DNA of 37,260 nt, taken from the NCBI GenBank assembly GCA_903836945.1, contig CAILSO010000030.1:1-37260 (forward strand). The letters are read 5' to 3'. The stretch comes from an uncultured Actinomycetes bacterium (GTDB lineage Bacteria; Actinomycetota; Actinomycetes; Nanopelagicales; Nanopelagicaceae). A model generated the notes under the pieces. That model had not been told where the DNA came from, did not search any database, and worked only from the letters and a program-made list of their open reading frames with translations. Shown piece by piece: positions 1-37,260 of this stretch; position 1 is the first letter of the stretch; each line of letters opens with the position of its first letter. Position numbers and translations under genes: made by a program.

Positions 1-492
1 CTCAACTTAAAGTTGGCGCCACAAGGTTCAAATCCAACGACGGTAACCACCAGAGTTCCTGCTGGAATCAACGATGGTGCAAAAATAAAGTTAAAGGGTC
101 GTGGTTCGCCGGGCCAAGCCGGACCAGGAGATTTATATATAACGGTTAATGTTGTTAAGCATCCAGTCTTTACCCGCAAGGATTTAAATCTGCTTATGAC
201 TTTGCCAGTAACTTTTAGTGAGGCAGCGCTGGGGGCAGATGTAAAAGTTCCAACGCTAGATGGCGATGAAGTAACTCTTCGAATCGCGGCCGGAACTCCA
301 AGTGGTCGAACACTTCGGGTTAAAGGTCGGGGCGTGAAATCTGCTAAAGGGACTGGTGACTTACTTGTAACAATTGAAGTTCAAGTTCCACAACGAGTTG
401 ATGGCAAAGCGAAGAAGGCACTTGAAGATTTCGCAGCAGCAACGACAGATTTCAATCCGCGTGAAGATTTGGCACAGAGAGCTCGCGCCTGA
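1..492 (+). CDS. dnaJ: DnaJ chaperone, C-terminal part (5' end outside window)
   Basis: Co-chaperone that delivers unfolded clients to DnaK and stimulates its ATPase. The frame is open to the left edge, so the J domain lies outside. What remains is the DnaJ C-terminal substrate-binding region: TRVPAGINDG and KLKGRG, then GDLYITV, HPVFTRKDLNL, PVTFSEAALGA, VPTLDG, AAGTPSGRTLRVKGRG and GDLLVTIEV, in the order usual for the family. No cysteine occurs in the residues just before TRVPAG, where the last CxxCxGxG repeat of a zinc-finger DnaJ normally sits, so this copy is probably the zinc-finger-less type; the missing upstream part would settle it. The TGA stop shares its A with the ATG of hspR, so the two are co-transcribed, most likely at the end of a dnaK-grpE-dnaJ-hspR operon (inferred). 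Confidence 0.93.
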   Translation, partial: LNLKLAPQGSNPTTVTTRVPAGINDGAKIKLKGRGSPGQAGPGDLYITVNVVKHPVFTRKDLNLLMTLPVTFSEAALGADVKVPTLDGDEVTLRIAAGTPSGRTLRVKGRGVKSAKGTGDLLVTIEVQVPQRVDGKAKKALEDFAAATTDFNPREDLAQRARA

Positions 493-881
493 TGGCTGAT
501 GAAATAACGAATGAAAGTCATTCCGATGATGAAGCGGTTTATGTAATTTCAATCGCCTCACAACTTTCGGGCATGCACCCACAAACACTTCGCCAATATG
601 ATCGTATGGGTCTAGTTTCACCGGGTCGTGCATCTGGCCGAGGCCGACGGTATTCACTTCGCGATATCGCATCATTACGTAACATCCAGCGCCTAGTAGG
701 CGAAGGCATCAACCTTGCCGGCATAAAACGCATCATGGAGTTGGAGACTGCAGTTGCAAATATGGCGCTAGAAGTAGCGAAATTGCGGACCGAAGTAGAT
801 GCCTTGATAGAGGCAAATCCACCAAAGGGATTAGCTAGACGTGAGAAGCAAACTATCGTTGTTTACGAAGAAAAACGCTAA
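492..881 (+). CDS. hspR: HspR, MerR-family heat-shock repressor
   Basis: A 129-residue MerR-type DNA-binding protein. The N-terminal winged helix-turn-helix is visible at about residues 17-80 (YVISIASQLSGMHPQTLRQY, then DRMGLVSPGRASGRGRRYS and LRDIASLRNIQ), followed by a short coiled-coil dimerisation helix (about 83-108) and a charged tail. HspR of Actinobacteria represses the dnaK operon by binding HAIR inverted repeats and needs DnaK as co-repressor. The HAIR site would lie upstream of dnaK, outside this window. Its ATG overlaps the dnaJ stop (TGATG), which fits translational coupling. Product identity rests on the MerR motif and on its position after dnaJ, a strongly conserved actinobacterial arrangement. 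Confidence 0.93.
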   Translation: MADEITNESHSDDEAVYVISIASQLSGMHPQTLRQYDRMGLVSPGRASGRGRRYSLRDIASLRNIQRLVGEGINLAGIKRIMELETAVANMALEVAKLRTEVDALIEANPPKGLARREKQTIVVYEEKR

Positions 882-891
882 GGTTTGCGCC

Positions 892-1425
892 ATGAGTTCA
901 CGCGATAAATTAAAAGATCAGATCCTAAAAAAAGCGGTAGTTCACGGAAAGGTAATTTTATCTTCCGGAAAAGAGGCCGATTACTACGTTGATCTTCGTC
1001 GCGTTACGTTAGATGCTGAGGCCGCGCCACTTGTTGGTGAAGTTATGTTGGATCTAACCAAGGATTTGGATTTTGATGCCGTTGGCGGTTTAACTCTTGG
1101 CGCTGATCCGGTCGCAACCGCGATGATGCATGTCGCAGCGAAGAGCGGTCGCAAATTAGATTCCTTCGTTGTTCGCAAAGCTGAGAAAGCTCATGGCCTA
1201 CAACGTCGTATCGAAGGTCCAGATGTTAAAGGCCGTCGAGTTCTTGCAGTTGAAGATACTTCAACGACTGGTGGATCAGTAATGACTGCAGTGGAAGCAC
1301 TAAAAGAAGCAGGTGCGATTGTCGTCGGAGTTGCAGTAATCGTGGAACGCGGCGCTGCACCGTTAATTAAAGAGAACGGTCTGGAATATTTAGCTGCTTA
1401 CCAATTATCTGACTTAGGACTTTAA
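892..1425 (+). CDS. pyrE: Orotate phosphoribosyltransferase
   Basis: Converts orotate and PRPP to orotidine 5'-phosphate in pyrimidine synthesis (cytoplasmic). The 177-residue product has the type I PRTase signature VLAVEDTSTTGGSVMTAVEA at about residues 119-138, with the acidic pair ED and the TSTTGGS phosphate loop, plus FDAVGGLTLGADPVATA and SFVVRKAEKAHG, typical of PyrE. I chose the ATG at 892 (MSSRDKLKDQI). An in-frame GTG at 841 would add 17 residues lying entirely within hspR and unlike PyrE N-termini. No good Shine-Dalgarno precedes 892, and it follows hspR by 10 nt, so it may be read from the same mRNA. Its TAA stop abuts the stop of the opposite-strand gene with no base between. Confidence 0.95.
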   Translation: MSSRDKLKDQILKKAVVHGKVILSSGKEADYYVDLRRVTLDAEAAPLVGEVMLDLTKDLDFDAVGGLTLGADPVATAMMHVAAKSGRKLDSFVVRKAEKAHGLQRRIEGPDVKGRRVLAVEDTSTTGGSVMTAVEALKEAGAIVVGVAVIVERGAAPLIKENGLEYLAAYQLSDLGL

Positions 1426-2064
1426 TTAAGATAAATGTTTGCGAGAGCGCCACTCTTTAAAGATTTCTAAAGCAAGCGGCAAGATCGTTACGATCGCAAT
1501 CGTCAGAATTATGTAAGTTAGGTATTTGCTGATGGTGTCGGCAAATTGTTTTCCAACGCCATAGCCGCCCCAGATAAGAACTTGGGTCCAGATGAGTGCG
1601 CCCACAACATTCCAAAATGCGAACTCTTTAAATGGAATTCGAACCATTCCAGAAACTGGATTTACTAAACCGCGTACGACTGGAACGAAACGTCCAAGAA
1701 CAATGGCTTTACCGTGGCCATATTTAGCTAAGTAACGCTCGGCACTATTTAATTTTTCGGCGTTGAAGAATTTTGACTCAGCGCGGCTAAATGCCTTGCG
1801 GCCAAAGTGCCAACCAAGGAAGTGACCCATTTGTGATCCGATGATCGCAGCGATTGGTGCGCCGATTGCGAGTTCGGTAATTGAGAAGTGATGAGCTCCG
1901 GCTGGGACGCCGATGCCGGCTGCAAAGAGGCCACCGCTAATAAGCAGGGTGTCACCTGGCAGGCCAATGATCAGTGGCAGGCCGGTCTCTAGGAAGAGCA
2001 CGCCAAAGGCGATGACCAAGGCGTAGTTGCTAGATAGGGCGCTGGTTATGTTGATAAAGCTCAT
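1426..2064 (-). CDS. DedA-family membrane protein
   Basis: A 212-residue integral membrane protein of the DedA (SNARE-associated/VTT) family. Visible hallmarks are the first hydrophobic stretch ending in LFLETGLPLIIGLPGDTLL (E.G.P...PGD), the amphipathic re-entrant region, GRFVPVVRGLVNPVSGMVRI (F.R..P.VR...), and FAFWNVVGALIWTQVL. DedA proteins are linked to lipid-carrier recycling (undecaprenyl phosphate, phospholipids) and membrane homeostasis; the substrate of this one cannot be told. Its ATG is at 2064 on the minus strand. No Shine-Dalgarno is close. Its stop codon touches the pyrE stop, giving the palindrome TAATTA at 1423-1428, so neither gene has a terminator of its own between them. 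Confidence 0.9.
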   Translation of the reverse strand: MSFINITSALSSNYALVIAFGVLFLETGLPLIIGLPGDTLLISGGLFAAGIGVPAGAHHFSITELAIGAPIAAIIGSQMGHFLGWHFGRKAFSRAESKFFNAEKLNSAERYLAKYGHGKAIVLGRFVPVVRGLVNPVSGMVRIPFKEFAFWNVVGALIWTQVLIWGGYGVGKQFADTISKYLTYIILTIAIVTILPLALEIFKEWRSRKHLS

Positions 2065-2074
2065 GAGATTGACA

Positions 2075-2080
2075 AATATA
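2075..2080 (-). promoter_or_regulatory. Candidate -10 element for the DedA gene
   Basis: On the minus strand TATATT lies 10 nt before the ATG at 2064, so transcription would begin only a few bases from the start codon. No convincing -35 hexamer was found at 16-18 nt. Weak evidence on its own. Confidence 0.3.
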
Positions 2081-2173
2081 CCTATTTATTTGCATCTCCT
2101 AGTCATCTTCAGCAATATATGTGTAACCTTTCGGGGTTCAGTGTCCACCGACGCACACTTATAGGAGAACTAC

Positions 2174-4426
2174 GTGGCTAATCTCGTCCAAGTAACTGGG
2201 TCAAATCTGACCTACGTCTATATCGTCCTGGCAATCTCATTGGTGGCGCTCGCCATCGCCTACGCACTTCGAGCTCAGGTTTTGGCTCAGAGCGAGGGCA
2301 CCGAGAAGATGAAGGAGATTGCAGCCGCTGTTCAAGAAGGCGCTGCAGCATATCTCAATCGCCAATTTAAGACCCTTTCATATTTCGTAGTAATTGTATT
2401 TTTCTTACTTTTCGCACTTCCTGGCCATTTAGATATTCGTATCGGTCGTTCGATCTTCTTCCTACTTGGCGCCGCATTTTCGGCAGCAGTGGGCTACAAC
2501 GGCATGTGGCTTGCCGTTCGCGCCAATGTGCGTGTAGCTGAAGCTGCTCGTCAGAAGTCAGCTGCAAATGCGGTTCGAATCGCATTTCGTACCGGTGGCG
2601 TAGTTGGAATGACAACTGTTGGACTCGGCCTACTCGGCGCATCGCTTGTTGTTGCGATTTATCACGAGAATGCCCCAGCAGTTCTAGAAGGATTTGGTTT
2701 CGGCGCCGCGATGCTTGCCATGTTTATGCGCGTTGGTGGCGGAATCTTCACAAAGGCAGCGGATGTCGGCGCTGACCTAGTTGGAAAAGTCGAACAAGGT
2801 ATTCCAGAAGATGACCCACGTAACGCTGCAACAATTGCCGACAACGTTGGCGACAACGTTGGTGACTGTGCTGGTATGGCTGCCGATCTATTCGAGTCAT
2901 ATGCCGTAACTCTTGTAGCTGCACTAATTCTTGGTAAGGCTGGTTTCGGTAACGCTGGTCTTATTTATCCGCTGATCGTTCCTGCAATTGGAATTATCAC
3001 TGCAATAATCGGAATCTTCATTACACGTCTACGTCCGACCGATAAGTCAGCAATGCAAGCAATCAACCGTTCATTCTTTATGTCGGCGATTATTTCGGCA
3101 GTGCTAGTTGGTTTTGCAACTTATACCTACCTTCCATCATCACTAAAGCAAATGGCAGGTCTAACCACCGAAGCGGCAAATGTAAATGTAAATCCACGTG
3201 TACTCGCTATCGGCGCAGTATTAATTGGAATCGTTCTTGCTGCTGCAATTCAATTGTTAACCGGATTCTTTACCGAAGTTGGCAAGCGTCCAGTAAACGA
3301 TGTTGCTGCTTCTTCAAAGACTGGCTCGGCAACCGTGATTTTGGCTGGTATTTCAGTTGGATTTGAATCTGCTGTTTACTCAGCGCTTCTTATTGCTGCT
3401 GGTGTCTTTGGCGCATTCCTACTTGGCCAAGGCTCAATCGTTCTCTCACTATTCGCAGTATCACTAGCCGGAACTGGTCTTTTGACAACGGTTGGCGTAA
3501 TCGTTGCGATGGATACATTTGGTCCGATCTCAGATAACGCGCAAGGCATTGCTGAAATGTCAGGCGATGTAAAGGGTGAAGGCGCACAAATCCTTACTCA
3601 ACTTGATGCTGTTGGAAACACAACTAAGGCAATCACAAAGGGAATCGCAATCGCGACTGCGGTACTTGCTGCAACCGCATTGTTTGGTGCCTTTACAGAT
3701 GCAATTAAGTTGGCCGTAAGTGATGCCGGAAAGGCGATCACAGATATTCAGTTCCAAGGAGTTCTGGATGTTGCAAATCCACGTAACTTGGTTGGTCTGA
3801 TTATCGGAGCAGCTGTTGTATTTATGTTCTCTGGTTTAGCAATCAATGCAGTATCTCGCGCAGCTGGCGCAGTTGTTCATGAAGTTCGCGAACAATTTAG
3901 ATTGCACCCTGGAATCATGAAGGGTACCGAGAAGCCTGAATACGGCCGCGTTGTTGATATTTGTACTCGCGATTCACTTCGCGAACTTGCAACACCAGGA
4001 CTGCTTGCAGTTATGGCACCAATCGCTGTTGGTTTCGGACTTGGTGTTGGCGCACTCGGTGCCTATCTTGCTGGTGCAATTGGTACCGGAACTTTGATGG
4101 CGGTATTCCTAGCTAACTCTGGTGGCGCATGGGATAACGCAAAGAAGATGGTTGAAGATGGAAATCACGGTGGCAAGGGTTCAGATGCACACCATGCAAC
4201 TATCGTTGGTGACACCGTTGGTGATCCATTTAAGGACACCGCAGGTCCAGCCATCAACCCACTAATCAAGGTTATGAACTTGGTTGGACTTCTCATTACT
4301 CCAGCAATTGTTAGCTTTGCGCTAAATGGACATAACTTAATTTCTAAGTCCGTTTCACTGCTCGCAACATTAGTGATTATTGGAGCCCTAATTCGAAATC
4401 GTCGCGCCTCAACCGCGATCGCTTAA
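2174..4426 (+). CDS. hppA: Membrane H+-translocating pyrophosphatase, K+-independent type
   Basis: A 750-residue polytopic protein (about 15-16 hydrophobic segments) that hydrolyses pyrophosphate and pumps protons. The catalytic loops are intact: FTKAADVGADLVGKVEQGIP and DDPRNAATIADNVGDNVGDC (acidic Mg-PPi site) in the first half, and DNAKKMVEDGNHGGKGSDAH with GDTVGDPFKDTAGPAINPL near the C-terminus. The motif GNTTKA has lysine at about residue 485; K+-dependent enzymes carry alanine there, so this should be the K+-independent class. The start is GTG at 2174, 6 nt after AGGAG (2163-2167), one of the clearest ribosome sites in the window. It stands alone at its 5' side and is followed 25 nt later by topA. 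Such pumps salvage energy from biosynthetic PPi, sensible in an oligotroph (inference). Confidence 0.97.
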   Translation: MANLVQVTGSNLTYVYIVLAISLVALAIAYALRAQVLAQSEGTEKMKEIAAAVQEGAAAYLNRQFKTLSYFVVIVFFLLFALPGHLDIRIGRSIFFLLGAAFSAAVGYNGMWLAVRANVRVAEAARQKSAANAVRIAFRTGGVVGMTTVGLGLLGASLVVAIYHENAPAVLEGFGFGAAMLAMFMRVGGGIFTKAADVGADLVGKVEQGIPEDDPRNAATIADNVGDNVGDCAGMAADLFESYAVTLVAALILGKAGFGNAGLIYPLIVPAIGIITAIIGIFITRLRPTDKSAMQAINRSFFMSAIISAVLVGFATYTYLPSSLKQMAGLTTEAANVNVNPRVLAIGAVLIGIVLAAAIQLLTGFFTEVGKRPVNDVAASSKTGSATVILAGISVGFESAVYSALLIAAGVFGAFLLGQGSIVLSLFAVSLAGTGLLTTVGVIVAMDTFGPISDNAQGIAEMSGDVKGEGAQILTQLDAVGNTTKAITKGIAIATAVLAATALFGAFTDAIKLAVSDAGKAITDIQFQGVLDVANPRNLVGLIIGAAVVFMFSGLAINAVSRAAGAVVHEVREQFRLHPGIMKGTEKPEYGRVVDICTRDSLRELATPGLLAVMAPIAVGFGLGVGALGAYLAGAIGTGTLMAVFLANSGGAWDNAKKMVEDGNHGGKGSDAHHATIVGDTVGDPFKDTAGPAINPLIKVMNLVGLLITPAIVSFALNGHNLISKSVSLLATLVIIGALIRNRRASTAIA

Positions 4427-4451
4427 TAGTTAGGTAACTTCCCCAAAAGTT

Positions 4452-7208
4452 ATGGGCACAAAACTTGTAATCGTCGAGTCCCCCGCGAAGGCGCGCAAAA
4501 TAGGCGGCTTCCTGGGGGATGAGTACGTAGTTGAAGCATCGGTTGGTCACATTCGAGATCTGCCTCAACGCGCTGCCGACATTCCAAAGGAATACAAGAA
4601 AATTGCCTGGGCTAAAGAGGGCGTAAATATTGAAGAAGAGTTTGAACCGCTTTATGTCATCAACCCTGATAAAAAAGCGAAGGTTTCAGAGCTCAAAGAG
4701 CTAATGAAAGATGCCGATGAGTTAATTCTGGCAACGGATGAAGACCGTGAAGGTGAAGCGATCGCCTGGCATTTAATTGAAGTCCTACGACCAAAGATTC
4801 CAATTCGTCGAATGGTCTTCCATGAAATTACCAAAGAAGCGATTCAAAAAGCTGCAAATGAAACTCGAGATTTAGATTATAGATTAGTTGATGCGCAAGA
4901 AACTCGTCGAGTACTTGATCGCCTCTATGGTTATCGGCTCTCACCAGTTCTCTGGAAGAAAGTTATGCCCCGCATTTCTGCGGGTCGAGTTCAATCAGTT
5001 GCAACTCGCCTAATCGTTGAACGCGAACGCGAAAGAATGGCATTCATCTCATCTAGTTGGTGGGACTTAACTGCAACTTGTGAGGCTGGTTTTAACGCTC
5101 GGCTACTTTCACTAGATGGCAAGCGCGTTGCAGCAACAAATGATTTTGATTCTAATGGTGGTCTTAAAGAGAAGTCGATTTCTAATATTTTGTTATTGGA
5201 TGAAGCCGCCGCAAATGAATTAGTTCAATCGCTTCAAGGCAAGTCACTAGTTGTTAAATCGACCGAAGAGTCGCCACGCACCGAACGACCAAAGGCACCA
5301 TTCACAACTTCAACAATGCAACAAGATGCCGGTTCTAGACTTGGCTGGGGTGCGCAATTAACAATGCGCGTTGCGCAACGACTTTACGAAAATGGCTACA
5401 TAACTTACATGCGTACCGACTCGGTAACTCTCTCACAGAGTGCAATTGAATCGGCTCGTGCGCAAGCAAAGAGTTTGTATGGTGCCGAATACATTCCAGC
5501 TACCCCAAGAGTTTATGAAGGAAAGACTAAGAATGCGCAGGAAGCTCACGAGGCCATTCGCCCGGCTGGCGATATCTTTAAAACTCCTGGTGAATTAGCC
5601 CCTGAACTCTCTCGTGATGAATTTGCGCTTTACGATCTTATTTGGAAACGCACGATCGCATCTCAAATGTCTGATGCTAAGAAAATGCAGATGCGCGTTG
5701 ATTTCGATGTCCAAAGTAAGAGCGGCGGCGATGCGATATTTCGAGCAAATGGTTCGGTTGTTACCTTCCCAGGTTTCTTAGCGGCCTATGAAGAAATCAC
5801 CGATGAAGGTAAAGATGGCGAAGAGGATGATTCAAAGCGGCTACCGGCAATGGCTGTCGGAGATTCAATGAAGGTAAGTAATTACGCTTGCGAGGGCCAT
5901 GAAACAAAGCCACCAGCTCGTTATACCGAACCAACTTTGGTTAAGAAGTTGGAAGAACTCGGAATTGGTCGTCCTTCAACATTCGCTTCCATTATTTCAA
6001 CTATTCAAGATCGCGGATATGTAGCAAAGCGCGGTCGGGCACTTGTTCCGACATTCTTAGCATTCTCTGTTACTGGTTTACTGGAACAACATTTTGGCAA
6101 GTTAGTTGATTATGAATTCACCGCTTCAATGGAAGAAGATTTGGATCGCATTGCAAATGGTGAGGAAGATCGAGTTGCTTGGCTAACTAGATTCTTCTTT
6201 GGCACCGATGGAAATCCAGGGCTGGAAGCACTGGCTGCAGACCTCGGTGCAATTGATGCACAACAAATTAATACCATGAAAATGGGCCAAGATATTGAGA
6301 TCAGAGTTGGCCGCTTTGGTGCATATGTACAGCAAGGCCAAGGTGATGATCGTAAGTTTGCAAATATTCCAGAGACGATGGCTCCAGATGAATTAACTTT
6401 GCAAGTTGCCTTAGATCTACTTGCACAACCTTCAGGCGAACGAGAACTCGGAATAAATCCAGCGTCTGGCTTCCCATTGCTCGCTAAATCCGGTCGCTTT
6501 GGTCCTTATGTAACCGAAGTTTTCCCAGAACCAGAGTTGGTTGTAGATAAGAAGACTGGCGAACTCAAAAAGCCACGCAAGAAGAAGGATGCACCAAAGC
6601 CAAAGACCGCATCACTTCTCTCTACGATGTCGCTGGATACAATTAATTTAGATGATGCCCTAAAACTTATGTCACTTCCAAGAACTTTGGGAGATTATGA
6701 AGGCGCACCAATCACTGTGCAAAATGGCCGTTATGGTCCTTACTTAACAAATGGAACTGATTCCAGAACTTTAACTTCAGAGGAACAACTCTTCACAATT
6801 ACTCTTGATGAAGCAATTGAAATTTATAAGCAACCAAAGGTACGTCGTCGTGGTGTTGCAAAGCCACCGCTAAAAGATTTAGGTGTTGATCCAACTTCAC
6901 AAAAGCCAGTGCTTGTTAAAGATGGCCGGTTTGGAATTTATGTAACCGATGGCGAAACAAATGCCACACTTCGTCGCGGCGATACCGTTGAATTCTTAAC
7001 GCTAGAGCGCGGTATGGAATTACTCGCTGGCCGTCGTGCTTGGGAGGCGGAGAATGGTGGTGCGCCTCGTGCCAAGAAGAGTTCCAAGCGGGCGAAGAAA
7101 TCTGCCCCAACATTGACTTCAAAGACGGTTAAAGCAACTGGCGCGCCTAAAACTAAGAAGAAAGCAGCCTCTGGAAAGGGAAAGCTCGCTACTGGGGCGA
7201 GCCTCTAG
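4452..7208 (+). CDS. topA: DNA topoisomerase I
   Basis: A 918-residue type IA topoisomerase that relaxes negative supercoils. The Toprim domain starts at the N-terminus (KLVIVESPAKARKIGGFLG), with the metal site TDEDREGE (D96, D98, E100). The catalytic tyrosine is Y319 in YITYMRTDS. The C-terminal third lacks cysteine zinc fingers and instead shows repeated GRFGxYV-type modules (GRFGAYV, GRFGPYV, GRYGPYL, GRFGIYV), then a Lys/Ala-rich tail from about residue 875. This layout is the actinobacterial one, where the repeats and basic tail bind DNA. The ATG at 4452 is 25 nt after hppA, with no strong Shine-Dalgarno. It is followed 9 nt later by the MFS-tmk gene, so the replication genes probably form one transcript. 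Confidence 0.97.
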   Translation: MGTKLVIVESPAKARKIGGFLGDEYVVEASVGHIRDLPQRAADIPKEYKKIAWAKEGVNIEEEFEPLYVINPDKKAKVSELKELMKDADELILATDEDREGEAIAWHLIEVLRPKIPIRRMVFHEITKEAIQKAANETRDLDYRLVDAQETRRVLDRLYGYRLSPVLWKKVMPRISAGRVQSVATRLIVERERERMAFISSSWWDLTATCEAGFNARLLSLDGKRVAATNDFDSNGGLKEKSISNILLLDEAAANELVQSLQGKSLVVKSTEESPRTERPKAPFTTSTMQQDAGSRLGWGAQLTMRVAQRLYENGYITYMRTDSVTLSQSAIESARAQAKSLYGAEYIPATPRVYEGKTKNAQEAHEAIRPAGDIFKTPGELAPELSRDEFALYDLIWKRTIASQMSDAKKMQMRVDFDVQSKSGGDAIFRANGSVVTFPGFLAAYEEITDEGKDGEEDDSKRLPAMAVGDSMKVSNYACEGHETKPPARYTEPTLVKKLEELGIGRPSTFASIISTIQDRGYVAKRGRALVPTFLAFSVTGLLEQHFGKLVDYEFTASMEEDLDRIANGEEDRVAWLTRFFFGTDGNPGLEALAADLGAIDAQQINTMKMGQDIEIRVGRFGAYVQQGQGDDRKFANIPETMAPDELTLQVALDLLAQPSGERELGINPASGFPLLAKSGRFGPYVTEVFPEPELVVDKKTGELKKPRKKKDAPKPKTASLLSTMSLDTINLDDALKLMSLPRTLGDYEGAPITVQNGRYGPYLTNGTDSRTLTSEEQLFTITLDEAIEIYKQPKVRRRGVAKPPLKDLGVDPTSQKPVLVKDGRFGIYVTDGETNATLRRGDTVEFLTLERGMELLAGRRAWEAENGGAPRAKKSSKRAKKSAPTLTSKTVKATGAPKTKKKAASGKGKLATGASL

Positions 7209-7217
7209 GCTAACGAC

Positions 7218-9248
7218 ATGGCCAAATCACTTCCATATCCTGGCGCGCCGGCGCAATCTGAAACACGAAGTGTTTTAGCGATTCCAGCATTTCGCAGGCT
7301 TTGGAAATCTATGGCCTTCTCATCATTTGGAGATTGGCTTGGGTTACTTGCGACCACAGCGCTGGCACAAGAACTTTCTGGTGGGAATTATAAGAAGGCA
7401 AACTTTGCGATCGCTGGAGTTTTTATTGTTCGCTTACTCCCAGCCGTATTTTTAGGACCGATCGCTGGAGTTATTGCCGACCGCTTTGATCGCAGGCGGC
7501 TAATGATCGTTACTGACATTATGCGATTCGCGCTCTACCTATCCATTCCAATTGTTGGAAACTATTTATGGCTTTACACCGCAACTGTCTTAGTTGAAGC
7601 GGTAACGCTCTTTTGGTCTCCGGCCAAAGAGGCTTCGGTTCCAAATTTAGTTCCTAAAAATAAATTAGAGAGTGCAAACCAAGTTTCGCTACTTGCGGCA
7701 TACGGAACTGCACCAATCGCCGCTTTAGTTTTCTCCCTGTTAGCTCTATTTGCTGGTGCCCTTTCAAATATCGCACCTGTTCGGTACACATCTACCGCAG
7801 ATCTTGGCCTCTACATCGATGCCATTTCATTTCTTTACACCGCTTGGGTCGTATATGGATTAAGTGAGATTCCTCGCGGTGCTTCAAGCAAAGCATCAGT
7901 CAATGAAAATATTGGCAAGTCCTTATTTGATGGATTTAAGTTTGTGAGTGGTTCAAAGATCATTCGCGGTTTAATTTTTGGAATGCTCGGTGCATTTTTT
8001 GCAGCGGGCGCGGTAATTGGGCTCGCTCGAACCTTCGTTGGCGACTTACATGCCGGCGATGCTGCTTACGGTGTTCTCTTTGGCTCGGTATTTACTGGAT
8101 TGGCACTTGGAATTTCAGTTGGCCCAAAGGTCTTCTCACAATTTTCTAGACGTAGATTATTTGGCGCTGCGCTTACCATCTCATCATTTTTCTTAATCTT
8201 GCTCGCCTTAATCTCCAACCTAGTTTTAGCAATCATCATGACAATATTCCTCGGCGCATTTGCTGGAGTCTCTTGGGTTACTGGATTCACCATGCTTGGT
8301 ATGGAAGTTGAGGATGAAGTACGTGGCCGAACCTTTGCCTTCGTACAATCTTTAATCAGAATCTCATTAGTTTTAGTTCTGGCAATCGCACCAGTTATTG
8401 CAGCTGCGATTGGTCGCCATACTTTTGCAGTTGGTGGTCTGCATGCCAGCTACAACGGTGCGGCATTCACGATGTTCTTTGCTGGCGTAATTGGAATGGC
8501 CGTTGGAATCGTCTCTTACTTACAAATGCGCGACCGACCAACCGTCTCACTTTGGTCTGATGTTATTGCGGCTTTCCGTGGCGACCTCGGTGGAATTACC
8601 GGCGGAAATCAAGCCGGGTTATTTATCTCATTTGAAGGTGGCGAGGGCGCCGGAAAATCTACACAGACCGAGCTCTTAAAGAAATATTTAGAATCGATCG
8701 GGGAAGAAGTTGTTTTAACGCGCGAACCTGGTGGCACGCCACTTGGTAATCAGCTTCGCAAAATTTTATTAGATAACGCAACTGGCGAGATTTCACCAAG
8801 AGCAGAAGCGCTAATTTATGCAGCAGATAGAGCAAATCACGTCCACGCCCTCATCAGACCAGCTCTTGAATCTGGCAAGGTTGTAATCACAGATCGCTAC
8901 TTAGATTCTTCAATTGCTTATCAGGGTGCGGGCCGCGTATTAGCGCCAGCCGAAGTTGCAAGAATTTCTAGATGGGCAACCGAACGACTAATTCCGACTT
9001 TGACTGTAATAATTGATCTACCAGCAGAAGTTGGTTTAGGAAGATTGCAATCACGCGATCGTTTAGAAGCAGAACCACTTGCCTTTCATGAAAGAGTGCG
9101 TCAAGAATTTTTGTCGCTAGCTAATTCAGATCCAGAGCGATATTTCATAGTGGATGGCACCCAATCAATTGAAACCATTCATGAATTAATCACCGAACGT
9201 GTCAAAAACATTAAATTACTCAAGATCAATCAAACAAAGAAGAAGTAA
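7218..9248 (+). CDS. tmk: MFS membrane domain fused to thymidylate kinase
   Basis: A two-part protein of 676 residues. Residues 1 to about 445 are a major facilitator superfamily domain with about 11-12 hydrophobic segments and the loop motif GVIADRFDRRRL. From about 468 to 676 comes a complete dTMP kinase: FISFEGGEGAGKS (P-loop 474-481), TREPGGTPLG, the Asp-Arg motif in ITDRYLDSSIAYQGAGR, and a LID region around LQSRDRLEAEP. The kinase phosphorylates dTMP to dTDP for DNA synthesis. The sequence runs through without a stop or frameshift, so the fusion is genuine in this window; similar fusions are known in Actinobacteria. No separate tmk is visible. Its TAA overlaps the holB ATG (TAATG), as in the usual tmk-holB pairing. 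What the membrane half transports is unknown. Confidence 0.95.
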   Translation: MAKSLPYPGAPAQSETRSVLAIPAFRRLWKSMAFSSFGDWLGLLATTALAQELSGGNYKKANFAIAGVFIVRLLPAVFLGPIAGVIADRFDRRRLMIVTDIMRFALYLSIPIVGNYLWLYTATVLVEAVTLFWSPAKEASVPNLVPKNKLESANQVSLLAAYGTAPIAALVFSLLALFAGALSNIAPVRYTSTADLGLYIDAISFLYTAWVVYGLSEIPRGASSKASVNENIGKSLFDGFKFVSGSKIIRGLIFGMLGAFFAAGAVIGLARTFVGDLHAGDAAYGVLFGSVFTGLALGISVGPKVFSQFSRRRLFGAALTISSFFLILLALISNLVLAIIMTIFLGAFAGVSWVTGFTMLGMEVEDEVRGRTFAFVQSLIRISLVLVLAIAPVIAAAIGRHTFAVGGLHASYNGAAFTMFFAGVIGMAVGIVSYLQMRDRPTVSLWSDVIAAFRGDLGGITGGNQAGLFISFEGGEGAGKSTQTELLKKYLESIGEEVVLTREPGGTPLGNQLRKILLDNATGEISPRAEALIYAADRANHVHALIRPALESGKVVITDRYLDSSIAYQGAGRVLAPAEVARISRWATERLIPTLTVIIDLPAEVGLGRLQSRDRLEAEPLAFHERVRQEFLSLANSDPERYFIVDGTQSIETIHELITERVKNIKLLKINQTKKK

Positions 9249-10390
9249 TGTCGGTCTTTGATTCGCTTATTGACCAAGAACATGTCATTCAAGTTTTAAC
9301 TGGCGCAATTGCTGCCGCAAGTGATGAGACAAATACTTCACAAGAGATGACACATGCCTGGCTATTTACTGGTCCGCCAGGATCTGGGCGAAGCAACGCC
9401 GCGATGGCTTTTGCTGCGGCTCTAGTCTGCAAAGAGAGTGGCTGTGGAAAGTGCGTCAATTGCACAACCGCCTTGGCCGGAAGTCACGCCGATGTTGAAT
9501 TGATTCGCACCGAAGGACTTTCAATCAAGATTGATGAAGTGCGAGAACTTATTACTCGCGCATCATGGAGCCCATCGGTGGCAAACTATCGAGTAGTTGT
9601 AATTGAGGATGCCGATCGCCTGACCGAATCTGCGGCTAATGCTCTTTTGAAAGCGGTAGAAGAACCAGGCGCCCGAACTATCTGGCTTTTGTGCGCGCCA
9701 TCTACCACCGATGTGCTTCCTACAATTCTTTCCAGAACTCGAAATTTAGTTCTGCGAACACCATCAACAACCGCGGTTGCTGCATTGCTAGAGAAAGAGA
9801 ATATCGCCAAGCCACTTGCCGAATTTGCAGCGCGTGCTTCACAAGGACATATTGGAAGAGCTAGACACTTGGCAAAGAGTGAAGTCGCACGTACTCGCCG
9901 CGAAGCGATTCTAAAGATTTCACTAATAATTAATGACATTGCCTCAGCCTTTAAAGCAGCGCAAGTTTTGGTTGATGCGGCGAAACAAGAAGCCGAAGAA
10001 GAATCAGAGATGCGAGATGAAATTGAGCTCAAGAATCTAAAAGAGGCTTGGGGGCAACAAGGTTCGAAATTAACCCAAGGTGGCGCTAAGGCAGTTAAAG
10101 AATTGGAGAAAGAACAGAAGTCTCGTGCTACGCGTGCGGTAAGAGATTATCTAGATCGAGCACTATTAGATATCGCCACAATTTATCGTGACATTTTATT
10201 AGTGCAATCTGGATCTACCGATTCGCTAATTAATTCAGATTTGCTTACCGATATCAATGCAGTGGCAAATCGAAGTACGCCAGAGGCGACCATGAAGAAG
10301 TTAGATGCAATCATGAAAACCCGGATCAATTTGGCGCATAATTCGGCACCGCTTTTGACGGTAGAAGCATTGATGGTGCAATTAAAGTGA
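9248..10390 (+). CDS. holB: DNA polymerase III delta' subunit
   Basis: Clamp-loader subunit of the replicative polymerase, 380 residues. Seen: AWLFTGPPGSGRSNAAMAFA at about residues 37-56, a Walker A-like loop with Arg in place of the usual Lys (delta' does not itself bind ATP in the well-studied clamp loaders); the zinc-binding cysteine cluster CKESGCGKCVNC at about 62-73; the switch-like sequence VVVIEDADRLTESAANALLK; and VLPTILSRTRNLVLR, a sensor/SRC-type region. The C-terminal collar domain is less conserved and includes a charged Glu/Lys-rich helix around 245-300. The start overlaps the tmk stop, and its TGA overlaps the GTG of the next gene, so three genes are coupled. Confidence 0.92.
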   Translation: MSVFDSLIDQEHVIQVLTGAIAAASDETNTSQEMTHAWLFTGPPGSGRSNAAMAFAAALVCKESGCGKCVNCTTALAGSHADVELIRTEGLSIKIDEVRELITRASWSPSVANYRVVVIEDADRLTESAANALLKAVEEPGARTIWLLCAPSTTDVLPTILSRTRNLVLRTPSTTAVAALLEKENIAKPLAEFAARASQGHIGRARHLAKSEVARTRREAILKISLIINDIASAFKAAQVLVDAAKQEAEEESEMRDEIELKNLKEAWGQQGSKLTQGGAKAVKELEKEQKSRATRAVRDYLDRALLDIATIYRDILLVQSGSTDSLINSDLLTDINAVANRSTPEATMKKLDAIMKTRINLAHNSAPLLTVEALMVQLK

Positions 10391-11865
10391 AGGCGCATTG
10401 GCGCTCAATTACCGCGGCCCTCTTAGGGCTATTCGTGCTTGCTGGTTCGGTAGTCGGATATCGGGTACTAACCAATCCAGGCTGGAGTTTGAAGAAATTT
10501 CAGACCCAACCACTCAACTGGAGTAGTTGTTATGGAAATTTTGACTGCACCTCTTTTAAAGTTCCAGTTGATTACAACGCGATAGATGACCGAACATTTA
10601 CTCTGCAAGTGCTTCGCCATAAGGCGATCGACCAACGAAATCGACTTGGTGCGCTAATAGTTAACCCAGGCGGCCCTGGCGGATCAGGCGTGGATTATGC
10701 CTATAACGCTGACTCGATAGTTTCACCGGCCTTGATAAGTAAGTACGACATTGTTGGTTTTGATCCACGAGGTGTAAATACCTCCGAGCCAATTCGCTGT
10801 CTCTCAGATAAGGCCGAAGATGAGTTTTTGGCTAATGATGGCCAAGCTAGCAATATGCAAGAGGTCAGAGCAATGGTTGCAAAGGCAAAGAATTTTGCAG
10901 CAAGTTGCGCCCGCGCTGCCGGAGATCGAATTGGTCATTACAGCACGCTTGAAGGTGCAAAAGATATGGAGATCTTGCGCTTAGCACTCGGTGAGAAAAA
11001 GTTAAATTACTTAGGAAAAAGTTATGGAACTTATCTCGGAACTTTATATGCCGCGCTCTATCCAAACTCCATAGGACATATGGTTTTAGATGGCGCCGTT
11101 GATCCGAATGTATCTTTGAAAGAACAAGATTTAATTCAAGCCCAAGGTTTTGATCAAGCGCTCAATGATTTTCTGGCTTCTCAGCACAAATTTACTTTGG
11201 CAGATATCAAAAAGTTGATTGCAGATGCGAAAGAAAAACCAATGGTGACAACTCACCAGAGAAGCGCAACTCAAGCACTGATAATCACTGCGATAGCTGC
11301 CTCGCTTTATGATAATCAAGCAGGCTGGCCTAAGTTAGCAATTGCTCTGACCCAAGCAATTAATTACAAAAATCCAAATGAGCTTTTAAGTATTGCCGAT
11401 GATTACTATCAAAGAGATAGCTTTGGTAAATACGTGAATAATGAGAATGACATCTCAAATATCATCACCTGCTCAGATTGGTCGGTTAAAGATTCACCAG
11501 AACAAATGCTCGCCGATCGCTCTAGATTCCAAGCTGCGGCTCCGATCTTTGGCCCCTTTTTAAATTTTGCCGGGCTTACCTGTAAATATTGGAAGGCAGC
11601 GCCAGTTGCGCTAAAGCGAAAACTTACAAATATAAAGACGCCACCAATCATTGTTATTGGTGTGACGCGCGATCCGGCTACTCCCTACCTCTGGTCAAAG
11701 GCGTTGGCCGGGGATTTAACTAACTCAGTCCTTTTAACCTTTGATGGCGAGGGCCATACCGGCCATGGCCGCGGTAATTCGTGTATCGATAGCAAGGTGG
11801 ATGCCTACTTTTTAACGGGGCAGAGCCCGGCGCCTGGGTTGGTGTGCGTAGCAAGTGGTAATTAG
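10387..11865 (+). CDS. Secreted or anchored alpha/beta hydrolase, TAP-like (tripeptidyl aminopeptidase family)
   Basis: A 492-residue serine hydrolase. The N-terminus has a hydrophobic segment (about residues 8-24, ITAALLGLFVLAGSVVGY) serving as signal anchor. The alpha/beta fold shows the oxyanion strand LIVNPGGPGGSGVDYA, then YDIVGFDPRGVNTSEPIRC, the nucleophile elbow GKSYGT (S212), the acid in TRDPATP (D429) and the catalytic His in GEGHTGHG (H457) inside a TAP-like C-terminal domain. Cysteines near 48, 54 and the C-terminus suggest disulfides outside the cytoplasm. The family includes Streptomyces tripeptidyl aminopeptidases; the natural substrate here is not known. The GTG start overlaps the holB TGA (GTGA), so it is translated with the replication genes although it functions outside the cell. 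Confidence 0.88.
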   Translation: MKAHWRSITAALLGLFVLAGSVVGYRVLTNPGWSLKKFQTQPLNWSSCYGNFDCTSFKVPVDYNAIDDRTFTLQVLRHKAIDQRNRLGALIVNPGGPGGSGVDYAYNADSIVSPALISKYDIVGFDPRGVNTSEPIRCLSDKAEDEFLANDGQASNMQEVRAMVAKAKNFAASCARAAGDRIGHYSTLEGAKDMEILRLALGEKKLNYLGKSYGTYLGTLYAALYPNSIGHMVLDGAVDPNVSLKEQDLIQAQGFDQALNDFLASQHKFTLADIKKLIADAKEKPMVTTHQRSATQALIITAIAASLYDNQAGWPKLAIALTQAINYKNPNELLSIADDYYQRDSFGKYVNNENDISNIITCSDWSVKDSPEQMLADRSRFQAAAPIFGPFLNFAGLTCKYWKAAPVALKRKLTNIKTPPIIVIGVTRDPATPYLWSKALAGDLTNSVLLTFDGEGHTGHGRGNSCIDSKVDAYFLTGQSPAPGLVCVASGN

Positions 11866-11894
11866 CACCATTTGAAATACGGCATTATTTCCCT

Positions 11895-12539
11895 ATGCGT
11901 TTAGACCACATCTCATATGCCACGACCCATGACCAACTTGCTGACACTGTTCAACGCTTAGGTTCCAGACTTGGTTGCACCTTTGCAGATGGCGGTATTC
12001 ACCCACGATACGGAACTCGTAACTTCACAGCGCCGTTAAAGAATGGTCAATACATTGAAGTTGTTTGTCCACTAGATCACCCTGCAACAGAATCAACACC
12101 TTGGGGTAAAGCCGTTAGCAAGAAAGCAAATGAAGGTGGCGGTTGGTTGACTTGGGTTTTCTCAACTGAAGATGTCGCACCTATCGAAGCAAAATTTGGT
12201 CGGCCAGCACTTGAAGGACATCGTTTACGTCCTGATGGAAAAGATTTAAAGTGGAAGCAAATCGGAGTTTTGGAAATTTCAGAATCACCAGAACTTCCAT
12301 TCTTTATTCAATGGCTAACACCAGAACATCCATCGAATGAGGCAACCGGCACTAGCAAAATCACCAAGATGGAAATTGCATCAAAGGGTGAGCTAGATGA
12401 ATCTTGGTTTAAATCCGAGATCCTTGGTGGTCTAGATGGCGTAAATGTTTCTTGGATTGATCCATCTGCAAATGACGGCGAAAAGGGAATCGTTGCGGTT
12501 GAATTCGAAACTCCAAACGGAAAAGTTCTCGTCGATTAA
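11895..12539 (+). CDS. VOC/glyoxalase-like domain protein
   Basis: A 214-residue cytoplasmic protein with the vicinal oxygen chelate look: it starts MRLDHISYATTHDQLADTV, with a metal-ligand-like His at residue 4, then NGQYIEVVCPLDHPA with a conserved Glu, and a second half with FFIQWLTPEHP and IVAVEFETPNGKVLVD. It resembles the Glyoxalase_3 type of actinobacterial hypothetical proteins. The reaction is unknown; VOC proteins include lyases, dioxygenases and drug-binding proteins. No Shine-Dalgarno precedes the ATG. CATTAT (11883-11888) ends 6 nt before it, matching the possible leaderless promoters elsewhere in the window. It stands alone, followed by a tRNA gene. Confidence 0.75.
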   Translation: MRLDHISYATTHDQLADTVQRLGSRLGCTFADGGIHPRYGTRNFTAPLKNGQYIEVVCPLDHPATESTPWGKAVSKKANEGGGWLTWVFSTEDVAPIEAKFGRPALEGHRLRPDGKDLKWKQIGVLEISESPELPFFIQWLTPEHPSNEATGTSKITKMEIASKGELDESWFKSEILGGLDGVNVSWIDPSANDGEKGIVAVEFETPNGKVLVD

Positions 12540-12560
12540 TTTCTTGAACTTCTAGTTTTG

Positions 12561-12635
12561 GCCTCGGTGGCTCAGTGGTAGAGCAGCCCACTCGTAATGG
12601 GCAGGTCGCCGGTTCAATCCCGGCCCGAGGCTCCA
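12561..12635 (+). tRNA. tRNA-Thr (anticodon CGT), CCA encoded
   Basis: A full cloverleaf can be drawn. The acceptor arms GCCTCGG (12561-12567) and CCGAGGC (12625-12631) pair over 7 bp. The D arm lies in GCTCAGTGGTAGAGC. The anticodon stem GCCCA/TGGGC encloses the 7-nt loop CTCGTAA, giving anticodon CGT for the threonine codon ACG. The T arm is GCCGG-TTCAATC-CCGGC. T73 is followed by an encoded CCA. It lies between the VOC gene and the acyltransferase, on the same strand as both. Confidence 0.97.
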
Positions 12636-12684
12636 GATATTTGCTAAGTATTTTGTAATAACTATTGCTTGTCATTTCAAATCA

Positions 12685-12690
12685 TAGAAT
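12685..12690 (+). promoter_or_regulatory. Candidate -10 element for the acyltransferase gene
   Basis: TAGAAT lies 9 nt before the GTG start at 12700 in the 64-nt gap after the tRNA, and an overlapping AATTAT ends 6 nt before it. No Shine-Dalgarno is present, so a leaderless or nearly leaderless transcript is possible. No clear -35 at proper spacing was seen. Confidence 0.35.
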
Positions 12691-12699
12691 TATCTCCAC

Positions 12700-14754
12700 G
12701 TGAGCAAACGCCCCCAAGAAGCAAAATACTTTCGGGGGGATCTCCAAGGACTTCGTGGCATTGCCGTTCTATTTGTCTTGCTCTTCCACGCTGAATTTAA
12801 AGGTTTTCAAGGCGGATTTGTTGGCGTAGATATTTTCTTTGTTCTATCTGGTTTTCTAATCACCAAAAATCTTCTCGAAGAAGAGATAAAAACAGGGACG
12901 ATCTCGCTTCGAAACTTCTATGCCAAGCGGCTACGGCGGCTACTTCCAGCCTCATCTTTAGTCCTAATCGCCACTTTAATCTTGGGTTATTTCTATCTTC
13001 CGCCGGTTCTCCTTCCAGACCTTACGCGGGATATCTCAGCTGCCACCTTATATATTTCGAACTTTATTTTCGCCGGCCGCGCTACCGATTACTTTGCCGC
13101 TAATGCCACGCCCTCGCCAGTTCTGCATTTCTGGTCACTTAGCTTGGAAGAACAGTTCTATATTTTTTGGCCAGTAACAGTCTTACTTCTTGCCAAAACC
13201 AAGCTATTAACCCACACGACGGTGCGACTATTTTCGGTTCTAACATTTGCAACTTCACTCTCATTTGCTATCTGGTTATTACCACGATCAGAACCTTGGG
13301 CATTCTTCTCATTACCAACCAGAGCTTGGCAGTTAGCTCTTGGAGCATTTATCGCCACCTTCGTTTTTAAGTTGGAGAAGTTGAGCTACAAAGTTGCTTG
13401 GGTTCTTGGAACTCTCGGATTAGGCGCGGTCATTGCCTCCGGATTATTTATTAGAAATGCCGCAAATTTCCCGGGCTTGATTGCCTTGCTTCCAACAATA
13501 GGTGCTGGCTTGATAATTGTTGCCGGAGTACAAAGGCGGCGGACTCTAGCCTGGAATTTATTAAGCGTTAAACCACTTCAGTATCTGGGAAAGATAAGTT
13601 ATTCGATTTATTTATGGCATTGGCCGCTATTTGTAATTCCAATGATTGCTTCCGGCCAGGCACTTTCTGTGAAATCAAAATTGACGTTGATAGCCGTAAC
13701 ATTTCTACTCTCTATTGTCACTGAAAAGTATGTAGAAGAGCGATTTCGCTTGGGAGGCTTGCGAAATAGGCGACCGATAATTACTTTCTATACCGCGGTC
13801 TTTTCCATGTTGATACTAGTTATAAGTTCAATCGGAGTTCGCGCCGATGTCCTTAGTAATTCGCATAAGCATGTCGCAAAGAGCACTCTGGCACTTAACT
13901 TGCCAACTTCGACCACTCGCCCTAAAACAATCGATGCGCCGGTCCCTGACGATCTAGTTCCTTCGTTATTTGAGGCAAAGAGCGATCACCCAATTACTTA
14001 TTCTGATCACTGCAATGTGCAGGTAAATCAATTGCCCACTGGCGCTTCATGCATTTATGGTGATACAAAATCGACAACGACGGTTGCATTGTTTGGTGAT
14101 AGCCACGCAATGGCTTGGTTCCCAGCCTTAAACTCTATTTCAATAAGTAACCATTGGAAGCTTTACTCACAGACCATGTCAGCATGTGGCCCACCAGATT
14201 TAAAACAATGGAATAACTCGGCGGCTATTGAAATGCAGAACTGTCCAATATGGCGCGAGACTGCGATCGCGCGAATTATCAAAGCTAAGCCACTTTTTGT
14301 TCTCACTACCGGCACAAGAGCATTCGAAGCGGTGAAAGATGATGGATCAATAGCGCCTGCATCAGAAAATGCCACCTTGTGGGAGGCAGGCATGAAACGC
14401 ACGCTTGCAAAATTTAAAGCAGCTGGAATTCGCGTAATCATGGTCTCGGATGTTCCTTATGCAAATGGTGATCCAGTCGTTTGCTTATCCGCACATCCTG
14501 ATAGTTCTATTGCTTGTGCCAATCCTGTTTCAAGTGCAATTGATACAAATTGGTTGAACCTTGAGCGAAAGGTTTCTACGGCAGAGAGTGTTCCATTGAT
14601 TGAGCCACAGATGTGGGTCTGTCCTTCAACTCCCTGCCCAGTGGTTATCAGCAATATTTTGATTTATTTAGATGCCGGGCATATGACCGCGACATTTGCT
14701 AACTCACTTTCAGCCAAATTAGGGGATGCAATCACAGTTGCCTTAAAGCAATAA
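12700..14754 (+). CDS. Membrane O-acyltransferase with extracytoplasmic SGNH domain (OafA/YrhL type)
   Basis: A 684-residue protein that should transfer acetyl or similar groups onto an envelope polysaccharide or peptidoglycan. Residues about 10-350 form the acyltransferase-3 membrane domain (around 10 segments): FRGDLQGLRGIAVLFVLLFH carries the family's R..DGLRG..I..V...H pattern, followed by GGFVGVDIFFVLSGFLIT and SLEEQFYIFWP. A further membrane helix near 365-380 leads to an SGNH hydrolase-like domain with block I VALFGDSHAMAWFPAL and the C-terminal D..H block in LDAGHMTATF. The combination is the OatA-like architecture. The GTG start gives MSKRPQEAKYFRGD directly before the conserved motif. 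The polymer that is modified cannot be told. Confidence 0.92.
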   Translation: MSKRPQEAKYFRGDLQGLRGIAVLFVLLFHAEFKGFQGGFVGVDIFFVLSGFLITKNLLEEEIKTGTISLRNFYAKRLRRLLPASSLVLIATLILGYFYLPPVLLPDLTRDISAATLYISNFIFAGRATDYFAANATPSPVLHFWSLSLEEQFYIFWPVTVLLLAKTKLLTHTTVRLFSVLTFATSLSFAIWLLPRSEPWAFFSLPTRAWQLALGAFIATFVFKLEKLSYKVAWVLGTLGLGAVIASGLFIRNAANFPGLIALLPTIGAGLIIVAGVQRRRTLAWNLLSVKPLQYLGKISYSIYLWHWPLFVIPMIASGQALSVKSKLTLIAVTFLLSIVTEKYVEERFRLGGLRNRRPIITFYTAVFSMLILVISSIGVRADVLSNSHKHVAKSTLALNLPTSTTRPKTIDAPVPDDLVPSLFEAKSDHPITYSDHCNVQVNQLPTGASCIYGDTKSTTTVALFGDSHAMAWFPALNSISISNHWKLYSQTMSACGPPDLKQWNNSAAIEMQNCPIWRETAIARIIKAKPLFVLTTGTRAFEAVKDDGSIAPASENATLWEAGMKRTLAKFKAAGIRVIMVSDVPYANGDPVVCLSAHPDSSIACANPVSSAIDTNWLNLERKVSTAESVPLIEPQMWVCPSTPCPVVISNILIYLDAGHMTATFANSLSAKLGDAITVALKQ

Positions 14755-14758
14755 CTAT

Positions 14759-14764
14759 TATGAT
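14759..14764 (+). promoter_or_regulatory. Candidate -10 element of the murT-gatD-lysE operon
   Basis: TATGAT (five of six consensus bases) ends 6 nt before the murT ATG at 14771, and TATTAT overlaps it at 14756-14761. With no Shine-Dalgarno in the 16-nt gap, a leaderless mRNA is plausible. TTGCCT at 14738-14743 could be a -35, but its spacing of 15 nt is short. Confidence 0.45.
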
Positions 14765-14770
14765 TGTCTA

Positions 14771-15892
14771 ATGCGCCTGGCAATTTCAATCTTAATTGCA
14801 AAGTTTGCCGGCTTTTTATCCAAGAATATTCTCCGTAAATCTGGGGAAACCATCCCGGGTAAAGTCTTATTGAAGCTCGATAGCTCAGCAATCACAAAGC
14901 TTTCAGCAAATCGCAAAATAATTTTGGTTACAGGTACCAATGGGAAGACATCCACAACAAAAGTCCTAACGCAGATTGTCACTAAATTAGGCAAAACCGT
15001 TTCAAATGGCACCGGATCAAACTTGAACTGGGGTGTAGCTACTACCCTCATGAAGAAATCAGATTATGCAGTTTTAGAAGTCGATGAATTACATTTAAAT
15101 AACGTAGCGAAGGCTGCAAATCCAATTGCGATTTTGATGTTGAATCTTTCACGTGATCAATTGCACCGCATGCATGAAGTTAAGCGGGTCGCAGATAGAT
15201 GGCATGAATTGGCAAAATCACTTCCGGGCACAACCTTCATCGGTGATATCGATGATCCTTTTGTTTCTTATGCGCTTTCCGGCGCCACGCAAAGTATCAA
15301 GGTCTCTTTTGGTGGCAAGAAGCATCAAGATGGCGCGGTCTGCCCAGCTTGTGGCAAGTACTTAACTTGGAGCAAGCAAAACTACAAATGCACTTGCGGC
15401 CTGAGCAATAAGAATCCTGATCAAGAATTTGAATCAGCAAGCGCCGCCCTCAGAAATGCTAACTTGGCGAACGTTGCCGGCGATTTCCTGGGGGCTAAAC
15501 CAATTGCAATAAATGAATCTGAACTTGAACGTTCAGTCCTTCGCAATTTTGGTGGGGTAGAGGCAAAAATTCGTCTGACCAAGAATCCAGCGTCATGGAA
15601 GGAAGCTCTCTCTTCAATTACGAAGAGCCAGGTCATGTTGGTTTTAAATGCCAGACAGGTCGATGGCATCGATACCTCTTGGTTATGGGATGTTTCATTT
15701 GTCGAACTTGCGGGAAAGAAAGTTGTCGTAACTGGTGATCGGGCTTTAGATCTGGCCTATCGCCTTCACGTTCAGGGCATAAATTCAATTATCGAGAAGG
15801 ATTTTTCGAAGGCAATCGATAGCTTTGAGCGCGGAGCGGAAGTTGATGTTTTAGCTGCCTACACCGCCTTCTTCTCTTTGGTGAAAGCATGA
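14771..15892 (+). CDS. murT: MurT subunit of lipid II isoglutaminyl synthase
   Basis: Mur ligase-like subunit that, with GatD, amidates the D-Glu of lipid II to D-isoglutamine using ATP and glutamine-derived ammonia. The 373-residue protein has a hydrophobic N-terminus, the ATP loop VTGTNGKTSTT at about 54-64, the central motif LEVDELHLNNV, and LNLSRDQLHRMHEV. A small Cys4 zinc ribbon is inserted in the middle domain (C191, C194, C207, C209), as known for MurT. The C-terminal DUF1727 domain has WLWDVSF with D307, probably the Asp that completes the GatD catalytic triad. Only 16 nt separate it from the acyltransferase; its stop overlaps the gatD ATG (ATGA). Confidence 0.93.
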   Translation: MRLAISILIAKFAGFLSKNILRKSGETIPGKVLLKLDSSAITKLSANRKIILVTGTNGKTSTTKVLTQIVTKLGKTVSNGTGSNLNWGVATTLMKKSDYAVLEVDELHLNNVAKAANPIAILMLNLSRDQLHRMHEVKRVADRWHELAKSLPGTTFIGDIDDPFVSYALSGATQSIKVSFGGKKHQDGAVCPACGKYLTWSKQNYKCTCGLSNKNPDQEFESASAALRNANLANVAGDFLGAKPIAINESELERSVLRNFGGVEAKIRLTKNPASWKEALSSITKSQVMLVLNARQVDGIDTSWLWDVSFVELAGKKVVVTGDRALDLAYRLHVQGINSIIEKDFSKAIDSFERGAEVDVLAAYTAFFSLVKA

Positions 15893-16587
15893 GCAAGATA
15901 AATATCGTTCGAATTCATAACGAATTGCTAGGCACATATGGGGATCAAGGCAATGCAGAAGTTCTAGTCTTTCGTGGAAAATTTCACGGCATTACTGGAA
16001 ACATTATTGATGTTGGCTATAACGATCCACTTCCCACAAATGGTGATATTTATTTATTAGGTGGCGCAGAAGATGCCGCACAATTGTTAAGCCTTGAAGC
16101 TCTAAACCGTGATCGCGAAACTTTAGATTTAGTTATAGAACGCGGCGCTGTCATCTTGGCTGTGTGTGCCGGTTTTCAAATTATTGGAAATAGTTTTTGG
16201 GCTGCTGGGAAAGAAGTTGCCGGTCTTGGCTTGTTAGATGTTTCGAGCACACCGGGCACAAAGCGATATGTTGGTGATATCAAAATCAAATCTACTAATT
16301 TAGAGATTGATCTAACGGGCTTTGAAAACCATGCGGGTAAAACCATTTTGGGCCCAACCGCGGTGCCATTTGGCAAGGTACTAGTTGGCCATGGCAATGG
16401 TGACGGGAAGTTTGATGGCGCAATAAATGGAAATATCTTTGGAACTTACTTGCATGGCCCAATTCTTGCCAGAAATCCAGAGTTTGCCGATTTACTTCTC
16501 AATCGCGCAACTGGCCGCAAGTATTCACAGATCACCGACCCACTTGCGGTTCAATACGCCACTTGGCGCCGAAAGGTAACTAAGTAA
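15889..16587 (+). CDS. gatD: GatD glutaminase subunit of lipid II isoglutaminyl synthase
   Basis: CobB/CobQ-like class I glutamine amidotransferase, 232 residues. It hydrolyses glutamine and passes ammonia to MurT for peptidoglycan stem-peptide amidation. The opening INIVRIHNELLGTYGDQGNA is typical of GatD. The nucleophile C93 sits in ILAVCAGFQIIG and the catalytic His is H189 in YLHGPILARNPEF, positions close to those described for characterised GatD. It overlaps murT by 4 nt (ATGA), as in most actinobacterial and firmicute murT-gatD pairs. The next gene begins immediately after its TAA. Confidence 0.94.
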   Translation: MSKINIVRIHNELLGTYGDQGNAEVLVFRGKFHGITGNIIDVGYNDPLPTNGDIYLLGGAEDAAQLLSLEALNRDRETLDLVIERGAVILAVCAGFQIIGNSFWAAGKEVAGLGLLDVSSTPGTKRYVGDIKIKSTNLEIDLTGFENHAGKTILGPTAVPFGKVLVGHGNGDGKFDGAINGNIFGTYLHGPILARNPEFADLLLNRATGRKYSQITDPLAVQYATWRRKVTK

Positions 16588-17223
16588 TTGATAGCGTTGC
16601 TTCACGTTATTCCAGCATTTGCACTAACAGCGCTATTGCTTGCGATGGTGCCGGGTCAAGGCGTGGCGATGGTGCTACGACAAAGTTTGGTTGGTGGGAG
16701 AAGTGCCGCTTTTTATTCCTTAGCAGGAAATGCAGTTGGTTTAATCACCTGGGGCTTGCTCTCATCTGTTGGGTTATCGGTCATCTTCGCGAAATCCAAG
16801 TTAGCCTTCTCATTACTTAAATGGGCGGGTGTAAGTTTTTTGGTGATTCTCTCCATCCAAACTCTTATTCAATTGAAAAATGAGTTTGGAAAATTTGATT
16901 TCGATAGTTCAGCTAAGACGCAATTTTGGCCAGCATTTCGCCTTGGATTATTTACAAATTTAACTAATGTGAAAGCGGCACTTTTTGCCGTTGCATTCAT
17001 CCCGCAATTTGTGCCAAAGAGCGTCTCCCTGGGAATGGGTATCATCGTGCTCTCCTGCACACAATCTTTAGTATCAACAACTTGGTATACCTCGATGATT
17101 TTGGCAGTGCATAAATCATCAGTCGTGCTTGCAAAACCATCAGTGAGACGCTCACTGACCGCGATTTCTGCGCTTGGAATTATGTTTTTAGCACTTGGTT
17201 TAGCCTTCACATCTCCGCGGTAA
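16588..17223 (+). CDS. LysE/RhtB-family amino-acid exporter-like protein
   Basis: A 211-residue membrane protein with about 6 hydrophobic segments. The N-terminal LLAMVPGQGVAMVLRQSLVG corresponds to the LysE family's PGP motif region (here PGQ), followed by GRSAAFYSLAGNAVGLITWG. Family members export lysine, threonine, homoserine or other amino acids; the substrate here is unknown. The start used is TTG at 16588, directly after the gatD TAA; no ATG start fits the N-terminal pattern and a gene touching gatD is likely to be coupled to it. Linkage to murT-gatD may be mere operon packing. Confidence 0.8.
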   Translation: MIALLHVIPAFALTALLLAMVPGQGVAMVLRQSLVGGRSAAFYSLAGNAVGLITWGLLSSVGLSVIFAKSKLAFSLLKWAGVSFLVILSIQTLIQLKNEFGKFDFDSSAKTQFWPAFRLGLFTNLTNVKAALFAVAFIPQFVPKSVSLGMGIIVLSCTQSLVSTTWYTSMILAVHKSSVVLAKPSVRRSLTAISALGIMFLALGLAFTSPR

Positions 17224-17240
17224 ATTCAATCGAATATCAC

Positions 17241-17249
17241 TGTTACAAT
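17241..17249 (+). promoter_or_regulatory. Extended -10 promoter of the DEAD-box helicase gene
   Basis: TGTTACAAT fits TGnTAnnnT, an extended -10 (TACAAT at 17244-17249). No good -35 lies at 17 nt, which is common with extended -10 promoters. Transcription would start near 17256 and leave an untranslated leader of about 105 nt. Confidence 0.5.
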
Positions 17250-17255
17250 TAAGCT

Positions 17256-17360
17256 ATTGTTGCAACCGCAGCTCTTAAATACTTGCGAGTCTTATTCCCT
17301 ATAAGAAGTTATTAATAGGAAGCACCACGAGACACGCTAGATGTCTCGATTGGTAGTTAT
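17256..17360 (+). promoter_or_regulatory. Structured 5' leader of the DEAD-box RNA helicase gene
   Basis: About 105 nt without an ORF, in a window where most spacers are under 60 nt. Seen directly: the palindrome GTTGCAAC (17259-17266); a hairpin CTTAT-TCCCT-ATAAG (17291-17305); the sequence TAGGAA (17316-17321), nearly complementary to TTCCCTA in that hairpin's loop side and so able to form an alternative pairing or pseudoknot; and a perfect 7-bp hairpin CGAGACA-CGCTAGA-TGTCTCG (17328-17348) ending 12 nt before the ATG. Only a weak GGTAG (17352-17356) could serve as ribosome site. Cold-shock and helicase mRNAs are often controlled through such leaders; autoregulation is inferred. I cannot say whether this matches a catalogued RNA family. 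Confidence 0.55.
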
Positions 17361-19214
17361 ATGTCATTTAAAGATTTAGGTATTGCCCCTGCGCTCGTAG
17401 AAGCGTTAGATGCGCAAGGAATCACCTCCCCATTCCCAATTCAAAAGGCAACCTTGCCTGATGCAATTAAAGGTCGCGATGTTTTAGGCCGCGGTCAGAC
17501 CGGTTCCGGAAAGACACTTGCATTTGGTTTAGCAATGCTGACTCGTTTACAGGGTCGCACTGCAAAGCCACATCGCCCTCTTGGTTTAATTCTCTCCCCA
17601 ACTCGCGAACTCGCTGTTCAGATTTCTGATGTAGTGGGTCCGCTATCTAGAAAAGTAAACCTAAGCACTCAAGTAGTTGCTGGTGGTCTTTCTTATGTTG
17701 GTCAGATTCGCGCACTTCGAAGTGGCGTATCAATCTTGGTGGCAACGCCAGGTCGCCTAATCGATCTAATCGAGAAGAAGCATGTTGAGTTAGATGATGT
17801 AGTTGTAACTGTTCTAGATGAGGCCGATCAAATGGCCGATATGGGATTCTTGCCAGTTGTTAAAGAAATTCTTTCGCAGACTAAGGCCGATGGCCAGCGT
17901 CTCTTGTTCTCAGCGACTCTTGATCGCGATGTAGATTCACTAGTCAAGCGTTTCCTGAAAGACCCAATTACACATTCACTTGAAAATGAAAAATCACGCG
18001 CAGCAGATATGTTGCACCACGTTTTAATTATGGAACAAGGTCAAAAAGATTTGGTAGCAACACAGATAGCAGCTCGTGAAGGTCGCACTATCTTTTTCGT
18101 GCGTACCAAGCACGGGGCAGATAAATTGGCTGAGAAGATGCTTCGCTCTGGAGTTCCAGTCGGCGTACTTCATGGTGGAAAATCTCAAGGACAGCGAACT
18201 CGTGTTCTTGCGGCATTTAAAGATGGTCGAGCCACTGCTCTAGTTGCAACAGATGTAGCAGCACGTGGAATCCACGTAGATGATGTCTCACTTGTTGTTC
18301 ACTACGATGCACCAGCAGATCACAAAGATTATTTACACCGTGCGGGTAGAACTGCTCGTGCTGGCGCAACAGGTGTTGTCGTAACTCTTGCTACCCACAA
18401 GCAGAAAAAGGGTGTCTATGGAATTACAAATCAAGCGAAGGTAAAACTCGCAGAAGTTTATGTAAAGCCATCTGATCCAGAATTAATCAAGATAACTGGT
18501 TCGCAAGAACCATCTGGCATCCCAGTAATTGTTGAGGCAGAAAAGCCTTCTCGCAATGATCGTGGTTCCAGAGATCGTGGCGAACGCGGCGGTTTTCGTC
18601 GTGGACATGTTGGCAGTTTCAAAAAGCGCAGCGAAGGTGGCGGTCGACGAACTGAAGAAGAACGTCCAGCGCGCCCAGATAGACCTGAAAGAAGTGAGAA
18701 GCCGGTTCGTTCATTCCGTGGCGCAACGCCAAATAAGCCAAAGTATGAAGACCGTCCTGCAAGAACAGAACGTCCAGTGCGTTCAGAACGTTCAGAACGC
18801 CCGGAAAGAAGCGAGAAGCCATTTCGCGCAGATCGTCATCCAAAGGCAGAGCGATTTGAAAAATCAGATCGTCCGGCAAAGGTAGATCGATTTAGCAAAC
18901 CTAAGAAGAACTTCAAATCAGATCGACCAATGACTTCAACTTGGCGTTCGGATGAAAGTCCAAGTGCGGATAAGAGTGAGAAGAAGGATTATAAGAAGTC
19001 GGCTTCAGCAGGTTCGCCGAAGGTTCGTGACAAGAATAAGGGTGCCCCAAAGAAGTTTGCTAAGAAGTATGAACCAAAGAAGTTTGAGAAGGCCGAACCA
19101 ACCAGACCTGGAAAGAAGTCAGCAAAGAAGAGTTCTGCAAGGCCAGTTAAGAAAGCTGCTAGTTCTTCAAAGCGCGATGCAGCGGGAAATAAAGCTCGGT
19201 TTAAGAAAGCTTAA
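17361..19214 (+). CDS. DEAD-box ATP-dependent RNA helicase (RhlE/CshA-like) with long basic tail
   Basis: A 617-residue RNA helicase for RNA unwinding in ribosome assembly, decay or cold adaptation. All core motifs are present: the Q-motif region (SFKDLGIAPALVEAL...PFPIQ), motif I GQTGSGKT (45-52), PTRELA, TPGR, DEAD (153-156), SAT, HGGKSQGQRT, VATDVAARGIHVDDV and HRAGRTARAG. The core ends near residue 385. The remaining about 230 residues are low-complexity and strongly charged, rich in Arg, Lys, Glu, Ser and Pro, with repeated RPERSEKP-like and (K/R)SDRP units and a final Lys/Ala/Ser tail; such tails bind RNA and can drive condensate formation. The gene follows its own structured leader. 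Its last 14 nt overlap the 3' end of the convergent ABC ATPase gene. Confidence 0.95.
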   Translation: MSFKDLGIAPALVEALDAQGITSPFPIQKATLPDAIKGRDVLGRGQTGSGKTLAFGLAMLTRLQGRTAKPHRPLGLILSPTRELAVQISDVVGPLSRKVNLSTQVVAGGLSYVGQIRALRSGVSILVATPGRLIDLIEKKHVELDDVVVTVLDEADQMADMGFLPVVKEILSQTKADGQRLLFSATLDRDVDSLVKRFLKDPITHSLENEKSRAADMLHHVLIMEQGQKDLVATQIAAREGRTIFFVRTKHGADKLAEKMLRSGVPVGVLHGGKSQGQRTRVLAAFKDGRATALVATDVAARGIHVDDVSLVVHYDAPADHKDYLHRAGRTARAGATGVVVTLATHKQKKGVYGITNQAKVKLAEVYVKPSDPELIKITGSQEPSGIPVIVEAEKPSRNDRGSRDRGERGGFRRGHVGSFKKRSEGGGRRTEEERPARPDRPERSEKPVRSFRGATPNKPKYEDRPARTERPVRSERSERPERSEKPFRADRHPKAERFEKSDRPAKVDRFSKPKKNFKSDRPMTSTWRSDESPSADKSEKKDYKKSASAGSPKVRDKNKGAPKKFAKKYEPKKFEKAEPTRPGKKSAKKSSARPVKKAASSSKRDAAGNKARFKKA

Positions 19215-19803
19215 TCTCTCGATCAAAATTAGCATCTAGGTGGTCGGTGTTGTGACTGACCACCATAAGGCCCTTAGTTTTTGCAACCTCTTGAAGCAAT
19301 CTGAGGATGCGCCTCACGCTAGTGGCATCCTGTGCGCTAAATGGTTCATCTAATAAATAAAAATCCGCTTCTTGGATCAACGTTATCGCCAAGCTTACTT
19401 TTTGCTGTTGTCCCAAAGATAGTTCCAGAATCGATGAATCTAGGATCTCGACAACACCGAGCTCTTCAATAATCTCATCAGTCGATAGCGCCTTGCGATT
19501 TGCTGGTTGCAAATTCAAAAGTTCTCTAACTTTAAATCCCATATTAAAAGTGCGATTTTGCGGTGCAATTGATCGAATCTTTGCTTGATCTTGAATCCGA
19601 ATCTCTTGCAACTCTTTGCCGTTTAAGGTCAAGGTTCCACTACTTGGCAGAAGGGCGCCACCAATTAGATTTAAGAGCGTCGTCTTACCACTTCCATTAA
19701 TGCCAGAAAGCAAGACGAGTTCACCTTTAGCTAATTGACCACTTACTGAATCAAGTATCAATTTATCGCCACGATAGAAGGCGAGGTCGTGCCACTTAAT
19801 CAT
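19201..19803 (-). CDS. hmuV: Heme/iron-type ABC transporter ATPase
   Basis: A 200-residue ABC ATPase powering the FecCD-type permease encoded just upstream. Walker A is GINGSGKTT (about 34-42), the Q-loop SIAPQNR, the signature LSLGQQQKVSLA, Walker B FYLLDEPFSAQD and the H-loop VVSHN. At 200 residues it is shorter than the 250-plus usual for HmuV or BtuD, ending shortly after the H-loop; no frameshift is visible, so this is a compact form. Its ATG overlaps the permease stop by 8 nt. The C-terminal codons overlap the helicase gene on the other strand. The name hmuV is given from the HmuT-like binding protein in the same operon. Confidence 0.82.
   Translation of the reverse strand: MIKWHDLAFYRGDKLILDSVSGQLAKGELVLLSGINGSGKTTLLNLIGGALLPSSGTLTLNGKELQEIRIQDQAKIRSIAPQNRTFNMGFKVRELLNLQPANRKALSTDEIIEELGVVEILDSSILELSLGQQQKVSLAITLIQEADFYLLDEPFSAQDATSVRRILRLLQEVAKTKGLMVVSHNTDHLDANFDREIKLS
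19239..19264 (+). other. Inverted repeat just downstream of the DEAD-box gene, inside hmuV
   Basis: GGTGGTCGGT and ACTGACCACC pair over 10 bp with one G-T wobble around a 6-nt loop, starting 24 nt after the helicase stop. No T-run follows directly (the nearest is at 19278-19282), so it is at best a partial terminator. It overlaps codons of the conserved ATPase H-loop and may be coincidental. Confidence 0.3.
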
Positions 19804-20779
19804 GGCTAACCCACATTGCGTTCTTGGTTCGTAGCAACAGAATCAAAACCGGTGCTCCGATAAGAGAAGTTATTAAGCCAAGTGGAATTTCATGCGGTTG
19901 AAAAATTGTCCGGACTAGAAGGTCGGCGAGTAGTAGAAGATCGGCGCCAATCATTGCGCTTAACCCAACCATCTTTCGGTGTGATGGTCCTATTAAAAGG
20001 CGAACGATATGTGGCACCAATAAACCTACGAAGGCGATCGCTCCGACCGCACTTACAGATGGTCCAATTAAGAAAGCCAAGGCAATGATTGCCCAGACCC
20101 GTACCGCTTTTGGATTGATACCCATAAAACGCGCTGAATTATCGCCAAGGGAATAGATATCTAATTTGCGGGAAACAAAGAGCGCCAAGATAAAACCAAC
20201 TTCGATAAATGGTGCAATAACTTTAATAATTTGGCTGTTTAGTAGGGCGAGGGAACCAAAATTCCAAAAAGAAATGGCTTGCACACCGGGTTTACTAGAG
20301 ATTGAGATCATTACTCCAGCGATTGCAGTTAAAGTGGCCGAGATCGCAATTCCGGTTATGAGAAATCCAAAACCCTTCTGTGGCGCCAGGAAGTAAATTA
20401 GGAAGGCGGATAAGGCCGCAAAAAGTATGGCTGACTCGACATTTGTCCGAGAACCAAATTCAGCCACACCAGTAGATATGACTGCAATCGTTCCCAGCGT
20501 TGCGCCACTTGTTAACCCAATCAGCGCCGGCTCGGCTAACGGATTTCTAAAAATTCCTTGCGCGATCGCCCCGGCAACACCTAGGGCTGCGCCTACTAAT
20601 AGCGCTCCCATAGCCCGCGGAAATCTGATCTGCCAAACTGTTGTGGCATCCACGCCAGAGTTCTTCCCAATCAATTTAATAAGCGGCGTTTGTAGGTGAA
20701 TAACGCCAATTTGAAGCGAGAGAATAAAGAGAATTACAAGGAGAACGAACGAAAAAAGGTAAAGATAAGAGCGCTTCAT
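19796..20779 (-). CDS. hmuU: Heme/iron-type ABC transporter permease (FecCD family)
   Basis: A 327-residue permease with about 9-10 hydrophobic segments. Family signatures are LVGAALGVAGAIAQGIFRNP followed by LAEPALIGLTSGATLG in the first third, and RFMGINPKAVRVWAI, GAIAFVGLLVPHIVRLLIGP and LIGAPVLILLLR in the last third, characteristic of the BtuC/FecD/HmuU group that moves heme, siderophores or cobalamin. Heme is favoured because of its HmuT-like partner. The ATG lies in the overlap with the binding-protein stop (ATGA on the minus strand), and its own end overlaps the ATPase start, so hmuT-hmuU-hmuV is one tightly coupled operon. Confidence 0.9.
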   Translation of the reverse strand: MKRSYLYLFSFVLLVILFILSLQIGVIHLQTPLIKLIGKNSGVDATTVWQIRFPRAMGALLVGAALGVAGAIAQGIFRNPLAEPALIGLTSGATLGTIAVISTGVAEFGSRTNVESAILFAALSAFLIYFLAPQKGFGFLITGIAISATLTAIAGVMISISSKPGVQAISFWNFGSLALLNSQIIKVIAPFIEVGFILALFVSRKLDIYSLGDNSARFMGINPKAVRVWAIIALAFLIGPSVSAVGAIAFVGLLVPHIVRLLIGPSHRKMVGLSAMIGADLLLLADLLVRTIFQPHEIPLGLITSLIGAPVLILLLRTKNAMWVSHD

Positions 20780-21675
20780 TGTCTTGCAACCTTATCAATG
20801 TCAGCGCGTAACAGTGGCAACATTGAAGAAGTTCTTGGCCCAAATGAGAGTAAGAGCGAATCATCTACCGTAACGATTCGCTTCCTCATGCCCGCCGGAG
20901 TTTGTGCAATGCCCGGAAGGGTTAATAGGCCACTTATTCCACCGACCGAATCCAAACCCTTGGTCATCAAAAGTAGAACGTCTGGATTCATTTTCACAAG
21001 AGCTTCAGCGCTTAGGGCAGTGAATGGCGTCTTCAAAAGTTGCGCACCAACATCAGTGACACCTATCGAATTCAAGATCGAATCAGTCCCAGATCCCTTG
21101 CCACCTACCAAGTAGATAGATGCAGTGCCACGAAGGTAGAGAAAGGCGACCTTCGTCTTACTTGGCGCAAAGCGCTGACTGGTTAAATCCTTGGCTAATA
21201 ACTTTGCCGCTTTGGGCACTCCCAAAATATTTGCTACAGCCGACTCCTTAGCAAATATTGCTGAGATCGAAAATGAGCTTGGAATAGTTACTATTTTGAT
21301 GCCAGAGTTTTTAAGAACGGTAAGTGCACTAGCTGGGCTGGTGTTTGAATCGATCAAAATTAAATCTGGGTGTTGGGCAAGAACTCGTTCAGTTGCTACT
21401 TGATGGGCATTTGTATCGATTGGAATATCAGCTAACTCCGGCATCGTCGAAGCAATGTCGCGCCCGACTAATAACTTTTTGTAGCCAAGAGCTCCGACAA
21501 TTTCAGCGCTACCGTCGGCAAGAGCAACAATTCTTTTATATTTAGAGATCTCACCACTTGAAACTATAGGAAGGCGTAACTGGCTCGGCCCGATGTTTGG
21601 AACTAAGTTTGCGGCGCTTACTGGCGGAATAGGTAATAGAAATACTGTTACTAAAATAACAAGGGCCCGCTTCAC
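20776..21675 (-). CDS. hmuT: Hemin-type ABC transporter substrate-binding protein
   Basis: A 299-residue periplasmic-binding-protein-like receptor. After a signal peptide (MKRALVILVTVFLLPIPPVS, then AANL) come RIVALADGSAEIVGALGYKK with LLVGRDIAST, then HPDLILID, and in the second lobe PFTALSAEALVKMNPDVLLL, MTKGLDSVGGISGLL, LPGIAQTPAGMRKR and LLLSFGPRTSSML, the pattern of HmuT hemin receptors. No cysteine follows the signal sequence, so it is not an evident lipoprotein, which is unusual for a single-membrane bacterium; how it stays at the surface is open. The start is GTG with no near Shine-Dalgarno; AATAAT ends 6 nt upstream. It is divergent from a secreted-protein gene 84 nt away. Confidence 0.85.
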   Translation of the reverse strand: MKRALVILVTVFLLPIPPVSAANLVPNIGPSQLRLPIVSSGEISKYKRIVALADGSAEIVGALGYKKLLVGRDIASTMPELADIPIDTNAHQVATERVLAQHPDLILIDSNTSPASALTVLKNSGIKIVTIPSSFSISAIFAKESAVANILGVPKAAKLLAKDLTSQRFAPSKTKVAFLYLRGTASIYLVGGKGSGTDSILNSIGVTDVGAQLLKTPFTALSAEALVKMNPDVLLLMTKGLDSVGGISGLLTLPGIAQTPAGMRKRIVTVDDSLLLSFGPRTSSMLPLLRADIDKVARQ

Positions 21676-21681
21676 TCGGCG

Positions 21682-21687
21682 ATTATT
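21682..21687 (-). promoter_or_regulatory. Candidate -10 of the hmuTUV operon (leaderless)
   Basis: On the minus strand AATAAT (five of six consensus bases) ends 6 nt before the hmuT GTG. There is no usable Shine-Dalgarno: the nearest purine run, GGAAG, is about 15 nt away. Confidence 0.4.
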
Positions 21688-21694
21688 GCACTTC

Positions 21695-21729
21695 CTTTCC
21701 CGACATCTTGATTGACTTTGTCCGGAAAG
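21695..21729. promoter_or_regulatory. Inverted repeat in the hmuT / secreted-protein divergent promoter
   Basis: CTTTCCCGAC (21695-21704) and GTCCGGAAAG (21720-21729) are inverted copies matching at 9 of 10 positions, separated by 15 nt. They lie between the two proposed -10 elements and so could bind one regulator controlling both directions. The repeat does not resemble the usual Fur or IdeR box by eye. Confidence 0.45.
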
Positions 21730-21747
21730 CTAAGCGTAGGAAGCGGC

Positions 21748-21753
21748 TATATT
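21748..21753 (+). promoter_or_regulatory. Candidate -10 of the secreted-protein gene (leaderless)
   Basis: TATATT ends 6 nt before the ATG at 21760. No Shine-Dalgarno is present close to that ATG. Confidence 0.45.
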
Positions 21754-21759
21754 CGCCAT

Positions 21760-22242
21760 ATGCGCAAGATTGTATTTTTATTGTTTCTCACAATAACTGC
21801 AACAACAAATCAATCTGCACATGCGGCGCAAGCTACAAGTAATAATGGCTCAATTTTGACGGTATCAAAATCAACGAGTATTGCTACCGGGGATAAATTA
21901 ACTATTACGGGTGCGCACTTTGATGAGACAGTTGGGATCTACTTAGCTCTTTGCAAAATTGTTCCTTCCACAAAATTACCAACACCTTGTGGGGGAGGAA
22001 TGGATAAGACTGGGAAGACCGGTTCCTCGATTTGGATCTCATCAAACCCACCGGCATACGGGGTAGGTCTAGCCAAGCCATATGAACCAGGCGGACGATT
22101 TACCGAAGTTATCAAGGTTTCACCGATGATTGGAAAATTGGACTGTCGCAAAATTGCCTGTGCTATTTATGTTCGCGCAGATCACACCCGCACCGATGAT
22201 CGATCATTTGATTTAAGGATTCCAGTTTATTTTAAAAAATAA
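21760..22242 (+). CDS. Secreted protein with neocarzinostatin-like cysteine pattern
   Basis: A 160-residue exported protein. The signal peptide is about residues 1-22 (MRKIVFLLFLTITATTNQSAHA). The mature part begins like an immunoglobulin-type beta domain (ILTVSKSTSIATGDKLTITG) and continues ALCKIV, PTPCGGG, SSIWISSNPPAYG, LDCRKIACAIYVRADHTR and DDRSFDLRIPVYF. Four cysteines fall as C65...C77 and C129-x4-C134; neocarzinostatin-family proteins have two disulfides, the second also with four residues between. I chose ATG 21760 because the signal peptide then begins at residue 1; the longer frame from 21712 adds 16 non-hydrophobic residues. Its place divergent from hmuTUV suggests a heme-related extracellular role (inference). 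Binding of any ligand is unproven. Confidence 0.7.
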   Translation: MRKIVFLLFLTITATTNQSAHAAQATSNNGSILTVSKSTSIATGDKLTITGAHFDETVGIYLALCKIVPSTKLPTPCGGGMDKTGKTGSSIWISSNPPAYGVGLAKPYEPGGRFTEVIKVSPMIGKLDCRKIACAIYVRADHTRTDDRSFDLRIPVYFKK

Positions 22243-22271
22243 CTTACAGAACGACGAATAGAAGAGGAAAT

Positions 22272-23231
22272 ATGAAAAGAGTAATAATCACTTTAACTTC
22301 AATCGCACTATCAATCTCAACAATTTCTGGTGCTTCTGCAATAACTATGATCCAAGGTGGCCCATACACAAATTTGGATCCAGTAGCTGGAAAGATCCAC
22401 TTAAATCTTTCAAATTATCCAACTACAAAGGGTCTCTACATTTTTCAAGTTGTCCGAAACCGAGCAAGTTCCAACGCTCGACCAACTGTCATCAATATGG
22501 ATAATGCGGTTGACGTGACTACTTCCATGAACCATGCGGATGTTGTATTTACCGCGGTTGGCTCATTCACAACATCAGCAGGAGTTACGGATTGTTCGAA
22601 AGTTGAATGTGCTCTTTGGGAGCAGTATGACGGTGCATCTGGAAGTTATAACGTCACCGATGAGGATCAATACATATCTTCACTCTCATTTGCTGCCGCC
22701 ACTACAGCGGCTCTTCCAGCAGACACAATCAACGCGACAATTAATGGAAGCCCCATCTCCCCAACGACTCCAGGGACCTTGGCATACCGAACCCCAACCA
22801 CAATCTCAGTCGTTACTGGTTCTGGCGCAACGGCAACAATTGCCTCTTCAACAACCGATTGTTCTGTGAAAGGGAATGTTGTTGAGGTGCTTAAAGTTGT
22901 CGCAGCAGGTTGTGACTTTGTGATTTCTTCGCCAGGTAATGCAACGACCGGAACTAAGGTGACACACTTTCCATTTATGTTGGTGCCAGGCACTCAGGTT
23001 GTAACTCAGAAAATTACAAAGTTAAAGATTGGAAAAATTTCAACTCTAACTGCTAAGACAAATTACGGCGAAGGTGTTGGTTACACCTCAACGACCAAGA
23101 AGATTTGTACTGTCAAAGGTACGAACGTTGTTGGTTTAAAGGTGGGTAGTTGTATCTTGAATGAGGTCGCAGCCGGTACATCTAATTACGGTGCAGTGTC
23201 GACCTCAATTACTTTGCCAGTCGCAAAGTAA
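22272..23231 (+). CDS. Secreted protein with related N-terminal domain and two Ig-like repeats
   Basis: A 319-residue exported protein with signal peptide (about 1-25, MKRVIITLTSIALSISTIS, then GASA). Residues about 28-150 parallel the preceding gene: LNLSNYPTTKGLYIFQV corresponds to ITGAHFDETVGIYLALC, and DCSKVECALWEQYD (C108-x4-C113) to DCRKIACAIYVRAD; the first cysteine pair is missing. After an Ala/Thr/Pro linker come two beta repeats of the form C.V.G..V..L..G.C (C197/C214 and C279/C294), common in actinobacterial surface proteins. It follows the previous gene by 29 nt with a good ribosome site AGAGGAAA (22263-22270), so the two form an operon. Function is unknown; heme-related surface binding is a guess from context. 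Its stop is 3 nt from the convergent TetR gene. Confidence 0.7.
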   Translation: MKRVIITLTSIALSISTISGASAITMIQGGPYTNLDPVAGKIHLNLSNYPTTKGLYIFQVVRNRASSNARPTVINMDNAVDVTTSMNHADVVFTAVGSFTTSAGVTDCSKVECALWEQYDGASGSYNVTDEDQYISSLSFAAATTAALPADTINATINGSPISPTTPGTLAYRTPTTISVVTGSGATATIASSTTDCSVKGNVVEVLKVVAAGCDFVISSPGNATTGTKVTHFPFMLVPGTQVVTQKITKLKIGKISTLTAKTNYGEGVGYTSTTKKICTVKGTNVVGLKVGSCILNEVAAGTSNYGAVSTSITLPVAK

Positions 23232-23234
23232 GAG

Positions 23235-23828
23235 TCAATTAGCTTGTAGGGCCAGGGCTCGAAGTCCAGCGATTGCAAAAGTCGTTGCATTGCGGATTTC
23301 GAGTTCTGCATCATTTCCAGCTTCGATACGAACACTTGCGGCATCGGTTACGCTGGAGATGAAGGCCGAAGCACTGACTAAATCTTTAATACCTGTTGCA
23401 GCAAGCGCCTCACGTAGTGGTGCGATCAACTTGCGGTGGCCTAGGGCTATCTCTTCTTTTCTAAAATCTGGTGTTGCCACTGTGTTCAAAGATTTAACCA
23501 ACATATGGCGACCATCTTGGACATAGCGAAGACCTTCAGCAATCCAAAGCTCTAACTTTTCAAATGGATCGGTTGCATCTTTTATAGCTTCACCCAAGCG
23601 CGTGCAGTAGTAATCAAGTTCTTCAATTACTAAATCGGCGATTAAATCGGCAGAGCTTGCAAAGTATTCATAGATAGAACTTCTCGCCAATCCTGCCTTT
23701 GCCGCAACGGCTGCAACTGAAACCGCCTGCGCCCCTTGGTCAAGCGCTAACTCCATGGCAGCGCTGATGAGTTGTTGCCGCCGCATTTCGCGATTGGCAC
23801 TCAGGGTTGGCGCTTGGATTTTAGGCAC
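23235..23828 (-). CDS. TetR-family transcriptional regulator
   Basis: A TetR-type repressor of about 197 residues. The N-terminal helix-turn-helix is clear: RRQQLISAAMELALDQGAQA, VSVAAVAAKAGLARSSIYEY, FASSADLIADLV. The ligand-binding C-terminal domain is generic, so the effector is unknown. Start choice is uncertain: the ATG at 23855 lies 35 nt inside the upstream transporter gene, the GTG at 23828 overlaps it by 8 nt (used here), and an ATG at 23786 would still keep the helix-turn-helix. It is the last gene of the LCP-YdcZ-TetR run on the minus strand and may regulate the neighbouring transporter. Confidence 0.85.
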   Translation of the reverse strand: MPKIQAPTLSANREMRRQQLISAAMELALDQGAQAVSVAAVAAKAGLARSSIYEYFASSADLIADLVIEELDYYCTRLGEAIKDATDPFEKLELWIAEGLRYVQDGRHMLVKSLNTVATPDFRKEEIALGHRKLIAPLREALAATGIKDLVSASAFISSVTDAASVRIEAGNDAELEIRNATTFAIAGLRALALQAN

Positions 23829-24753
23829 GTGCTGAGTTTGCCACCTTTGATTCAAAACCTCTAGATATAGCTATGGAGCCCAGCGTAAGAAGTGTTCCGG
23901 TTATCAGGTAAGCGTTTAAGGCCCCCTTGTGTGTTGGTGCAATCCAGTCACAAGCAAGTGCGCCAAACAATTGGCCAGTGACATTTAACAAAATAAAATT
24001 CAGAATTCCCAAAGATTTAATAATGTAGGCGCTGACTGCAATAAAAATTAAACCAAGCGAGCCTCCGGTATATAACCATGGATTGGTCGGAAGTTTTCCA
24101 ATCGTTGCACCACCTAATAATTTGATCGCCAACGCAATTGAGATGATTATGGTTCCCATAAAGAAGTTCATCCAAGCCGTTGCGAAGGCGCTATTAGAAA
24201 TTGCTTTAACTCGGCCATTTAAAGCTTGCTGGACTGAAACTCCGGTACCAACGATTACTGCCGCAATAAGTGGAAGAAAGCGGAAGGTAGAACTCTTTAA
24301 ATCTGGATACACCGCAATTACTACGGAGATCAAGGTCGCGATGGCGGCGATGACTCGTGGGAGAGTTATTCGTTTTTTTCCACTTGGGGAAAGCCCAACC
24401 TTATCTACGATTAATGAGGAGACAGTCTGACCACCAACAACGCAGATGGTGAAGAGGGCTACTCCAATGGTTGGAACTGTAATGCTCTGGGTTGAAACAA
24501 AAGCGCCACCAATTAAGCCACCAGTTATCTCCCAAATACGAATCTTTCGATGTCGCCAGGCGCGAAAAATCGAAAACAAACTATTTCGTTCGCTACGCCT
24601 TGTGAAGATAATTAAAAATAGTATGGCCCAACCAGTCAAAAATGAGATCAGTGCGGCGGCTAATCCGTTGTGAATATCGATAGAAAGTTGACCGTTAATG
24701 CGAGACTGAATCGCGGTAAGCGCCCCGATAAATATTGCCAGAAGGGCATACAT
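23821..24753 (-). CDS. YdcZ-type (DMT superfamily) membrane transporter
   Basis: A 310-residue protein with about 10 hydrophobic segments built as a duplication: the motif AIQSRINGQLS near residue 14 recurs as SVQQALNGRVK in the second half, each starting a 5-helix unit, as in two-domain YdcZ (DMT_YdcZ) proteins. Substrates of this group are largely unknown; export of small metabolites or drugs is typical for DMT proteins. Its ATG comes directly after the TAA of the LCP gene with no spacer, and its end overlaps the TetR gene, so the three are co-transcribed. The adjoining TetR gene suggests inducible export (inference). Confidence 0.85.
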   Translation of the reverse strand: MYALLAIFIGALTAIQSRINGQLSIDIHNGLAAALISFLTGWAILFLIIFTRRSERNSLFSIFRAWRHRKIRIWEITGGLIGGAFVSTQSITVPTIGVALFTICVVGGQTVSSLIVDKVGLSPSGKKRITLPRVIAAIATLISVVIAVYPDLKSSTFRFLPLIAAVIVGTGVSVQQALNGRVKAISNSAFATAWMNFFMGTIIISIALAIKLLGGATIGKLPTNPWLYTGGSLGLIFIAVSAYIIKSLGILNFILLNVTGQLFGALACDWIAPTHKGALNAYLITGTLLTLGSIAISRGFESKVANSARA

Positions 24754-25887
24754 TTAATTAACGCACGGAATCTTGCTGCCATCAACAGCCTTGCCATTAG
24801 CCTGCGAGATCAGTGATGTTGGAGTTGGCGTTGGTGATGCGGTGCCACTCTTTTTAACCGGGTAGAACAAATCTTGAACATATTGCTTTACTTTGACTTC
24901 ATCGATCAAGTTAACGCTTTGGCTATTGCGCATTACATAACCTTCGATTGGCAGGGTATGGAAGGTTATGTGGCCACCAGTTAGCGCTTTCGCGTTAGGT
25001 AAGAATCCCAGAACATCCCAACCAGCATCAATTACAACATCTTTCTTTGCTACATTTAGAAGGGCCGAAATCTTTCCAAGATCACCGAAGATTCCCTGAG
25101 TACGGAATTTAGTGATTACACCGGTAATGAAAGCTTGTTGGCGGTGAGTGCGATCCAGATCTCCATTAGGTAATCCATGACGTTGGCGAACAAACTTAAG
25201 CGCATCGACTCCAGTAATTGTCTGCAACCCAGCTGGGAATACCGCGCCAGAATATTGCGAGTCATCTACTGCTTTATTTAGACAGACTTGAACGCCGCCT
25301 AGCGCATTCGCTAAATCGTAAAACCCAACCAAGTTAACTTCAGCAAAGTGATCTATCGGGACATTCAATAATTCAGTAATCGTAGAAATAGTTGCGGTGC
25401 GACCGGCTTCACGAGATAGGTGTTCGCGATCTGGTTCTTTTACACCTTGCTTGTAGAGCTCTGAATCCTTTGCATATTTGGCATAACCATAAGCCTCTTT
25501 AATCTTCTTCATTCCATAACCAGGTACATTTACATAGTCATCACGCGGAATGGAAATAGCAACAGCATTTTTTCCACCGGCTGGGATATGAATCAGAATC
25601 ATCGTATTGGTGTTGTAACCACCAATAGAGCTCGTAGAACCGACGTGCATTAAATCCAAGAGCTTGCGCGGAAGATTTCCACCATTGGCATCTCGGCGAC
25701 TATCCAAACCTAATAACAAAATATTGGTGCCACCATCGGTTGACTGTTTCGCACCAGCTAGCGCCTGAGAACGAGGAATGGCTGTCGAGGCAGTTTTATT
25801 GAAGAAGTAAACGCCACCTGAGGCAATAACAATTCCTAGGGAGAGCGTGGTTGCAATTCTTTTACTCCAGTTACCACCTACTCGCAT
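24754..25887 (-). CDS. LytR-CpsA-Psr (LCP) family cell-envelope ligase
   Basis: A 377-residue membrane-anchored enzyme that attaches undecaprenyl-linked glycopolymers to peptidoglycan. One N-terminal transmembrane helix (about 12-28) is followed by the LCP domain: NILLLGLDSRRD, NTNTMILIHI, AISIPRDDYVNVPGYGMKKI, EVNLVGFYDLANALGGVQV, and ALKFVRQRHGLPNGDLDRTH with RQQAF, containing the Arg and Asp residues that bind the polyprenyl-pyrophosphate substrate. A Ser/Thr/Pro tail (SPTPTPTS) closes the extracellular part. On the minus strand TAGGAT ends 7 nt before the ATG with no close Shine-Dalgarno, a further possible leaderless start. It leads a minus-strand operon with the YdcZ and TetR genes. Confidence 0.93.
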   Translation of the reverse strand: MRVGGNWSKRIATTLSLGIVIASGGVYFFNKTASTAIPRSQALAGAKQSTDGGTNILLLGLDSRRDANGGNLPRKLLDLMHVGSTSSIGGYNTNTMILIHIPAGGKNAVAISIPRDDYVNVPGYGMKKIKEAYGYAKYAKDSELYKQGVKEPDREHLSREAGRTATISTITELLNVPIDHFAEVNLVGFYDLANALGGVQVCLNKAVDDSQYSGAVFPAGLQTITGVDALKFVRQRHGLPNGDLDRTHRQQAFITGVITKFRTQGIFGDLGKISALLNVAKKDVVIDAGWDVLGFLPNAKALTGGHITFHTLPIEGYVMRNSQSVNLIDEVKVKQYVQDLFYPVKKSGTASPTPTPTSLISQANGKAVDGSKIPCVN

Positions 25888-25894
25888 AGATCAA

Positions 25895-25900
25895 ATCCTA
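25895..25900 (-). promoter_or_regulatory. Candidate -10 of the LCP-YdcZ-TetR operon
   Basis: TAGGAT on the minus strand ends 7 nt before the LCP start codon; no -35 was recognised. Confidence 0.35.
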
Positions 25901-25941
25901 CCTTTTGCGATTGGAAAGAATTACAAGAGTAAGGTGAGTTC

Positions 25942-26682
25942 ATGCAAAAAGTAGGCGCACTGGCATTGGTGGGATCAGGTGAGTATTTGCCGGTGATGCA
26001 AGAACTGGAATCGCAACTCTTAAAGTCGGGTGTGAATAATGGCAAAGCCAACCGTTATGTGCAGATTCCAACCGCCGCTGGATTAGAGAGTCCTAGCCGT
26101 TTGGAATATTGGCGAAAACTTGGCGAGGAACAATGCCGGAGAATCGGTACGGTTCAAAGTTTTCTACCTGTCTACAATCGCGAAGATGCCTTTAATGAAA
26201 CCCTAATTAAGGAAGTCAAAGGCGCTGGCCTTATCTATTTCTCAGGTGGCGATCCGCATCATTTGGCTAAGACCTTGGTTGATACTCCACTGTGGCAGGC
26301 AATTTATGAAGAATGGAAAAGTGGAAGTTCTTTAGCGGGATGTAGCGCAGGGGCGATGGCCATGAGCGATGAGGTACCAAACTTTCGAAGGATTCGTGAG
26401 GATGCAACTCCCGGCCTTAAATTAATTCCAAGTATTCGCGTTATTCCGCACTACAACAAGTTCTTTGGCTGGATTCCAGATGGCGCTGCAAAGATTCTTA
26501 TGAAGGCGCCCGATGGAGTGTATTTAATCGGAGTTGATGAAGATACTGCGATGGTCACGGGTCTATCCGATGAAACTTCACTAGAAAATGGAAATTGGCA
26601 GGTAGTTGGGAAAGCTGCTGTGCATTTATTGCGTGGTGGAAGCTCTGGAAAATATCTTGCCCCAAGTACCATTGTGTTATGA
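25942..26682 (+). CDS. Peptidase S51 / cyanophycinase-like protein
   Basis: A 246-residue cytoplasmic serine peptidase of the class I glutamine-amidotransferase-like fold. Features: GALALVGSGEYLPVM at the N-terminus, VQIPTAAGLESPSRLEYW, LIYFSGGDPHHLAKTL (oxyanion region), the nucleophile elbow LAGCSAGAMAM (S135), and IRVIPHYNKF with a candidate catalytic His. Relatives cleave Asp-X or beta-aspartyl dipeptides, or cyanophycin. No cyanophycin synthetase is in the window, so dipeptide turnover is the safer guess. The ATG at 25942 follows AAGGTGAG (25931-25938). Its stop overlaps the next gene's start (ATGA), opening a three-gene operon. Confidence 0.85.
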   Translation: MQKVGALALVGSGEYLPVMQELESQLLKSGVNNGKANRYVQIPTAAGLESPSRLEYWRKLGEEQCRRIGTVQSFLPVYNREDAFNETLIKEVKGAGLIYFSGGDPHHLAKTLVDTPLWQAIYEEWKSGSSLAGCSAGAMAMSDEVPNFRRIREDATPGLKLIPSIRVIPHYNKFFGWIPDGAAKILMKAPDGVYLIGVDEDTAMVTGLSDETSLENGNWQVVGKAAVHLLRGGSSGKYLAPSTIVL

Positions 26683-27059
26683 GCAAAGTTGCCAATTTCA
26701 ATACTAAATTAGCCGCAAAAATTACATCGGGGGTTGCCACAATGTGGTGCGCCTACATCTTTGCGGCGCTCGCTCTTATCTCACTTCCATCTGCCCTAAA
26801 GACTGGTGATGTAGTAGTTATTGTTGCTTGGGTAGCCCAAACATTTTTGCAATTAGTATTACTCTCAATAATTATGGTGGGGCAAAACGTTGCTTCAGCA
26901 GCTGTTGAGCAGAAGATAAATGAAACTCATACTGCATCACTTGGCGAATTTGAGTTAGCGAAAGAAGCGCGCGAGCTGGCCAATCAAGAATTAGCAGAAT
27001 TGAAGCAGATTGCCGCAGAGATCCATCAGGTATTGAAAGATATCGAGGGCAATAAGTAA
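26679..27059 (+). CDS. Small membrane protein with C-terminal coiled coil
   Basis: A 126-residue protein of unknown function. Two hydrophobic segments (about 17-40, VATMWCAYIFAALALISLPS; and about 44-68, VVVIVAWVAQTFLQLVLLSI) are followed by IMVGQNV and then a long charged helix (about 80-122, with EFELAKEARELANQELAELK) likely to form a coiled coil in the cytoplasm. The WCAYIFAALALI...IIMVGQN pattern recalls small DUF1003-like actinobacterial membrane proteins, though I cannot assign a family firmly. The start ATG at 26679 overlaps the S51 peptidase stop by 4 nt; the longer frame from 26595 would lie inside that gene. The MFS gene begins 2 nt after its stop. Confidence 0.7.
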   Translation: MSKVANFNTKLAAKITSGVATMWCAYIFAALALISLPSALKTGDVVVIVAWVAQTFLQLVLLSIIMVGQNVASAAVEQKINETHTASLGEFELAKEARELANQELAELKQIAAEIHQVLKDIEGNK

Positions 27060-27061
27060 AA

Positions 27062-28288
27062 GTGCGTTTACCTGAGGTTTTGCAACATAAATATGTGAAG
27101 CGGTTTCTATTTGCCAGGTTTATCTCAAACTTTGGTAATGGAATGGGACCGATCGCCCTCTCTTTCGGCATTCTGCATTTAAAGAATGGTTCGGCAAATA
27201 TCTTAGGTTTAGTGGTTGCTTCAACGACAATTTCGATGTTGGTTATCAGCCCATTCGGAGGTGTCATCGCTGACAAATTTGGTCGAGTAAGAGTTGCCGG
27301 CCTTACCGATATGTGGGGCGCAGTTGGTTTGTTCTTCCAAGTCGCATTCTTTGCGACCGGCCATGTTCCGATCTGGGTAATGCTGATCGCAAATATTAAT
27401 TTTGGATTGATGTGGGGAATTTTTTGGCCATCAATGCTTGGCGTTATTCCAGCGCTATTTCCAGAAGAGTCATTACAAAAGGCAAATGGCTTAGTTAACT
27501 TCTTTCAAAATGCAGCGATGATTATGGGAACTGCAGTTGGTGGAATTATCGTGAGTGTCTGGGGAAGTACCTGGGCCCTTGGAATAGATGCCGCCACCTT
27601 CCTATTCTCCGGCGCGGTGGTCTTCTCGTTTAGAAAAGTTTCGGTTGTCACCGAAGAGAGTACGTCATCTATGTTTGCCGATTTAATCCATGGGTGGAAG
27701 GTATTTATTTCTTACCGTTGGATCGTTGCGGGAGTTGTTGGCTTCTCTGCAATCATGATGAGTTGGTCGGCTGGAGAGGCTGTCCTAGGTCCATTAATCT
27801 CACTTAAGTATTTCAATGGCGCGCGATCTTGGGCATTTGTATTGACTTGCGAATCAATTGGTTTTGTAATCGGTTCGCTAGTAGCGATGCGCTTGAAAGT
27901 TAAATACCCACTTCGCTTTCTCCTTATTGCATCCATTTCGATACCTATTTACTTATTTGCCATGGCAAAGCCGCAACCGCTAATTGTTATTGGGCTTTGC
28001 GCACTTCTCTGGGGAATTACTTTGGATCTCTGGTCTAGCCTGTGGTCAACCGCTATGCAAAGAGAGATTCCGCGCGAAGCACTTTCACGAGTCTCTTCAT
28101 TTGATGCCATGGGAACAATGCTCCTTCGCCCGGTTGGACTGGCAATGGCTGGTCCGCTCTCGGTTGCGATTGGCTTAACCAGATCCATGGAGTTACTTGC
28201 GGCGATCTCCACCCTCTGTCTAATTGGAATGGCTTTAGTGCCAGAGATGCGTAATATGCAGATGCAAGTCCATCCAGATAATAATTAG
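27062..28288 (+). CDS. MFS transporter (MFS_3/effector-export type)
   Basis: A 408-residue transporter with about 12 hydrophobic segments. The N-terminal FLFARFISNFGNGMGPIALS and the loop GGVIADKFGRVRV are typical for drug- or siderophore-exporting MFS proteins of the EntS/MFS_3 kind. The substrate is unknown. The start is GTG at 27062, 2 nt after the upstream stop, giving a tightly packed operon with the S51 peptidase and the coiled-coil membrane protein. It is not closely similar by eye to the MFS half of the tmk fusion beyond general fold. Confidence 0.88.
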   Translation: MRLPEVLQHKYVKRFLFARFISNFGNGMGPIALSFGILHLKNGSANILGLVVASTTISMLVISPFGGVIADKFGRVRVAGLTDMWGAVGLFFQVAFFATGHVPIWVMLIANINFGLMWGIFWPSMLGVIPALFPEESLQKANGLVNFFQNAAMIMGTAVGGIIVSVWGSTWALGIDAATFLFSGAVVFSFRKVSVVTEESTSSMFADLIHGWKVFISYRWIVAGVVGFSAIMMSWSAGEAVLGPLISLKYFNGARSWAFVLTCESIGFVIGSLVAMRLKVKYPLRFLLIASISIPIYLFAMAKPQPLIVIGLCALLWGITLDLWSSLWSTAMQREIPREALSRVSSFDAMGTMLLRPVGLAMAGPLSVAIGLTRSMELLAAISTLCLIGMALVPEMRNMQMQVHPDNN

Positions 28289-28350
28289 TTCTCAGCAAAC
28301 TCTGACCAAAGATTCGATTCTCATTAAGCCGGAAAGGTTTAACTAGCCCC

Positions 28351-29502
28351 ATGAAAAATCTATTCAAATCAACAGCCGCAAAGGTCTCCGTAGGTTTCAT
28401 ACTTGGTGTCTCCACCGTTGGTGGTGTGGCATCGGCAGCGGGAGTATTTGGTGGCAATGTGACCAATGCCTGCGTTGATAATAAGACGAATGCGATTTAT
28501 GCATCACTTAACGGGACATGTTCCGCCTCGCGCACAGCAGTGACTTTAGGTTCTTCAACAAGTTCTGCCCTGCCGGCGGTCACGAGTATTAAATCTATCG
28601 TTGCAAAAGTTTCACCATCAGTTGTTACTGTCAATGTAACAGCTGGCGGCAATAGTGATACCGGATCTGGATCGATTTACAAGAGTGATGCCACCTCAAG
28701 CTATATCGTCACAAACAATCACGTAATTGCTTCCGCAATTGGTGGCGCCGGAACCATCGAGGTTGAATTAGATAATGGCGATAGCGTCCCAGCAACAATT
28801 GTTGGTGCCGATTCAAATTATGACTTAGCAGTTTTAAAGATTGCTCGCGGCAATCAACCAGCAATTCAAATTGGTAATTCATCTACCCTAAATATCGGTG
28901 ATTCAGTAATAGCCTTTGGTTCACCTCTTGGCTTAGACCACACGGTTACTGCAGGAATAGTTTCATCGCTAAATCGCCCGGTAACCACTGGTACTACCGG
29001 CACCGAATCCTATGTAGATGCAATTCAGACAGATGCCGCCATCAACCCAGGTAACTCCGGTGGTCCACTCACCGACTCACTTGGTCAAATGGTTGGAATC
29101 AACTCCGCTATTGCCACGTTAGGAAGTTCATTTAGTGGTCAAAGCGGATCTATCGGAGTTGGATTCTCAATTCCAATAAGTGAAGCCCAAAGAGTTATTA
29201 ATGAAATTATTGCTAATGGAAAAGCTACTCGCCCAGTACTCGGTGTTTATTTTGATACGACTTACACCGGTAAAGGTGCCAAGATCTCTGGTTTAACCGC
29301 TAATGATGCGGCGCAGAAGGCTGGAATTCCAAGCGGTTCAATAGTTACAGCAATTGATGGAATCAAGATTCCAGATAGCGTGACAGCGATCGTAAGAATT
29401 CGTGCTCATGCACCTGGAGATTCAGTCTCTGTGACAGTCACTTTGCCTACCGGTGGAAGTAAGACCTTTACTGCAACCTTAGGTTCGGCAACTACTAATT
29501 AG
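28351..29502 (+). CDS. HtrA/DegP-like secreted serine protease with PDZ domain
   Basis: A 383-residue protease for extracytoplasmic protein quality control. The N-terminal helix (about 10-30) acts as signal peptide or anchor, then comes a short domain with two cysteines (NACVDNKTNAIYASLNGTCS). The trypsin-like domain holds the full triad: H124 (VTNNHVI), D158 (SNYDLAVLKI) and S236 (NPGNSGGPL). A single PDZ domain follows (about 295-380, KISGLTANDAAQKAGIPSG with SIVTAIDG). Most actinobacterial HtrA proteins share this plan. The gene stands alone, 62 nt after the MFS gene, with no clear Shine-Dalgarno. Its last 4 nt overlap the convergent lacI stop, and a strong terminator hairpin follows inside lacI. 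Confidence 0.93.
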   Translation: MKNLFKSTAAKVSVGFILGVSTVGGVASAAGVFGGNVTNACVDNKTNAIYASLNGTCSASRTAVTLGSSTSSALPAVTSIKSIVAKVSPSVVTVNVTAGGNSDTGSGSIYKSDATSSYIVTNNHVIASAIGGAGTIEVELDNGDSVPATIVGADSNYDLAVLKIARGNQPAIQIGNSSTLNIGDSVIAFGSPLGLDHTVTAGIVSSLNRPVTTGTTGTESYVDAIQTDAAINPGNSGGPLTDSLGQMVGINSAIATLGSSFSGQSGSIGVGFSIPISEAQRVINEIIANGKATRPVLGVYFDTTYTGKGAKISGLTANDAAQKAGIPSGSIVTAIDGIKIPDSVTAIVRIRAHAPGDSVSVTVTLPTGGSKTFTATLGSATTN

Positions 29503-30503
29503 GAGTTCCTAGCCTTTGCAGTAGTACCTCTTTTTACAAGATCGCCAACGAAGAGCTGTTGGCGATCTTTCTTTTCAATCTTCTCAATCTGATCGATCAA
29601 AATATTAACTGCAGTTTCACCCATTTCGTGGGCTGGAAGATTGACAGTTGTCAAAGGTGGCCATGACATTTCAATATGGTTTTGTGGGGTATCAAGTGCA
29701 ATTACCGAAAGTTCTTTGGGTATATCAACTCCAAATTCTTTAGCTCCTGACAAAAAACCTAAAGTGGCAATGTCGTTTAGACTTACTACTCCGGTAATTT
29801 CTGGATATTTTTTATTTAATGTGACAAAAGCTTCTCGTCCTGATGAAGCTTCATTTACCACCTTGATCTTTTTACAACTCATTTTATATTTTTTTGCTGC
29901 CGATATGACCGCAGAACTAAATTTGGTATCTACGCCAATTTCACGGTCAGTTAATAAGAATGCAATGTCTTTATGACCTAAATCTTTGAGGTATTTAACT
30001 CCCATATCTGCAACGCCATCGAAGTCTCGATCCACATATGAATATTTAGCTGAATCAGCAGTTCGTCCAATCATGGAGAAAGGAACGTTCTCGCGATCGA
30101 GATAAGCAACTCGTTCATCCTCTAATTTAATCTCCATTAAAACAACGCCGCCGATCATTCCTGATTTGGCTAAAGTTTTAATTTCAGTCATTTCACTCTC
30201 TTGACTTGGCCAGATCACTAAGTGATACCCGCGAGCACGAGCTGCTTCACCAGCACCATTGATATATTCCAAGGCGATAAGGGCTATTCCAAATTCGCCG
30301 GATGGGGAGACGAGGGCAATGGTCTTGCTCTTGCCGCCTGCCAGAGCCCCGGCGGCAAAGTTTGGGCGGTAGTCGAGTTGGGCGACCGCTTTTAGGACTT
30401 TCTTGCGGGTCTCATCGCTGATTGTGCGCTCGCCACTGAGAGCGTAGGAGACTGTGGAGGCGGAGACGCCTGCCAGCTTTGCAACATCTGCTCGTGTGGC
30501 CAT
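29499..30503 (-). CDS. LacI-family regulator of the adjacent sugar operon
   Basis: A 334-residue repressor. The DNA-binding headpiece is textbook: RADVAKLAGVSASTVSYALS, GERTISDETRKKVLKAVAQL, DYRPNFAAGALA including the hinge. The periplasmic-binding-protein-like core (about 60-330) senses a sugar. It is divergent from the ABC sugar importer and GH13 glucosidase, and a 16-bp palindrome with a central CG lies in the shared 136-nt region, so it very likely represses that operon and releases it when the imported alpha-glucoside or a product is present (inference). Its own 3' codons carry the terminator of the convergent protease gene. Confidence 0.92.
   Translation of the reverse strand: MATRADVAKLAGVSASTVSYALSGERTISDETRKKVLKAVAQLDYRPNFAAGALAGGKSKTIALVSPSGEFGIALIALEYINGAGEAARARGYHLVIWPSQESEMTEIKTLAKSGMIGGVVLMEIKLEDERVAYLDRENVPFSMIGRTADSAKYSYVDRDFDGVADMGVKYLKDLGHKDIAFLLTDREIGVDTKFSSAVISAAKKYKMSCKKIKVVNEASSGREAFVTLNKKYPEITGVVSLNDIATLGFLSGAKEFGVDIPKELSVIALDTPQNHIEMSWPPLTTVNLPAHEMGETAVNILIDQIEKIEKKDRQQLFVGDLVKRGTTAKARNS
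29539..29575 (+). terminator. Intrinsic terminator of the HtrA-like gene, inside lacI
   Basis: AGATCGCCAAC and GTTGGCGATCT form a perfect 11-bp stem with an 8-nt loop, and TTTCTTTT overlaps and follows the right arm on the plus strand. It begins 36 nt after the protease stop. On the minus strand no T-run follows, so it acts in one direction. It is composed of codons for DRQQLFVGDL near the LacI C-terminus. Confidence 0.85.
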
Positions 30504-30546
30504 TTATAACATTTCCATCACATTCCATTTTTAGCGCGTCGGCCTA

Positions 30547-30575
30547 TTGCCGAGGCTTCTTAGGTGGAATAGATT
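30547..30575 (+). promoter_or_regulatory. Promoter of the sugar uptake operon
   Basis: TTGCCG (30547-30552), a 17-nt spacer and TAGATT (30570-30575) form a good -35/-10 pair. Transcription would start near 30582, just before the palindromic operator and about 58 nt before the binding-protein ATG, which has a strong ribosome site (GGGAAGGAAAG, 30627-30637). Confidence 0.6.
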
Positions 30576-30585
30576 ATCACTACTT

Positions 30586-30601
30586 GTCGACGCGCGTCGA
30601 C
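30586..30601. promoter_or_regulatory. LacI-type operator palindrome
   Basis: GTCGACGCGCGTCGAC is a perfect 16-bp palindrome with the central CG step typical of LacI-family sites. It sits at about +5 to +20 relative to the proposed start of transcription, where bound repressor would block RNA polymerase. A half-site GCGCGTCG recurs at 30534-30541, upstream of the -35. Confidence 0.75.
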
Positions 30602-30639
30602 GAATATTTAAAACTAAGCCCTAAAAGGGAAGGAAAGCT

Positions 30640-31917
30640 ATGAAGCTGATTAATAAGAAAGTTGTGCGCGTACTAGCTGTTGCTGTTGTTGCTGGTCTTG
30701 CCACTTCTTCAACAATTACTTCTGCACCTGCAGCACAGAAAGTGTTCAACGTGTGGTGGTATTCCAAGGACAACGCAATGCCACAAACATGGAACGTTGC
30801 TCTTAAGGAACTTCAAAAGAATCATCCAGATGTCAAGGTTGTATTCCAACAAAAGACATTTGAAGTAATGAACAACACTGGTGCACAACTTCTAAACTCA
30901 AACTCAGCACCAGATCTAACTGAATACAACAAGGGAAACGGAACTGCTGGTCTAGCTTCTAAGGGTGGACTACTAACAGACCTAACACCTTATTCAAATA
31001 AGTATCACTGGAATCTTCCATCTTCCATTGCACTCTACGGCCAATACACAAATGGTCTAATGGGCTCTGGAAAGCTTTACGGCGTTCCAACTTACGGTGA
31101 ATATGTATCTGTGTTCTACAACAAGGATATTTTTGCTAAGAATGGCATTGCTATCCCAACAACAATGGATGCAATGGAAGCTGCAATGGCAAAGCTAAAG
31201 GCTGCTGGTGTAGTTCCAATGGAAATGGCTGGCGGAGATTACCAAACCGTTCACAACGTCTACGCACTTGCCGTTTCAAAGGCAAACCAAACTTGGATTA
31301 ACTCATTCCAACTTTTCAAGGGTACGGCAATTGATGCAACCACAGATGCAAACATCAAGTGGGCAGCAGATACTCTCGTAAAGTGGAACAAGGCTGGCTA
31401 CTTCGAGCCAAACGCATCAGGTGTTAAGGCCGATGATGCAGTTGCTGAATTCCAAGCAGGAAAAGCTGCAATGATGATCGGTGGATCATGGCTTGATAGC
31501 GGAATGGAAACAAAGGCGACATTTGCTTACGGCAAGTTCCTCGTACCAGGTTCTCTAACAGTTGGTTCAGGTGGAAACTTGTTCGTGATTCCTTCTAAGT
31601 CCAAGAACAAGGACTTGGCAGCTGAATTCATCAACTTGCTACTTTCAAAGAAATACCAAAACTACTTGGCTAACGCCGGTGGTTTGGCACTCTTTGCAGA
31701 CCCAGAAGCTGTTGCTAACCCAGCGGCGCAACGCACTGGTATTCCTTTCGGAGTAGCAGTTAAGAAGAATGCATTGGCAATGTACCCAGATTGGCCAGTT
31801 CCTGGTTACTACCCAATCCTTCTATCAGCTGGAACTAAGTTGCTTTCAGATGGCGATGTAGCTAACTACATGCAAACAACCGGAGCGTTCTATAACTCTG
31901 GTCGGCCAAAGGCATAA
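30640..31917 (+). CDS. ABC sugar transporter substrate-binding protein (family 1)
   Basis: A 425-residue extracellular sugar receptor. The signal peptide covers about 1-31 (VVRVLAVAVVAGLATSSTIT, then SAPAAQ). The mature part shows VFNVWWYSKDNAMPQTWNVA, GKLYGVPTYGEYVSVFYNKD, and AEFQAGKAAMMIGGSWLDSG, typical of family 1 (MalE-like) binding proteins. The whole protein has no cysteine, so it cannot be a classical lipoprotein, although family 1 receptors of single-membrane bacteria usually are. It is the first gene of the LacI-controlled operon. Codon choice is unusually uniform and C-ending in places, in keeping with high expression (impression only). The ligand is probably an alpha-glucoside given the downstream GH13 enzyme. 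Confidence 0.93.
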   Translation: MKLINKKVVRVLAVAVVAGLATSSTITSAPAAQKVFNVWWYSKDNAMPQTWNVALKELQKNHPDVKVVFQQKTFEVMNNTGAQLLNSNSAPDLTEYNKGNGTAGLASKGGLLTDLTPYSNKYHWNLPSSIALYGQYTNGLMGSGKLYGVPTYGEYVSVFYNKDIFAKNGIAIPTTMDAMEAAMAKLKAAGVVPMEMAGGDYQTVHNVYALAVSKANQTWINSFQLFKGTAIDATTDANIKWAADTLVKWNKAGYFEPNASGVKADDAVAEFQAGKAAMMIGGSWLDSGMETKATFAYGKFLVPGSLTVGSGGNLFVIPSKSKNKDLAAEFINLLLSKKYQNYLANAGGLALFADPEAVANPAAQRTGIPFGVAVKKNALAMYPDWPVPGYYPILLSAGTKLLSDGDVANYMQTTGAFYNSGRPKA

Positions 31918-31942
31918 CGAAGGAAACAAGTAATACGTTGTT

Positions 31943-31968
31943 GTTGGGGCTAGGAGACTAGCCCCAAC
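31943..31968 (+). other. Strong intercistronic hairpin after the sugar-binding protein gene
   Basis: GTTGGGGCTAG and CTAGCCCCAAC form a perfect 11-bp stem closed by GAGA, a GNRA tetraloop. No T-run follows directly (TTTTTT comes only at 31983-31988, 14 nt on), so it is more likely a 3' mRNA-stabilising element or partial terminator that raises the receptor level over the permeases. Confidence 0.75.
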
Positions 31969-32002
31969 TTCATCAAGATAAATTTTTTAACAAAGGGCTT
32001 AA

Positions 32003-32902
32003 ATGAGCAAAAAAATAAATCAGAGTGGTACTTATTATTGGTATGCCCTGCCAGGAGTTGCAGCATTCTTAACTTTGGTAGGTGGCTCATTTGCTTACAA
32101 CATCTATTTAAGTTTTAATAATTGGCAAGGCATTGGCAAACCGGAATGGATCGGTCTAAAAAACTATCAAGATCTTATCCATGACCATACTTTTTGGATT
32201 TCATTTCTCCATGCATTTGAATTCATTTTTGCAATGTCAATCGCGCCAACTTTTCTTGGACTGCTAGTCGCTGCCCTAATTTACGATTTCATAGCAACAT
32301 ATTTTGGAAATGCAATTTCAACTTTTTTGCGCATCAGCCTTTACGTGCCTCAGATTATTGCCCTACCGGTCGTTGGTATTTTGTGGTCGTGGATGCTTTC
32401 ACCAAATGTAGGTGTCATCAACACGATTCTTCGAAAGATTGGCCTAAGTAGCCTGGCACTTAACTGGTTAGGACAATCCAGCACTGCAATGCTCTCACTT
32501 TCCGTGATGATGATTTGGATTCAAATCGGGTATACCGTCGTTATTTTTGTATCTGGTCTTTCTCGTCTAGATCCATACTTAGATGAAGCGGCGCAATTAG
32601 ATGGCGCGACCTGGTTCCAAAGATTTAGAATTATTACTATCCCACAGCTCTATCCGGAACTTTCTGTAGTCCTACTTACAACTACCGTCGCCGCTCTGAA
32701 AGTTTTTGGTCCCGTATATGTCATGACTGGCGGCGGCCCTGGTGATGCAACGCAGGTCCCAGCGTTCTTTAGTTATTTCCATTTCTTCTCAACTTTGCGT
32801 GTTGGTTACGGCGCTGCAGTTGCGACAGTTCTCGCCTTAATCCTTACGGTATTGGCAATTGGCTTATTGAGACTACAACGACGAGTAGGAGCTACCCGAT
32901 GA
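32003..32902 (+). CDS. ABC sugar transporter permease (MalF-like)
   Basis: A 299-residue inner-membrane permease with about 6 hydrophobic segments. The cytoplasmic EAA loop that contacts the ATPase is YLDEAAQLDGATWFQRFRII, followed by TIPQL. VYVMTGGGPGDAT near the C-terminus is characteristic of MalF/UgpA-type subunits. It lies 85 nt after the binding protein, beyond the hairpin, with only a weak ribosome site (AAAGGG). Its stop overlaps the next permease start (ATGA). Confidence 0.93.
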   Translation: MSKKINQSGTYYWYALPGVAAFLTLVGGSFAYNIYLSFNNWQGIGKPEWIGLKNYQDLIHDHTFWISFLHAFEFIFAMSIAPTFLGLLVAALIYDFIATYFGNAISTFLRISLYVPQIIALPVVGILWSWMLSPNVGVINTILRKIGLSSLALNWLGQSSTAMLSLSVMMIWIQIGYTVVIFVSGLSRLDPYLDEAAQLDGATWFQRFRIITIPQLYPELSVVLLTTTVAALKVFGPVYVMTGGGPGDATQVPAFFSYFHFFSTLRVGYGAAVATVLALILTVLAIGLLRLQRRVGATR

Positions 32903-33735
32903 GTGTTAAAACTAAAAAGGGAGTTGGTCCATACCTAGTCCTCGGTGGATTAATAGGAATGGCTCTAATTTGGCTTTTCCCGCTTTACATTGCCTTCATC
33001 AATGCATTTAAGCCACAAACCGAATTTGTTAAATATGGCGTACTTGCTTTGCCACATCATTGGGACATTTCTAAATTTGGAAAATTTTGGGGTGATGTTG
33101 ATTTCACCAAGAAATTAGCAAACTCGCTACAGATTTCCCTCTTAGTTGCAATTATTGCAGTTACCTTAAGTTTTTTAACGGCCTACGCAATTGGTATTGG
33201 TCGAGTTAAGGGCCGTACTTGGATTCTTGGCTTCTTCATGGTGGCATTTACCATTCCACAAGAGGCACTTATTTATCCACTCTACTCAATGGCCAAGACG
33301 CTTAATTTGTACGACAGTATCTGGTCAATCATCATAATTTTTGGTGTCATGTCCACTGGGTTTGGTACCTACCTCCTCTCTTCAGTTCTAACAACTTTTC
33401 CAGATGAGCTTCTTGAGGCCGCCAGAATTGATGGTGCCAGTCCCTGGCGAATTTTGCGAAGCATCGTTCTTCCCCTTCTGCGCCCAACGTTATTTGTTTT
33501 GGCAACCATGTTCTTTATCTTTACTTGGAATGAATTCTTGATCCCATTAGTAATGCTTCCCTCTAACAACAATCAAACTGTGACTCTTTCCATGGCCATA
33601 ACTACGGGTCAATACACAAGCGATCCAACAGCTCGTGCAGCGGCAGCGCTGATAGGGTTCATGCCTTCTGTCATATTCTTTTTAATTTTCCAACGCACGC
33701 TAATGCGCGGAATCACCTTAGGAGCAGTGAAGTAA
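32899..33735 (+). CDS. ABC sugar transporter permease (MalG-like)
   Basis: A 278-residue permease with about 6 hydrophobic segments. The EAA loop is LLEAARIDGASPWRILRSIV followed by LPLLRP, and FIFTWNEFLIPLV is typical of MalG/UgpE-type subunits. It forms the channel with the preceding permease. No ATPase gene follows, so the complex must borrow one encoded elsewhere, as MsiK-type shared ATPases do in Actinobacteria. The GH13 gene starts 4 nt after its stop. Confidence 0.93.
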   Translation: MSVKTKKGVGPYLVLGGLIGMALIWLFPLYIAFINAFKPQTEFVKYGVLALPHHWDISKFGKFWGDVDFTKKLANSLQISLLVAIIAVTLSFLTAYAIGIGRVKGRTWILGFFMVAFTIPQEALIYPLYSMAKTLNLYDSIWSIIIIFGVMSTGFGTYLLSSVLTTFPDELLEAARIDGASPWRILRSIVLPLLRPTLFVLATMFFIFTWNEFLIPLVMLPSNNNQTVTLSMAITTGQYTSDPTARAAAALIGFMPSVIFFLIFQRTLMRGITLGAVK

Positions 33736-33739
33736 TTTC

Positions 33740-35419
33740 ATGAAAAAAAGTGCTGATTGGTGGCGTCAGGCTGCGATTTATCAAATTTACCCGCGTTCCT
33801 TCAAGGATTCAGATGGTGATGGCCTTGGTGATATCAAAGGTATTACCTCAAAGGTCGACTACTTAAAGTCTCTAAGTCTTGATGCCGTTTGGTTAAGTCC
33901 GTTCTACCCTTCAGCATTAGCTGATGGTGGCTATGACGTAGCCGATTATCGAAACGTTGATCCAAGGCTTGGCACTCTCAAAGATTTCGACAAGATGGTT
34001 AAGGCCTTACACGATGCCGATATCAGTGTTTTTGTAGATATTGTCCCAAACCACTCATCAGATCAACATGCTTGGTTCCAAGAGGCCCTGAAGTCACCTT
34101 CGGGTTCAAAAGCTCGTGATCGTTACATTTTTAGAGATGGCCGTGGAAAGAATGGGGAACTTCCTCCATCTGATGAAATTTCACACTTCGCACCATCTGC
34201 TTGGACTCGAACAAAGAATCCCGATGGCACACCAGGTCAGTGGTACATGCACCTTTTTGCACCAGAACAGCCTGACTTCAATTGGGATAATCGCGAAGTC
34301 CAATTAGATTTTTTAAAGACGTTACGTTTTTGGGCTGATCGCGGTGTAGATGGATTCCGCGTGGATGTAGCTCACGCGTTGAAGAAAGACTTTAAACGTT
34401 TACATATTGCGAAGAAGAATATGAGTGGGTTTGAAATAGTTCAAAATGGTACGGATATTTTATTTGACCGGAATGATGTCCATGAAATTTATCGGGAATG
34501 GCGCAAAGTGTTTAACGAATATGATCCACCCCGCGTAGCAGTAGCAGAAGCTTACGTTCAGGCAAAGCGCAGAATGCTTTATGCAAGACCAGATGAACTT
34601 GGTCAAGCTTTTAACTTTGATCTGCTTGGTGCTGATTTTGATGCGGCTAAATTTAAAAAGACAATTACTGATAATTTGCGATTGGCCAAAAGCGAAGGCT
34701 CATCATCTACTTGGGTTTTAGATAATCATGATCGGGTACGCCATGCGACAAGATATGGGTTGCCAAAGGGAACAAATTTGATTCAATGGTTACTTTCAGA
34801 TGGTAAGTCGGCAAAGTTAGATCGCAAGCTAGGTGCAGCAAGGGCAAATGCAGCCACGATGTTGTTGCTATCGCTTCCAGGTTGTACCTATCTCTATCAA
34901 GGTGAAGAGCTCGGTTTGTTCGAAGTTGAAGATATTCCACAGCAAGATCTGCAGGATCCAACTTGGTTTAGAAATGTTGTTCCGCAAATGGTTAAGGGCA
35001 AGGTCTCTGGACTCGCACTGATTCACACTGAAAAAGGCCGTGACGGCTGCCGAGTTCCATTGCCATGGGAGAGTCGCAAGAAGAGTTTTGGATTCGGTAA
35101 AGAAAAATCCCATTTGCCACAACCAGAATGGTTCAAAGATTTTGCAGTTGACCGACAAGATGGGGTTAAGGGTTCAACACTGACTTTGTACCGAAGCGCA
35201 CTGGCACTTCGTAAGCAGTTACAAACATCCGAAGAGTTACGCTGGATTGCCACTTCCTCAAATCAAGTTCTGCATTTCACTCGGCCAAATGGCTGGCAGT
35301 GCATAACAAACTTCAATGGCAAGCCATACAAACTTCCAAAGGGTGAAATTCTCTTGAGTAGCGCACCTATTGTGGCTGGAAAACTTCCCGCTAATACAAC
35401 TGTTTGGTTGAAGGCTTAA
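33740..35419 (+). CDS. Cytoplasmic GH13 alpha-glucosidase
   Basis: A 559-residue retaining glycosidase with no signal peptide, so it cleaves sugars after import. Conserved regions: AIYQIYPRSF, the Ca-site-like DSDGDGLGDI, VDIVPNHSS (region I), GFRVDVA with the nucleophile D209 (region II), VAEAYV with acid/base E270 (region III) and LDNHD with D331 (region IV). A C-terminal beta domain ends the protein. The pattern fits alpha-1,4/1,6-glucosidases (AglA or oligo-1,6-glucosidase type) rather than amylases; maltose, isomaltose, trehalose or sucrose hydrolysis cannot be separated from sequence alone. It closes the LacI-regulated operon; its TAA abuts the kynA stop with no spacer. Confidence 0.93.
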   Translation: MKKSADWWRQAAIYQIYPRSFKDSDGDGLGDIKGITSKVDYLKSLSLDAVWLSPFYPSALADGGYDVADYRNVDPRLGTLKDFDKMVKALHDADISVFVDIVPNHSSDQHAWFQEALKSPSGSKARDRYIFRDGRGKNGELPPSDEISHFAPSAWTRTKNPDGTPGQWYMHLFAPEQPDFNWDNREVQLDFLKTLRFWADRGVDGFRVDVAHALKKDFKRLHIAKKNMSGFEIVQNGTDILFDRNDVHEIYREWRKVFNEYDPPRVAVAEAYVQAKRRMLYARPDELGQAFNFDLLGADFDAAKFKKTITDNLRLAKSEGSSSTWVLDNHDRVRHATRYGLPKGTNLIQWLLSDGKSAKLDRKLGAARANAATMLLLSLPGCTYLYQGEELGLFEVEDIPQQDLQDPTWFRNVVPQMVKGKVSGLALIHTEKGRDGCRVPLPWESRKKSFGFGKEKSHLPQPEWFKDFAVDRQDGVKGSTLTLYRSALALRKQLQTSEELRWIATSSNQVLHFTRPNGWQCITNFNGKPYKLPKGEILLSSAPIVAGKLPANTTVWLKA

Positions 35420-36211
35420 TTAAAAGCGATCTCTAACCGCCCATAGATCTGGGAAAGTTGGCTTAAAGAGCGTTGAGGATAGATAACCAACGCCGCTGGA
35501 GCCACCGGTACCGGATTTATGGCCGATAGTTCGCTCCACCATCTTCACGTGGCGATAACGCCACTCTTGCAAGCCTTCATCGATATCAACTAAGCGCTCG
35601 CAAACCATCGCAGTTTCTGGGTCATTCTTATGAATATGAACCAAGATATCTTGCACATCTTCATTTGGTTCGTAGGCAAGATTAAAATCTCTATTTAAGA
35701 ATTTTTCAGGAATGGCATGGCCGCGCTTTGAAAAATAGACCAGAGTCGAATCCCAAAGTGATCTTTCATTTGTTATAAGTGCAATTTCTTCTTGCGCATC
35801 AGGTGGCAAATGGCCAGCCATCTTTGAGTCGCGGCGACCAAGAAGAGCTTCTACTTCACGGAACTGTGCTGACTGGAAACCGGAAGAGGAAGATAAACGA
35901 CCACGGAAAGAATTAAATTGCAGCGGCGTCATCGTCTCCAAGATATCAACTTGCGAGACACAAATCTTTAAGATGGTACGAATGCGACCCAAGATTGCAA
36001 GCGAGTCGTAGGTGAGCCCAGCTTCTAACTTCTTCTTGACCCCAAATAATTCATGCTGGAGTTGTTTAAACCAGAGCTCATAAGTCTGGTGAATGATGAT
36101 GAAGAGCATCTCATCATGTTCTGGACCTTCTGATAATGGGCGTTGAAGTTGTAGGAGTTCATCAACAGCTAAGTATGAGGAGTAGGTCAGGGCTGGATCG
36201 AAATCACTCAT
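35420..36211 (-). CDS. kynA: Tryptophan 2,3-dioxygenase
   Basis: Heme enzyme that opens the indole ring of tryptophan to N-formylkynurenine, the first step of the kynurenine pathway. The 263-residue protein has LTYSSYLAVDELLQLQRPLS, HDEMLFIIIHQTYELWFKQL with the substrate-pocket His (H41), LQFNSFRGRL, and WRYRHVKMVERTIGHKSGTG, where H221 is the expected heme ligand, followed by GTGGSSGVGYL. Length and motifs are normal for bacterial TDO. The ATG overlaps the kynU stop by 4 nt, so kynU-kynA are coupled. The need for heme links it loosely to the hemin transporter in this window. Confidence 0.96.
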   Translation of the reverse strand: MSDFDPALTYSSYLAVDELLQLQRPLSEGPEHDEMLFIIIHQTYELWFKQLQHELFGVKKKLEAGLTYDSLAILGRIRTILKICVSQVDILETMTPLQFNSFRGRLSSSSGFQSAQFREVEALLGRRDSKMAGHLPPDAQEEIALITNERSLWDSTLVYFSKRGHAIPEKFLNRDFNLAYEPNEDVQDILVHIHKNDPETAMVCERLVDIDEGLQEWRYRHVKMVERTIGHKSGTGGSSGVGYLSSTLFKPTFPDLWAVRDRF

Positions 36212-37260
36212 GTAACTTTCAAGCCCTCGGTATTGATCTTTTCATATTGACGAGTTGAGACTAAATCACGCAAGCGTGAGAAGCCATCCCACACTTCAAC
36301 ATAACTTGTAGGCAGTGGCGCAATCGCTAATCTAATTGAATTTGGTTCACGATAATCTGGAATGACATTTGCAAATTCACGAAGTGCTATTGCAATTGCT
36401 TTGGCATCTGGATGTACTAAAGAAATATGTCCACCGCGCTCCTTTGCATCGCGAGAGGTATTTAGAGTGAAGCCAAGGTCTTTCAACCAGGCATCGTATA
36501 AATCGATCATCATCTGAGTGCCAGTTGCGCACTTCGCTGCAATCGCATCGATCCCTGCTTCTTCGATCATGCCAAAGGCACTTTGAATAGAGCGCAATCC
36601 AATAAGTGAAGGTGACGCAATCTGGAAGCCGCGGATAGTTTTTTTCTTTTCAAATGTAGGACCCATTGCAAATTGATTCTCTTGGGCAAACCAACCTTGA
36701 ATTGGGGTGGTTAACTCATTTTGAATCCGCTTAGAAACATAGAGCCAGGCCGGAGCACCTGGTCCGGAGTTTCCATATTTGTATGTGCAGCCGACTGCTA
36801 GGTCCACACCATTGGCGTCAAAGTTCATTTCGATAGCGCCAACGGCATGGCTGGCATCCCAGATTGTTAGTGCGCCATATTTGCGAACCAAATCTGTGAT
36901 TGCCTTGATATCTGTGCGAGCACCAGAGCGATATTGAATAACTTCTAGCGTTACAAAAGCGACATCATCAGAGAGATATTTTTCGAGAATTTCTGGAGTG
37001 ATGCGCTCGTATTCCGCGCTGCCCTCGGATTCATTATCAATCGTTATTAATTTAAGGCCGTGACGATCGGCTAATCCTTGAAGGATATATCTATCGGTTG
37101 GAAAATTTGCAGCATCAATAATTATGGTTTTGCGATCTGGGCGAGCAGCAAGTGCAGCGCCGCAGAGTTGGAAGAAGTTAACCGAAGTCGTGTCGCAGGC
37201 TAATACTTGTCCCGCAGCAGCGCCGAGAGCAGCGCGACCAATTAGATCACCGGTAACTTC
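36208..37260 (-). CDS. kynU: Kynureninase, C-terminal part (5' end outside window)
   Basis: PLP enzyme that splits kynurenine into anthranilate and alanine (or 3-hydroxykynurenine into 3-hydroxyanthranilate). The frame is open to the right edge, so the N-terminus is missing; the visible part is about 350 residues. Seen: VTGDLIGRAALGAAAGQVLA, CDTTSVNFFQL, IIIDAANFPTDRYI, VTLEVIQYRSGARTD, the PLP-Asp region TIWDASHAVGAIEM, and the likely PLP-binding Lys in GCTYKYGNSGPGAP. A TTG at 36891 only mimics a start inside the gene; homology continues upstream. It precedes kynA in the same operon. A kynurenine formamidase gene is not visible here. Confidence 0.95.
   Translation of the reverse strand, partial: EVTGDLIGRAALGAAAGQVLACDTTSVNFFQLCGAALAARPDRKTIIIDAANFPTDRYILQGLADRHGLKLITIDNESEGSAEYERITPEILEKYLSDDVAFVTLEVIQYRSGARTDIKAITDLVRKYGALTIWDASHAVGAIEMNFDANGVDLAVGCTYKYGNSGPGAPAWLYVSKRIQNELTTPIQGWFAQENQFAMGPTFEKKKTIRGFQIASPSLIGLRSIQSAFGMIEEAGIDAIAAKCATGTQMMIDLYDAWLKDLGFTLNTSRDAKERGGHISLVHPDAKAIAIALREFANVIPDYREPNSIRLAIAPLPTSYVEVWDGFSRLRDLVSTRQYEKINTEGLKVT

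Follow-up and report, generated by a model that had tools for sequence, protein, structure and literature searches.

Heme uptake systems and proteins related to the locus

The closest described counterpart of the locus analysed here is the HtaA/HtaB/ChtA-HmuTUV system of Corynebacterium. The HtaA domain, also termed the CR domain, is an established heme-binding domain (PMC12494546), and in HmuT of Corynebacterium glutamicum (CgHmuT) the heme is liganded by His141 and Tyr240, the latter being supported by Arg242 (PMC4926363). In both CR domains and HmuT, a tyrosine acts as heme ligand, together with a helping residue or a histidine as second ligand (PMC12494546, PMC4926363). The locus under study lies in a window of 37,260 nucleotides (the whole stretch of DNA that was analysed) and resembles the Corynebacterium system in carrying HmuT-HmuU-HmuV with the heme ligands kept and in encoding exported beta-sandwich proteins, here named P1 and P2, beside the importer. 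A further likeness is that larger actinobacteria anchor a P1-type surface protein by LPXTG-type or C-terminal membrane signals. However, the genome of the window is devoid of the HtaA (CR) domain, and its exported proteins are predicted to be neocarzinostatin-like in fold, with two disulfides and no Pfam HtaA match.

The enediyne apoproteins (PF00960: neocarzinostatin, macromomycin, C-1027, kedarcidin and actinoxanthin) represent a second point of comparison. P1 is similar to them in predicted fold, size and disulfide pattern, and some members of its family score in PF00960. On the other hand, the gene neighbourhood of P1 is that of heme transport, it is set apart from these apoproteins by the conserved segment W-I-S-S-N-P-P-x-Y-G and by an R-A-D-H loop, and its sequence identity to the solved members of the family is 10-15%. 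A third point of comparison is ThiX, a lipoprotein that forms part of the cytochrome bcc-aa3 supercomplex of C. glutamicum and whose soluble domain was not resolved and whose activity is unknown (PMC8795186). With the family profile, ThiX (7qhm chain M) is the best PDB sequence match of P1 (E 2.5e-7), and the C-x4-C pair is aligned between the two; unlike P1, ThiX is lipid-anchored and belongs to a respiratory supercomplex.

Organization of the locus

An earlier note on this DNA described hmuT-hmuU-hmuV as divergent from two secreted proteins, and the five genes were indeed found in that arrangement, with agreeing coordinates. The features of the locus are as follows:

19201..19803, minus strand: hmuV, ABC-transporter ATPase (Pfam ABC_tran, E 2.7e-28)
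19796..20779, minus strand: hmuU, FecCD-type permease (Pfam FecCD, E 1.8e-80)
20776..21675, minus strand: hmuT, heme-type substrate-binding protein (PDB matches and heme-ligand residues)
21700..21724, no strand assigned: inverted repeat of 25 bp, putative operator, between the divergent hmuT and P1
21760..22242, plus strand: P1, secreted single-domain protein with predicted neocarzinostatin fold (AlphaFold2, Foldseek and conservation)
22272..23231, plus strand: P2, secreted protein with an N-terminal P1-like domain followed by two Ig-like domains (HHalign and AlphaFold2)
23235..23855, minus strand: TetR-family regulator, with a TTG start in the list of open reading frames (Pfam TetR_N, E 8.4e-11)

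The three importer genes, for substrate-binding protein, FecCD permease and ATPase, are adjacent and each scores above its Pfam cut-off, and the top NCBIfam model for hmuV is a heme ABC ATPase (E 1.1e-33, under the cut-off of that model). The window copy of hmuT starts with GTG and has no lipobox cysteine. The start of P1 was placed at the ATG at 21760, the mechanically called frame opening further upstream at a TTG, and both P1 and P2 have a signal peptide.

The top PDB matches of HmuT are hemin-binding HmuT proteins (5az3, E 5.6e-35; 3md9, E 1.7e-28; also 5gj3). In the alignment to 5az3, where CgHmuT numbering equals chain numbering plus 23, the window protein has His, Tyr and Arg at the positions of CgHmuT His141, Tyr240 and Arg242, and these three heme-site columns are invariant among 24 HmuT homologs. 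Since the best PDB matches are HmuT proteins and the ligand residues are kept, refining the annotation from FecCD-type importer to heme importer is well based, with hemin as the predicted substrate of HmuTUV.

Predicted fold and conservation of P1 and P2

P1 contains exactly four cysteines, which, counted from the ATG at 21760, are C65, C77, C129 and C134. They correspond to the pattern reported for it earlier (C65/C77 and C129-x4-C134), and their columns are kept in 69-70 of 70 non-redundant P1 domains. The two predicted disulfide pairs, the second of them C-x4-C, reproduce the pattern that characterizes the neocarzinostatin family. The earlier note had also called for a structure prediction and fold search of both secreted proteins. 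An AlphaFold2 model of P1, built on a 56-sequence alignment (mean pLDDT 87.5, pTM 0.83), matched neocarzinostatin-family proteins first, macromomycin ranking at the top in Foldseek (E 5.1e-6) and neocarzinostatin second (E 1.6e-4). In fact, all ten highest-ranked PDB matches were enediyne apoproteins (macromomycin, native and engineered neocarzinostatin, C-1027 and kedarcidin), with E values from 5.1e-6 to 1.4e-3, a probability of 1.00 and target-normalised TM scores of 0.60-0.72.

At the sequence level, the window P1 falls under the Pfam PF00960 cut-off of 25 bits, which two hmuT-linked relatives exceed (26 bits in L147 and 31.8 bits in L133), and among the 56 P1 family members, 22 have a Pfam Neocarzinostat match with an E value under 0.01. 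In NCBIfam, P1 matches nothing but the enediyne chromoprotein model, and that far under its cut-off (E 1.9e-4). When the PDB was searched by sequence with the P1 profile, ThiX was retrieved and neocarzinostatin was not; the link to the neocarzinostatin family is therefore drawn from the fold search and from the Pfam matches of relatives. Taken as a structural prediction, the neocarzinostatin fold of P1 is strongly supported.

Besides the cysteines, the residues that are invariant in all 70 non-redundant P1 domains include Tyr61, Trp92, Arg139, Asp141, His142 and Arg148, and Tyr100 is kept in 97% of these domains. In neocarzinostatin, the loop following the second disulfide borders the chromophore cleft, and by analogy His142 would lie near the equivalent cleft of P1. 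Given that heme is ligated through tyrosine in CR domains and HmuT, Tyr61, Tyr100 and His142 are the first candidates for heme-site residues in P1.

The domain parallel to P1 in P2 spans about 22341-22697 and carries the x4 pair attributed to it earlier (C108-x4-C113), and this domain aligns with P1, the two families being related with a probability of 99% (HHalign, E 1.7e-18). The earlier description nevertheless left out a longer C-terminal part, which consists of two further Ig-like domains with four more cysteines. Because the P2 domain retains both cysteine pairs in many relatives, the window copy has lost one disulfide; the conserved histidine is lost as well. Although P2 was modelled with a pLDDT of 92.7, Foldseek returned only generic Ig-like matches for the full-length model, so that the fold proposed for both secreted proteins was recovered for P1 but not for whole P2. 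In nearly every locus of the window's family, P2 directly follows P1 and the TetR gene lies in the same place, and P2-type genes paired with a TetR gene also occur in relatives at loci without hmuTUV. P2 is thus tied to hmuTUV less tightly than P1 and presents the weaker case.

Linkage of P1 to hmuT in actinobacteria

A scan of public genomes queried with the P1 family alone retrieved 80 loci, and hmuT adjoins P1 in all 80 of them, with the order hmuV-hmuU-hmuT / P1-P2 / tetR in nearly all wherever the contig extends far enough. The contigs with close relatives of P1 are labelled, among others, Nanopelagicaceae, Planktophila, IMCC26077 and the cultured isolate LanE-43 (L073), which places the genome of the window with the freshwater Nanopelagicales. 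The P1 of Actinomadura atramentaria (L099), whose DNA is high-GC, carries a membrane anchor at its C-terminus and is followed by hmuTUV in the same direction, with two more P1-like secreted proteins divergent from this anchored P1-hmuTUV set.

In a survey of 395 genomes sampled evenly from the class, a strong P1 was found in 71, a HmuT-type protein in 135 and both in 66. P1 lies within 1.6 kb of hmuT in 62 of the 71 strong-P1 genomes (divergently in 57, co-directionally in 5), and this proximity was seen in nine of ten families. Most of the nine exceptions are contig ends or belong to one Streptomyces-like family. In two genomes P1 is near a contig start and hmuT was not found (G415 and G137), and in another hmuT itself sits at a contig start (G073); four genomes, all from the Streptomyces-like family, which has HtaA at hmuT, carry P1-type domains distant from hmuT; one gave a partial P1 match (G235); and in the last hmuTUV was not found and the W-I-S-S-N-P-P-x-Y-G segment of P1 is decayed (G158). 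Fisher's test of P1 and hmuT co-occurrence gave p 8.5e-31 over the 395 genomes, a value that ignores shared ancestry. The better argument for linkage is the spread over families together with the match of presence and absence within them: in the window's family, the strong-P1 genomes and the hmuT genomes are the same 21 of those sampled. Such conserved linkage excludes chance pairing, and P1 is strongly supported as associated with the heme importer. The co-occurrence with hmuTUV that the earlier note proposed to survey is almost without exception, and with nine families the pairing reaches beyond the "this lineage" of that note.

Distribution of HtaA and its fusion to P1-type domains

As had been claimed, no HtaA-type partner accompanies the importer: HtaA (PF04213) is absent from the entire 1.26-Mb assembly of the window, which is about 90% complete. 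It is present in 92 of the 395 class genomes, none of these 92 being from the window's family. Three kinds of locus can be told apart, namely those with HtaA beside hmuT and no P1 (the Streptomyces-like family f19), those with P1 and HtaA in one genome, often adjacent (families f17 and f20), and those with P1 and no HtaA (the window's family, most of f33 and a few others). Additionally, HtaA and a P1-type domain share one open reading frame in at least 13 genomes, which belong to three families, such fusions having been recognised by eye from identical frame lengths at neighbouring places in both profile searches. One protein, encoded beside P1 and hmuTUV (L147), has the arrangement HtaA - Neocarzinostat - HtaA - LPXTG, its middle domain being the Pfam match at 26 bits given above, and the HtaA proteins of L134 and L146 contain a P1-like domain according to the P1 profile. 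As a pointer to what P1 may do, this fusion is the strongest hint short of an assay.

A conserved inverted repeat between hmuT and P1

A 25-bp inverted repeat with the consensus CCGACA-N13-TGTCGG was found between hmuT and P1, the window copy having one mismatch. At a spacer of 13 and at most 2 mismatches, it occurs in 67 of 91 divergent loci, 66 of the 67 having zero or one mismatch, whereas shuffled controls gave 1.4 loci on average and 5 at most; spacers other than 13 gave almost no occurrences, and the repeat is absent from all loci outside the window's family among the 91 compared. When no more than 1 mismatch is allowed, the genome of the window holds four sites, of which two fall inside the P1-hmuT locus. 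A genome-wide regulon was considered and rejected, the count at 2 mismatches in this genome being 29 versus 26 in the control. Exact copies number at most one per genome in 61 genomes of the family, and in three of these, all with hmuT (G061, G093 and G385), the sole exact copy is at the P1-hmuT locus, which indicates that the repeat is probably a local operator. The adjacent TetR would be the obvious candidate for the regulator of the locus. Scans for sigma-70 promoters and terminators gave results close to those of shuffles.

Predicted heme auxotrophy of the host

Heme auxotrophy has been reported in cultured relatives, namely Planktophila and Nanopelagicales (PMC12381374, PMC10202952), so imported heme is expected to serve as cofactor. 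As expected for heme auxotrophs, hemB was found in none of 23 genomes of the window's genus; among 14 other genomes of the class that were searched, 12 have the gene. Several hemB-less members of the genus, one of them 99% complete, have no recognisable hmuT or strong P1, and another heme route must therefore exist in them.

Interpretation of the P1-hmuTUV pairing

The P1-hmuTUV pairing adds a further version to the heme uptake systems known from actinobacteria. The explanation that we favour, and hold to be rather probable, is that in the heme uptake of a streamlined, heme-auxotrophic actinobacterium, neocarzinostatin-fold proteins occupy the place that HtaA-type proteins have in corynebacteria, with P1 as a heme-binding or relay component of HmuTUV. 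According to this model, P1, and probably also P2, would be exported, close its disulfides outside the cell and bind heme, or a ligand that carries heme, in the region of the cleft which forms the chromophore site in neocarzinostatin; the heme would then pass to HmuT, and HmuUV would import it as a cofactor. The inverted repeat would be the target of a regulator, possibly the adjacent TetR. What we infer from these data is that P1 has heme as its ligand and passes it on to HmuT, together with the role of P2 and the identity of the regulator. The tie of P1 and hmuT to heme is supported by the HmuT ligands, the strict linkage, the HtaA fusion and the invariant Tyr61 and His142, and heme binding by the P1 fold appears likely. 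Of the reading in the earlier note, the fold of P1, the co-occurrence with hmuTUV and the lack of HtaA are thus borne out, and the note's interpretation is supported in part.

P1 and P2 could, however, take part in heme uptake without binding heme. As adaptors of Ig fold, they might keep HmuT, an HtaA-type protein or a heme-carrying protein at the surface, or lend stability to the transporter. Domains with Ig-like folds often serve as interaction modules, P2 contains two more of them, and a P1-type domain joined to the already heme-binding HtaA need not bind heme itself; yet the window's family has no HtaA to present and P1 is equally conserved there, its Tyr, Trp and His being invariant, and we regard a pure adaptor role as unlikely. 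A different ligand shared by the transporter and P1, such as another tetrapyrrole or a siderophore, might be suspected because corrinoid and siderophore models fit the permease about equally well, each of them under cut-off, and because family-only annotation is weak. This is quite improbable for a HmuT whose nearest crystallised relatives are hemin-binding, whose His/Tyr/Arg site is found in 24 of 24 homologs and whose loci have HtaA domains fused or adjacent to P1-type domains.

The fold, the disulfide pattern and the sole NCBIfam match, to an enediyne chromoprotein, would also suit a protein that carries an antibiotic-like chromophore, or shields its own cell from it, and lies near hmuTUV for unrelated reasons. 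Adjacency to hmuT in nine families and the fusion to HtaA instead tie P1 to heme, and the window genes that were examined showed no enediyne cluster, which makes such a carrier the least credible of these readings by far. Returning to P1 as a heme-binding component of HmuTUV, the fold is probably an unrecognised means of extracellular heme capture. A literature search, in which subscription journals were thinly covered, found nothing joining neocarzinostatin with heme uptake, including in the top-ranked papers on HtaA, HmuT and heme transport.

Implications

A broader and more tentative proposal, to which we give slightly less than an even chance, is that hmuTUV-linked neocarzinostatin-fold domains constitute a structural class of hemophore separate from CR/HtaA, NEAT, HasA and HmuY, being the sole type in heme-auxotrophic freshwater actinobacteria and acting alongside HtaA elsewhere, and that the enediyne carriers are an offshoot of an older tetrapyrrole-handling family. 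If this were true, the neocarzinostatin fold would have a cellular role beyond antibiotic carriers, with a hint at the origin of those carriers, and if P1 binds heme, hemophores would gain a new structural class. In fresh water, Nanopelagicales occur in abundance and rely on the heme of others, and the locus names candidates for its capture, also in the isolate LanE-43.

Variation at the hmuT-P1 locus

The intergenic region that separates hmuT from the gene of P1, the secreted single-domain protein with a predicted neocarzinostatin fold, carries the following element in the window:

21700-21724, inverted repeat CCGACA-N13-TGTCGG, hmuT-P1 intergenic region

This repeat is kept at the corresponding place in 67 of the 91 loci compared (copies in the range L021-L098), among which it is limited to the window's family, and it is likely to be a local operator. 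The product of the window's hmuT (20776-21675) lacks a lipobox cysteine, as do the HmuT proteins of some relatives; this residue is present in most HmuT homologs.

Variant contexts of P1-type and P2-type domains

P1-type domains were also found in other arrangements, of which two are given here:

Actinomadura atramentaria locus L099, 3734-7883, P1-like proteins and a long reading frame adjoining P1-hmuTUV
Genome G155, contig C1, 664467-671198, example of HtaA/P1-type multidomain frames of family f20, near P1 and hmuT

In the Actinomadura locus, one P1-like protein ends in a WxL-type tail (Pfam WxL score just under the cut-off), and the C-terminal part of the long frame, by its sequence, resembles a candidate DUF916-type WxL partner. 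In f20 genomes, several HtaA domains are joined with P1-type domains in open frames of 1000-2650 residues that adjoin P1 and hmuT. Additionally, at three loci in relatives (L161, L165 and L166), all devoid of hmuTUV, a single-domain P2-type gene adjoins a TetR gene, and genome G165 has, besides such a locus, an hmu locus elsewhere.

The top PDB sequence match to P1 was ThiX of C. glutamicum (7qhm chain M), which may be a neocarzinostatin-like domain sited at the respiratory chain. This lipoprotein is one of the subunits that make up the heme-rich bcc-aa3 supercomplex, and its soluble domain is not resolved in the structure.

Heme auxotrophy and uptake

In three genomes of the window's genus (G001, G014 and G022), neither hemB, nor a recognisable hmuT, nor a strong P1 was found. 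Therefore, some heme auxotrophs must take another heme route.
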